Origin: Alphaproteobacteria bacterium
GTDB taxonomy: Bacteria; Pseudomonadota; Alphaproteobacteria; Micavibrionales; Micavibrionaceae
Length of the DNA: 47,879 bases
NCBI GenBank assembly: GCA_030750865.1
Contig: JASMHE010000014.1
Span: 1-47,879 of the forward strand
Direction of reading: 5' to 3'
Within the stretch, counting starts at the first letter, position 1, and each line of letters opens with the position of its first letter. Below the pieces are notes generated by a model. The model made no database searches and was not told the origin of the DNA. It worked only from the letters and a program-made list of their open reading frames with translations. Shown piece by piece: positions 1-47,879 of the stretch. Position numbers and translations under genes: made by a program.

Positions 1-67
1 TCCCTCTCCCGCTACCATTATTTCTAATTTCCCTTATATATCAGGTTCCTTAGACCATAGACCACAC

Positions 68-94
68 GGTGCAACCGCAAGGTGCGACCCGCAA
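68..94. repeat. Imperfect tandem duplication, 13-14 nt unit
   Basis: Two adjacent near-identical units are visible: GGTGCAACCGCAA (68-80) and GGTGCGACCCGCAA (81-94). They lie in the 198 nt of non-coding sequence between the window edge and the stop of the SMP-30-like gene. I see no gene and no convincing terminator in this stretch. Function is unknown and chance is possible. Confidence 0.4.
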
Positions 95-198
95 TGTATA
101 ATTCACCCTATTTAGTACAGCCCAATGAACTTACCAAGCAACATCGGGCAACAATAGACTCGTCAGGTTGAAATGCTTCGCGCACAATCACGCTGCAA

Positions 199-1296
199 CT
201 ACGGCGTGCGCGGTTTGCTGGCAGGGACGGGGATGCGTGACACAGGCTGTGCCTGAAGTGTTTCTGTTGATTTGCCTGCCGTTAACGCAGCAAAAGACGG
301 ATATCCCACCGCCACAGCCTGCAGTGATTTGACATTAAACTCACTTTTAATCGGCACAATGACAGCCACACCCAATTTAACGCCGCCATCGGGCTTTTGG
401 CGTTTTGACGAGTTTATCAAACATATCGTTTCCCCGTTGGCATCAGGGCCGAATACGGCGTGGGTTAATGTCAGTTCTTCGTCAGGTGTAACCGGCGCAT
501 CCACACGCATGACAGGCTCGGCTGTATCAACGTCATATCCGACGACACGGTGTGTATCCAGATTGGATACCGCCACCAGCTTGCGGCCATCGACTTCAAC
601 GATATGTGCACCATCCGGACGCCCGCCTTGAAAATCATCGTTTGCTTTATCTAAAAACAATTCCGCGTTTTCAAGCGTATCGGTCGCCGCATTATACGTT
701 GCGCGCCACATACGCGGATTGTGATTTTTATCTGTTTCGGCATAAAACACCACATTCTTGCCGTTTTCAGTATAACCGCAGAGCGCATTGCTCGTGACAT
801 GATTGTCCCAAATTGCCTTTAACCCCAGCGTCTTCGGATCAACGATATATGTGACACTCGGCTTTTCATCGGCCGCCACTTTCGTGCGATCCACCGGGAT
901 GCAGCCAATGGCAATACGGCTGGACCCATCCGCCAGCGGGAATACATTCATATCATTCGGACGCATTTTGTGCTTACTGCTTTGATCTGTGCCAATATCG
1001 CTGATTTTCGCCAGCGCGCTTTTGGCTGGATCAAAGGCAAATAAACCGTCTTCGGCATTCACAATCAATGTGCCGTCTTCGTTAATGACAAGGCCGCCGA
1101 CCATGCCTTTGCCCAGATGCCATTTTTGATCGGCCCCTGTGTGCGGGTTATATTGATGAACATCGCCATATTCGATATCGACGAAGTAATAATTCCCATC
1201 AAAGGGGTTATACATCGGCGTTTCACCCGTCGAAATATCTTTGGTAATGAAAACAGCCTGATCTGTTTGGCCTATATTCCCCAATTTTGTCGTCAT
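199..1296 (-). CDS. SMP-30/gluconolactonase-like beta-propeller protein
   Basis: A 365-residue protein without signal peptide or membrane segment, so probably cytoplasmic. It shows the repeating beta-propeller texture of the SMP-30/gluconolactonase/regucalcin group: short strands ending in xxYxVD or LFAFDP, a MRPNDMNVF segment near residue 112 (the RPND motif normally contributes a metal ligand), and a GRPDGAHIVEVDG segment near 225 with the typical 'PDG' metal-site signature. Members hydrolyse sugar lactones in a Ca2+/Zn2+-dependent way; the substrate here is not deducible. It is longer than the usual roughly 300 residues, with extra strands and a proline-rich tail. It lies about 195 nt downstream of the cytochrome bd genes, behind a 15-bp palindrome that could be its operator, so it probably has its own promoter. 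The family call is fairly sure; the reaction is inferred. Confidence 0.75.
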   Translation of the reverse strand: MTTKLGNIGQTDQAVFITKDISTGETPMYNPFDGNYYFVDIEYGDVHQYNPHTGADQKWHLGKGMVGGLVINEDGTLIVNAEDGLFAFDPAKSALAKISDIGTDQSSKHKMRPNDMNVFPLADGSSRIAIGCIPVDRTKVAADEKPSVTYIVDPKTLGLKAIWDNHVTSNALCGYTENGKNVVFYAETDKNHNPRMWRATYNAATDTLENAELFLDKANDDFQGGRPDGAHIVEVDGRKLVAVSNLDTHRVVGYDVDTAEPVMRVDAPVTPDEELTLTHAVFGPDANGETICLINSSKRQKPDGGVKLGVAVIVPIKSEFNVKSLQAVAVGYPSFAALTAGKSTETLQAQPVSRIPVPASKPRTP

Positions 1297-1374
1297 GGCG
1301 TATCCCTTTTTGCCCTACTCATCCCTGTCATTTCAGCCGTCATTTTCGTGATTCTTTGTATCATTTATGCGGAC

Positions 1375-1389
1375 AACGGAGTCTCCGTT
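1375..1389. promoter_or_regulatory. 15-bp perfect palindrome, operator-like
   Basis: The sequence AACGGAG-T-CTCCGTT is a perfect 7+1+7 palindrome about 80 nt upstream of the SMP-30-like start. It is flanked by AT-rich sequence (TTATAAATATG) and so sits where a promoter would be expected. Short dyads of this size are typical of operators for dimeric repressors, for example the TetR type. No regulator gene is visible in the window, so the role is inferred. Confidence 0.4.
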
Positions 1390-1427
1390 ATAAATATGTA
1401 AACTCTGCACGTCAAGCGGATTCTCAC

Positions 1428-1447
1428 CCTTGCCAGGTCCGGCAAGG
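1428..1447. other. Hairpin in the DUF2474/SMP-30 intergenic space
   Basis: CCTTGCC (1428-1434) and GGCAAGG (1441-1447) form a perfect 7-bp stem around a 6-nt loop, about 45 nt downstream of the DUF2474 stop on the minus strand. No T-run follows on that strand, so it is not a standard intrinsic terminator. It may be an mRNA 3'-end stabiliser or a weak terminator of the bd oxidase operon. Confidence 0.35.
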
Positions 1448-1491
1448 ACAATGTCATGACAAAAACAATGAGGCAGGCCATGACCGTATCG

Positions 1492-1650
1492 TCAATCAAT
1501 CCCCATAAGAAGACGAATAAGATACGCAAGCGTCCCGACACTGAGCAGCCCACCGACCCACAAACCGATAAACCACGCCCATTCGCGCTGTTTATGCGTG
1601 AGCGTAACGGCAATACGCTGTCGCAATTTTCTAATAATGGGAATGCTCAT
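1492..1650 (-). CDS. DUF2474 small membrane protein of cytochrome bd oxidase
   Basis: A 52-residue reading frame found by translating past the cydB stop. It begins MSIPIIRKLRQR and carries one hydrophobic helix (about residues 24-50) with the pattern W-x-W-F-x-G-L-W-V-G-G ending in YLIRLLMGID. The aromatic start, Gly-rich middle and final IR-LL pattern match DUF2474, short proteins encoded after cydAB/cioAB that resemble the CydX accessory subunit in size and position. Its ATG lies inside cydB, overlapping it by 20 nt in another frame, so translation is probably coupled. The likely role is to stabilise the oxidase haem site in the inner membrane, by analogy with CydX. Confidence 0.72.
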   Translation of the reverse strand: MSIPIIRKLRQRIAVTLTHKQREWAWFIGLWVGGLLSVGTLAYLIRLLMGID

Positions 1651-2650
1651 CACTTTTTCCCCGGAAGATATAATAGCTATAAGCCGTATATATCAAGATA
1701 ATCGGCAGGAACACGAGCGCCCCGACCAGAAGCAGTGACTGCGATGTTGAGGCCGCCGCCGCATCCCAGACGGTAAAAGAAAACGGCACGATCCACGGAA
1801 ATAAACTGATACCGATTCCCAGATAGGCGAGAAAAAACAAAGCAATCGACAAAAGGAAAGGTCTGCATTCACGCGCACTATGCAGATCACGCCACAGCAT
1901 TATGAAGGCAATCGCTGTACAAAGCGGTATCGGTAGCAAAAAGAAAATATTCGGGACACTGAACCACAAATCGCTGATACGCGGATCAATAAACGGCATA
2001 CTAATACTGACAATCACCATGCCAATAAACACAAAAAACACAACATAGCGTGCGGCTTTCCTAGCCCAATCCTGCGTCTGCTTGTCCGTTTTCATGATAA
2101 GCCACGTGGCACCAAGCAGTGCATAACCGAAAATAACAGCAATCCCCGTGACGACAGCAAAGCCGTTGGCCCAGTCGAGCGCCCCGCCTGCGAAACTACG
2201 ACCTTCAACTGTGACCCCTTGCACAAAATTACCCAATATCATGCCCTGCATAAATGCCGCCAACAAAGAGCCCCCATGAAATGCAATATCCCAATATCTG
2301 CGGTCACGGCCATCTGTTTTAAAACGAAATTCAAACGCCACGCCACGGAAAATAAGACCGATCAACATCAAGATGACGGGCATATATAAAGCAGGCATCA
2401 AAACCGCATACGCAACAGGGAACGCAGCAAATAAGCCACCACCACCGAGAACAAGCCATGTTTCATTTCCATCCCAGAACGGCGCGATCGAGTTCATAAT
2501 TTTGTTCCGGCATTGATCAGATGGCGCAAACGGGAACAAAATGCCGCACCCCAAATCAAAGCCATCAAGAAACACATACAAAAAGACCGCTGTCGCAATC
2601 AGTCCGCCCCAGATCAAAGGCAAGTCAATCCACGTTGAGAAATCAAACAT
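1631..2650 (-). CDS. cydB: Cytochrome bd-type quinol oxidase subunit II
   Basis: A 339-residue polytopic membrane protein with the CydB family opening: GLIATAVFLYVFLDGFDLG at residues 17-35, then the PFWDGNETWLV motif near 58-68 and FRGVAFEFR near 101-109. The length matches the 330-380 usual for the family and about eight to nine hydrophobic helices can be traced. It forms the heterodimeric terminal oxidase with CydA, which oxidises quinol and reduces oxygen to water without pumping protons. The start follows the cydA stop directly (TAGATG) with an AAAGGA Shine-Dalgarno sequence 7 nt upstream, so the two are tightly coupled. The 3' end overlaps the DUF2474 small subunit. Confidence 0.95.
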   Translation of the reverse strand: MFDFSTWIDLPLIWGGLIATAVFLYVFLDGFDLGCGILFPFAPSDQCRNKIMNSIAPFWDGNETWLVLGGGGLFAAFPVAYAVLMPALYMPVILMLIGLIFRGVAFEFRFKTDGRDRRYWDIAFHGGSLLAAFMQGMILGNFVQGVTVEGRSFAGGALDWANGFAVVTGIAVIFGYALLGATWLIMKTDKQTQDWARKAARYVVFFVFIGMVIVSISMPFIDPRISDLWFSVPNIFFLLPIPLCTAIAFIMLWRDLHSARECRPFLLSIALFFLAYLGIGISLFPWIVPFSFTVWDAAAASTSQSLLLVGALVFLPIILIYTAYSYYIFRGKSDEHSHY

Positions 2651-4048
2651 CTAAGAATCCTTTGTCGTTAATTTTTTGGTTACGCTGGCCTCCATCGTGT
2701 GCCCGTAATAGGCGCCCTTATCCTTTTTCACGCTCGGCCCCTTACCAATCAATTTCAAGATATAATAAGATCCCGCGCCAAAAATAAGCGTATAGACAAT
2801 GATGAACAAAATCAGGCTGATCGCCACCTGTTCTGCGGCAACAGGTGAAATGCTTTCCGACGTACGGATAACACCATACGCCGTATAAGGTTGCCGCCCG
2901 ATTTCTGTGACAAACCATCCGGCCAGCAACGCAATGAAACCGCTTGGCGTCATCGCCATACACCAGAGCTGAAACAATCGCGATGTAAATAAACGTTTCC
3001 TGAAGAACAAAACCGCCGCGCAAACACCGGTCAAGATCATAGCCATCCCCAGCCCGACCATCACACGGAAGGACCAGAACACCCAGATGACAGGCGGGCG
3101 GTCCTCTTTGGCCACATCTTTCAAGCCCGGAATTTCACCGTCTGCCTGCCCCGTCAAAACCCAACTTGCGCCGTTTGGCACCTTCACACCATAATCGGTT
3201 GTCTCCGTTTCTTCATTCGGAATACCGAAAAGATATAACGGTTTATTTCCGCCACGCTCCCAGTTTCCCTCCATTGCCGCAACCTTCACAGGCTGGTAAT
3301 GCATTGTATTTTCACCATGTGCATGACCGATTAACAATTGCACGGGCGCTACAAATACAGCCATCATCATCGCCATCGCAAACATGATTCTGGCATGCTT
3401 TTGATGACGGCCCCGCCACAGATAATAAGCCGACACCCCGCCAACGACAAACGCCGTTGTCAAATACGCCGCAACAACCATATGGAAAAAACGGTATGGG
3501 AAGGACGGATTAAAAATAATTTCAATCCAGTTTGTCGGATATAACAGGCCGTCATCACCAATTTCGAACCCTTGCGGTGTTTGCATCCAGCTATTGGCAG
3601 ACAATATCCAGAACGCGGATATCAAGGTGCCTACCGCAACAATCACTGTGGACACGAAATGCATCTTCTTACTGACACGCCCCCAGCCAAACAACATGAT
3701 CCCCAGAAAGGAAGCTTCGAGAAAGAAAGCCGTCAGCACTTCATACCCCAGCAACGGACCGATCACATTGCCCGTCTTGTCGGAAAAAACAGACCAGTTT
3801 GTGCCAAATTGATAAGACATGACCACACCGGATACAACACCCATCCCGAAACACACGGCAAAAATTTTGACCCACATGCGGTAAATATCTTCGTACCGTT
3901 TTTCACCGGTTTTCAGATACAGCCCCTCTATGACAGCCAGCCAACTTGCAAGCCCAATCGTAAATGCCGGAAAAACAATGTGAAAAGAAATCGTAAAGGC
4001 AAATTGTATACGGGCCAGTAAAACGGCATCAAGCTCAAGTCCCAACAT
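2651..4048 (-). CDS. cydA: Cytochrome bd-type quinol oxidase subunit I, CIO-like
   Basis: Haem-carrying subunit of the bd oxidase, about 465 residues and nine hydrophobic helices. Visible family residues (numbered from MLGLEL) are the haem ligand His23 in ISFHIVFP, Glu103 and Glu111 in GYEVLTAFFLEA, His189 in RFFHMVVAAY, and the quinol-loop motif around MHYQPVKVAAMEG. The Q loop after this motif is short, as in cyanide-insensitive (CIO/CioA) oxidases rather than E. coli CydA. Start choice: the frame is open further upstream, but AAAGGA lies about 10 nt before the ATG at 4048, and MLGLELDAVLLARIQ aligns with CioA N-termini. The ATG at 4057 (MSDML) is only about 2 nt from that site. Likely expressed under low oxygen or respiratory stress; no regulator is seen. 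Confidence 0.95.
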   Translation of the reverse strand: MLGLELDAVLLARIQFAFTISFHIVFPAFTIGLASWLAVIEGLYLKTGEKRYEDIYRMWVKIFAVCFGMGVVSGVVMSYQFGTNWSVFSDKTGNVIGPLLGYEVLTAFFLEASFLGIMLFGWGRVSKKMHFVSTVIVAVGTLISAFWILSANSWMQTPQGFEIGDDGLLYPTNWIEIIFNPSFPYRFFHMVVAAYLTTAFVVGGVSAYYLWRGRHQKHARIMFAMAMMMAVFVAPVQLLIGHAHGENTMHYQPVKVAAMEGNWERGGNKPLYLFGIPNEETETTDYGVKVPNGASWVLTGQADGEIPGLKDVAKEDRPPVIWVFWSFRVMVGLGMAMILTGVCAAVLFFRKRLFTSRLFQLWCMAMTPSGFIALLAGWFVTEIGRQPYTAYGVIRTSESISPVAAEQVAISLILFIIVYTLIFGAGSYYILKLIGKGPSVKKDKGAYYGHTMEASVTKKLTTKDS

Positions 4049-4083
4049 ATCAGACATGTCCTTTGTTTTGATATTTCTTATAA

Positions 4084-4111
4084 AAGATACAAGCAGAAGC
4101 GCGTCTGTCAA
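4084..4111 (-). promoter_or_regulatory. Sigma70-type promoter of the cydAB-DUF2474 operon
   Basis: On the minus strand TTGACA (4111-4106) is followed after 16 nt by TATCTT (4089-4084). The -35 box is consensus and the -10 matches 4 of 6. The start site would be near 4077, giving a leader of about 30 nt before the cydA ATG. It lies back to back with the SDR promoter at 4251-4279. Confidence 0.5.
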
Positions 4112-4250
4112 TCAAGCAGAATAGGATAAGAAGTGATGCAAACGATTCAACACGAAACAAAAGCACGCCTCCACACGATCTCTGACGCACCACACCACGC
4201 AGTCAGTATAAAACACACCGGTTTCGATGTATCGCCTCAGCCGAAACAAC

Positions 4251-4279
4251 TTGACGGTTATGAAAAATATTTTTATAAC
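4251..4279 (+). promoter_or_regulatory. Sigma70-type promoter of the SDR/HAD operon
   Basis: TTGACG (4251-4256), a 17-nt spacer and TATAAC (4274-4279) match the sigma70 consensus at 5 of 6 positions in both boxes. Predicted start near 4286 gives a leader of about 35 nt with GGGGA just ahead of the ATG at 4321. This placement argues against a coding role for the short open frame that runs through it. Confidence 0.55.
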
Positions 4280-4320
4280 TACGTACATAGCATAAAAAGA
4301 ACAATAAAACGGGGAACATT

Positions 4321-5394
4321 ATGACTCATCAAGATCGCGTGAATCTTAGCCGTGAACACGGCCTGACACAGATTGCCCCGGAAATCGATTTCACCGGAAA
4401 AAATGTGGTCCTGACAGGCGGCGCGGCCGGTATCGGCGGCGCACTGGCCGAAGCCTATCATGCTTTCGGCGCAAATGTGATCGTTATTGATGTGCAGGAC
4501 GAAAAACTAAAAGCGCTGGAAGATAAGCTGGGCAATGAACGTATCACGGGGATCGCCTTTGACTTAAGAACATTATCCAAAGCAAAATACGCAAAACTGA
4601 CACGCCAGATCAAACACGCCGCAGGCAATGACACAATCGATGTCTATGCCATTAATGCAGGTGTTATCAAATTATTCGACGGGCCGGACGCCAAACATAT
4701 TGCGACAACACCCATTCAGGAAATGGACAGCCTGTTTGCCATTAATGTGCGATCGCATGTGACCCTTTATCAGCAACTTTTACCGATGATGAAACACTCT
4801 GATGCCGGACGCATCATGCTGACCTCTTCCCCGATTGTCGGCCGCAAAGACCCTGCGTCAGCCAATTATGCATGGACGAAAAAAGCGCTCGAAGATTATG
4901 TCGCGATGTTCCAACAGGAACTGGCCACCCTTGATGGTGCAGAACATATTCAGGTCGCCGGTTATGTGCCGCCACCCGTGCAAGCGTGGCTGCGGGCGCA
5001 CTGGAAAAACGAACCACTTTACGCAAATGCCATGCCCGAAGATGTTGTCGAATTGCCGTTACGCCTTTCCGCATCTGCCATGCGCGCCGATTATAACGGC
5101 AAGATGTTTACATTCGTCGATAAACGCACACGTAACATCACACCCGCAGATGGCGGCGAAAAATATGATGCCAATGCCCGCACGGAAAACGGATTCGATC
5201 TGGGTATCCGTGTGCGCGACCTCGGCGAAGGCGGCGGCACGGCAGGCGAAGATTTTGAAACAAGCTACGACACATGGAATTCACGGTTGTTACTGGGCAA
5301 AGACCCCGTACCACCGCTTGATGAAAATATCCGTATCCGCGAAGCACTTGCACCGCCCCAATTTATAAAAAAAGCCATGAACGGCCCAAGCTGA
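4321..5394 (+). CDS. SDR-family oxidoreductase with long C-terminal extension
   Basis: A 357-residue short-chain dehydrogenase/reductase. The Rossmann nucleotide site TGGAAGIGG is at residues 32-40, the NAG motif at 112-114, and the catalytic set is Ser169/170 with Tyr183-xxx-Lys187 (YAWTK). A classical SDR is about 250 residues; here the core ends near 235 and about 120 extra residues follow, with a Gly-rich stretch (DLGEGGGTAGEDFE) and a Pro-rich end. An acidic residue at the end of beta-2 (VIVIDVQD) suggests NAD(H) preference. The HAD phosphatase begins 52 nt downstream on the same strand, so they probably form a two-gene unit under the promoter at 4251-4279. The substrate is unknown. Confidence 0.85.
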   Translation: MTHQDRVNLSREHGLTQIAPEIDFTGKNVVLTGGAAGIGGALAEAYHAFGANVIVIDVQDEKLKALEDKLGNERITGIAFDLRTLSKAKYAKLTRQIKHAAGNDTIDVYAINAGVIKLFDGPDAKHIATTPIQEMDSLFAINVRSHVTLYQQLLPMMKHSDAGRIMLTSSPIVGRKDPASANYAWTKKALEDYVAMFQQELATLDGAEHIQVAGYVPPPVQAWLRAHWKNEPLYANAMPEDVVELPLRLSASAMRADYNGKMFTFVDKRTRNITPADGGEKYDANARTENGFDLGIRVRDLGEGGGTAGEDFETSYDTWNSRLLLGKDPVPPLDENIRIREALAPPQFIKKAMNGPS

Positions 5395-5446
5395 AAACGC
5401 AAGAATAACACCCCCTTAAACAAGGGACTGAAACAGGAAACATCAT

Positions 5447-6277
5447 ATGTCTGATTTTTTAACATGGATCAATCAAGTCGGGTTACGCAATATCATCTGG
5501 ATGACGGATATTGATGAAACGCTCGTCGAAAAAGCCGCAGACCCCGGCGCTCTGAACGCCCCCACAGGGCTTGAAGATGATTGCCGCGATCTGGACACAC
5601 TAACCGGCGGCCGCTTTTACATCATTACGGGACGGGAGCTTCCTTATATTGACCAGCTCTTTCCGCAAAAAACACTCAAGGCATCATGCGAATATCACAA
5701 CATCATGCGATTTGATAAGGATGCCGCGCCACAGGAAATCAACCCGAAACCGGATTGGTCACTTATTGATAATGACCTGCAAAGCCTGACGGCCCGTTTT
5801 AACGGCATGGTGTTACGGATCAAACCTTTCATGCGCTCACTACACTATATCGGCGCCGATACCGTGCGTAACGATCCGGCGGTCAAAAATGACGTGCAAA
5901 ATGAACTGGAACAGCTTTTAGACCGTTACGAAGCCTCCACAGGGCAGCCTCTGACCATCATTGACGGCGGCAAAGTATTCGATATGGGACCGGGCGGCCT
6001 TGATAAAGGCAATGCAGTCAAAGAAATCATCAACATTTGCAATGATAATGCCCTCATCCCGATTTATTTCGGTGACAGTCCGGGCGACTTACCGGCCGCA
6101 ACAATTGTGCAACAGCTGGGCGGCAAATTTATCGCTGTCGGCGATGATGATCGCGTCACGAAAAGTGCGGATTTCCATTTCAAAGACCCGCAGGAATATC
6201 GCGATGTCTTGCAACAGATTTTGCAAGATAACGGCCTGACCAGCGCGCAGACACCGACAGCCGCGCCAAAGCCCTGA
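5447..6277 (+). CDS. HAD-superfamily phosphatase, trehalose-phosphatase-like
   Basis: A 276-residue HAD hydrolase. Motif I is DIDETLVE (residues 21-28, nucleophile Asp21 and acid/base Asp23), motif II lies in the IITGRE segment (59-64), the motif III lysine is Lys187 in LDKGNAV, and motif IV is GDSPGD (209-214). The order and the KG-x-AV element recall the OtsB/Cof-type C2-cap phosphatases, so a phosphorylated sugar is a likely substrate. No trehalose-6-phosphate synthase is present nearby, so calling it otsB would go beyond the evidence. The Ala/Pro/Thr-rich tail is probably disordered. It has an AGGAAA Shine-Dalgarno sequence and follows the extended SDR, which suggests both act on one pathway. 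It converges with the minus-strand SDR 60 nt further on. Confidence 0.8.
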   Translation: MSDFLTWINQVGLRNIIWMTDIDETLVEKAADPGALNAPTGLEDDCRDLDTLTGGRFYIITGRELPYIDQLFPQKTLKASCEYHNIMRFDKDAAPQEINPKPDWSLIDNDLQSLTARFNGMVLRIKPFMRSLHYIGADTVRNDPAVKNDVQNELEQLLDRYEASTGQPLTIIDGGKVFDMGPGGLDKGNAVKEIINICNDNALIPIYFGDSPGDLPAATIVQQLGGKFIAVGDDDRVTKSADFHFKDPQEYRDVLQQILQDNGLTSAQTPTAAPKP

Positions 6278-6337
6278 CCCGCAGCTCCTCCATATCGACA
6301 ACAGGAAATCTTCGCTAAAAACGGCTAGGGCGAACGC

Positions 6338-7117
6338 CTACAGAGCCTTCACATACCCGTCAACACTGATGGACTGGCCGGACGTATTCTTTGCCGCGCC
6401 CGAACACAGGAACAACGCCTGCAACGCGACATCTTCGGCGGTGACCATACGCTCCAGCGCGGCCATGCCCTTATATTTGCGTGACATTTCATCAAAAGAG
6501 ACACCTTCTTTGTCTGCGCGGGCCTGTATAACATTATCAATGCGCGGGCCTTCAACAATACCCGGCAAAATGGCGTTAACGCGGATATTGTCACACCCGA
6601 GTTCTGCGGCCAGACTTTCGGTCAAACCGCGAATAGCCCACTTCGTCGCCGCATACGGCGTCCGGTTTGCATAGCCAAGCCGCCCTGCAATCGACGCAAT
6701 GCAAATGATGCTGCCGCCGCCTGCCGCACGTAATAACGGCACAGCCCGCCGCGCACAATAATATTGCCCGTTCAGGTTGATATCAACCGTGCTGCGCCAA
6801 TGATCGGGATCAATCTCGTCAATACCGCCGGTCGGCCCTGCGATGCCTGCATTATTGACCAGCACATCCAGACCCCCGAACGCCGTTTCAATGTCATCAA
6901 ACATGGCGTCAACCTGATCCTGCCGCGATACATCACACACAGAAGCCTGCCAGTCAGGATGATCTGCCAAGCATGATTTCACAGCGTCTTCAGACACATC
7001 GCAAACATAAATACGCGCGCCCGCTTTATCGAATGTTTCGGCAATGGCGCGGCCAATTCCCGCAGCTCCGGCCGATACAAATACGCGCAATCCTTCCGGT
7101 ACGTTAAAATCAAACAT
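6338..7117 (-). CDS. SDR-family NAD(P)-dependent oxidoreductase
   Basis: A classical 259-residue SDR. The nucleotide-binding glycines are in SAGAAGIGRAI (15-25), NNAG lies at 88-91, the catalytic Ser142 is in CIASIAG, and Tyr155-xxx-Lys159 is in PYAATKWA. The usual C-terminal segment NTSGQSISVDGY precedes the end. Asp40 after beta-2 (YVCDVS) points to NAD(H). It follows the BKACE gene by about 90 nt on the same strand, so a plausible job is oxidising a 3-hydroxy acid to the 3-keto acid that BKACE cleaves; this is inference from neighbourhood. A stem-loop between the two genes may lower its expression relative to BKACE. Confidence 0.88.
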   Translation of the reverse strand: MFDFNVPEGLRVFVSAGAAGIGRAIAETFDKAGARIYVCDVSEDAVKSCLADHPDWQASVCDVSRQDQVDAMFDDIETAFGGLDVLVNNAGIAGPTGGIDEIDPDHWRSTVDINLNGQYYCARRAVPLLRAAGGGSIICIASIAGRLGYANRTPYAATKWAIRGLTESLAAELGCDNIRVNAILPGIVEGPRIDNVIQARADKEGVSFDEMSRKYKGMAALERMVTAEDVALQALFLCSGAAKNTSGQSISVDGYVKAL

Positions 7118-7168
7118 AATCGTCTTTCCTTATTTCTTTGTATATTTCAAATGGTGTTTCAAAAATAT

Positions 7169-7188
7169 GCCGGGCGCAACGGCCCGGC
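7169..7188 (-). terminator. GC-rich stem-loop between BKACE and SDR genes
   Basis: GCCGGGC (7169-7175), loop GCAACG, GCCCGGC (7182-7188): a perfect 7-bp stem. Read on the minus strand it is followed by ATATTTTTG, so it resembles an intrinsic terminator or attenuator just after the BKACE stop. The interrupted T-run makes partial termination more likely than full. Confidence 0.55.
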
Positions 7189-7209
7189 GATAATGAGATG
7201 GTAACGACC

Positions 7210-8166
7210 CTAAGCGGCCTTTTTCTGACAAGTTGACAGATCGACCTTATCCGCCCCCTTCAAGGACAGAATGTCGCGCGCTTCATCCGGCGTTGCAATC
7301 TCAAACGACAGCCCTTCCAGAACCGTGCGAATTTTACGCACTTGCTGTGCATTTGTTTCGGCCAGTTGGCCCGGACCAAGCCACAAGGAATCTTCCAGAC
7401 CGACACGCACATTGGCACCCATTGTTGCGCCCATTGTCGCCAGTTTCATTTGATGACTGCCTGCACCCAGAATAGACCAGTGATAATCATCACCGAACAA
7501 ACGGTCTGCCGTGCGCTTCATATGAATCAGGTCTTCTTCATGACCGCCAATGCCGCCAAAAATCCCGAACACGGATTGAATAAAGAATGGCGGCTTCACA
7601 AGCCCTGCATCGACAAAATATTTCAGGTTATAAAGATGTCCGACATCATAACATTCAAATTCAAAACGTGTGCCGTTTTCCAGGCCCATTTTCATGATCG
7701 CTTCGATATCTTCGAATGTATTGCGGAAGATAATCGCCTTATTACTCAGATGTGTGCGTTCCCACTCATATTCCAAATCATCTTCGTAACGGTTCAACAT
7801 CGGGAACAGACCGAAATTGATTGTGCCCATATTCAGGGATGCCAGCTCTGGCTTGAATGTCGCAGCCGGTTTCATGCGTTCTTCGACTGTCATTTGCGGT
7901 GCGCCGCCTGTGGTAATGTTAATGACGGCATCAGTTGCATCGGCAACCTGCGGCAAAAAGCGCGTAAACATCTCCGGATCCTGTGTCGGGCGACCATCTT
8001 CCGGATCACGGGCATGCAAATGCAATACCGCCGCCCCTTCATTGGCTGCGGCAATTGCGGCTTCTGCGATTTCATCCGGTGTCACAGGCAAATATTGCGA
8101 CATTGACGGCGTATGAATCGCCCCTGTCGGCGCACATGTAATGATAACTTTTCTGGATTTCGCCAT
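7210..8166 (-). CDS. BKACE family (DUF849) beta-keto acid cleavage enzyme
   Basis: A 318-residue TIM-barrel protein of the 3-keto-5-aminohexanoate cleavage (Kce/BKACE) family. The zinc-site motif VLHLHARDPEDGRPTQD gives His49 and His51, and the third-ligand glutamate is probably Glu258 in GLEDSLWLGPG. Family enzymes condense a beta-keto acid with acetyl-CoA and split it into acetoacetate and a new acyl-CoA. The substrate varies widely (amino-keto acids, dehydrocarnitine, keto-adipate and others) and cannot be read here. Start choice: AGGAAG lies 6-7 nt before the ATG at 8166 (MAKSRKVIITCAPTG); an upstream in-frame start has no better site. The downstream SDR may feed it a keto acid. It is divergent from the gamma-carbonic-anhydrase gene. 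Confidence 0.9.
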   Translation of the reverse strand: MAKSRKVIITCAPTGAIHTPSMSQYLPVTPDEIAEAAIAAANEGAAVLHLHARDPEDGRPTQDPEMFTRFLPQVADATDAVINITTGGAPQMTVEERMKPAATFKPELASLNMGTINFGLFPMLNRYEDDLEYEWERTHLSNKAIIFRNTFEDIEAIMKMGLENGTRFEFECYDVGHLYNLKYFVDAGLVKPPFFIQSVFGIFGGIGGHEEDLIHMKRTADRLFGDDYHWSILGAGSHQMKLATMGATMGANVRVGLEDSLWLGPGQLAETNAQQVRKIRTVLEGLSFEIATPDEARDILSLKGADKVDLSTCQKKAA

Positions 8167-8288
8167 AGCGTTCTTCCTTTCGATGTTCTCCACTGTCTTT
8201 TATTGTTGTTATTTGTGCCCGCCAATATTCCATAAAAACCTTAGCCTCACAAGTGGAATCATTGCTGCATAACAGCCAAACCCCATCC

Positions 8289-8316
8289 TTTACAGCCTTA
8301 CAAAAGTGCGTATAGT
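8289..8316 (+). promoter_or_regulatory. Sigma70-type promoter of the gamma-carbonic-anhydrase-like gene
   Basis: TTTACA (8289-8294), 16-nt spacer, TATAGT (8311-8316); each box matches 5 of 6 consensus bases. Predicted start near 8323, leaving a leader of about 29 nt that includes AAAGGACGG ahead of the ATG at 8352. Confidence 0.5.
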
Positions 8317-8351
8317 AAAAGGATACACGCGCATATTAAAGGACGGATCAC

Positions 8352-8900
8352 ATGACCAATATTTATCCTTACAACAATATCTGGCCAAAACTGGATCAAA
8401 GCGTTTTCGTTGCGCCCGATGCATTTATTTCGGGTGATGTCGAAATGGGAAAAGGCTCAAGCGTTTGGCCATTTTGTTCATTGCGCGGCGATGAAAAAGA
8501 AATCCGCATCGGCGAATATACCAATATTCAGGACAATACTGTTGTCCACGTCACAGGGACATTACAGGGCACATATATTGGTGATCACGTCACAATCGGG
8601 CATGGCTGTATCATTCATGCCTGCACCATCGGAAATTTATGTCTGATCGGCATGGGCGCCATTATTCTGGACGGCGCAACGGTCGAAGACAAGGCAATGG
8701 TTGCCGCAGGTGCGACGGTCACCCCCGGAAAGACAGTACCATCGGGTGAATTATGGGCCGGAAGCCCGGCGAAATTCATGCGCAAATTAACCGATAAAGA
8801 CATGGAATATCTGGAATATTCGGCACAAAACTACGTCAATCGTTCCAAAGAATATTTTGCCGCCGGACTTGGGCAACATATTCTCTTCGAAGCGGAATGA
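8352..8900 (+). CDS. Gamma-class carbonic anhydrase-like protein
   Basis: A 182-residue left-handed beta-helix protein built from hexapeptide repeats ([LIV]-G-x4), for example IRIGEYTNIQDNTVVH and IGDHVTIGHGCIIHACTIG. The zinc triad of the gamma-carbonic anhydrase/YrdA/PaaY group is present: His66, His84 and His89. Arg45 and Asp47 of the conserved RGD are in SLRGDEKEI. The acidic loop of the archaeal Cam enzyme is absent, as in the CamH/YrdA branch. Members are trimers; many are carbonic anhydrases but several show no activity in vitro, so function is probable rather than certain. The gene stands alone with its own promoter and divergent BKACE upstream. Confidence 0.9.
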   Translation: MTNIYPYNNIWPKLDQSVFVAPDAFISGDVEMGKGSSVWPFCSLRGDEKEIRIGEYTNIQDNTVVHVTGTLQGTYIGDHVTIGHGCIIHACTIGNLCLIGMGAIILDGATVEDKAMVAAGATVTPGKTVPSGELWAGSPAKFMRKLTDKDMEYLEYSAQNYVNRSKEYFAAGLGQHILFEAE

Positions 8901-9052
8901 AATAACACACATCTATCCCTGACGGACACGCCCCGCAAAACACGAACACGCCCCGCGAAAACGCCTGTTTTCTGCGAAAAAACCCGTCATTTTACGTCCT
9001 TCTTAGCCGCACCACACCAAATTCCATAAAATTTTAAATAAATCGGGCAAAA

Positions 9053-9072
9053 TTAACCTTTTTTAACCTTTA
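9053..9072. repeat. Two 10-bp TTAACC direct repeats upstream of the muramidase gene
   Basis: TTAACCTTTT and TTAACCTTTA lie end to end, exactly one helical turn apart, about 40 nt before the ATG at 9112. They resemble a CtrA box (TTAA-N7-TTAAC), but the spacer between the TTAA blocks is 6, not 7. A CATAAT (-10-like) lies at 9078-9083. The region 8901-9052 also has two copies of ACACGCCCCGC near 8928 and 8946; I see no gene in it. Confidence 0.35.
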
Positions 9073-9111
9073 TCGTTCATAATGAGGGGGAAATTAGGAA
9101 TTTATAAGAAA

Positions 9112-10110
9112 ATGAGCTACGGAACAGACCATAATATCGGCGAGAACATCGGTTCAGACATCAGTTTGGACATCGGTGAAGAATCGCTCTCGGAACGCAG
9201 AGTTCCGGGACGTTCCGGCATGACTCGCAAAGACCTGAAAGGGATGGAGCAAGGCATCGCCGATATGTTCTTGTTTTTTGCACAAGCCCTTGCCGTTTCA
9301 GGGCAGGAAAATATAGAGCTCACCGAGCTACTCATGGATATTTTAGGCTTTGACGATCCGTCGCAGATGGATGGCTGGGTACAGGATATGCAGCAAAATG
9401 GCTGGGAGTGGAGCGACGATCACGATTTCAGCAATTTTGATTTTGATGGCGCATCGGCCATGAACGGCAGCCTGCTTGATCTGATCTCTGAACATGAATC
9501 AGGCGGCAGCTATACCATTATTTACGGCGGCAGACATGTCGATCTGACAGAAATGACCGTCGATGAAGTTCTGCGCTTTCAGGAAGCGACAGTTGCAAGC
9601 GGATCACCGTCATCAGCGGTCGGACGATACCAAATTATTCACAAAACACTTGATGGCTTAAAGGACGAAATGGGCCTGCGCGGTGACGAACCGTTTGATG
9701 AAGCCATGCAAGACCGCATGGCCACCGTCTTGTTAAACCGCCGCGGATATGACGATTATCTGAGCGGTGAAATCGGTGATGCGGAATTCATGAGAAACCT
9801 GTCTCAGGAATGGGCATCCCTGCCCAAAGATATGGGCGGACGCAGCTATTACGCAGGGGACGGCCTCAACAAAGCGCTGACATCTCCCGAAGCGGTGCTG
9901 GCGGCCATGCGTGGCGAACGCGATGCAGCACGGTCAAGCCTATCCGGTCAGGATGGCGAAAGCATGACCGCCTCTGTTGATTTACAACAAGAATACAGCG
10001 CCGCCACAGCGGCAACCGAGCCGCTTGATGTACCCGGACGGAACGGTCAGGATATTACACAGCCCGATCCGGATCAGCGCCCTGAATATGCAGGTCTTGC
10101 CCTGTCGTAA
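9112..10110 (+). CDS. Lysozyme-like protein resembling GH104 phage endolysins
   Basis: A 332-residue protein with a lysozyme-fold core at about residues 118-250. The core has the catalytic-Glu segment LISEHESGGSY (Glu127/Glu129), then AVGRYQIIHKTLDGL (170-184) and SQEWASLP (231-238). These correspond in order to SEG, GAGRYQLL and IWASLPG in the lambda R endolysin (GH104 lytic transglycosylase), so it probably cleaves peptidoglycan. Around the core are an Asn/Ile/Gly/Ser-rich N-terminus, a helical acidic domain (40-115) and a disordered acidic tail. There is no signal peptide, holin or phage neighbour, so the export route is unknown. Start choice: AGGA precedes the ATG at 9112, while the in-frame ATG at 9082 lacks a Shine-Dalgarno sequence and overlaps a possible -10 box. 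Confidence 0.7.
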   Translation: MSYGTDHNIGENIGSDISLDIGEESLSERRVPGRSGMTRKDLKGMEQGIADMFLFFAQALAVSGQENIELTELLMDILGFDDPSQMDGWVQDMQQNGWEWSDDHDFSNFDFDGASAMNGSLLDLISEHESGGSYTIIYGGRHVDLTEMTVDEVLRFQEATVASGSPSSAVGRYQIIHKTLDGLKDEMGLRGDEPFDEAMQDRMATVLLNRRGYDDYLSGEIGDAEFMRNLSQEWASLPKDMGGRSYYAGDGLNKALTSPEAVLAAMRGERDAARSSLSGQDGESMTASVDLQQEYSAATAATEPLDVPGRNGQDITQPDPDQRPEYAGLALS

Positions 10111-10172
10111 ATATCATGAAAAGGCACACTGAATAAGCAGGCTGAACAAACAGAGCGATCCGGCCAAATACT

Positions 10173-11015
10173 TTATCCCATTTTTTGATGAAAATAATCT
10201 GCAACAAGTTTACGTGACTCGCGGCTGGTGCGGTGTTGCAATCCGGCGACGACGCTGGTTTGTAATGTCCCCAGATAACGTTCTAAGGCCATGCGCATTT
10301 TTTCATATCGCTCGACTGGAAATTCTTCGTCATCATCGCCATAGATATAATAGGTTTCGGGCTTGCTTTGCAGGGCCGTATCCTGCGGGAAGAACGGCGC
10401 GCTATGCCCGACAAGGGCGCCAAGCTCGGTTGTCCGCGACAACCCTGTGTACATCGCAACTGCGCCGCCCTGCGAAAACCCCATCAAACCGATATTCCGA
10501 TCATCAAGACCATAATAATCACGATGTTCATCAATAAATTCGTTTAACGCTGTTGCGATTTCATCCATCCACGCCTGATATTGCGTCAAATCGGCCGAAG
10601 CGATTGAAAACCACTGACGCCGCAACGATTGATCAACATCATCATTGCGCAGCACAACGGGCACACGCAGAACAAATTCACTGTCTTCTTGTATCTGCTC
10701 CAGTTCCTCCGGTCCTTCCGGTGCGATAATCAATGCACCGGGCAATTTTTTCGAAATTTCTTCGGCCACCTTTTCCATGAAAACGGCACTGCGGCCATAA
10801 CCATGTAACAAAAAGATAATCTGATCAGGCTGTCCGTCGGTCTTCCCGAAACTCAGATAATTGAACATACCGGCACAAGACACCACTTTGTCTTGACGGG
10901 ATACGTCATCATCGCGGGCATGCACGCCGTCGCCATCTGCAACTGTATTCTGCGCCGATGCTTGAAATATCCGCGCGAACGGGATAAACAGTTTCTTGAA
11001 ATCAAAATTAAACAA
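10173..11015 (-). CDS. Alpha/beta-hydrolase, phospholipase/carboxylesterase family
   Basis: A serine esterase of the phospholipase/carboxylesterase (YpfH/Est) type. The oxyanion strand is FLLHGYG (68-74), the nucleophile elbow GFSQGG (179-184, Ser181), the acid is one of the aspartates in YGDDDEEFP (227-229), and His261 is in LQHRTS. The natural substrate is not deducible. The start is uncertain. A TTG at 11015 has an excellent GGGAGG site 8 nt upstream and gives 280 residues with an amphipathic 49-residue leader (FDFKKLFIPFARIF). The ATG at 10868 (MFNYLSFG) gives 231 residues, the usual family size, but has no clear ribosome site. It is divergent from ribF, with only 26 nt between starts if the TTG is used, and converges with the muramidase gene. 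Confidence 0.85.
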   Translation of the reverse strand: MFNFDFKKLFIPFARIFQASAQNTVADGDGVHARDDDVSRQDKVVSCAGMFNYLSFGKTDGQPDQIIFLLHGYGRSAVFMEKVAEEISKKLPGALIIAPEGPEELEQIQEDSEFVLRVPVVLRNDDVDQSLRRQWFSIASADLTQYQAWMDEIATALNEFIDEHRDYYGLDDRNIGLMGFSQGGAVAMYTGLSRTTELGALVGHSAPFFPQDTALQSKPETYYIYGDDDEEFPVERYEKMRMALERYLGTLQTSVVAGLQHRTSRESRKLVADYFHQKMG

Positions 11016-11041
11016 GACCAGAACCTCCCGGAATCTTTTTT

Positions 11042-11959
11042 ATGGATATTTTTAACAGTCTGATCAATTACCCAAGTAAAGCACGCGACACGGTTCTTGT
11101 CATTGGAAATTTTGATGGTGTACATCGCGGCCACCGCGAAATATTCGAAACGGCACGCAAGCTTGCCGACCAAAACGGGAAGAAACTGGCCGTACTGACG
11201 TTCGAGCCGCACCCGCGCCGTTTGTTCCGCGCCGATGACCCGCCTTTTCGCATTACACCGGAACATGTAAAAAACAGATTACTGGAATCCTGCGAGATCG
11301 ACCATTTGATTACGCTTGATTTTAACTGGGATTTTGCCAGCCAAAGCGCCGATGACTTTATTCAAACCATTTTGAAACAGGCGCTACAGCCCTTTCACAT
11401 CATGATCGGCTATGACTTTCATTTCGGGCAACTCCGCAAAGGCAACGCCCAGAGCCTGATTGATGCCGGATTTGACGTGACGGTCATTGACCAGATTACA
11501 GCGGATAACGGTGATGTCTATTCCTCGTCCAATATCCGCACAGCCCTGCGGCATGGTGATATTGCAAAAGCCAACACACTGCTGGGCTGGGACTGGGAAA
11601 TAGAAGGTATCGTCGTGCAAGGCGACCAGCGCGGCCGGGAAATCGGATATCCGACAGCAAATGTGCATCTGGATGAAACCCTGCATCCGGCCTATGGCAT
11701 TTATGCCACCTATGTGCAAGTGGAAGGCGAAGAGATATGGCGGCCGTCCGCGACCAATATCGGTATTCGGCCCATGTTCGAGGTCGAGATCGGACAGGTC
11801 GAAAGCTATATTTTCGACTTTGATCGCGATATTTACGGCAAGTCCTTACGGATCAAACCCGTTCAACGTCTGCGCGGCGAAGCAAAGTTCGACTCGCTGG
11901 AGGCCTTGATCACACAAATCGAACAGGATTGCGACCAAGCCCGCAAAATTCTGGCATAA
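11042..11959 (+). CDS. ribF: Bifunctional riboflavin kinase/FAD synthetase
   Basis: A 305-residue protein with both catalytic halves. The N-terminal nucleotidyltransferase shows GNFDGVHRGH (22-31, the HxGH-type ATP site) and TFEPHPRRLF, and the C-terminal riboflavin kinase starts near residue 183 with GDQRGREIGYPTANV. The SSSNIRTAL segment that links the domains is intact. It phosphorylates riboflavin to FMN and adenylates FMN to FAD in the cytoplasm. The ATG at 11042 is only 26 nt from the start of the divergent esterase, leaving no room for an FMN riboswitch. ileS follows 180 nt downstream on the same strand, an order (ribF-ileS-lspA) common in proteobacteria, so read-through is likely. Confidence 0.96.
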   Translation: MDIFNSLINYPSKARDTVLVIGNFDGVHRGHREIFETARKLADQNGKKLAVLTFEPHPRRLFRADDPPFRITPEHVKNRLLESCEIDHLITLDFNWDFASQSADDFIQTILKQALQPFHIMIGYDFHFGQLRKGNAQSLIDAGFDVTVIDQITADNGDVYSSSNIRTALRHGDIAKANTLLGWDWEIEGIVVQGDQRGREIGYPTANVHLDETLHPAYGIYATYVQVEGEEIWRPSATNIGIRPMFEVEIGQVESYIFDFDRDIYGKSLRIKPVQRLRGEAKFDSLEALITQIEQDCDQARKILA

Positions 11960-12053
11960 CCCCGATAAACAGGGTTGATTTTTACCCCCCGGCTTGGCAC
12001 ATTGACGCTATGCAAAACAACATACGCACACGCATTATTATTCGAATTACGTA

Positions 12054-12081
12054 GCCGGTTCTTCTTTTGATAAGAATCGGC
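12054..12081. other. Stem-loop in the ileS leader
   Basis: GCCGGTTCTT (12054-12063) pairs with AAGAATCGGC (12072-12081) through 10 bp with one G-U pair and an 8-nt loop, 58 nt before the ileS ATG. No T-run follows on the plus strand, so it is not a ribF terminator. It could affect ileS mRNA processing or translation. The 180-nt ribF-ileS gap holds no gene. Confidence 0.35.
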
Positions 12082-12139
12082 CTGTTCTTGTAACGCAAAA
12101 CATAATTGTAATTCCCCCTTTGAAAACCGGATAAAAACC

Positions 12140-15037
12140 ATGAGCACGAATTTAGACAACGCGGAAGAGCGCGCAAAACTCTATAAAGAAACCGTATTTC
12201 TTCCGACAACAGATTTCCCGATGCGTGGCGGCTTGCCGCAAAAAGAACCCGACATCCTGAAAAAATGGCAGGATATGGATCTGTACGGCAAGATGCGCGA
12301 TAAAAATGCAGACAAACCAAAATGGATTTTGCATGACGGCCCGCCCTATGCAAACGGCAATATCCATATGGGCCACGCGTTGAACAAAATCCTGAAAGAT
12401 GTCGTCATTAAAAACTGGAAAATGATGGGCTACAGCACCCCTTACGTGCCAGGGTGGGATTGTCACGGTCTGCCGATCGAATGGAAGATCGAAGAACAAT
12501 ACCGCAAGGCCGGCAAAGACAAGGACGAGGTCGATATTCTGGCCTTCCGCGATGAATGCCGCAAATTCGCAAAAGACTGGGTTGATACGCAAAGCGCACA
12601 ATTTCAACGCCTCGGCGTAACCGGCGACTGGGATAACCCGTATCTGACCATGACAAACCGCGCCGAAGGCAAAATCGTGCGTGAGATCCATAAATTCGCG
12701 CTGAACGGCCTGTTATATAAAGGGGCAAAACCGGTCATGTGGTCTGTGGTTGAAAAAACAGCCCTCGCCGAAGCCGAAGTGGAATATCAGGATCATAAAT
12801 CCGTCACGGTCTGGGTGCGCTTTCCGGTCGCAAAGACAGACAATGCGGCCCTTGAAGGTGCGGATATTGTGATTTGGACAACAACGCCGTGGACACTGCC
12901 GTCCAACCGTGCCGTGGCCTTCGGCAAGGATCTGGAATATGGCGTGTATGAAGTCACCGCCACCAGTGAAGGTGCCAAAGTCGAACAAGGCGCAAAAATT
13001 GCGCTTGCAACATCACTCGCTGACGGCGTGAAAGAACAGGCAAAAATTGAAGAGTGGACCTGCATTGCGACCTTTAAAGGATCAGAAGTCGCCGGAACAG
13101 TCTGCCATCACCCGCTACATGATCAGGGATATGATTTCGATGTCCCTGCCCTTGAAGGTGATTTCGTCACGGCAGATGCCGGTACGGGATTTGTGCATGT
13201 GGCCCCCGGTCACGGTGAAGACGACTTTTATCTTGGGGTCGCCAACGGTATCGAGGTCACAGACAATGTCACAGATGATGGTAAATTCCGTCCGCATGTG
13301 CCGTTATTTGCAGGCATGGAAGTGTACACGCAAGACGGCGCGCTCGGCGGCGGAAATTTTGCCGTTCTCAAAGCGCTTGCCGAAGCAGGAAAGCTGTTAT
13401 CGAAAGGGTCTGTGCGACACGAATACCCGCATAGCTGGCGTTCCAAAGCCCCTGTGATCTTCCGTACAACACCGCAATGGTTTATCGCGATGGACGAAAC
13501 GGCCAATGACAGCAATGCAACATTGCGTGAAACGGCCCTAAAAGCCATAAAAGACACAGGCTGGGTTCCGGCCAAAGGGGAAACCCGCATTGCATCCATG
13601 ATCGCAAACCGTCCTGACTGGTGTATTTCACGCCAGCGCGCATGGGGCGTACCGATTGCATTATTCGTTCATAAAGACACAGGCGAAATGCTGGTCGATA
13701 ACGATGTGTTTGCCCGCGTCGGCGAAGCCTTCGAAGAAGAAGGTGCGGATTGCTGGTGGCATGAAGGCGCGGCACAGCGCTTTCTGGGCGATCAATACGA
13801 TGCGGCTGATTATAATCAGGTTTTTGACATCGTTGATGTCTGGTTTGAATCCGGTTCAACCCATGCGTTCGTGATCGGTGATGATGTGACATGGCCAGAC
13901 CACAAAGGCATCGAACAAATTGATCTATATCTTGAAGGATCGGACCAGCATCGCGGCTGGTTCCACTCATCCTTGCTTGAAAGTTGCGGCACAAAAGGCC
14001 GCGCGCCCTATGAAAACGTGCTGACACACGGATTTGTACTGGATGAAAAAGGTTACAAAATGTCCAAATCAATGGGCAATGTAGTCGATCCGTTGAAGAT
14101 GATGGAACAATATGGCGCTGATATTCTGCGCCTGTGGGTCATGACATCGGATTATGCCGAAGATATCCGCATCGGGAAGAACACGTTGAAAAATACGGGC
14201 GACCTGTATCGCCGTATTCGCAACACATTGCGATTCTTGCTGGGCGCGCTTGACGGTTTCACCAAAGCCGAATCCGTTGAATTTTCAGATGATGCCTCAT
14301 CTTTGCCGAAGCTGGAACAATTTATGCTTCACCGCCTGCATGAAATGGATGGAAAAGTACGTAGCCACATCGAAAACTATGACTTTGCCAAGCTGGCGAA
14401 ACTCTTACATGATTTTTGTAACGAAGATTTGTCCGCCTTCTATTTCGACATCCGCAAAGATTGTTTGTATTGCGATGCACCCGACAGCGAAAAACGCCGC
14501 GCGTGCCGCACCGTCATGGCCGTGATCTTTAACGGTCTGACCGCATGGCTTGCACCGATCCTGTCTTTCACGGCAGAAGAAGCATGGGGCCACCGCCCAC
14601 AGGATGTGTTCGAAGATGTCGATTCCGTGCACCTGCGCGATTTTCCGACTATACCGGACGCATGGCAGAATGACGCACTGGCCGAGCAATGGGACGTTAT
14701 TCGTGGTATTCGTAAAAAAGTTCTGGAGGCGATCGAGCCCTTGCGCGCCAGCAAAGAGCTTGGCTCTTCGCTGGAAGCAAAGCCCGTTATCACACTGCCC
14801 GCAGCACACGCGGCATTGCTGAATGATACGGAACTGGCTGAAATCTGCATCACCTCACAAGCCGAAATCAAAACAGGCGATGACGATGCGGTCACCATCG
14901 AAAAAGCAACCGGCGCGAAATGCGAACGCTGCTGGCAGGTCTTGCCGGATGTCAATACCGACAATACCTATCCGGGTGTCTGTGCGCGATGCGCCGAAGC
15001 TGTTTCATCCCACAAGGGAGATTTGAAGGCCGCCTGA
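12140..15037 (+). CDS. ileS: Isoleucyl-tRNA synthetase
   Basis: A 965-residue class Ia synthetase, the length of the bacterial type. The HIGH motif reads HMGH (76-79, after PPYANGNI), KMSKS is at about 640-644 (GYKMSKSMGN), and the CP1 editing domain lies between (TTTPWTLPSNRA near 255 and GTGFVHVAPGHGEDD near 350). The C-terminal zinc site has Cys928/Cys931 (CERCW) and Cys948/Cys951 (CARC). It charges tRNA-Ile in the cytoplasm and hydrolyses mischarged valine. The intact C-terminal zinc domain marks the mupirocin-sensitive bacterial class rather than the eukaryote-like class. lspA follows after 34 nt. Confidence 0.98.
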   Translation: MSTNLDNAEERAKLYKETVFLPTTDFPMRGGLPQKEPDILKKWQDMDLYGKMRDKNADKPKWILHDGPPYANGNIHMGHALNKILKDVVIKNWKMMGYSTPYVPGWDCHGLPIEWKIEEQYRKAGKDKDEVDILAFRDECRKFAKDWVDTQSAQFQRLGVTGDWDNPYLTMTNRAEGKIVREIHKFALNGLLYKGAKPVMWSVVEKTALAEAEVEYQDHKSVTVWVRFPVAKTDNAALEGADIVIWTTTPWTLPSNRAVAFGKDLEYGVYEVTATSEGAKVEQGAKIALATSLADGVKEQAKIEEWTCIATFKGSEVAGTVCHHPLHDQGYDFDVPALEGDFVTADAGTGFVHVAPGHGEDDFYLGVANGIEVTDNVTDDGKFRPHVPLFAGMEVYTQDGALGGGNFAVLKALAEAGKLLSKGSVRHEYPHSWRSKAPVIFRTTPQWFIAMDETANDSNATLRETALKAIKDTGWVPAKGETRIASMIANRPDWCISRQRAWGVPIALFVHKDTGEMLVDNDVFARVGEAFEEEGADCWWHEGAAQRFLGDQYDAADYNQVFDIVDVWFESGSTHAFVIGDDVTWPDHKGIEQIDLYLEGSDQHRGWFHSSLLESCGTKGRAPYENVLTHGFVLDEKGYKMSKSMGNVVDPLKMMEQYGADILRLWVMTSDYAEDIRIGKNTLKNTGDLYRRIRNTLRFLLGALDGFTKAESVEFSDDASSLPKLEQFMLHRLHEMDGKVRSHIENYDFAKLAKLLHDFCNEDLSAFYFDIRKDCLYCDAPDSEKRRACRTVMAVIFNGLTAWLAPILSFTAEEAWGHRPQDVFEDVDSVHLRDFPTIPDAWQNDALAEQWDVIRGIRKKVLEAIEPLRASKELGSSLEAKPVITLPAAHAALLNDTELAEICITSQAEIKTGDDDAVTIEKATGAKCERCWQVLPDVNTDNTYPGVCARCAEAVSSHKGDLKAA

Positions 15038-15071
15038 TTGACAAAGGGCGTCCCTCTTCTAAGGACCAACC

Positions 15072-15581
15072 ATGACAGACACACAGATACGATACCGTCC
15101 TGTTGTTTTGACCGTTCTGCTGGTTCTGATCGCCGATCAGATTTCCAAGTGGAGTATTCTTGGTATCTTACGGGAAAACGGGCCGATTGATGTGTTGCCG
15201 TTTTTCAATCTCGTGCTTGTTTATAATAAAGGCGTCAGTTTCGGCCTGTTTAATCACATGGATATGCGCTTTGGCCTGATCGGATTTGCGCTGTTAATGA
15301 CCGTCTTTCTGGTCATCTGGCTTATCAAAGAAGAAAATCACCGCACACGGATTGCTCTTGCGGCCGTCATTGCGGGCGCGATCGGCAATGTCATCGACCG
15401 GATTTTCCACGGTGCTGTGATTGATTTCCTCGATTTTCATGCCTTTGGCTGGCATTATCCGGCATTCAATATTGCCGATAGTTCCATCGTCTTAGGCATT
15501 GCATATTTACTCTTCGATAGTTTATTCTTAGAGCACCGAAAAAAAGAGAATCATGCGCAAACGCGCGATAATGACAAATGA
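15072..15581 (+). CDS. lspA: Lipoprotein signal peptidase (signal peptidase II)
   Basis: A 169-residue inner-membrane aspartyl protease with four hydrophobic helices. Family boxes are ADQISKW (21-27), YNKGVSFGLF (51-60), GNVIDR with catalytic Asp109, and AFNIADSSIV with catalytic Asp136. It removes the signal peptide from prolipoproteins after lipidation of the lipobox cysteine. AAGGA stands 7-8 nt before the ATG. Two likely substrates are encoded just downstream: the DUF3035 lipoprotein and the second M16 protein, both with lipoboxes. The C-terminus is Lys/Arg/Asn-rich and cytoplasmic. Confidence 0.97.
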   Translation: MTDTQIRYRPVVLTVLLVLIADQISKWSILGILRENGPIDVLPFFNLVLVYNKGVSFGLFNHMDMRFGLIGFALLMTVFLVIWLIKEENHRTRIALAAVIAGAIGNVIDRIFHGAVIDFLDFHAFGWHYPAFNIADSSIVLGIAYLLFDSLFLEHRKKENHAQTRDNDK

Positions 15582-15615
15582 AGACGACGAATAAGTAACA
15601 ACCGGAATGGATAGT

Positions 15616-16143
15616 ATGATGAGACGATCATCCGTAACACATGTTTTGATGGCTACCGCCTGCCTTGCAGTGCTGGCAGGATGCAGTAACGCGAAGCAGA
15701 AACTGGGATTGACACATAAAGCGCCTGATGAATTTACGGTCGTCAAACGCGCACCGCTGGAAATGCCGCCTGATTATTATCTGCGCCCGCCGCAACCCGG
15801 CGCAGAACGCCCGCAGGAAGCATCGGAAACCGATAAATCACGCGAATATGTCTTCGGCGAAACACGTCACGTCAACACAGCCGACCAGTCTGCCAGCGAC
15901 ATCCTGTTGCAACAGGCCGGTGCAGACAACGCCCATGACAATATTCGCACCATCGTTGATGAAGAAACGGCCCAAATGCCGATCGCAGAAAAATCTGTGG
16001 CGAAGAAATTATTTGGCGGCAAAAGTGACAAGCCGTCTGCCTCTGTCGTTGATCCGTCAGCCGAAGCCGAACGCATTCGCCAGAACAAGGAGGCCGGTGC
16101 GCCTGTCACAGAAGGCAACACCCCGACAATAACGGATGAATAA
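15616..16143 (+). CDS. DUF3035 outer-membrane lipoprotein
   Basis: A lipoprotein of about 175 residues: Lys/Arg-poor n-region MMRRSSVTH, hydrophobic core and the lipobox LAGC, so it should be processed by the LspA encoded just upstream. The mature start carries the DUF3035 signature APDEFTVVKRAPLEMPPDY followed by a Pro-rich LRPPQPG linker; the rest is polar and low in predicted structure. In alphaproteobacteria proteins of this kind are associated with the outer membrane, possibly with the BAM machinery; I treat that as a family-level hint. Start choice: of three close in-frame ATGs (15607, 15616, 15619), the second has GGA about 9 nt upstream. Its stop overlaps the next gene by 8 nt. Confidence 0.82.
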   Translation: MMRRSSVTHVLMATACLAVLAGCSNAKQKLGLTHKAPDEFTVVKRAPLEMPPDYYLRPPQPGAERPQEASETDKSREYVFGETRHVNTADQSASDILLQQAGADNAHDNIRTIVDEETAQMPIAEKSVAKKLFGGKSDKPSASVVDPSAEAERIRQNKEAGAPVTEGNTPTITDE

Positions 16144-17665
16144 GAACAACATATTTCATCATCGCCATATTCTTTGTGTCATTCTGATCGGCATTACGCT
16201 GTCTTGCGCGCCTTACACCGCAGCGCACGCCACCGAACAAGCAACACAGAACGCTCCGGCACAGAAACAGGAAAACGCCGCGTTTAAACCGCTATTCAAC
16301 GCGGAAAGCATGACACTGGATAACGGCATGCAGGTCATTGCCATTCCAAACCACCGTATTCCCGTTGTTACCCATATGGTCTGGTACAAAACAGGCGGCG
16401 CGGATGAACAGCGCGGCAAAACAGGCGTGGCGCATCTGCTGGAACATATGATGTTCAAAGGATCGGAAAATGTGCCGCCGGGCGAATTTTCAAAAATCAT
16501 CAAAACAATGGGCGGGAATGATAACGCCTTTACATCACTTGATTACACGGCCTATTTTCAATCTGTCAGCACAGATCATCTTAAAGATGTCATGACAATG
16601 GAAGCAGACCGCATGCGCGGCCTGTTACTGCCGGAAAATCACGTCCTGTCCGAACGCGATGTTGTGATCGAAGAACGCAGACAAGTCACAGAAAATGATG
16701 CGCAAGCCCATTTTGCCGAACACTTAAACGCGGTCCTTTTTCTGAACCACCGTTACGGACGCCCCGTCATCGGCTGGATGCAGGAAATTGAAAATATCGA
16801 CAGGAACGATCTGCAAACATTTCATGACACCTATTATGCACCGAATAACGCCATCCTGATCGTCAGCGGTGATATTACGCTCGACACATTAAAGCCACTG
16901 GCCGAAGAGATTTACGGCACACTGCCACGCAAAGACATTCCGCCGCGCACATGGCGCGCCGTGCCGGATATGGTCGGCACGGTCAATATGGTCCATCATG
17001 ACGCGCGCGTGCGGCAAACCTCTGCGCTGCACATGATGCGCGCACCGTCTTTCCGTCAGGACCGCACAGCGGCACTTGCCCTGCAACTGATTGAAAATAT
17101 TCTCAGCGATGGTGCGGCCTCCCGCCTGTACAAGAAACTTGTCGTTGAGAACAAAATGGCTTCCAGCGTTTCGTTTAGTTATAGCGGCGCCTATTGGAGT
17201 AACGGCCGCATCTGGTTTGCCGCCACGCCGCTTGATGGCGTTGATCCGGCAGGCATCATCGCAGCCTATCGCGAAGAACTCCTGAACGTTGTCGATGGCG
17301 ACATAACCGACACCGAATTGCAAGACGCCAAAACCCGCTTGATCGACCGCGCCGTGTTTGCACGTGATAGCCTCAGCGGCCCGGCCATGATTGTCGGCCG
17401 CGCCCTTGTCACCGGATCAACGCTCGACGATGTTGAATATTGGGCGCGGGATTTAAACGCCATTACACAAGACGATATCCGGAAAGCCGCGCAGAATTAC
17501 CTTGACCCGCGCACGCACGCTGGTATCACAGGTTTTCTGTATCCTGAAGACAGCGTGAACGAGGACGCGCCTGAACACATCACTGAAAAATCTTCTCAAC
17601 AGGCTACTGAGCAGGTCATCGAACAGGTCACCGAACAGGCCACAAAACAGGAAGAGGAACAATAA
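16136..17665 (+). CDS. M16-family zinc metallopeptidase, catalytic subunit
   Basis: A 509-residue pitrilysin-type peptidase. The inverted zinc motif HLLEH is at 100-104 and the third ligand Glu180 lies 76 residues further in VVIEERRQ, giving the family pattern HxxEH-x(76)-E, so it should be active. An N-terminal hydrophobic segment (about 10-30, ending in AAHA) looks like a signal peptide, placing it in the periplasm. The C-terminus ends in a degenerate Thr-Glu-Gln repeat (EQVTEQATKQEEEQ). Its ATG sits inside the stop region of the DUF3035 gene, so translation is probably coupled. The next gene is the inactive partner, and the two likely form a heterodimer like mitochondrial MPP/YmxG pairs. 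Confidence 0.93.
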   Translation: MNKNNIFHHRHILCVILIGITLSCAPYTAAHATEQATQNAPAQKQENAAFKPLFNAESMTLDNGMQVIAIPNHRIPVVTHMVWYKTGGADEQRGKTGVAHLLEHMMFKGSENVPPGEFSKIIKTMGGNDNAFTSLDYTAYFQSVSTDHLKDVMTMEADRMRGLLLPENHVLSERDVVIEERRQVTENDAQAHFAEHLNAVLFLNHRYGRPVIGWMQEIENIDRNDLQTFHDTYYAPNNAILIVSGDITLDTLKPLAEEIYGTLPRKDIPPRTWRAVPDMVGTVNMVHHDARVRQTSALHMMRAPSFRQDRTAALALQLIENILSDGAASRLYKKLVVENKMASSVSFSYSGAYWSNGRIWFAATPLDGVDPAGIIAAYREELLNVVDGDITDTELQDAKTRLIDRAVFARDSLSGPAMIVGRALVTGSTLDDVEYWARDLNAITQDDIRKAAQNYLDPRTHAGITGFLYPEDSVNEDAPEHITEKSSQQATEQVIEQVTEQATKQEEEQ

Positions 17666-19081
17666 ATGTCTCGTCACCTCTCCGGCTTCCATATTGTTGC
17701 GGTCCTTATTCTCGGCCTGTTGATCCTGACTGGCTGCGACAATAAGGAGCAAGAAGAATCGCCTGCCGTCACACAGACCCATGAAGGTATTCTGGATATT
17801 CAAATCATTGAAACGCAGTCCGGTATAAAAGCATGGCTTGTCGAAGACCACAGCGTGCCATTGATCTCGATGCATTTTGCGTTTCGGGGCGCCGGTGCGG
17901 CGCTCGACCCGATGGGTAAACAGGGGCTCACACAGCTTGCCTCAAATACATTTGACGAAGGCGCAGGCGACTATGATGCCGAAACCTTCCAAAAAACATT
18001 GACCGACAATTCAATTTCGCTTCGGTTCGTATCGCAGAGAGACTATTTCGGCGGCACACTCAAAACCCTGACCCGCAAAAAAGATCTGGGCTTCCATCTT
18101 CTCAATCAAGCGCTATTGCATCCGCGCTTTGATGCCGCGCCGCTGGAACGCATGCGTAATGCCAATATCGCACGCTTGAAACACGCGCTCTCCGATCCTG
18201 ATTGGATTGCCGCACGCTTTATCAATGATATCGCCTATGAAGGTCACCCCTATGCCATGAATAGCGGCGGTACACTGGAAACACTAAAGAATATCACGGC
18301 GGCCGACCTGCATAAATTTGCGCAAACACGCCTGTCGCGTGACAATTTGATGATCGGCATCGTTGGTGACCTGAATGAAAGCGAAGCCAAAGACCTGATC
18401 GACAGTACATTTGGTGATCTGCCGGAAACATCCGATCTGCCGAAAACCGCAAAACTGGCTTTGCAAAACAAAGGCACAACAACGCTGCATGAAATGGATA
18501 TTCCGCAATCCGTTTTGCGTATGGTCCTGCCAGCCCCTGCAAAAGACGACCCGCATTATTTTTCCGCGCAAGTCATGAATTATATTCTGGGCGGCGGCGG
18601 GTTCGGATCGCGACTGATGGAAGAAATTCGTGAAAAACGCGGCCTGACATATGGCATTTACAGCTATCTATTTCACATGAACAAGATTGATACACTCGTC
18701 CTATCCACATCGACAAAGACCGAAAGTACGGCAGAAATGCTGTCCGTGATCCGGCAGGAAATCAAACATTTCAAAGACAACGGCCCGACCGAAAAGGAAC
18801 TGGACGATGCCAAATCCTATATTGTCGGTTCAATGCCTTTGGGCCTGACATCAACAGACAAGATCTCGTCTCTTTTACTCAGCCTGCAGATTCAAGGCTT
18901 GCCCGTGGATTACCTTGATCAGGCCGCCACCGGCATAGGGCAGGTCACCACCGAAGATGTGACAAATGCCGCACGCACATGGTTGAACGAAGATGATTTC
19001 ATTACCATGATTGTCGGCAATCCCGATCAGGAAACCTTGCAAATTGACACAGTACGGGAGGATATCCCTAATGCTGACTGA
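17666..19081 (+). CDS. M16-family peptidase-like lipoprotein, inactive partner
   Basis: A 471-residue M16 fold protein: the beta-sheet start VPLISMHFAFRGAG, the GLTQLASNTFDEG segment in place of the zinc helix, and the C-terminal R/Y region (SRLMEEIREKRGLTYGIYSY). The HxxEH motif is missing, so it cannot bind zinc and is probably the non-catalytic subunit that shapes the chamber of the preceding peptidase. The N-terminus is a lipoprotein signal (LILGLLILTGC, Cys24), so the pair may be tethered to a membrane. Its ATG follows the previous stop directly (TAAATG) with GAGGAA 7 nt upstream. The 3' end overlaps pgi by 11 nt. Confidence 0.92.
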   Translation: MSRHLSGFHIVAVLILGLLILTGCDNKEQEESPAVTQTHEGILDIQIIETQSGIKAWLVEDHSVPLISMHFAFRGAGAALDPMGKQGLTQLASNTFDEGAGDYDAETFQKTLTDNSISLRFVSQRDYFGGTLKTLTRKKDLGFHLLNQALLHPRFDAAPLERMRNANIARLKHALSDPDWIAARFINDIAYEGHPYAMNSGGTLETLKNITAADLHKFAQTRLSRDNLMIGIVGDLNESEAKDLIDSTFGDLPETSDLPKTAKLALQNKGTTTLHEMDIPQSVLRMVLPAPAKDDPHYFSAQVMNYILGGGGFGSRLMEEIREKRGLTYGIYSYLFHMNKIDTLVLSTSTKTESTAEMLSVIRQEIKHFKDNGPTEKELDDAKSYIVGSMPLGLTSTDKISSLLLSLQIQGLPVDYLDQAATGIGQVTTEDVTNAARTWLNEDDFITMIVGNPDQETLQIDTVREDIPNAD

Positions 19082-20630
19082 TAGCCCTGCATGGAAAAAT
19101 CTTGAGACACTTTATCAGGATACCAAACACACCCATCTGTCAGATTTTTATACAATGGCAGATGACCGCAATGCTGATTTTTCAATCACCCATGACGGTC
19201 TGACACTCAATTACGCAAAGACCCATATCGACCATGCGATACGTAACGCGCTGATTGATCTGGCCACACAACAAGGCGTGGAAGACTGGCGCGATAAAAT
19301 GTTTGCGGGTGACAAAATAAATAACACGGAGGACCGCGCCGTTCTGCATGTCGCCCTGCGCGCGCAAAATGATGAAACATATACTGTGAACGGACGAAAT
19401 GTTGTGCCGGATGTGCATGACACGCTGGACCGTATGGAACGTTTTGTAAATGCAGTTCACAACGGTGACTGGACAGGGTATCGCGGCAAGAAAATCAAGC
19501 GCGTTATCAATGTCGGTATCGGCGGGTCCGATCTGGGACCGGCAATGGTCACGCAGGCTCTGCAGCCCTATCACCACGAAGGCATCGAAACCTATTTCGT
19601 ATCCAATATTGATGCGGCCGATCTGACCGCCGCCCTGCATGGCGCAGACGCAGACACCACATTATTCCTGATTGCCTCAAAGACATTCACGACACAAGAG
19701 ACAATGGAAAATGCGCGCTCGGCCAAACAGTGGTTTTTGTCTCAGGAGGATGCAACGGCCGATGACATCAGCAAACATTTTATTGCACTGTCAACGAACG
19801 AAGACGCTGTAACGGCGTTTGGCATTCCGGCCGATAATATGTTCCCGTTTGCCGATTGGGTCGGGGGCCGCTTCAGTCTCTGGTCGTCGATCGGTTTATC
19901 CATCGCCCTGTCAATCGGGTTCAAAAATTTCCGCGCTCTGCTTGGCGGCGCGCACAGCATGGATCACCATTTCAAATCCGCGCCCCTGCAAGATAATATG
20001 CCCGTTATGCTGGCCCTGATCGGTGTCTGGCACAGGAATTTCCGCAATTACGGCTCGCTCGCCATCTTGCCATACAGTCAATATCTGAAGCGTTTTCCGG
20101 CCTTTTTGCAACAGCTCGATATGGAATCAAACGGCAAGTCCGTAAACCGCGACGAACAAAAGATCACCTATGGCACATCCCCTGTTCTGTTCGGGGAGCC
20201 CGGCACCAACGGACAGCATGCCTTTTACCAGATGCTGCATCAGGGCACAGATATTGTCCCGTGTGACTTCATTGCCGCGCTATCACCAATCCCGCATTAC
20301 GAAGATCACCATCACAAACTGCTGGCGAATATGTTCGCGCAGACGACAGCCCTGATGGATGGACGGCAGACACCGGATCCCCCCTGCAGACATTTTGACG
20401 GTAACAGACCCAGCAACCTGCTGCTTTGCGACGCGCTATCACCCCATCATCTGGGCATGTTGATTGCACTCTATGAGCATAAAATCTTTGTACAAGGCAT
20501 TATCTGGGAACTGAACAGCTTTGATCAGTGGGGCGTTGAGCTTGGCAAATCACTGACAAAATCTTTGTTGGAGAAAATAGCACTTGGAAAAAAATCCAAA
20601 CATGATATCTCTGTCGAAGATTACCTTTAG
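19071..20630 (+). CDS. pgi: Glucose-6-phosphate isomerase
   Basis: A 519-residue cytoplasmic enzyme interconverting glucose-6-phosphate and fructose-6-phosphate. Clear signatures are NVGIGGSDLGPAM, IASKTFTTQETM, the PGI signature GGRFSLWSSIGLS, the catalytic-Glu region (GTNGQHAFYQMLHQG) and QWGVELGK at the C-terminus. Start choice: GGGAGG lies 7-9 nt before the ATG at 19071 (MLTDSPAW), which overlaps the M16 stop by 11 nt; an upstream in-frame ATG at 19011 lies deep in the M16 gene and is unlikely. Coupling a glycolytic enzyme to a periplasmic peptidase operon probably reflects convenience of transcription rather than shared function. Confidence 0.96.
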   Translation: MLTDSPAWKNLETLYQDTKHTHLSDFYTMADDRNADFSITHDGLTLNYAKTHIDHAIRNALIDLATQQGVEDWRDKMFAGDKINNTEDRAVLHVALRAQNDETYTVNGRNVVPDVHDTLDRMERFVNAVHNGDWTGYRGKKIKRVINVGIGGSDLGPAMVTQALQPYHHEGIETYFVSNIDAADLTAALHGADADTTLFLIASKTFTTQETMENARSAKQWFLSQEDATADDISKHFIALSTNEDAVTAFGIPADNMFPFADWVGGRFSLWSSIGLSIALSIGFKNFRALLGGAHSMDHHFKSAPLQDNMPVMLALIGVWHRNFRNYGSLAILPYSQYLKRFPAFLQQLDMESNGKSVNRDEQKITYGTSPVLFGEPGTNGQHAFYQMLHQGTDIVPCDFIAALSPIPHYEDHHHKLLANMFAQTTALMDGRQTPDPPCRHFDGNRPSNLLLCDALSPHHLGMLIALYEHKIFVQGIIWELNSFDQWGVELGKSLTKSLLEKIALGKKSKHDISVEDYL

Positions 20631-20653
20631 ACAGGTGTTTATTTGTTTCTTCT

Positions 20654-20679
20654 TATATAAATTTTAATGGATTTATATA
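20654..20679. repeat. AT-rich inverted repeat downstream of pgi
   Basis: TATATAAAT (20654-20662) and ATTTATATA (20671-20679) form a 9-bp A/T-only dyad with an 8-nt centre in the 105-nt pgi-pentapeptide gap. It is too weak for a terminator. It may be an AT-rich promoter element or protein-binding site for the downstream gene. Confidence 0.3.
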
Positions 20680-20735
20680 TAAAATCAATAGATTAGGCCT
20701 ACAGACCGAATCAAGACCCGAAAGGACATTTTACG

Positions 20736-22088
20736 TTGACCGACAGCGATAAAACAGCTGATAACGCAGGCACATCTGCACAGGACGATGCACTGGAAAA
20801 AGTGACCCAGCAGCAGCTTGACGTTTTGCTCGCAAAGCATAAGAAATATCTGAACGGTGTGACGGGCGGCCTTCGAATCACATTAAAGTTCAAGGACTTA
20901 TCCAATCTTGATTTTCGCAAAATGGACCTCAGCCAAGCCGATTTCACCGGATCGATCCTCAAGGACGCGAAACTGAATAACTGTAATTTCACGACCGTTT
21001 CCTTTTTTGCGTGTGATATGCGAAACGCAGATTTATCAAACAGTAACTTTTCACGGGCCGATTTCCGTGGCGCTTACGTGGCCGGTGCAAATCTGTCAGG
21101 GGCAGATCTGGCGTCTGCCGATTTGCGGCAAGGCAAAGTCCTCAAGAAAAATGATGCCGGCATTCTGGATGACATCAAATCCGGTAAGTCCGACAAGCGC
21201 GATAACCAGAAAACGATTTTCTCAGGCGCACGGATGGATAAAACAAATCTGTCCGGCGTGCAGGCAGGCGGCGCGGACTTCTCCGATGCCGACTTGTCCG
21301 GCGTGAATATTCAAGAAGCCAACATGAAAGATGTCAATCTGGAGGGTGCAAACCTTGCCAAAGCCGATATGACAGGCACGGATTTATCCGGTGCGAATCT
21401 GCAATCATCGATCATGACAGGCACAAAACTGGCCCGCGTCGAAACACGCGGCGCAAACATTGAAGCCGCCATCATGATGGAAGCTCCTGCCAAAACATTA
21501 CAAGATATGGATCAGTCCGTGATGGATGTCCTGAAAGACCATATGGATTGGGTCACAACGGCAGGCAAAAAAGGCAAACAACTCGACCTGAGTAATTTTG
21601 ATTTGCGCAATGTAAATAAGCTGAACCAATATCCGTTAACAGCCATTCGCGCCATCAAGACCAACTTCATGAACCAGAATCTGGAAAAAGGCAGCATGCA
21701 AAGTGCTGTGCTGGATCAATCGGATTTCCGCAGCAGTAATATGAAAGAAATCGATTTACGCGGCGCATCGCTGAAAGAGGCCATTCTCACCCGCGCCGAT
21801 CTGACAGGCGCAAACCTGTCTGCCCTTGTGTTCAAAAACGCCGACGGATCAAAACGTTTGAAACCTGCGCAGCTCAGCGGCGCGAAAATGCGTTATGTTG
21901 TGTTTCAGGATGCGAATCTTGCCTATGCAAACTTAAAGGGCGCCGACCTGTCCTTTGCTGTTTTCATCAACTGCAATCTGAAAAATGCCGACCTGACGGA
22001 CGCGAAGCTTGATAATGCGGATTTCCGCGATGCTATTCTGGACAACACAAAGATCGACCCGCAATATCGCGAACAGACGAAAAGCTAG
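20736..22088 (+). CDS. Pentapeptide-repeat protein
   Basis: A 450-residue protein made mostly of A(D/N)LxX repeats that fold as a right-handed quadrilateral beta-helix. Three repeat blocks can be seen: about residues 52-132, 163-245 and 325-445. They are separated by a charged Lys/Asp linker (LKKNDAGILDDIKSGKSDKR) and by a non-repeat insert with DHMDWVTTAGKKGKQLDLS near 268-286. The N-terminus holds a short helix (LEKVTQQQLDVLLAKHKKYL). No signal peptide is present. Repeat proteins of this type include gyrase mimics and many of unknown role, so no function is assigned. The start is TTG at 20736 with AAAGGA 9 nt upstream. Confidence 0.88.
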   Translation: MTDSDKTADNAGTSAQDDALEKVTQQQLDVLLAKHKKYLNGVTGGLRITLKFKDLSNLDFRKMDLSQADFTGSILKDAKLNNCNFTTVSFFACDMRNADLSNSNFSRADFRGAYVAGANLSGADLASADLRQGKVLKKNDAGILDDIKSGKSDKRDNQKTIFSGARMDKTNLSGVQAGGADFSDADLSGVNIQEANMKDVNLEGANLAKADMTGTDLSGANLQSSIMTGTKLARVETRGANIEAAIMMEAPAKTLQDMDQSVMDVLKDHMDWVTTAGKKGKQLDLSNFDLRNVNKLNQYPLTAIRAIKTNFMNQNLEKGSMQSAVLDQSDFRSSNMKEIDLRGASLKEAILTRADLTGANLSALVFKNADGSKRLKPAQLSGAKMRYVVFQDANLAYANLKGADLSFAVFINCNLKNADLTDAKLDNADFRDAILDNTKIDPQYREQTKS

Positions 22089-22177
22089 ATCCGGAGACGT
22101 CATTCTGTCCACAATCTAATCCTGCCCGAACACGGCTTCTATGGAGCGGCTGCGGCAAAAACGTTTAATATAGCGTT

Positions 22178-24085
22178 ATGCGGATAAGACATTTACCAGA
22201 TAATCTGATCAATCAGATCGCAGCCGGCGAAGTCATCGAACGGCCTGCCGCCGCCGTGAAGGAGCTTGTCGAAAACGCCCTTGATGCCGGCGCAACGCAA
22301 ATTGACATTGAAATCCGCAATGGCGGGAAAAGCCTGATCCGCATTCAGGATAACGGCTATGGGATGAACCATGACGAGTTGATCGCCGCCCTTGACCGTC
22401 ACGCAACATCAAAATTACCGACCGAAGATTTGATGAAAATCGACCACTTGGGTTTTCGCGGCGAAGCCTTGCCATCTATCGGCGCGGTCAGCCGTATGCT
22501 GATCAAATCACGCGCCGCAAGCGAAGATGGCATTCTGTCGGATGATGCATGGGAAATCAGCATTGAAGGCGGCAAGAAATCGGAACCGTCCCCGTCGAAT
22601 CAGCCAGCCGGAACGTGCATTGAAATCAAAGACCTGTTTTACGCCACCCCTGCCCGCCTGAAGTTCCTGAACTCCGACCGTGCGGAATATGGCGCGGTCA
22701 AAGATATCATCACGCGTCTTGCAATGGCCTTTCCGCATGTCAGCTTTACCCTGACACATGACGGCAAAAAATCACTGAACTTGCCCGCAACACAGAAAGA
22801 CTTCCTCGAACAACGTGAAGAACGCCTTGCCGCCATTATGGGGCGCGATTTCAGCGATAACAGCATTCCGATTGATGCCGAACGCGAAGGCGTGAAACTG
22901 ACGGGGCACATCAGTCTGCCGACTCTCAATCGGGGTAATGCCCAATGCCAGTATTTCTTCGTCAATGGCCGTCCGGTAAAAGACAAAGTCTTACTCGGCG
23001 CTACACGCGGCGCTTATGCGGATTTGCTGGCTTCCAACCGCTACCCTTATATTGCCCTGTTTATTACGATTGATCCGGCCTATGTCGATGTGAACGTGCA
23101 TCCCGCCAAAAGCGAGGTCCGCTTTCGGGATTCCGGGCTTGTGCGCGGTCTGATCGTCAGCAGCCTGCGGCACGCCCTGCATCAAAACGGGCAACAAACA
23201 TCCACAACCATATCCGATCAGGCGCTTGGCTCTTTCACACAGCAGCCGTCCGGCGCGCCCCATTTGCCAATGCACCGTTCCGGCCATTCTTTTGCATCCG
23301 GTCCGTCTTACCGGCAATCAACGCACAGCAGCCACGCAGACCGCGCAATGGCCGAACATGTCTATAACGCCTATGACCCCGCGATGGGACACGCGGTATC
23401 ACCGCCACATGCGCAGTCCGCGCTGCATCATACGACCTCTGCCCCCTCCGCACGCTATGAACAGGACGATCATGACCTGCATCAGGCAGCGCAGGCCGAA
23501 ACCTTCCCCCTCGGCGCCGCACGAGCACAGCTTCATGAGAATTATATCATTGCCCAGACCGAAGATGGCCTGATTGTCGTCGATCAACATGCCGCCCATG
23601 AACGTCTTGTTTACGAAAAATTCAAAACACAGATCAGTGAACAGAACATTGAAAAACAAGGCTTGCTGACCCCAGAAATTGTTACCCTGAACGATATTGA
23701 TGCCGGCGCCCTCCTCGAACAGCGTGACCTTCTTTCCAAATACGGGCTGGATATTGAACCGTTCGGCCCTGACTCGATTGCCATTCACGCTGTCCCCGCC
23801 TTAATCGGACAAAAGACAGACTTCCAGAAACTGGTGCGGGATATTATTGATACGATTGATGAAAAAGATGCAGGCGCGGAACTTGAAAACAAGCTGCACG
23901 AAAAACTATCCAGCATGGCATGTCACGGTTCAGTCCGATCCGGCAGACGCCTGAACCGCGATGAAATGAACGCCCTGTTACGTCAGATGGAGCAAACACC
24001 CCATAGCGGTCAGTGCAATCACGGACGGCCGACATGGATTAAACTCAGCCTGAAAGATATTGAAAAACTCTTCGGGCGCAGCTAG
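22178..24085 (+). CDS. mutL: DNA mismatch repair protein MutL, endonuclease type
   Basis: A 635-residue protein. The GHKL ATPase motifs are present near the N-terminus: QIAAGEVIERPAAAVKEL, the ENALDAGA helix, DNGYGM and GFRGEALPSIG. A His/Ser/Pro/Ala-rich linker (about 345-440) leads to the C-terminal domain, which has the metal-dependent nicking motif DQHAAHERLVYE (469-480), Cys582 in ACHGSVRSG and CNHGRP at 613-618. Presence of this set means it is a nicking MutL, as in bacteria that lack MutH. It acts with MutS on mismatches. No Shine-Dalgarno sequence precedes the ATG (TTTAATATAGCGTT). Its stop abuts the stop of the convergent ATP12 gene. Confidence 0.97.
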   Translation: MRIRHLPDNLINQIAAGEVIERPAAAVKELVENALDAGATQIDIEIRNGGKSLIRIQDNGYGMNHDELIAALDRHATSKLPTEDLMKIDHLGFRGEALPSIGAVSRMLIKSRAASEDGILSDDAWEISIEGGKKSEPSPSNQPAGTCIEIKDLFYATPARLKFLNSDRAEYGAVKDIITRLAMAFPHVSFTLTHDGKKSLNLPATQKDFLEQREERLAAIMGRDFSDNSIPIDAEREGVKLTGHISLPTLNRGNAQCQYFFVNGRPVKDKVLLGATRGAYADLLASNRYPYIALFITIDPAYVDVNVHPAKSEVRFRDSGLVRGLIVSSLRHALHQNGQQTSTTISDQALGSFTQQPSGAPHLPMHRSGHSFASGPSYRQSTHSSHADRAMAEHVYNAYDPAMGHAVSPPHAQSALHHTTSAPSARYEQDDHDLHQAAQAETFPLGAARAQLHENYIIAQTEDGLIVVDQHAAHERLVYEKFKTQISEQNIEKQGLLTPEIVTLNDIDAGALLEQRDLLSKYGLDIEPFGPDSIAIHAVPALIGQKTDFQKLVRDIIDTIDEKDAGAELENKLHEKLSSMACHGSVRSGRRLNRDEMNALLRQMEQTPHSGQCNHGRPTWIKLSLKDIEKLFGRS

Positions 24086-24793
24086 CTAACTCGATAACAG
24101 AATTTTCGATGCCGCTTGCAGTTCACGCTGCATCGCTGTTTGCTTTTTCTCCAAATGCGGGTCTTTGCCGTATTTTTCGGCATCGTAAAGCGTATCTTTG
24201 TGAATTTCTTCAACATAGGCAGCATGGAATAACGTATCGGGATCGATCTCTTTCTGCACGAACAAAAACGCCAGCAATAGTGATCCGCTCAGCGATGTCA
24301 GAACCTGCAAAACTGTAAACCGGACATCATCCAGTTTTGCAATTTCTGTCTGCATAAACGCATGCACGGTATCCTCTTGCTTGATGGCTGCGATGCTTGT
24401 TGTTGTATTTATATTCTGATCGTATCGTTTTAAATATATATCCAGTAACGGATCCCACGCATCACACTGTTTTCGCGCAATATCTTCGGGGTTGGTTGTG
24501 CGATAACACAGCAAGTCTGTATCCAGATAACGCATTACCTGCGCTGTAATATCTGCGCGCTCCTCGGCAGATGTATCACAACATGTCGATAAAAACTGCG
24601 TAAACGGCATTTCATCCGGCCGGATTTCCTCGGGCTGATCAGCCCACTCCTGCACAACGTGATCGGCGACGGCTTTATTGGGGGCGCGCAGAATATTCTT
24701 TTTCGATGTCTTGACGGGCTGCCCATCCAGATGAATTTCATAGCCGCCATCGGCATGTGCGCATGATGTTACAACCTGGTAAAACCGCTTCAT
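24086..24793 (-). CDS. ATP12-family F1-ATPase assembly chaperone
   Basis: A 235-residue protein with ATP12 features: N-terminal beta region YEIHLDGQPVKTSKKNIL, the motif VVQEWADQPEEIRPDEMPFTQF, DLLCYRTTNPEDIARKQCDAWDPLL, and a helical C-terminus. The EW and DLLCYR-xPE blocks are the usual family hallmarks. In mitochondria Atp12 holds the F1 alpha subunit before hexamer assembly; alphaproteobacterial homologues presumably do the same in the cytoplasm. The ATG overlaps the AsmA stop by 4 nt (ATGA), so it is translationally coupled to that gene. Its stop (24086-24088) directly abuts the mutL stop with no intergenic space. Confidence 0.9.
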   Translation of the reverse strand: MKRFYQVVTSCAHADGGYEIHLDGQPVKTSKKNILRAPNKAVADHVVQEWADQPEEIRPDEMPFTQFLSTCCDTSAEERADITAQVMRYLDTDLLCYRTTNPEDIARKQCDAWDPLLDIYLKRYDQNINTTTSIAAIKQEDTVHAFMQTEIAKLDDVRFTVLQVLTSLSGSLLLAFLFVQKEIDPDTLFHAAYVEEIHKDTLYDAEKYGKDPHLEKKQTAMQRELQAASKILLSS

Positions 24794-26592
24794 TGTTTCC
24801 CTGCGTCCTCTGTTGCCATCTGTTCATCTGCTGGCGGCGCGATAAATTCGTGACACGGGTGCTTGTCATCAACACCAAGATCGGTCAGTGAAACCGCGAG
24901 AAAGGCCGGATTAATCATACCAACAGCAAGGCCACCAATCTTTTTAATCAGCGACATTGATGAAATAGAAATTTCAGGCGTTGATAGCGCACCGGAAATA
25001 TTCACCGCAGGAGCGACATCCAGGAACGTGGTGGATTTAGCCTTTGGCTCGACTGTAATTTTCAGTTTCCGGTCAACAAAATCAACATCACCTTCACCGA
25101 TCACCGTAATGCGTTTTGTATCCATAAAGAGCGGTGAAGCAACCCCGACACCGTTTTCAATATCGAAGTTCGCAATCACGCAATTCAAGCTCATTTCCGA
25201 TGAGGGATCAAAACTCGGCAACAGCGCGTTCAACAGACCGCCGCCCCAAATATCCAGGGCACGGCCGGGCATCTGCCCCTGTCCGGCCACCAACGAGATA
25301 TAACCGTCCAGATTACGGGCTAATGCATCATAGGTTGCACCCGTCGCCCCGAGCTTGACCTTCACATCCGCAAGGGCCTTCCCTTCACCGGACTGGTGAA
25401 TCATATTCTGTAATTTCGCATAATTCATTTTGCTGATATCGGCGCGGATATCCAGTTCGGACTCCTCTTTATTGCCGTGCGGCTTTAACGTTGCCGACAA
25501 ACGGATTTTGCCTTCGGCCAGCGTGCCAGTTGCCTGATCGATGACATAGCCATCCGGCGTAATCGATAACGGCAACACCATAGAGCCAACCGGCTCTCCG
25601 CCCATCAGTAAGTGTTCTACAATCACATCCACAAAGATGTTTTGTTCTGCGTAAACAATCGCACCACCTTTATCTGCGGCTTCCTCATCTGCCGGTAAAT
25701 AACGCCCGATCTTTTCGGCAAATCCGGTCAGAATAGAAATATCTGCAGGCGACAGTTTTTCAAAAACAATTTCACCTTGCTTGCCTTCGCTTTCATCCAG
25801 CGCCAGACGTGCATGCATTTTGCTTTCGCCAAAATTCATCACAACGTCCAAATCACGGCCGAGGAACCTGTTCACCAATTCGATCTCTGCCGTCAGCGGA
25901 ATGACTTCATCCGCATCAGATATATCCTGAATGGAAACTGTTGTGCCATGATCATGTTGCTGTGCATTAGCCGTCACGCGCATTTCGCCCAGACTGAACT
26001 GTAACGGAATATCATCCCCTGCATAATAAACCGCATGACCATTCGATAATGCTTTTTTCGCAATGCCCGCCGACAGGGCCAGCACATGCCCATTCCACGT
26101 ACCGTCCACTTTGAATGTGCTTGGCTGCCCCTCGGGGTCTTCGATTCTGGCCGACGCAATACGCACATCACCATTGCGGGTGATAAAATCGGACAGATAC
26201 GCATCTTCCAAAACCAGTTCCCGCACTTTGAAGTCGGAAAAGAACATCCGCCAAAAACTCGTGGCAAACTTGAATGTACCGACATGCCCCTCGACTTTTT
26301 CCGGGTCTTCGCGTGAAGACAGCACGACATCAGCAATATCAACGCGAATTGTCGGAAAGAAATGTACGGCATTGAATTCACCAATTTCGGCTTCCGTGCG
26401 CGTCGATGAAGAAATCTGTTTTTCGATGACCTCTTTCAACCAGTCAGACGACCCGCCCAGATTGCCCCAGACAACCAGACTAAGCCCGAACAAAAAGGCC
26501 AGAACAAAAAAGATTTTCAACGTGCCACCAATAAAACGGCGCAATCGGCTTTTCTGTTTTTTCGGTTTGTCATCTTCAAAAAATAGAACCAT
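24790..26592 (-). CDS. AsmA-family membrane-anchored protein
   Basis: About 600 residues. A basic N-terminus (KKQKSRLRRF) precedes one membrane anchor (about residues 28-46, IFFVLAFLFGLSLVVWG). The long periplasmic part is rich in beta strands and shows AsmA-type elements: an early domain with FPTIRVDIADVVLSS and LVLEDAYLSDF, and a late segment with LNCVIANFDIENGV and GEGDVDFVDRKLKI. Family members are thought to bridge or influence lipid transfer and outer-membrane biogenesis. Start choice: GGAAAG lies about 8 nt before the ATG at 26592 (MVLFFEDD); a further upstream start would run into the preceding gene. It is followed by ATP12 with a 4-nt overlap. Confidence 0.85.
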   Translation of the reverse strand: MVLFFEDDKPKKQKSRLRRFIGGTLKIFFVLAFLFGLSLVVWGNLGGSSDWLKEVIEKQISSSTRTEAEIGEFNAVHFFPTIRVDIADVVLSSREDPEKVEGHVGTFKFATSFWRMFFSDFKVRELVLEDAYLSDFITRNGDVRIASARIEDPEGQPSTFKVDGTWNGHVLALSAGIAKKALSNGHAVYYAGDDIPLQFSLGEMRVTANAQQHDHGTTVSIQDISDADEVIPLTAEIELVNRFLGRDLDVVMNFGESKMHARLALDESEGKQGEIVFEKLSPADISILTGFAEKIGRYLPADEEAADKGGAIVYAEQNIFVDVIVEHLLMGGEPVGSMVLPLSITPDGYVIDQATGTLAEGKIRLSATLKPHGNKEESELDIRADISKMNYAKLQNMIHQSGEGKALADVKVKLGATGATYDALARNLDGYISLVAGQGQMPGRALDIWGGGLLNALLPSFDPSSEMSLNCVIANFDIENGVGVASPLFMDTKRITVIGEGDVDFVDRKLKITVEPKAKSTTFLDVAPAVNISGALSTPEISISSMSLIKKIGGLAVGMINPAFLAVSLTDLGVDDKHPCHEFIAPPADEQMATEDAGKQ

Positions 26593-26623
26593 TCTTTTAT
26601 CTTTCCGCTTGCTGTTTATAACG

Positions 26624-27598
26624 TTAACGACCGCCATCCGAAAATGGATCGTCCTGCATATCCGGATCAAAATTAAAGGATGTCCAGCTTTTCTTCAGAT
26701 CGTCCGGTAACGGCGCCGTCACATCAATGACTTTATTTTTCTTACCAGGCAAAGGCAAAATCAAGCGGCGCGCATGCAGATGCAACCGCCGCGCCATTTC
26801 CACACCCTCGGCCGCATTATCGCCATGATACCGTTTATCCCCGACAATCGGGCTTTCCAGTATTTCTGCCGCATGTACGCGGATTTGATGCGTGCGCCCC
26901 GTACGCGGCCAAAACGCCACAAACGCATAATGATCTGCAGCTTTATCTATGACCTTGAATTCAGTCAGCGCATATTTCCCGTCATCTTCATCAACGGTCA
27001 TTTTATCCCACGCGGCCCCTTGTCCGATCGGCGCCCGTATCACGCCATCACGATCTTCGGGTGTTGGCGACACCAACGCCCAGTAAATCTTTTTCACATC
27101 ACGCTGCTGGAACATCTTGCCCAGCTTGCGAATGGTGTCCGGCACGCGCGCAACAACCATCAACCCCGATGTTTCTTTATCAAGGCGGTGAATTAGTTTC
27201 GGCGCTAAATCTTTTTTACCGGCAAGCGCAGGCAACAAGCGGTCAACATGCTGATCGACATTTTCACCGCCCTGCGATGCGATGTCGGCAGGCTTGTTTA
27301 ACACAACAATGTCGCCGTCATCATATAAAACCCATGACCGGATCATCTCTTTTTCGGCCGCTGTCAGCGGTTTTTTCTGTTTTTTCTTCGGCGCATTCTC
27401 GAACGGCGGAATACGGACATCCTGCCCTTCGCTGATGCGGGTATCCGGTTTCACACGTTTACCGTCAACACGAATTTGCCCGGTACGGATCAGCTTCTGC
27501 GCCAATACGAACGGCATCCGTTTTTTCAGCCAGCGGTCAAGACGCTGACCGTCCGCATCTGCCGGCACGTGAATATGTTCAACATCTGTCTGTGTCAT
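26624..27598 (-). CDS. RluA-family 23S rRNA pseudouridine synthase (RluC/RluD-like)
   Basis: A 324-residue protein. An S4 RNA-binding domain at the N-terminus (QRLDRWLKKRMP and IRTGQIRVDGKRV) is followed by the RluA catalytic domain with HRLDKETSGLMVVAR at 137-151, catalytic Asp140. The later TGRTHQIRVHA block is intact. It converts uridines of large-subunit rRNA to pseudouridine; RluC and RluD cannot be told apart by eye, though the C- and N-terminal pattern favours RluC. Start choice: the ATG at 27598 overlaps the crcB stop by 4 nt (ATGA) and has AGGAC upstream, which is better than the in-frame start at 27631. Confidence 0.93.
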   Translation of the reverse strand: MTQTDVEHIHVPADADGQRLDRWLKKRMPFVLAQKLIRTGQIRVDGKRVKPDTRISEGQDVRIPPFENAPKKKQKKPLTAAEKEMIRSWVLYDDGDIVVLNKPADIASQGGENVDQHVDRLLPALAGKKDLAPKLIHRLDKETSGLMVVARVPDTIRKLGKMFQQRDVKKIYWALVSPTPEDRDGVIRAPIGQGAAWDKMTVDEDDGKYALTEFKVIDKAADHYAFVAFWPRTGRTHQIRVHAAEILESPIVGDKRYHGDNAAEGVEMARRLHLHARRLILPLPGKKNKVIDVTAPLPDDLKKSWTSFNFDPDMQDDPFSDGGR

Positions 27599-27984
27599 GA
27601 ATACACCGTCCTGACGAACCACATACCGCAAAAAAGCGCGCCGATTGATACAAGCACCGATAACAGCACATAGACAAAGGCAGACACCAGCGCCCCACGC
27701 TCGATCAATGTGACCGTATCCAGCGAAAAGGTCGAAAAGGTTGTAAACGCACCGAGAAACCCAATCGTCATGAAGGCTTTATACTGTTGTGGCACATCCC
27801 AGAACAGGGCAAAAGAGGAAATCAATATCCCCATGATCAACGAACCCAGAATATTGGCGCATAATGTGCCGTACGGAAAACCGTGTCCGGCCACCATCGT
27901 GACCAGATGTCCCAGTCCGTAACGCCCTAAGGCGCCTAAAGCGCCACCGGCGGCGATGTAAATTGAAAGCGGCATATAACCCAT
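27595..27984 (-). CDS. crcB: Fluoride channel/exporter CrcB (Fluc)
   Basis: A 129-residue four-helix inner-membrane protein. Family motifs are GGALGALGRYG (13-23), GTLCANILGSLIMG with the conserved pore Asn, and GFLGAFTTFSTFS with the Phe box that lines the fluoride pathway. Dimers export fluoride passively. The usual crcB-associated fluoride riboswitch is not seen in the 62 nt upstream. It is the first of a tightly overlapping run crcB-rlu-asmA-ATP12, with rarA 62 nt before it on the same strand. A second ATG three codons in (MPLSIYIAAGG) is an alternative start. Confidence 0.93.
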   Translation of the reverse strand: MGYMPLSIYIAAGGALGALGRYGLGHLVTMVAGHGFPYGTLCANILGSLIMGILISSFALFWDVPQQYKAFMTIGFLGAFTTFSTFSLDTVTLIERGALVSAFVYVLLSVLVSIGALFCGMWFVRTVYS

Positions 27985-28046
27985 CTTTTTGTTGTAATTT
28001 CAGTGCGTAATAAACCATATATACACACAATAGTGAAGAAATGTTT

Positions 28047-29372
28047 TTAACGCTTCTTTGACTCGCGTAGCTTCTGCCAGTAACTCAGGCGCTTGTTAAT
28101 TTCACGCTCGAAACCACGATCCGGCGGATCATAAAATTGCGGGCGTTCCATCTCGTCCGGAAAGTAATTTTGCCCCGAAAACGCATGATCGGCATCATGG
28201 TCATATTCATACCCGTCACCATATCCGATATCTTTCATCAGATTTGTCGGCGCGTTCAGAATATATTTCGGCGGCATCAGCGATCCTGTTTGCGCCGAGG
28301 CACGCCGCGATGCTTTGTACGCCGTATAAACCGCATTTGATTTCGGGGCTGTTGCCAGATAAACGACCGCCTGCGCCAACGCAAGCTCCCCTTCCGGCGA
28401 TCCAAGACGTTCAAAGCTCTGCCAGGCCGACATGCAAAGCGGCAAAGCCTGCGGGTCGGCATTGCCGATATCTTCGCTAGCCATACGCACAAGGCGGCGG
28501 GCAATAAAATGCGGATCTTCACCGCCATCCAGCATACGTCCCATCCAATACAATGCCGCATCAGGATCACTACCACGGACCGATTTATGCAGCGCACTGA
28601 TTAGATTGTAATGGGCTTCTTCGCCCTTATCATACAGCGGCACGCGCTTTTGCAGAACGGACTGGAGCGCGTCAAGATGCAGCGGATCATCCGCTTCGCC
28701 TGCGAAATCATAAATCCGCTCGACCAGTGACAGGAAATAGCGCCCGTCACCATCAGCCATCGCATATAAATGCCGCATCGCTTCTTCATCAACCGGCAAC
28801 GCCCGTCCCATATAATCTTCGGCTCGTCGCAACAGTTTTTCCATCGCCGTTTCGTCCAGCCGGTTTAACACCAACACCTGCGCCCGCGACATCAAAGCGG
28901 CATTCAGCTCGAAAGACGGGTTTTCTGTCGTGGCCCCGATCAGCGTGATCGTACCATCCTCGACCACAGGCAAAAACGCATCTTGTTGCGATTTATTGAA
29001 ACGGTGGATCTCGTCAACAAATAACAGTGTGCCCTGCCCGTTTTGCTTCCGCATTCTGGCCTGATCGAACGCGGCGCGCAGCTCCTTTACACCGGAAAAA
29101 ATCGCCGAAAGCTGTTCAAAGTGCAAATCTGTATAAGACGACAGGATGCGGGCCAGTGTCGTTTTTCCCGTGCCGGGCGGGCCCCATAAAATCAATGACG
29201 GAATATGCCCCCGTTCAATCATACGGGTTAACGGCTTACCTTCACCGATCAGGTGATCCTGCCCGACTATTTCGTCAATCGCCGCAGGGCGCAATCGGTC
29301 CGCAAGCGGACGGTTTTCATCCTGACCGCCGGACTCTGTTGTTGATGTTTCAAAAAAATTATTCTGTGTCAT
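28047..29372 (-). CDS. rarA: Replication-associated recombination protein A (AAA+ ATPase)
   Basis: A 441-residue AAA+ protein of the RarA/MgsA/WRNIP1 family. Walker A is GPPGTGKT at 64-71, Walker B LLFVDEIHRF at 116-125, sensor 1 GATTENPSF at 146-154, and the arginine-finger region is LMSRAQVL. It ends with the tetramerisation domain characteristic of the family (SVRGSDPDAALYWMGRML and ASEDIGNADPQAL). It acts at stalled replication forks with SSB and RecA. Start choice: ATG at 29372 overlaps the last base of the protease stop (TAATG), which suggests coupling; upstream in-frame starts run into the protease gene. Confidence 0.96.
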   Translation of the reverse strand: MTQNNFFETSTTESGGQDENRPLADRLRPAAIDEIVGQDHLIGEGKPLTRMIERGHIPSLILWGPPGTGKTTLARILSSYTDLHFEQLSAIFSGVKELRAAFDQARMRKQNGQGTLLFVDEIHRFNKSQQDAFLPVVEDGTITLIGATTENPSFELNAALMSRAQVLVLNRLDETAMEKLLRRAEDYMGRALPVDEEAMRHLYAMADGDGRYFLSLVERIYDFAGEADDPLHLDALQSVLQKRVPLYDKGEEAHYNLISALHKSVRGSDPDAALYWMGRMLDGGEDPHFIARRLVRMASEDIGNADPQALPLCMSAWQSFERLGSPEGELALAQAVVYLATAPKSNAVYTAYKASRRASAQTGSLMPPKYILNAPTNLMKDIGYGDGYEYDHDADHAFSGQNYFPDEMERPQFYDPPDRGFEREINKRLSYWQKLRESKKR

Positions 29373-30796
29373 TAGCGGATCACAATGTTGTGTGTTTGAC
29401 CGCCGCGCTCGATCACGATTTGCCATGCGCCCGCGCGGCCGGTGTTTTTCAAAAATTTGGCCAGTTGTTTTGTCGAGGCAATCTCCTGCCCGTTGACTTG
29501 CAGGATACGATCACCTTGCGCAAATAAACGCACCGCACGCGTGCCGGAATCAACATCGGCGACAACAACCCCGTCATTTTCGGTATTTGGCAGCGGAATG
29601 CCCAATTCGGTCGCAACCGCCGGATTAAGATTCATGGCATGCACGCCGCTGAACGGGTTATAGCCTTTTAAAAGGCGTGTATCGCGGCTCGGCACATCCG
29701 GCGGTGCCATCGCCAGAATATCATATTCCTTTTCGCGCCCATCACGCAGCACCGTAAAACGGGCTTTCTGCCCCAGTGGAACCGTTGCCATACGAAACTT
29801 CAGTGCGGCCGGTTCCTTGACAAGACGTCCATCCATCGCCGTAATCAGATCTCCCGCTTTTAATCCGGCTTTTGCCGCCGGACTTTGCGCATGCAGCGCG
29901 GCCACCAGAACGCCGTGCGGCGTACTCAGCCCCAAGCTTTGTGCGATATCGGAGGTCACCCCCTGTCCGGTCATACCGAGCCAGGGGCGCACAACGGCTT
30001 TATCCCCCACCTGTCCGCTTTCATAGGCCGCAACGACCGTTGCCAGCATTTCAGACGGCACGGCAAAGCCAAGCCCCAGCGATCCGCCGGACCGCGAGAA
30101 AATCGCCGTATTGATACCGACAACGCCGCCATCCATTGCCACAAGCGGCCCGCCCGAATTACCGGGGTTAATGGCGGCATCTGTCTGGATAAAGAAATTA
30201 AAATCATTGATGTTCAACGATGCCCGCCCCTGCGCCGACACGATACCGGACGTCACTGTCTGCCCGACACCAAACGGATTGCCGATTGCCAGAACAAGGT
30301 CACCGACCTCCAATCCTTCGGACGGCCTCAGCTCGACAAACGGGAATGTTTCATCGTCCGCAGTGATCTTTAAAAGCGCCAGATCGGACGGCTCATCCAC
30401 CAGCACCTTTTCTGCCTCGAACTCGCGCCCATCCAAAAGCGCCACGGTAATTTCCGTTGCATCCTTGACCACATGCGCATTCGATACAATCAGCCCGTCT
30501 TCTTTGATAATCACACCCGACCCCAACGCGCTTTCAACACGGTTGCGGGTCATGCCGCCAAATGAACGGCCGAAAAACTGGCGAAAGAACGGATCATTTG
30601 CAAATGGATGGACATTCCGCGCAACAACGCGCTTGGTATAGATATTAACCACAGATGGCGCGACTTTCTTGACAAGCGGCGAAAATGACAGCTTGATCTG
30701 CGCTTCTGATTGCGGCACAGCCGTTTGTTGCGCAAATCCACCCGCAGGCACGCACAATAACATGGCTGTCAGCACTATGATTAAGCTGTTTCTCAT
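29372..30796 (-). CDS. Do/DegP-like periplasmic serine protease with PDZ domains
   Basis: A 474-residue trypsin-like HtrA protease. The signal peptide is at residues 1-22 (SLIIVLTAMLLCVPAGGFA). The catalytic triad is His108 (SNAHVV), Asp138 (SDLALL) and Ser214 (GNSGGPL). Two PDZ regions follow (about 262-350 and 375-470). It degrades or refolds misfolded envelope proteins. Start choice: ATG at 30796 begins directly with a signal peptide; a TTG at 30832 would add 12 uncharged residues. No strong Shine-Dalgarno sequence is seen. It is divergent from the ArsC-like gene and coupled to rarA by a 1-nt overlap. The long distance from sigma factors gives no hint of envelope-stress control. Confidence 0.94.
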   Translation of the reverse strand: MRNSLIIVLTAMLLCVPAGGFAQQTAVPQSEAQIKLSFSPLVKKVAPSVVNIYTKRVVARNVHPFANDPFFRQFFGRSFGGMTRNRVESALGSGVIIKEDGLIVSNAHVVKDATEITVALLDGREFEAEKVLVDEPSDLALLKITADDETFPFVELRPSEGLEVGDLVLAIGNPFGVGQTVTSGIVSAQGRASLNINDFNFFIQTDAAINPGNSGGPLVAMDGGVVGINTAIFSRSGGSLGLGFAVPSEMLATVVAAYESGQVGDKAVVRPWLGMTGQGVTSDIAQSLGLSTPHGVLVAALHAQSPAAKAGLKAGDLITAMDGRLVKEPAALKFRMATVPLGQKARFTVLRDGREKEYDILAMAPPDVPSRDTRLLKGYNPFSGVHAMNLNPAVATELGIPLPNTENDGVVVADVDSGTRAVRLFAQGDRILQVNGQEIASTKQLAKFLKNTGRAGAWQIVIERGGQTHNIVIR

Positions 30797-30912
30797 GGCA
30801 TTGATATTAGTGCACACACACAGAATCGACAAGGTCGAAACAAGTTGTTTTCTTCATAAAAGATATTTGCTAGCTTTTAGAAAATAACGGACGCATAAAG
30901 ACAGGAAAACAC

Positions 30913-31263
30913 ATGGCAGACATTACGATATACGGCATCAAGAACTGCAACACGATGAAAAAAGCATTTACGTGGTTTGACGACAACGGAATCGCATATG
31001 ATTTTCACGATTATAAGAAAAAAGGTGCCGATATGACGGTCATTGAGCAGGCCGTAACAGAGCATGGATGGGAAAAGGTCATTAACCGCAAAGGCATGAC
31101 ATGGCGCCAATTGCCCGATGATGTTAAAAACGACATGGATGAAGCCGCCGCCCTTGAACTGGCCAATCAAAAAACATCCGTCATTAAACGTCCGCTCATC
31201 ACCTATCGCGGAAAAATCATTCTCGGTTTTGACGAAACACAATACACGGACACATTCCTGTAA
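30913..31263 (+). CDS. ArsC/Spx-like reductase family protein (YffB-like)
   Basis: A 116-residue thioredoxin-fold protein of the arsenate reductase-related group. It begins MADITIYGIKNCNTMKKA with the single catalytic-type Cys12, and has the YffB pattern FHDYKKKG and the cis-Pro end IKRPLITYRGKIILGF. YffB members are thought to be glutathione-dependent thiol reductases; the CNTMKK site lacks a second cysteine, as in YffB. It stands alone on the plus strand between the degP-like gene (divergent) and rplQ (convergent), and ends about 120 nt before a strong bidirectional terminator. Confidence 0.9.
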   Translation: MADITIYGIKNCNTMKKAFTWFDDNGIAYDFHDYKKKGADMTVIEQAVTEHGWEKVINRKGMTWRQLPDDVKNDMDEAAALELANQKTSVIKRPLITYRGKIILGFDETQYTDTFL

Positions 31264-31379
31264 AACCGTTTCCCTGCCAACACTTAGCGCCCCGCTACAC
31301 GACACTGACACTCAAGACTGGCGCCAGAACACATCAGGCGAATACACCAGAACGCAGATAACAAAAAAGCAGACAATAA

Positions 31380-31416
31380 AAAAAGCGGCCCTCATTGCGC
31401 AGAGAGGCCGCTTTTT
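31380..31416. terminator. Bidirectional intrinsic terminator between arsC-like gene and rplQ
   Basis: AAAAAGCGGCC (31380-31390) pairs with GGCCGCTTTTT (31406-31416) through 11 bp with a 15-nt loop. A/T runs flank both sides (seven or more Ts on the minus strand), so it can stop both the ArsC-like transcript and the ribosomal operon transcript. The 31264-31379 stretch before it holds no gene. Confidence 0.9.
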
Positions 31417-31441
31417 AATTCTTATATGCGGGCGTGATCGA

Positions 31442-31897
31442 TTAACCGGCCGCTTGTTGCGTACCAGGGAACCCATCAGGCATTGTGACGTCTTCTGCAA
31501 CGCTCTGCAATGGGCCGCTATCCTGACCTTTTGCAGTCTCGTCACGATCAACAAGCTCAATAACAGCCATTGGCGCGTTATCACCATAACGGAACCCGGC
31601 CTTCAGCACGCGTGTATAACCACCATCGCGGTCTTTGTAACGCTCTGCAAGTGCGCCAAAGATTTTTGCAACTTGCTCTTCATCACGCATACGTGACACA
31701 GCAAGACGGCGATCTGACAAACGGCCTTTTTTACCCATTGTGATCAGTTTTTCGACATATGGACGAAGTTCTTTTGCCTTTGGCAAAGTTGTCACAATCT
31801 GTTCGTGCTTTACGAGTGATGCAGCCATATTTGCAAGCATCGCTCTGCGGTGTGATCCAGCACGTCCCAATTTACGTTGTTTAATACCATGTTTCAT
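31442..31897 (-). CDS. rplQ: Ribosomal protein L17
   Basis: Large-subunit protein at the exit-tunnel side. It opens [23 protein letters not shown] as in other L17 proteins, with [23 protein letters not shown] following. At 151 residues it is about 25 longer than E. coli L17; the extra C-terminus ([18 protein letters not shown]) is polar and probably disordered. It is the last gene of the alpha operon, 38 nt after rpoA, and ends at the bidirectional terminator. Confidence 0.97.
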
Positions 31898-31935
31898 TTT
31901 CTCTACTCCTGATGAAAACAGATGTTTTCTTTGCC

Positions 31936-32952
31936 TTAGAACGGCTCCTCAATTTTGCGTGCCAGTTCCTCGATATTTTCCGGTGGCCAACCTTCGACCT
32001 GCATACCAAGATGCAGACCCATTGTTGACAGGACTTCCTTGATTTCATTGAGTGACTTACGACCGAAGTTCGGTGTACGCAGCATGTCGCTCTCTGATTT
32101 CTGAACCAGATCACCAATGTAAACAATGTTGTCGTTCTTCAGGCAGTTTGCAGAACGGACAGACAATTCAAGCTCTTCAACCTTACGCAGAAGGTTTTTG
32201 TTGAATGGCAGTGTCTCTTCTTCTTTCTGCTCTTGCTGCTCTTTCGGCTCATCAAAGTTGATGAAGACCTGCAACTGGTCCTGCAGAATACGTGATGCAT
32301 ACGCAACCGCATCTTCAGGTGTGACAACACCGTTTGTTTCGATGCTCAATGTCAGCTTGTCATAGTCAGTAATCTGACCGACACGTGTATCTTCTACTTC
32401 GTAAGACACTTTGCGAACAGGTGAGAACACACTGTCAACAGGGATCAGACCAACCGGGCATTCTTCCGGACGGTTCTGCGATGCAGGGCAGTACCCCTTA
32501 CCTGTGTTCACAGTCATTTCCATGTTGAACTTCGCACCTTTATCAAGTGTACAAATCACCAGATCGGGATTCATGATCTCGATATCGGCCCCGGCTTCGA
32601 TCATGCCGGCTGTCACTTCACAAGGTCCTTCTGCGTTCAAACGCATTTTCTTCGGGCCTTCAACGTGCATGCGCACGGCAATCGCCTTCACGTTCAACAC
32701 GATGTCTGTTACATCTTCGCGAACCCCTTCAATGGAAGAGAATTCATGCAACACACCGTCGATCTGGATGGCTGTCACAGCAGCCCCCTGAATTGAAGAC
32801 AGAAGAATGCGACGCAGCGCGTTCCCCAATGTCAGACCAAAACCACGTTCCAACGGCTCCGCAACAATCTTGCCGACTGTCTCAGCGTTGTTACCGTGAT
32901 CAATGTCAACCTTTGATGGTTTAATAAGCTCTTGCCAGTTTTTATGTATCAA
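31936..32952 (-). CDS. rpoA: RNA polymerase alpha subunit
   Basis: A 338-residue protein with both folds. The N-terminal assembly domain shows [20 protein letters not shown] and [13 protein letters not shown], and the C-terminal promoter-contact domain shows [16 protein letters not shown] and [16 protein letters not shown]. Start choice: alphaproteobacterial RpoA usually begins MIxKNWQEL, which corresponds to a TTG at 32952 (LIHKNWQEL), with AAGAGGA 6-7 nt upstream. A TTG at 32973 is also in frame but lies over that ribosome site. So this essential gene very probably starts with TTG. The rpsK stop is 101 nt upstream. Confidence 0.97.
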
Positions 32953-33053
32953 GGTTCTATCCTCTTCTTTCAAATTAGTTATGACGTCATCTATGTTTGC
33001 GTTTTAAGAAAAGATCGTCCGGCAATGATCGTCACCATAGCCGGATGCATATA

Positions 33054-33440
33054 TTATACGCGGCGTCTTTTTCTTGGGCGGCAGCCATTATGCGGAATTG
33101 GCGTAATATCAACGATTGATTTAATCGTGTAGCCAATAGATTGAAGACCGCGAAGCGCGCTTTCGCGTCCTGAACCAGGACCTTTAACGCGAACATCAAG
33201 TTCTTTCATACCGTAGTCTTGTGCCTTGCGGCCTGCATCTTCGGCAGCGATCTGTGCTGCAAAAGGTGTTGACTTACGTGAGCCCTTGAAACCTTGTGAC
33301 CCTGCAGACGACCATGCAACGGCGTTGCCTTGTGCATCTGTAATTGTGATCAGCGTGTTATTGAATGTTGAATTCACGTGAGCAATGCCCGCGGTGATAT
33401 TCTTTTTGACTTTTTTCTTTGCTTTTACTGGACGTGCCAT
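33054..33440 (-). CDS. rpsK: Ribosomal protein S11
   Basis: 128 residues, standard length. Typical blocks: [18 protein letters not shown], the [19 protein letters not shown] stretch, [13 protein letters not shown], and the end [18 protein letters not shown]. It binds 16S rRNA in the platform and is part of the mRNA exit region. It sits between rpsM (34 nt upstream) and rpoA in the usual alpha-operon order. AGGAGC stands ahead of the ATG. Confidence 0.98.
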
Positions 33441-33474
33441 GATGTAGCTCCTTTATTCCTTCCTACCGGTTATC

Positions 33475-33846
33475 TTATTTCTTCTTACCGGCGATCGGCT
33501 TGGCAGGACCTTTACGTGTCCGTGCGTTGTTCTGTGTGTTCTGACCGCGAACAGGCAAGCCCATACGGTGACGAAGACCACGATAAGCCTTCATGTCCAT
33601 CAGACGCTTGATGTTCATTGAAATTTCACGACGAAGTTCACCTTCGATTGTGTACTTGTCTGTGTCGATTTCTTTACGGATTGCGTTCAGTTCATCTTCT
33701 GTCAGATCGTTCATACGACGTGCGCGATCAATTTTCAGATCGTCACAAATCTGACGAGCAGATGTTCTACCAAGACCATGAATATAAGTCAGCGCGATTG
33801 TAACACGCTTGTTGTCAGGGACGTTAACCCCAGCAATACGAGCCAT
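33475..33846 (-). CDS. rpsM: Ribosomal protein S13
   Basis: 123 residues. [19 protein letters not shown], the [14 protein letters not shown] helix-turn region, and the C-terminal [18 protein letters not shown] that reaches the decoding region are all intact. It contacts tRNA in the P site and bridges to L5. It is the first gene of the alpha operon here, with a leader of about 160 nt from the promoter at 34015-34042. GAAAGGAAAA lies just before the ATG. Confidence 0.98.
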
Positions 33847-33939
33847 TTAATTTTCCTTTCGATCGTAAGCCGAACCGAATCCCTTAATTGCCACTACACA
33901 ATTACTCAATAGGCCAGTTCGTAAACCGTTTATAATTGA

Positions 33940-33988
33940 CTTATATGTCCGTAAGCCTTAGTTTCTAAGTTATTCGGACAAATATAAG
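33940..33988 (-). promoter_or_regulatory. Large inverted repeat in the alpha-operon leader
   Basis: CTTATATGTCCG... at 33940 and the reverse complement of ...CGGACAAATATAAG ending at 33988 form a 49-nt imperfect dyad with a TTT centre: outer CTTATAT/ATATAAG, middle GTCCG/CGGAC and inner CTTAG/CTAAG stems separated by small internal mismatches. It lies downstream of the alpha-operon promoter and so would fold in the rpsM leader RNA. No T-run follows on the minus strand, so a control element is more likely than a terminator. Confidence 0.55.
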
Positions 33989-34014
33989 CCCTCTCTTTCT
34001 TCAGAGATGCGCGC

Positions 34015-34042
34015 ATTATATGGATTACCCCTATATAGTCAA
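34015..34042 (-). promoter_or_regulatory. Strong sigma70-type promoter of the alpha operon (rpsM-rplQ)
   Basis: On the minus strand TTGACT (34042-34037), 16-nt spacer, TATAAT (34020-34015): -35 at 5 of 6 and a perfect -10. A TTTTTTAT tract lies just upstream of the -35. The predicted start is near 34008, with a roughly 160-nt leader before rpsM. It explains how the four alpha-operon genes can be transcribed despite the reversed rhodanese gene upstream. Confidence 0.75.
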
Positions 34043-34071
34043 TAAAAAAATGCAAAAAGGATTGAAATATC

Positions 34072-34404
34072 ATGGCTTACGGTGAAATTTATGCAGAAAC
34101 CCTTCAAGAGTGGCTCGAACAGGAGGATGTACACCTGATTGATGTCCGCGAGGACGAAGAGTATCAAGAGGCCTGCATCACCGGCGCACATCTACATCCG
34201 CTCAGCCGTTTTGCCCCTGATCAAATCATTGAATCCCTGCCAAAAGACAAAAAGATCGTCATTCATTGCAAGGCGGGCGGACGCTCCGCACAGGCCTGCC
34301 AGATTTTGTCTGCACACGCCCCCGATCTGGAGTATTACAATCTTGAAGGCGGCATTCTGGACTGGATCGCAACAGGACACCCTGTCAAATCCGGCAAAGA
34401 CTGA
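34072..34404 (+). CDS. Rhodanese-like domain protein
   Basis: A single-domain rhodanese of 110 residues. It shows the N-terminal LIDVREDEEYQEACITGAHLHPL (CH2A-type boundary) and the active-site loop CKAGGRSAQ with the catalytic cysteine (HCKAGGRSA near residue 65), then NLEGGILDWIATG at the end. It likely carries a persulfide in sulfur transfer; the partner is unknown. AAAAGGA precedes the ATG. It is oriented against the surrounding ribosomal operon, converging with the adk-like gene 81 nt downstream, and begins 29 nt from the alpha-operon promoter. Its own promoter is not obvious. Confidence 0.92.
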   Translation: MAYGEIYAETLQEWLEQEDVHLIDVREDEEYQEACITGAHLHPLSRFAPDQIIESLPKDKKIVIHCKAGGRSAQACQILSAHAPDLEYYNLEGGILDWIATGHPVKSGKD

Positions 34405-34485
34405 AAAACGGTCTGCGCACCCCGACCTTTCACGTGAGATACCGCCTTAAAGTGCCCCCTCAAAGCTTCGTCTTAAAACGTCATC

Positions 34486-35190
34486 TTAAAGCTTTAGGCC
34501 ACCCCAGATATTCGGCGCGGGCCAGATATGTTCCGCAACAGGGCGAGCCGCATAGTCACCATCATCTTTCAGTGCCTGTATGTCCTGCAGCACCGCATCA
34601 ATCTGACCATACACCTGATCGATCGTATCTGATCCCTTCACATGTTCGGTCAGCCCCTGCTCATCGAAAAATTCAACGGCCTCCCATGTCTGCTCCCAGA
34701 AAATATCGACACGTTTGCGGGCCACAGCCTCGTCCAGATCATCTGTGCGTGGCGTTTGACCATTGGCCAGCGCCTCCTGCGCACGATTAATCTGGCGACG
34801 CACCAGCTCTTCGGTTTCCTCCGCCGTGAAATCAAGGCAGATCACCGCATCCAGTATCCGGTGTTTGTCATCCAGCATCATTTCCAGAAAAACAGCCTGA
34901 TCCAGCGTACGCGGATATCCGTCCAGCAAAATATCTGCCTGCTCGCCATGTTCGGCATAAATATCGTCAATCCATTTTGGCAGTTTGTCATTAATCAGTT
35001 CATCCGGCACGAGCGCACCCGGATTGGCCGCCGTAAACGCAGCAATACGCGCGTTGAATGCGGGGTCTTCGTCCATCTCCTGTTTTATTTTGCCGCTAAT
35101 CGACAACACCTGAAAACCATACCCGTCAACAAGGCGGCGCGCTTGCGTTCCTTTTCCACTGGCTGGCGGTCCGATCAATGAAATAATCAT
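34486..35190 (-). CDS. Second adenylate-kinase-family nucleoside monophosphate kinase
   Basis: A 234-residue P-loop kinase related to Adk. The P-loop is LIGPPASGKGTQARR (residues 5-19), LLDGYPRTLDQA matches the DGFPR-T-xQA adenylate kinase signature, and RRQINRAQEALANGQTPRTDD fits a short LID with RxDD. The usual TGDMLR AMP-site motif is replaced by SISGKIKQE, and a C-terminal extension with HIWPAPNIWGGLKL is present, so the substrate could differ from AMP. Start: the ATG at 35190 (MIISLIGPP) aligns with the family; a TTG at 35238 would add 16 residues; neither has a clear Shine-Dalgarno sequence. It lies 118 nt after adk on the same strand and may be a diverged duplicate. Confidence 0.85.
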   Translation of the reverse strand: MIISLIGPPASGKGTQARRLVDGYGFQVLSISGKIKQEMDEDPAFNARIAAFTAANPGALVPDELINDKLPKWIDDIYAEHGEQADILLDGYPRTLDQAVFLEMMLDDKHRILDAVICLDFTAEETEELVRRQINRAQEALANGQTPRTDDLDEAVARKRVDIFWEQTWEAVEFFDEQGLTEHVKGSDTIDQVYGQIDAVLQDIQALKDDGDYAARPVAEHIWPAPNIWGGLKL

Positions 35191-35308
35191 ACGAAAAGGA
35201 TGACTTGATCCGGCGTTGAAATCAAGATCAAATAACAAAAATGCGGGTTTCGTAGGATAAGTGCCTGACTTACCGGCTTAAGCTTACTGATTGAGGCTTA
35301 CTGAGAAC

Positions 35309-35905
35309 TTACGACACTGTCTTCGCCTCGTCAATCACGGCATCAATCGCGGCCTCTACCGCGTCGATTGCCTGCATACCATCAACCGTGCGCAGCATGT
35401 CTTTATCCGCAAAAAACGGAATAATCGGTGCTGTTTGCTCACGGAAGGTTGCAAGACGGTGACGCAATGTTTCCGCATTATCGTCGCTGCGAACTTCCTG
35501 CCCGGCAGCTTTCATTTCGGCAATACGGTTTTCAAGACGGCCGACAAGCGCTTCTTCATCAACCTTCAATTCAATGACGGCATCAATGCGCTGCCCTTTG
35601 TCGGACAACATGTTCTCAAGCGCTTCGGCTTGCGCAACAGTACGCGGGAAACCATCGAAGATCACACCGTTCTGGCAGTCATCCTGTTCCGTGCGTGACG
35701 AAATCATACCGATAATAATGTCATCAGAAACCAGATCACCGCGATCAATAATCTGTTTTGCCTGCACGCCAAGATCTGTTCCGGCGGCAATTTCAGCACG
35801 AAGCATATCACCTGTTGAGAGCTGTTTCAGACCGTATTTGTCTTCCAGCTTCTTTGCCTGCGTTCCCTTACCTGCGCCCGGCGGGCCCAACAAAATGATA
35901 TTCAT
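35309..35905 (-). CDS. adk: Adenylate kinase
   Basis: A 198-residue enzyme for AMP + ATP = 2 ADP. P-loop LLGPPGAGKGTQAKK at 5-19, AMP site STGDMLRAEIAAGT, signature FDGFPRTVAQAEAL, and a short LID (RLENRIAEMKAAGQEVRSDD) without zinc cysteines, as is common in alphaproteobacteria. Its ATG shares a base with the secY stop (positions 35905), so it is translationally coupled to secY, the normal position at the end of the spc operon. Confidence 0.97.
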   Translation of the reverse strand: MNIILLGPPGAGKGTQAKKLEDKYGLKQLSTGDMLRAEIAAGTDLGVQAKQIIDRGDLVSDDIIIGMISSRTEQDDCQNGVIFDGFPRTVAQAEALENMLSDKGQRIDAVIELKVDEEALVGRLENRIAEMKAAGQEVRSDDNAETLRHRLATFREQTAPIIPFFADKDMLRTVDGMQAIDAVEAAIDAVIDEAKTVS

Positions 35906-37245
35906 CAGCGTTTCCTTCTTATCTTGGATTTCTTGATCAGTCCTTCATACTGGTGCGCAATCATATGGGAATGGATTTGCGCAACGGTATCCAATGTCAC
36001 CGTCACAACAATCAACAAACTCGTCCCACCAAAATAGAACGGAATACTGTAACGGGAAATCAGCAGTTCCGGCAGCAAACAGATAAAGATCAGATACAGC
36101 GCGCCAACGGCTGTGATGCGTGTCAGCACCGTATCAAGATAATCTGCTGTCGGTTGCCCCGGACGAATACCGGGAACAAAACCGCCATATTTTTTCAGCA
36201 TTTCTGCATTTTCTTCCGGGTTAAACACAACCGCTGTATAGAAGAAACAGAAGAACGCAATCAAGCCACCATACAAGAACATGTACAAAGGCTGACCATG
36301 TTGCAGAAGACGGGCAATTGTTGAGGTAACCTCACCGCCATCAGCGCCGCTGAAACCGACAATCGTCAATGGAAGCAGCAACAGAGAAGACGCAAAAATC
36401 GGCGGAATCACACCGGATGTATTCAGCTTCAGCGGAATAAAGTTCTGCTCACCGCCCATCATCTGGTTGCCCATCTGACGTTTCGGATATTGCACAACCA
36501 CGCGGCGTTGTGCCCGTTCAATAAATACGATAAAGGCAATAACGCCAATAACCATTGCGAAAATCAACAGAAGTTCAATCAGGTTGAATTGTCCCTGACG
36601 GCCCAGTTCCAGCATACTGGCAACCGCGCGCGGCAGTTCAGCCACAATGCCGGCAAAGATGATCAGGGAAATACCGTTCCCGATACCGCGCTGTGTAATT
36701 TGTTCACCCAGCCACATAAGGAAGACCGTACCGCCGACAATCGTAATCACTGTTGAAATGCGGAAGAACAGGCCCGGATTAATCACAGCAGATCCATCTG
36801 CGCCCTGCATGCTTTCAAGACCGACAGCCAGACCATACGCCTGAATCGCAGCCAAGAAGACAGTCAGATAACGTGTATATTGGTTAATCTTTGTACGGCC
36901 GACTTCGCCTTCTTTTTTCATCTCCTCCAGCTTCGGTGACATAGACGTCGCAAGCTGCATAATGATGGAGGCCGAGATGTACGGCATAATGTTCAGCGCA
37001 AAAATGGTCATACGCTGCAACGCACCGCCGGAGAACATGTTGAACATATCCAGAATACCGCCGCCTTTTTGCGTGAAAATCTGGTTCCAGATCGCAGGAT
37101 CAATCCCCGGTACCGGAATATATGTCCCGAGGCGATACACCAAAAGCGCGCCCAAAACGAACATGATTCTCTTCTTCAGACCAGTGGCTTTTGCAAGCGC
37201 ACCCCAATTTGCGTTCTTTGCCAATTGTTCAACGGCAGATACCAT
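35905..37245 (-). CDS. secY: Preprotein translocase subunit SecY
   Basis: A 446-residue channel protein with ten membrane helices. Visible landmarks are the first helix IMFVLGALLVYRLGTYIPVPG, the plug region GGGILDMFNMFSGGALQRMT, TRYLTVFLAAIQAYG, the LGEQITQRGIGNG loop, and the C-terminal QYEGLIKKSKIRRKR. It forms the SecYEG pore with SecE and SecG. GGAG lies about 8 nt before the ATG. Unlike the standard spc operon it is separated from rplO by 205 nt with a strong terminator, so it needs its own promoter or read-through; I see only weak promoter-like sequence there. Confidence 0.97.
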   Translation of the reverse strand: MVSAVEQLAKNANWGALAKATGLKKRIMFVLGALLVYRLGTYIPVPGIDPAIWNQIFTQKGGGILDMFNMFSGGALQRMTIFALNIMPYISASIIMQLATSMSPKLEEMKKEGEVGRTKINQYTRYLTVFLAAIQAYGLAVGLESMQGADGSAVINPGLFFRISTVITIVGGTVFLMWLGEQITQRGIGNGISLIIFAGIVAELPRAVASMLELGRQGQFNLIELLLIFAMVIGVIAFIVFIERAQRRVVVQYPKRQMGNQMMGGEQNFIPLKLNTSGVIPPIFASSLLLLPLTIVGFSGADGGEVTSTIARLLQHGQPLYMFLYGGLIAFFCFFYTAVVFNPEENAEMLKKYGGFVPGIRPGQPTADYLDTVLTRITAVGALYLIFICLLPELLISRYSIPFYFGGTSLLIVVTVTLDTVAQIHSHMIAHQYEGLIKKSKIRRKR

Positions 37246-37400
37246 CTTTTTACTCCATGATTAATGAATGCATTACACTACAAAAATTGAATGAAAATAA
37301 AAAGCCCCCAAAGGGATGAAAATGCACTTTTTACGGAGAAAAATGCACCCTATTCAATCGTTTCATTCCAGAGGATGCGCCGCGACGCATACCGACACGA

Positions 37401-37428
37401 AAAAGCCCGCTACAAAGAGCGGGCTTTT
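37401..37428 (-). terminator. Intrinsic terminator between rplO and secY
   Basis: AAAAGCCCGCT (37401-37411) pairs with AGCGGGCTTTT (37418-37428) through 11 perfect bp around a 6-nt loop. On the minus strand the stem is followed by five Ts, so it terminates the S10/spc transcript 22 nt after the rplO stop. Further down (37292-37332) a weaker hairpin-like CCCTTTGGGGGCTTTTT lies in the same direction. The 205-nt gap holds no gene. Confidence 0.85.
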
Positions 37429-37450
37429 GAATTCTATAAGCAGAAATGCC

Positions 37451-38023
37451 TTACTTCTTTTTAGATGCTTTGGCTTTCTTTTCAGCGCGTTTCTTCGGCG
37501 CACCTTTTTTCGCTTTTGCTGTCGCTTTTCCTTTCTTCGCAGCCGCTTTTTCCGCTGCATCTTCAGGAACAACAACTTCAACACTGCCGCCTGCTTTTTC
37601 GATTTGTTCTTTTGCAGGACCGGATACACCGGCGATTTTCAGTGTGACTTTGGCTTTCAGCTCACCGCCGCCGATAACGCGAACGCCATCAGGCTTGCGA
37701 CGTGCAACTTTTGCAGCCATCAATGTTTCACAATCCAGTGTCTTCTTCGGATCGATTGCCTTTGAATCAATGGCTTCCTGCAGACGGCCCAATGTCAGCT
37801 CTGCATATTTCTTGCCAAAGATGTTGTTAAAGCCACGTTTTGGCAAACGACGGTACAATGGCATTTGACCACCCTCAAAGCCTTTGATCGCAACGCCTGT
37901 ACGTGATTTTTGACCTTTTTGACCTTTACCGGATGTTTTGCCTTTACCAGAACCGATACCGCGACCAACGCGTGTGCGCTCTTTAACGGATCCTTCTTGT
38001 GGTTTCAATTCATTCAGTTTCAT
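37451..38023 (-). CDS. rplO: Ribosomal protein L15 with basic C-terminal tail
   Basis: 190 residues against about 145-160 in most bacteria. The normal body opens MKLNELKPQEGSVKERTRVGRGIGSGKGKTSG, then GFEGGQMPLYRRLPKRGF and the C-terminal AKVTLKIAGVSGPAKEQIEKAGGS. After EVVVPEDAAEKAA come about 35 residues of Lys/Ala with a few Arg (KKGKATAKAKKG, then KKRAEKKAKASKKK), a histone-H1-like tail. L15 assembles early on 23S rRNA. It follows rpmD by 46 nt, and a strong terminator closes the transcript after it. Confidence 0.96.
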   Translation of the reverse strand: MKLNELKPQEGSVKERTRVGRGIGSGKGKTSGKGQKGQKSRTGVAIKGFEGGQMPLYRRLPKRGFNNIFGKKYAELTLGRLQEAIDSKAIDPKKTLDCETLMAAKVARRKPDGVRVIGGGELKAKVTLKIAGVSGPAKEQIEKAGGSVEVVVPEDAAEKAAAKKGKATAKAKKGAPKKRAEKKAKASKKK

Positions 38024-38069
38024 TGCTCTATTCCTTATTCATTCATGTATTGGATTGTTCGACGATCCC

Positions 38070-38402
38070 TTACGCGACGTCTTCAACCTTCACCAAGTGA
38101 GAGACCTTGTTAATCATGCCGCGAACAGACGGTGTATCTTCAAGTTCACGTGTTTTGTGCATTTTATTCAGGCCAAGACCGATCAATGTCTTGCGCTGCC
38201 ATGCCTTACGGCCTGCAGGGCTACCGATCTGTGTCACTTTTACCGTTTTACCGGCAGGCTTTTTCGCAGCAGCTTTCTTCGGTGCAGCGGCTTTCTTGGC
38301 CGGTGCTTCTTTCTTTGCTGCTGTTGTCTTTGCAGCAGGCTTTTTTGCGGCTGTTTTCTTCGCCGGTGCTTTTTTCGCTGTTGTTTTCTTTTCTTCAGCC
38401 AT
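38070..38402 (-). CDS. rpmD: Ribosomal protein L30 with basic N-terminal extension
   Basis: 110 residues, nearly twice the usual 60. The L30 domain is the second half: [20 protein letters not shown], then [20 protein letters not shown] and the C-terminal [11 protein letters not shown]. Before it stand about 52 residues of Lys/Ala/Thr/Pro repeats ([18 protein letters not shown] and similar). The extension is part of the gene: AAGGAGT lies at a normal distance before its ATG (38402), and there is no start site between it and the domain. It lies between rpsE and rplO as usual. The tail may add RNA or polyanion contacts; this is inferred. Confidence 0.95.
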
Positions 38403-38430
38403 CGATCTTACTCCTTATCAGGCTTTAACC

Positions 38431-38985
38431 TTATTCTTCCGTAGCCGCAGCCGGCGCATCACTTGGATCCGTATCACGACCTGCAACAATATCACTCACT
38501 TTTTTGCCGCGACGCGCTGCAATCTGGCGTGGGCTCTGCATGTTTTTCATCGCATCAAATGTTGCGTTCACCATGCTGAATGAGTTGTTTGACCCAATCG
38601 CCTTCGCGACAACATCCTGTACGCCAAGTGCTTCGAAAATCGCACGGAGCGGACCACCTGCGATGATCCCCGTACCAGCCGGAGCCGCACGCAAGAAGAC
38701 GCGACCGGCGCCATCACGACCATGCACATCATGGTGCAGTGTGCGTGCTTCGCGCAGTGGAACGCGGATCATGTTGCGTTTTGCCTGTTCTGTTGCTTTG
38801 CGCACAGCTTCAGGAACTTCACGTGCTTTACCGATGCCGAAACCGACGCGGCCTTTGCCGTCACCGACCACCATCAGCGCAGAGAATGCAAAGCGGCGAC
38901 CACCTTTGATCACTTTTGCCACGCGGTTGATACCAACCAAACGCTCAATGAATTCTTGTTCTTGTTTTTCTGCAGGACGAGCCAT
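38431..38985 (-). CDS. rpsE: Ribosomal protein S5
   Basis: 184 residues. The double-stranded-RNA-binding fold is recognised by [20 protein letters not shown], the [21 protein letters not shown] loop, and the C-terminal [14 protein letters not shown] with NAMKNM-like helix ([11 protein letters not shown]). It sits at the mRNA entry site and affects decoding accuracy. A short acidic tail ([12 protein letters not shown]) follows the body. Order rplR-rpsE-rpmD is standard, with 24 nt from rplR. Confidence 0.98.
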
Positions 38986-39009
38986 AATTTAATCCTTCTC
39001 TTTAATGCC

Positions 39010-39387
39010 TTAAAATTGAAGTCCGCCTTCACGGGCTCCCTCAGCCAATGCTTTCACACGGCCATGATAACGATATTGTCCACGGTCAAACTGTACAAGC
39101 TCGACACCTGCTTTCTTTGCACGTGCGGCAACCAGTTTGCCAACTTTCTGAGCAGCATCCACATCCCAGCCTTTTTTCAATTTCAGCTCGGGATCTTTTG
39201 AAGATGCAGACGCAAGCGTCACACCTTTCACATCGTCAATGATCTGCGCATAAATCTGTTTGTTTGAACGTGCCACGGACAAACGCGGACGTACTTCGCG
39301 TACGGCGTTTTGCTCGATGTTCACACGGCGCAGCTTATTGCGTGTGCGATATGTACGGCGTTCACTTGAATTCAATTTAACTGACAT
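39010..39387 (-). CDS. rplR: Ribosomal protein L18
   Basis: 125 residues. The N-terminal basic block [12 protein letters not shown], then [20 protein letters not shown], a [17 protein letters not shown] helix and the end [25 protein letters not shown] are typical of L18. It binds 5S rRNA together with L5. It follows rplF by 32 nt; standard spc-operon order. Confidence 0.97.
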
Positions 39388-39419
39388 CGGTCTAATCCTT
39401 ATTTACAGTCTTGTCTTAA

Positions 39420-39965
39420 TTATTTCTTCTTACCTTCTTTACGCAGGATGTATTCATCCTTGTAACGAACACCCTTGCCTTTATAAGGCTCCGGCGGACG
39501 ATAGCTACGGATCTCGGCAGAAACCTGTCCGACAACCTGCTTATCGATACCTTCGATCTTCACCTGTGTGTTCTGCTCGACAGTAATCGTAATGCCTTGC
39601 GGAATCGGGTAGCGTACCTCATGTGAAAAGCCAAGTGACAACACAAGGTCTTGTCCTTGTACATTTGCACGGTAACCAACACCGACGATTTCAAGTTCTT
39701 TTACAAAACCGTCATTCACACCGGTCATAAGGTTGCGCAGCTGTGCCCATGATGTACCCCACTGGGCCAGAACATCTTGTGACTTTTTCGTTGGGTCAAC
39801 TTTCAACAGTTTGCCTTCTTCACCATCAAGCAAAGCAACAGTCACCTGTGGGTGAACGCTATATGACATTTCACCTTTCGGGCCTTTTGCTTTCACATCT
39901 TGTCCGTTCACTTCAACAGTAACTGCTGATGGAACCGGAACCGGGTTTCTCGCCAATCGTGACAT
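39420..39965 (-). CDS. rplF: Ribosomal protein L6
   Basis: 181 residues, two duplicated alpha/beta domains. Recognised by MSRLARNPVPVPSAVTV, VKAKGPKGEMSYSVHP, GVGYRANVQGQDLVLSLGFSH and the C-terminal YRPPEPYKGKGVRY signature that contacts the sarcin-ricin loop. It sits 42 nt after rpsH with a Shine-Dalgarno sequence AAGGAC. Nothing unusual in length. Confidence 0.98.
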   Translation of the reverse strand: MSRLARNPVPVPSAVTVEVNGQDVKAKGPKGEMSYSVHPQVTVALLDGEEGKLLKVDPTKKSQDVLAQWGTSWAQLRNLMTGVNDGFVKELEIVGVGYRANVQGQDLVLSLGFSHEVRYPIPQGITITVEQNTQVKIEGIDKQVVGQVSAEIRSYRPPEPYKGKGVRYKDEYILRKEGKKK

Positions 39966-40007
39966 TTTCTTCGTCCTTCTCTACTTTGTTTTCTACGTCA
40001 ACGCTTC

Positions 40008-40406
40008 TTAGAAGACCTGACACAGAACTTCACCACCAACATTTTGCGAACGCGCCGCGTAATCAGGCATAACGCCTTTCGGTGTTGAAATAACTGTTAC
40101 ACCAAGACCGTTATATGTCTTCGGCAGATCATTGGCGCCATGATAAACGCGCAGACCCGGCTTCGACACGCGATCCAACATCTGGATCACAGGTTGGCCC
40201 TGATCATATTTAAGTTCAATACGCAGCTCTTTTTTGTTGTTCTCTGTATCAACAACAGAATAGCCACGGATATAACCTTCACTCTTAAGAACCTCAAGAA
40301 CACTGGCCTTCAGCTTTGACGCCGGGCAGTTAATTACGCTCTTTGTTGCTCTCTGGCCGTTTTTAATACGCGCCAGCATATCTCCTAAAGGATCACTCAT
40401 TGTCAT
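40008..40406 (-). CDS. rpsH: Ribosomal protein S8
   Basis: 132 residues. Landmarks are [16 protein letters not shown], the YIRGYSVV strand, and the C-terminal [23 protein letters not shown] signature that binds helix 21 of 16S rRNA. Start choice: AAGGAG lies 9 nt before the ATG at 40406 (MTMSDP) and 15 nt before the next ATG, so the longer form is preferred. In E. coli S8 represses the spc operon by binding near rplE; no such site was identified here by eye. Confidence 0.97.
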
Positions 40407-40419
40407 TGTTCTTGTCTCC

Positions 40420-40725
40420 TTACCAGCTAGACTTGGTTACACCCGGCAGTTCGCCACGTGATGCAAGTTCACGAAGTAACACTCTGGACAGTTTGAATTT
40501 CCCGTGGAAACCACGTGGACGTCCAGTAAGCGCACAACGGTTACGAATACGGTTCTCTGCAGAGTTGCGTGGCAATTCCGCAAGCTTCAATGTTGCCTGG
40601 AAGCGCTCTTCCATTGGCAGCTCTTTGTTATAAATAGTTGCTTTCAAAGATGCACGCTTCTTAGAAAGGCTTTTTGCCATTCTGCGACGCTTCTCGTTTC
40701 TTTGTACTGCACTGACTTTCGCCAT
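40420..40725 (-). CDS. rpsN: Ribosomal protein S14, zinc-free long type
   Basis: 101 residues, the long form without the CxxC zinc knuckles found in short S14. It shows [20 protein letters not shown], the [21 protein letters not shown] segment and [20 protein letters not shown], with the usual ending LPGVTKSSW. It binds the 16S rRNA head. It follows rplE by 51 nt, within the standard spc order. Confidence 0.97.
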
Positions 40726-40776
40726 TTTTATCTCACTTCTTGTTTATGTGTTCATGTATTTAAAGTTCAAATTACC

Positions 40777-41319
40777 TTAGCTCTGGAACGGCAGATCAAA
40801 CCCGCGAAGCAACTCTTTTGCTTCTTCGTCTGTCTTCGCCGTTGTACAGATCACGATATCCAAGCCACGGATCTGGTCGACTTTGTCGTACTCGATCTCA
40901 GGGAAGATAATGTGTTCTTTAACGCCCATCGCATAGTTACCGCGTCCATCAAAGCTTTTGCCCTTAATACCACGGAAGTCACGAACGCGCGGCAACGCGA
41001 TTGTTACCAGACGGTCCAGAAATTCATACATACGCTCACGGCGCAATGTGACTTTCACACCGATTGCCTGCTCTTCACGAATTTTGAATGATGCGTTTGA
41101 CATGCGCGCTTTTGTGACAACAGGCTTTTGACCTGCGATCAATGTCATGTCTTCAACAGCACCGTCAATCAGACCACGGTTGGCAGCAGCTTCGCCGACA
41201 CCCATGTTCAGGACGATCTTTTCCAGTTTCGGAATCTGATTGTCATTCGTGTAGCCATACTTTTCTTTCAAAGCGGCTTTCAAATTATTTTCATACTTCT
41301 CTTTAAAACGCGGTTGCAT
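40777..41319 (-). CDS. rplE: Ribosomal protein L5
   Basis: 180 residues. Landmarks are [16 protein letters not shown], the [20 protein letters not shown] helix, [19 protein letters not shown] and [18 protein letters not shown]. It binds 5S rRNA with L18 and bridges to S13 and the P-site tRNA. The ATG follows rplX by 29 nt. Length and order are normal. Confidence 0.98.
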
Positions 41320-41348
41320 AGCTTTTTTCCTTATTCATACAATCCAGT

Positions 41349-41678
41349 TTATTCTACAGTCTCGCCAGACTTCTTCGCAAAGCGAACCTTTTTACCATCT
41401 TTCAAGGTTTTGTACCCGACGCGCGTTGCTTGTCCTTCTTTCGGATCAAGCAAGGCAATGTTTGATACATGAATCGGTTTTTCAACCTTATTCAAACCAC
41501 CTTGCGGGTTCACTTGTGTTGGCTTTTGGTGTTTTGTTACAACATTCACACCTTGTACCAGCACACGGCTTTCCGCAGGAAGAACCTGAAGAACTTCGCC
41601 TTTTGCACCCTTGTCTTTACCTGCGATCACAATAACCTGATCGCCCTTTTTGATTTTTACTTTTTGTTTCGCAGCCAT
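41349..41678 (-). CDS. rplX: Ribosomal protein L24
   Basis: 109 residues. The KOW motif is in the N-terminal part ([21 protein letters not shown]), followed by [21 protein letters not shown] and a typical C-terminal extension. It starts 50S assembly by binding the 5' end of 23S rRNA. Its ATG is 1 nt after the rplN stop, so translation is coupled. Confidence 0.97.
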
Positions 41679-41679
41679 C

Positions 41680-42048
41680 TTATAGTACCTCCGGAGCCAA
41701 AGAGATGATCTTCATGAAACCTTCCTGACGCAATTCACGCGTAACAGGTCCGAAAACACGAGTTCCGATCGGCTCTTTTTGTTTGTTCACCAATACAACA
41801 GCATTGGTATCAAAACGGATTTCTTCACCATTATGGCGCTTCAATCCTTTTTTGGTTCTTACGATCACAGCTGTATACACGCCGCCTTTTTTCACGCGGC
41901 CACGTGGAATAGCATCTTTCACAGACACAACAATCGTGTCACCAATTCTCGCAAAACGGCGTTTGGAACCACCCAGCACTTTGATGCACTGGACTTGCTT
42001 CGCACCGCTGTTATCCGCGACATCAAGTCTTGATTCTACCTGTATCAT
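41680..42048 (-). CDS. rplN: Ribosomal protein L14
   Basis: 122 residues, the standard length. Landmarks are [60 protein letters not shown], and the end [14 protein letters not shown]. It lies at the subunit interface near the factor-binding site. It starts 3 nt after the rpsQ stop in the usual order. Confidence 0.98.
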
Positions 42049-42051
42049 GTC

Positions 42052-42507
42052 TTACGCGTCCTTCTTCGTTTCAGACTTCTTTGCAGTCGTCTTCTTTGCA
42101 GTTGTTTTCTTCGCAGCAGGTTTCTTCTCTGCCGCTTTTTTCTCGGTTGTCTTCTTTGCTGCCGGTTTCTTTGCCGCAGGATTTTTCGCCGGCGCTGCTT
42201 TTTTCTCTTCGGTCTTCTTCGCAGCAGGCTTTTTCTTTGCGGCCTCTTTCTTCGGCTCTGTCGCAGACGCAGCAGCACCATCTGTGATCACACGCCAGCT
42301 TTTACGCTTGGAAATCGGTGAACACTCTTCGATGCGAACGCGGTCACCAACTTTTACGTTGTTCGTTTCATCATGCGCAGCAAACTTATCTGTCTGCTTC
42401 ACATACTTCTTGTACACAGGGTGCTTGTAACGACGTTCAACAAGAACAGTTACAGTCTTGTCCATTTTGTCGCTAACGACATTTCCTTCCAATATACGGC
42501 GTGGCAT
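42052..42507 (-). CDS. rpsQ: Ribosomal protein S17 with basic C-terminal tail
   Basis: 151 residues, against about 80-90 in most bacteria. The OB-fold body is complete: [39 protein letters not shown] and [21 protein letters not shown]. After [12 protein letters not shown] follow about 65 residues of Lys/Ala/Thr repeats ([15 protein letters not shown] and similar), histone-H1-like and probably unstructured. S17 lies on the small-subunit body, so the tail could reach outward from the ribosome. It follows rpmC, which also has such a tail, by 24 nt. Confidence 0.96.
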
Positions 42508-42531
42508 CTTGCTAACTCCTATTATCTTTTC

Positions 42532-42801
42532 TTATGCAGCCTTGTCGCTTTTCTTCGACTTGGCAGTTGTTTTCTTCGCCGGTGCTTTCTTGGCTGTCGC
42601 TTTTGCATCAGCACCATCTTTCATTTCAGCAAGCACTGTTTTCACACGCGCAACATCGCGACGAACGCTTTTCAGTTGTGCCGTATTACTGAGTTGGCCC
42701 TGAGACAACTGGAAGCGCAGGTTAAACTGCTCTTTTTTCAGACCCAGAAGTTCTTTTTTCAACTCATCGACAGATTTTGCTCTTAAATCTTCAGCTTTCA
42801 T
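42532..42801 (-). CDS. rpmC: Ribosomal protein L29 with basic C-terminal tail
   Basis: 89 residues, about 25 longer than usual. The coiled-coil body is typical: [20 protein letters not shown], then [18 protein letters not shown] and [15 protein letters not shown]. The tail ([18 protein letters not shown]) is Lys/Ala-rich. L29 stands beside L23 at the exit tunnel where signal recognition particle and trigger factor dock. Part of the tail DNA is identical over 21 nt to the extension of rpmD. Confidence 0.96.
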
Positions 42802-42828
42802 TTTTCTTCTCCTTACGCGATGTCTTTA

Positions 42829-43242
42829 TTAACCGCCAACACGCGCAACAAATTTTGTTTTAACCGGCAACTTCGCCGCAGCAAGTGAAAGGGCTTCACG
42901 GGCCACCGGCTCTGTTACACCATCAAGTTCAAACAGGATACGACCTGGTTTCACACGGCAAGCCCAATGATCGACAGACCCCTTACCTTTACCCTGACGA
43001 ACCTCGAGGGGCTTCTTTGTTACAGGAACATCAGGAAAAATGCGAATAAAAACTTTACCCTGACGTTTCATGTGACGTGTCATGGCACGACGAGCCGCCT
43101 CAATCTGGCGTGCAGTCACACGCTCAGGCTGCAAGGCCTTCAAGCCGAACTGACCAAAGTTCAACGCTGTTCCGCCTTTGGCGTTACCGTGAATACGGCC
43201 CTTATGCTGCTTTCTAAATTTTGTTTTCTTTGGACTTAACAT
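42829..43242 (-). CDS. rplP: Ribosomal protein L16
   Basis: 137 residues. Landmarks are [61 protein letters not shown] and the MGKGKGS-like loop [12 protein letters not shown]. It contacts the A-site tRNA elbow region. Order rpsC-rplP-rpmC is standard; 43 nt follow rpsC. Confidence 0.98.
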
Positions 43243-43285
43243 CGTCTTTCACTCTTTTTTTAGAATTAACTTTTAAACCTATCGC

Positions 43286-43987
43286 TTACTTCGAACGGTT
43301 CCCCGCCGGAGCGCCACCTGTTTGTGCATCCTGTACACGCTTATCACGTGCCATCGGATCATGCTCCAAAATATCGCCTTTGTAGATCCAGATCTTCACA
43401 CCGATAATACCGTATGTTGTCAGTGCTTCGGCTGTACCGTAATCCAGATCGGCACGCAATGTATGCAGCGGCACGCGGCCTTCGCGATACCATTCCGTAC
43501 GCGCAATATCAGCACCGCCCAAACGGCCGGATACGGCGATACGAACACCTTCCGCACCGAAACGCTGTGCAGATTGAACCGCACGCTTCATTGCGCGGCG
43601 GAAAGAGACACGACGCTCAAGCTGCTGTGCAACGCCTTCGGCTGCAAGCTGTGCGTCAAGCTCAGGCTTACGGATCTCGATAATGTTCAGAGAAACCGGC
43701 CCGCCCGCACGACGTGACAAGTCTGTGCGCAATGTTTCGATATCAGCACCTTTTTTACCGATGATGACACCAGGACGTGCTGTATAGATGCTGATTGTTG
43801 TGTTCTGCGCAGCGCGCTCAATGACAACCTTGCTGATACCAGCGGCTTTCAGGCGATCTTTGATGTAGTCACGCAGTTTCAAATCAGCGATCAGCTTATC
43901 TGCATAGTCTCTATCAGAGAACCAACGGGAGTCCCATGTTCTGTTGATACCGACGCGTAATCCGATTGGGTTAACTTTCTGTCCCAT
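43286..43987 (-). CDS. rpsC: Ribosomal protein S3
   Basis: 233 residues. [20 protein letters not shown], the KH domain with [16 protein letters not shown], and the C-terminal [16 protein letters not shown] block mark it clearly. It lines the mRNA entry channel with S4 and S5 and has helicase function. The C-terminus ends with a short polar tail ([13 protein letters not shown]). It starts 9 nt after rplV. Confidence 0.98.
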
Positions 43988-43996
43988 AATAACTCC

Positions 43997-44371
43997 TTAT
44001 TCCTCTTTCTCGCGCACAACGATTGTCAGGCGGCTAAAAAACTTCTCAATTCCCGCTGCACGGCCACGCGCACGTGCCTTAAAGCGACGCATCACAATTG
44101 ACTTTCCGACCGTTGCTTCCGCAACGTAAAGGCGGTCAACATCCAAACCGTGGTTGTTCTCTGCGTTTGCAACAGCAGATTGCAGAACCTTCTTCACCTC
44201 GTTCGAAACGCGGCGACGGTTAAATTCCAGATCAACAAGGGCCTTGTCAGCTTTCTGACCACGGATTGTTTCCGCAACCAGGTTCAGCTTGCTCGGGCTT
44301 GTACGAATATACTTCGCATAAGCACGTGCTTCATTCGCAGCCTGTTTCTTTTTATTCGCAGCTTGTCCCAT
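43997..44371 (-). CDS. rplV: Ribosomal protein L22
   Basis: 124 residues. The body shows [39 protein letters not shown] and the [20 protein letters not shown] beta-hairpin that lines the exit tunnel. A basic 15-residue start ([14 protein letters not shown]) precedes the usual body. It lies 11 nt after rpsS. Confidence 0.97.
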
Positions 44372-44382
44372 CTTTCATGCTC

Positions 44383-44655
44383 CTATTTCTTGGCTTTCTT
44401 ATCACCGTGACCGGAGTAAGTGCGTGTTGGGGCAAATTCACCAAGCTTGTGACCGATCATCTGGTCTGTCACAAGAACAGGAATGAATTTCTTTCCGTTA
44501 TGTACACCAAATGTCAAACCGACAAATTGAGGCAGAATCGTTGAACGGCGTGACCATGTTTTGATCACTTCTTTCTTACCGCTCTGCAACACACCTTCAA
44601 CCTTCTTCAGAAGATGGCGGTCTACAAATGGTCCTTTCCAAACACTACGTGCCAT
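44383..44655 (-). CDS. rpsS: Ribosomal protein S19
   Basis: 90 residues, standard. [40 protein letters not shown] and [19 protein letters not shown] are characteristic. It binds the 16S rRNA head together with S13. The start has GGAGT upstream; 26 nt separate it from rplB. Confidence 0.98.
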
Positions 44656-44681
44656 ATGTTTAACTCCTTAAACGTCCTAAA

Positions 44682-45518
44682 TTATTTCTTCTTTTTGCTC
44701 TTACGACGACGAAGAATATACTTGTCTGTCGCTTTATTCTTACGTGTTTTGTAACCTTTTGTCGGTTTACCCCAGGGTGTTACCGGATGGCGACCACCTG
44801 ATGTACGGCCTTCACCACCACCGTGTGGGTGATCGATCGGGTTCATAACAACACCACGAACATGTGGGCGTTTACCAAGCCAACGATTACGACCGGCTTT
44901 ACCCTTGTTTGTGTTCATGTTGTCCGGGTTTGAAACCGCACCAACTGTTGCCATGCATTCCTGACGGACCAAACGAAGTTCGCCTGATGTCAGTTTAATT
45001 TGCGCATAACCCTGGTCACGACCAACAAGCTGCGCATATGTACCAGCTGCACGGCAAAGCTGTCCACCTTTACCTGGCTTCATTTCAATATTGTGAACAA
45101 TTGTACCGACAGGCATGTTCTTCAGGAACATCGCGTTGCCCGGCTTCACGTCAGCTTTTTCAGCAGCAACAACTTTGTCACCGGCTTGCAAACGTTGCGG
45201 CGCAAGGATGTAACGCTTCTCGCCACCTTCAAATGTTACAAGCGCAATATATGCCGTACGGTTCGGATCATATTCCAAACGCTCGACTGTGCCTTCAACA
45301 CCGAAGTTCTGACGCTTCCAGTCAATGATACGGTATTTCTGTTTGTGTCCACCACCACGGTGACGTGATGTCACGCGGCCTTTATTGTTACGGCCACCCG
45401 ATTTCGTCTTACCTTCAACAAGACCTTTTTCAGGCTTGCCTTTCCAGATATCACTGCGCTCAACTGTAACCAGCTGGCGACGTCCGGGAGATGTTGGGTT
45501 ATATGTTTTCAAAGCCAT
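44682..45518 (-). CDS. rplB: Ribosomal protein L2
   Basis: 278 residues. Clear landmarks are [37 protein letters not shown], and the C-terminal [20 protein letters not shown] with the conserved histidine needed for peptidyl transferase organisation. It is needed for subunit association and tRNA binding. It stands 37 nt after rplW. Length and order are normal. Confidence 0.99.
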
Positions 45519-45555
45519 TGCTTTTGCCTTTCAACTCTCTTTTTAAATTCTTCTC

Positions 45556-45879
45556 TTATACACCAGTTCCGATATCAATTGTTTGACCGTCTTCCAACGT
45601 CACAATTGCTTTTTTGAAGTCGCTACGACGGCCCATAATGCCGCGTGTGCGCTTGTTTTTACCTTTGCGGATCAGTGTGTTCACGCCTGTAACTGTTACA
45701 CCGAAAAGAACTTCAACAGCTTCTTTTACTTGTGGTTTTGTCGCAGACATAGGCACAACGAATGTAACCTGACCGTGTTCAGATCCCATCATAGACTTTT
45801 CAGTCACAACAGGCTTACGGATAACGTCATACATCCAGGGCTGTGCTTCAGCTTTCTTTGTTGTCTTCTTCGCAGCCAT
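45556..45879 (-). CDS. rplW: Ribosomal protein L23
   Basis: 107 residues. The body [19 protein letters not shown], then [20 protein letters not shown] and the loop [20 protein letters not shown] are typical. L23 docks trigger factor and SRP at the exit tunnel. A short Lys/Ala-rich start ([15 protein letters not shown]) precedes the body, a small version of the tails seen in L29, S17, L30 and L15. It begins 4 nt after rplD. Confidence 0.97.
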
Positions 45880-45883
45880 TTCC

Positions 45884-46507
45884 TTATCCTTTCAACTTTT
45901 CTGTCAGGTCGTTCACGGCCTGTTTTGTCAGAACCAATGTGTCACGACGCAGAATGTCATAAACGTTTGCACCGTTTGATGATGTCACATCAATACGTGG
46001 CAAGTTTGCTGTTGCACGTGCAAAGTTCACGTCAACATCTTCGCCGCCAACAATCACAGCAGACTCAACGCCCAGTTTCTTCAGCGCATCAGCCATTGCT
46101 TTTGTTTTGTGTGATTTTGCAACCGCATCATCAAGAACAATCAATTTGCCTTCACTGCCCTTTGATGACAAAGCCATCTTCAGCGCAAGCTTACGGATTT
46201 TCTTTGGCAATTCGAATGAATGATCACGTACAACCGGACCAAACACTGTTCCGCCACCACGATCCTGAGGACGCTTTAGGTCACCAGCACGGGCACGGCC
46301 TGTGCCTTTTTGTGCCCACGGTTTTTTACCTGTACCGGCAATCTCACCGCGCTGCTTTGTTTTGTGCGCACCTGTGCGACGTTTTGCAAGCTGGTAGTTT
46401 ACCATGCGATGCAGAATATCGGCACGAACCTCAACACCGAAAACCGACTTATCCAGTGTCAGCTCGCCAGCGTCTTTATTTTCCAATGTCTTCACAGCAA
46501 CTTTCAT
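45884..46507 (-). CDS. rplD: Ribosomal protein L4
   Basis: 207 residues. Landmarks are [14 protein letters not shown]-like [20 protein letters not shown], the tunnel loop [19 protein letters not shown] and [20 protein letters not shown]. In E. coli L4 also represses the S10 operon by binding the leader; the leader here is outside the window. It starts 2 nt after the rplC stop. Confidence 0.98.
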
Positions 46508-46509
46508 CG

Positions 46510-47355
46510 TTACTCACCTTTTTTTTCTTCGTTAGCAGCATCATCTGCAGCCGGTGCTTCGGAAGCAGCATCATCTGCTTTTGCTTCTTCTGCCTTTTCT
46601 TCTACCGGGGCGTCTGTTTCTGCTTTTGTTTCTTCTACTGCATCTTCTGCAACATCATCCTGCTCAGCAGCGGGCGTCTGTTCTGTGCGAAGACCTGCTG
46701 GCAATGGGGCTTCTTCAGGAAGCGCCTTTTTCACAGCATCTTTCACAAGAACCCAAGCTGACTTACTGCCAGGGACCGCACCTTTGACAAGGATCAGGTT
46801 TTCTTCTTCGTCAACAGCAACAACTTGCAAGCTTTGTACAGTTGTTGTCGCATCACCAAGATGACCGGCCATTTTCTTACCTTTGAAAACTTTACCCGGA
46901 TCCTGACACTGACCTGTCGAACCGTGTGAACGGTGCGAAATCGAAACACCGTGTGTTGCTTCCAGACCGCCAAAGTTGTGACGCTTCATCGCACCGGCAA
47001 AACCTTTACCGATTGATGTGCCCTGAACATCAACGAACTGACCAGGAACAAAGTGGTTTGAACCAAGCTCTGCGCCAACCTCAAGAACGTTATCCTGCGC
47101 AACACGGAATTCAGCCATTTTCTTCTTTGGCTCGACTTTCGACTTTGCGAAATGTCCGCGCATTGCTTTTGATGTTCTCTTTGCTTTCGCTGCACCGGCA
47201 CCAAGTTGAACAGCAACATAGCCATCCTTCTCTTCTGTGCGCACGGCCACAACCTGGCAATTATCAATCTTCAGCACTGTCACCGGAACGTGACGGCCGT
47301 CTTCATCAAAGACCCGTGTCATTCCTTCTTTACGTGCAATAATGCCTGTTCTCAT
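46510..47355 (-). CDS. rplC: Ribosomal protein L3 with long acidic C-terminal tail
   Basis: 281 residues, against about 210 in most bacteria. The body is normal: [20 protein letters not shown], the [20 protein letters not shown] segment (tunnel-side loop with the methylated-Gln position) and [11 protein letters not shown]. After [20 protein letters not shown] comes a tail of about 70 residues dominated by Glu, Asp and Ala ([20 protein letters not shown] and similar), ending NEEKKGE. Start choice: GAGGAA lies about 7 nt before the ATG at 47355; an upstream TTG at 47370 overlaps that site. The tail is opposite in charge to those of L29, S17, L30 and L15. Confidence 0.97.
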
Positions 47356-47383
47356 CTTTCTATTCCTCAACTTCGCTTAACAA

Positions 47384-47713
47384 TTATGCAGCAATCACTT
47401 GATCCATAATCTTGATTTCAACATCCACACCAGCCGGAAGGTCGAGCTTCATCAACGCATCAATTGTCTGCGGTGTTGGCTCAACAACATCCATCAATCT
47501 TTTGTGTGTACGAACTTCGAACTGCTCCATCGAATTCTTGTTCACGTGCGGGCTACGGTTCACCGAAAATTTCTCGGTACGTGTCGGCAACGGAACAGGA
47601 CCGCGAACGCTCGCACCTGTACGCTTTGCTGTGTTCACGATTTCCGCTGTTGACGTATCCAAGACACGGTGATCAAAAGCTTTCAATCGAATTCTGATGC
47701 TTTGGGTATCCAT
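47384..47713 (-). CDS. rpsJ: Ribosomal protein S10 (NusE)
   Basis: 109 residues. [20 protein letters not shown], the [19 protein letters not shown] stretch and [19 protein letters not shown] are the S10 signature blocks. It is part of the 30S head and also the NusB partner in transcription antitermination. It carries a few extra residues at the start (MDTQS). It opens the S10 block here, 26 nt after tuf. Confidence 0.98.
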
Positions 47714-47739
47714 AGCTTTGTCCTTACCTTTTCAAACAA

Positions 47740-47879
47740 TTACTCGATAATTTTTCCGACGACGCCGGCACCGACTGTACGGCCACCTTCACGGATCGCA
47801 AAACGAAGACCTTCGTCCATCGCGATCGGCGCAATCAGTTCAACTTCAAAGTTCGCGTTGTCGCCAGGCATAACCATCT
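47740..47879 (-). CDS. tuf: Elongation factor Tu, C-terminal end (truncated by the window edge)
   Basis: The last 45 codons and stop of EF-Tu are visible: [20 protein letters not shown], then [20 protein letters not shown] and the end GKIIE. This is the C-terminal beta-barrel (domain 3) that contacts aminoacyl-tRNA. The rest lies beyond the right edge. It is the last gene of the str operon upstream of rpsJ, the normal arrangement. Confidence 0.97.

Follow-up and report, generated by a model that had tools for sequence, protein, structure and literature searches.

The endolysin R of phage lambda (GH104; PDB entries 1am7 and 3d3d), the best-known representative of the enzymes considered here, is encoded beside the holin S and Rz and stays in the cytoplasm until the holin acts. 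GH104 enzymes leave a 1,6-anhydro end on peptidoglycan. Related lysozymes occur as domains of virion proteins, e.g. the baseplate protein of cyanophage A-1(L) (8kea), and among the phage lysis genes as the SAR endolysins of Rhizobium and Stappia phages. In one report (PMC7511926), GH104 enzymes are described as using one acidic residue, the Glu of the ES motif being invariable. According to the same paper, this Glu is also invariable in a predator's wall enzyme of the lysozyme superfamily, DslA of Bdellovibrio bacteriovorus, which, unlike the protein described below, bears a lipobox and acts on deacetylated cell wall, and no DslABC homologues were found in Micavibrio aeruginosavorus (PMC7511926). 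Strain ARL-13 of the latter species is an obligate epibiotic predator (PMC3189940). How epibiotic predators open the envelope of their prey is poorly understood, and the abstract of a study on B. exovorus calls the mechanisms unknown. The lysozyme analysed in the present study is a concrete candidate for such an enzyme.

The gene is located in a window of 47,879 nucleotides (the whole stretch of DNA that was analysed) from an alphaproteobacterial genome of 2.19 Mb (G000), which belongs to the GTDB family Micavibrionaceae. The family includes the epibiotic predator M. aeruginosavorus ARL-13, presumably represented by genome G077, and several of the named relatives carrying a homologue are MAGs called Micavibrio. 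The ORF is intact and, counted from its first ATG (position 9082), has 342 codons, i.e. encodes 342 amino acids. The preliminary description had placed its start at position 9053, which precedes the ORF. Since an alignment of 21 family members showed that the Met at residue 11 is invariant, translation probably starts at position 9112. The predicted features of the gene and its product are collected in Table 1.

Table 1. Predicted features of the lysozyme-like gene and its product (positions in the window; residues counted from the first ATG)
Feature	Position	Strand	Basis or remark
Lambda-lysozyme-like protein gene	9082..10110	+	Counted from the first ATG; translation probably begins at 9112
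N-terminal stretch, hydrophilic and predicted to be disordered, lacking a signal peptide	9112..9222	+	pLDDT <50 at residues 12-42; hydropathy
N-terminal helical unit, helices 54-73, 78-88 and 93-113	9223..9420	+	First helix moderately hydrophobic
Lambda-lysozyme (GH104-type) core, residues 129-285	9466..9936	+	Profile and structure matches
Glu139 codon; alignment counterpart of the lambda catalytic residue Glu19	9496..9498	+	Glu in 34/34 distinct family cores
C-terminal tail, largely predicted disordered	9937..10107	+	Predicted model
Tail stretch resembling the island-protein motif, Tyr replacing Phe	9979..10035	+	Weak match; outside top 70 of the matrix ranking

Profile searches connected the protein with phage lysozymes. 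The window protein matched the PHROG endolysin family phrog_90 (E 8.8e-23), which was also matched by 14 of 15 family members, and a profile match to the tail-lysozyme family phrog_430 was also obtained (E 3.4e-9). A 15-row family profile retrieved lambda lysozyme from the PDB sequences at E 5e-7, and a 21-row profile was aligned by hhalign with the lambda R product (sequence taken from J02459) at E 3.6e-8 and a probability of 95%. A single-sequence phmmer comparison gave no better than E 0.03, and a Pfam scan of the window protein assigned no family to the core.

The core was modelled confidently by AlphaFold (pLDDT mostly >90). With VIA-align, the structure nearest to this predicted model was the cyanophage A-1(L) baseplate protein 8kea (Z 13.0), followed by the two lambda lysozyme structures (Z 11.7, with rmsd 3.8 and 135 residues aligned, and Z 11.5 for the second) and then by MltE and gp144 (Z about 6); Foldseek alone ranked lambda lysozyme first (E 3.2e-3). 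Both the profile search and the predicted fold agree with the GH104-type landmarks from which the preliminary description had proposed a lambda-endolysin-like muramidase: EHESGG (with Glu139), GRYQ (181-184) and WASLP (244-248) occur in this order and are aligned with E19, G65-Q68 and W124-P128 of the lambda enzyme. Further residues kept in both proteins (lambda/window) include Y33/Y144, G65/G181, Y67/Y183, Q68/Q184, Q91/Q210, D92/D211, W124/W244 and P128/P248. Glu139, which forms with Ser140 the counterpart of the ES motif, aligns with lambda Glu19; a Glu is present at this place in all 34 distinct family cores, in all 10 Saccharibacteria cores and in all 6 phage cores. The product of the window gene is almost certainly a GH104 muramidase like the lambda endolysin. 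With Glu139 as its catalytic acid, it would cleave peptidoglycan between MurNAc and GlcNAc and probably generate a 1,6-anhydro end.

The protein shares with the lambda endolysin the fold, the catalytic Glu and the G-x-YQ, QD and WAxxP landmarks, but it has 342 residues instead of 158, with a helical unit in front of the core and a disordered tail behind it, and is encoded chromosomally with no adjoining holin or Rz. The tail-associated lysozymes have the same core fold, whereas no virion genes were present among the scanned neighbours of the window gene. The SAR endolysins are 42-44% identical in the core, and the annotation of the one from phage Paso includes a membrane helix at the N-terminus, a feature missing from the window protein. 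Relatives from Saccharibacteria (L075-L087) are about 41-51% identical over residues 131-285, but they are about 210-250 aa long, possess a clear N-terminal membrane helix and no long tail, and are placed separately in the tree. The N- and C-terminal regions, described earlier as unrelated, are indeed unlike phage proteins; the N-terminal helical unit is, however, common to close family members in the alignment, and so is not unique to the window protein.

The ten neighbours of the gene were identified by a Pfam scan as cydB, cydA, two short-chain dehydrogenases, a HAD-like protein (scoring just under the cut-off), BKACE, a hexapeptide protein, an esterase, ribF and lspA; in addition, ileS was recognised by eye at 12140-15037. 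No holin, spanin or other phage genes were found among these ten neighbours, all of which are housekeeping genes, which agrees with the phage-free surroundings noted in the preliminary description. The scan of the same ten genes also revealed no exporter genes.

With the 15-row profile, matches were obtained in 42 of the 142 genomes of the order, all 42 belonging to the window's own family. The remaining 62 of the 104 family genomes gave no match, which indicates that not every family member requires the gene. The profile also matched 6 of 385 genomes in a sample of the class, and four of these lie outside this family. A tree built from 82 cores placed the window protein with that of the one genus mate compared and with L062 (support 99/92). 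The distribution of the family copies on this tree needs 6 label changes, of which the starred branches force only 1; this is compatible both with a single origin of these copies and with several. Comparison of the genes of G022 and G077 (dN 0.025, dS 0.522, dN/dS about 0.05) points to purifying selection in this pair of relatives.

These data bear on the origin of the gene. Were it a functionless endolysin left over from a decayed prophage, the resemblance of its core to endolysins and tail lysozymes of 207 phage records (all below 60% identity; the best, the muramidase of Stappia phage SI01, 44%) and the fact that the family copies are not shown as one clade would be readily understood. This explanation is extremely unlikely and largely refuted by context, since the frame is intact, phage neighbours are missing, the terminal regions differ from those of phage proteins, many relatives occupy one conserved locus (see below), and the low dN/dS of the G022/G077 pair indicates selection. 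The muramidase very probably derives from phages and has become a resident chromosomal gene; its domestication, already suggested in the preliminary description, is supported by its presence across the family, the lack of phage neighbours and the purifying selection. It is a resident bacterial gene of phage type with a new architecture. Searches of the open-licence PMC literature yielded no title or abstract that describes this enzyme family in Micavibrio.

Analysis of the surroundings of 37 distinct homologous genes (40 rows minus three repeats of the same loci, and including two near-copy pairs, L018/L124 and L020/L074) revealed mdh and/or sucC at a distance of no more than 10 kb in 25 cases. 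This number comprises 24 genes from the main scan and that of G022, whose mdh emerged separately. The other 12 include the window's gene, which sits outside this island. In island loci the lysozyme gene commonly comes after a gene whose large, coiled-coil-like product shows no recognisable signal; the coiled-coil protein of ARL-13 had no match in G000 or G001 at E<=1. In some loci, other wall hydrolases were observed in the island, i.e. (i) an M23 peptidase with PG-binding domains (L072), (ii) GH104-M23 fusions (L028:9440-11029 and L066:5584-7164), in which no signal peptide was seen by eye, and (iii) a protein which, on inspection by eye and with no Pfam match, we take to be SLT-like. The SLT-like island protein of M. 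aeruginosavorus is homologous to the SLT-like family of the other loci (E 2.8e-5). It lacks a hydrophobic start, while 8 of 9 sequences of that family begin with a hydrophobic stretch, as judged by eye.

Contig C2 of the window genome has kept the gap between a sucC-like gene and mdh, and it is occupied there by genes for proteins of 488 and 366 aa, with no lysozyme gene. These two uncharacterised proteins (L122:10460-11926 and L122:12061-13161) are candidate partners for study together with the lysozyme.

The absence of a signal peptide, reported previously, was upheld: within the first 80 residues of the window protein, the most hydrophobic 17-residue stretch begins only at residue 58 and has a mean hydropathy of 1.48, and no SAR-type N-terminal signal-anchor helix was found by hydropathy analysis. 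Given the lack of a Sec signal, exit from the cytoplasm would require a route reading another part of the protein. The disordered tail would be the part most likely read, and a type I-like ABC exporter would be the most available candidate route. In PMC3189940, type I and type II secretion systems are reported for ARL-13, with no evidence of T3SS or T4SS. ABC transporters of G000 matched nearly the whole PrtD model, although all of them scored below the curated cut-off and the model also found matches in 14 of 14 control genomes. The possibility of a T6SS effector was rejected, since VipB (PF05943) was missing from all 104 family genomes, while the E. coli control was positive.

Against this background, we assign a rough probability of 0.5 to the reading that the protein is a domesticated muramidase exported independently of a Sec signal to act on the wall of prey. 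The enzyme would do so during attachment, alongside products of the mdh-sucC island. A role in attack or a special export route is plausible in view of the predator-containing family, the hydrolase island in relatives, the lack of a Sec signal and a recurring tail motif. Against this reading stand the facts that the window organism is not a known predator, that its gene lies outside the island, that 62 of the 104 family genomes gave no match, that all PrtD-type matches score below the cut-off and that the tail motif is weak in the window protein.

The helical unit permits another interpretation, in which helix 54-73 serves as an internal weak signal-anchor, placing the core in the periplasm, where it would remodel the cell's own wall for growth, division or appendage insertion. 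Stretches of mean hydropathy 1.2-2.0 are found at a similar place in many members (e.g. 1.92 in L062, 1.99 in L130 and 1.98 in L030), N-terminal membrane helices occur in Saccharibacteria and in several alphaproteobacterial homologues, and phage relatives are annotated as SAR endolysins. In the window protein, however, the stretch (1.48) follows about 45 hydrophilic residues and the predicted model packs helix 54-73 within a three-helix unit; moreover, several members (L023, L021, L029) have no such stretch in their first 80 residues. The helix could be a weak signal-anchor, but we regard remodelling of the own wall as rather unlikely. For the role in cell division considered in the preliminary description, the analysis yielded no particular argument on either side.

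It is still less probable that the protein stays in the cytoplasm until lysis, as a timed autolysin or a kin-lysis enzyme released by an unlinked holin. The lambda R enzyme, with its neighbouring holin S and Rz, offers a parallel, and the missing signal, shared with the large coiled-coil proteins adjacent to the relatives' genes, would suit such a role; but the ten neighbours include no lysis gene, and the gene persists across a bacterial family and is under purifying selection in the one pair compared. We favour action outside the producing cell, on prey. The presence of both the enzyme and the island of candidate partners in the cultured predator M. aeruginosavorus ARL-13 opens the idea of attack to a gene-removal test; the orthologue of this strain is located at G077:C1:640219-641238.

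The tails of many island proteins contain stretches resembling F-x-x-A-A-x-G-T-x-P, about 30-50 residues before the end. A motif matrix was built from ten training stretches, picked by eye in non-lysozyme island proteins. In a leave-one-out ranking of 652 proteins, nine of the ten training proteins appeared in the top 27 and the tenth, with another stretch, at position 57. Lysozyme tails scored 4.76, compared with 3.45 (s.d. 0.43) for their own shuffles, and none of 200 shuffles scored as high, which is a modest gain over 37 rows including near-copies. The window's own tail was outside the top 70 of the 652 proteins. A loose regular expression applied near the C-terminal end gave 54 matches among these proteins, housekeeping ones included.

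We also used a tail profile of 21 rows, six of them from lysozymes, including the window's own. At E<=1 it matched in 31 of 104 family genomes and in 22 of 106 genomes of the class, G000 included; none of the latter matches was below 0.13 outside G000. When profile rows and their orthologues were left out, nine new family matches below E 0.13 were obtained: an island protein of G073, one orthologous gene in G022, G077 and G079, and single matches in G000 (contig C13), G078, G010, G116 and G024. Only two of the nine, those of G000 C13 (47 residues before the stop) and G010 (39 residues), are near the C-terminal end; in one G073 island protein the motif lies 145 residues before the stop. Beyond its own rows, the profile matched in G000 the 574-aa protein of C13 (E 0.05) and a 432-aa protein of C9 (E 1.1). 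The SLT-like protein of M. aeruginosavorus matched the loose expression, with no match to the tail profile at E<=1.

Since most of the new matches are not C-terminal and are near chance, the tag is kept as a hypothesis. It seems unlikely, though conceivable, that an undescribed Sec-independent tail tag of this F-x-x-A-A-x-G-T-x-P-like form, about 30-50 residues from the C-terminus, exports unrelated Micavibrio-type proteins by one route to breach the prey wall, its cargo being phage-type muramidases, GH104-M23 fusions, SLT-like enzymes and large coiled-coil proteins. The motif is nevertheless a testable candidate for a signal of Sec-independent export.

Two of the profile matches have features of their own. 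The 574-aa protein of G000 (L150:8692-10416) contains a stretch resembling, by eye, a metalloprotease site, with no Pfam family over the cut-off. The motif conserved in G022, G077 and G079 lies near the N-terminus of a 284-aa protein (L152:9457-10311 in G077), which appeared by eye to be distantly RelA/SpoT-like and had no Pfam match.

Unusual arrangements of the core were noted among the homologues. The 430-aa protein L025:3155-4447 gave two GH104-like match rows in one frame and is perhaps a tandem with a degenerate first copy. In L136:9617-12649 (1010 aa), a GH104-type core is located at the C-terminal end (residues 813-1000).

Beyond the alphaproteobacteria, the nearest named relatives are Saccharibacteria, apart from the MAG L079, labelled Flavobacteriaceae. 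A special link with Saccharibacteria was rejected, their cores joining phage and alphaproteobacterial cores (91/75) and not those of the window's family. Eleven loci (L075-L078, L080-L083 and L085-L087), most of them labelled Saccharibacteria, encode a lambda-lysozyme-like protein of 207-252 aa with an N-terminal membrane helix. Its neighbours include proteins that we take, by eye, to be MurT-like and GatD-like in 4 of the 11 loci and RNase Y-like in 5 of the 11.
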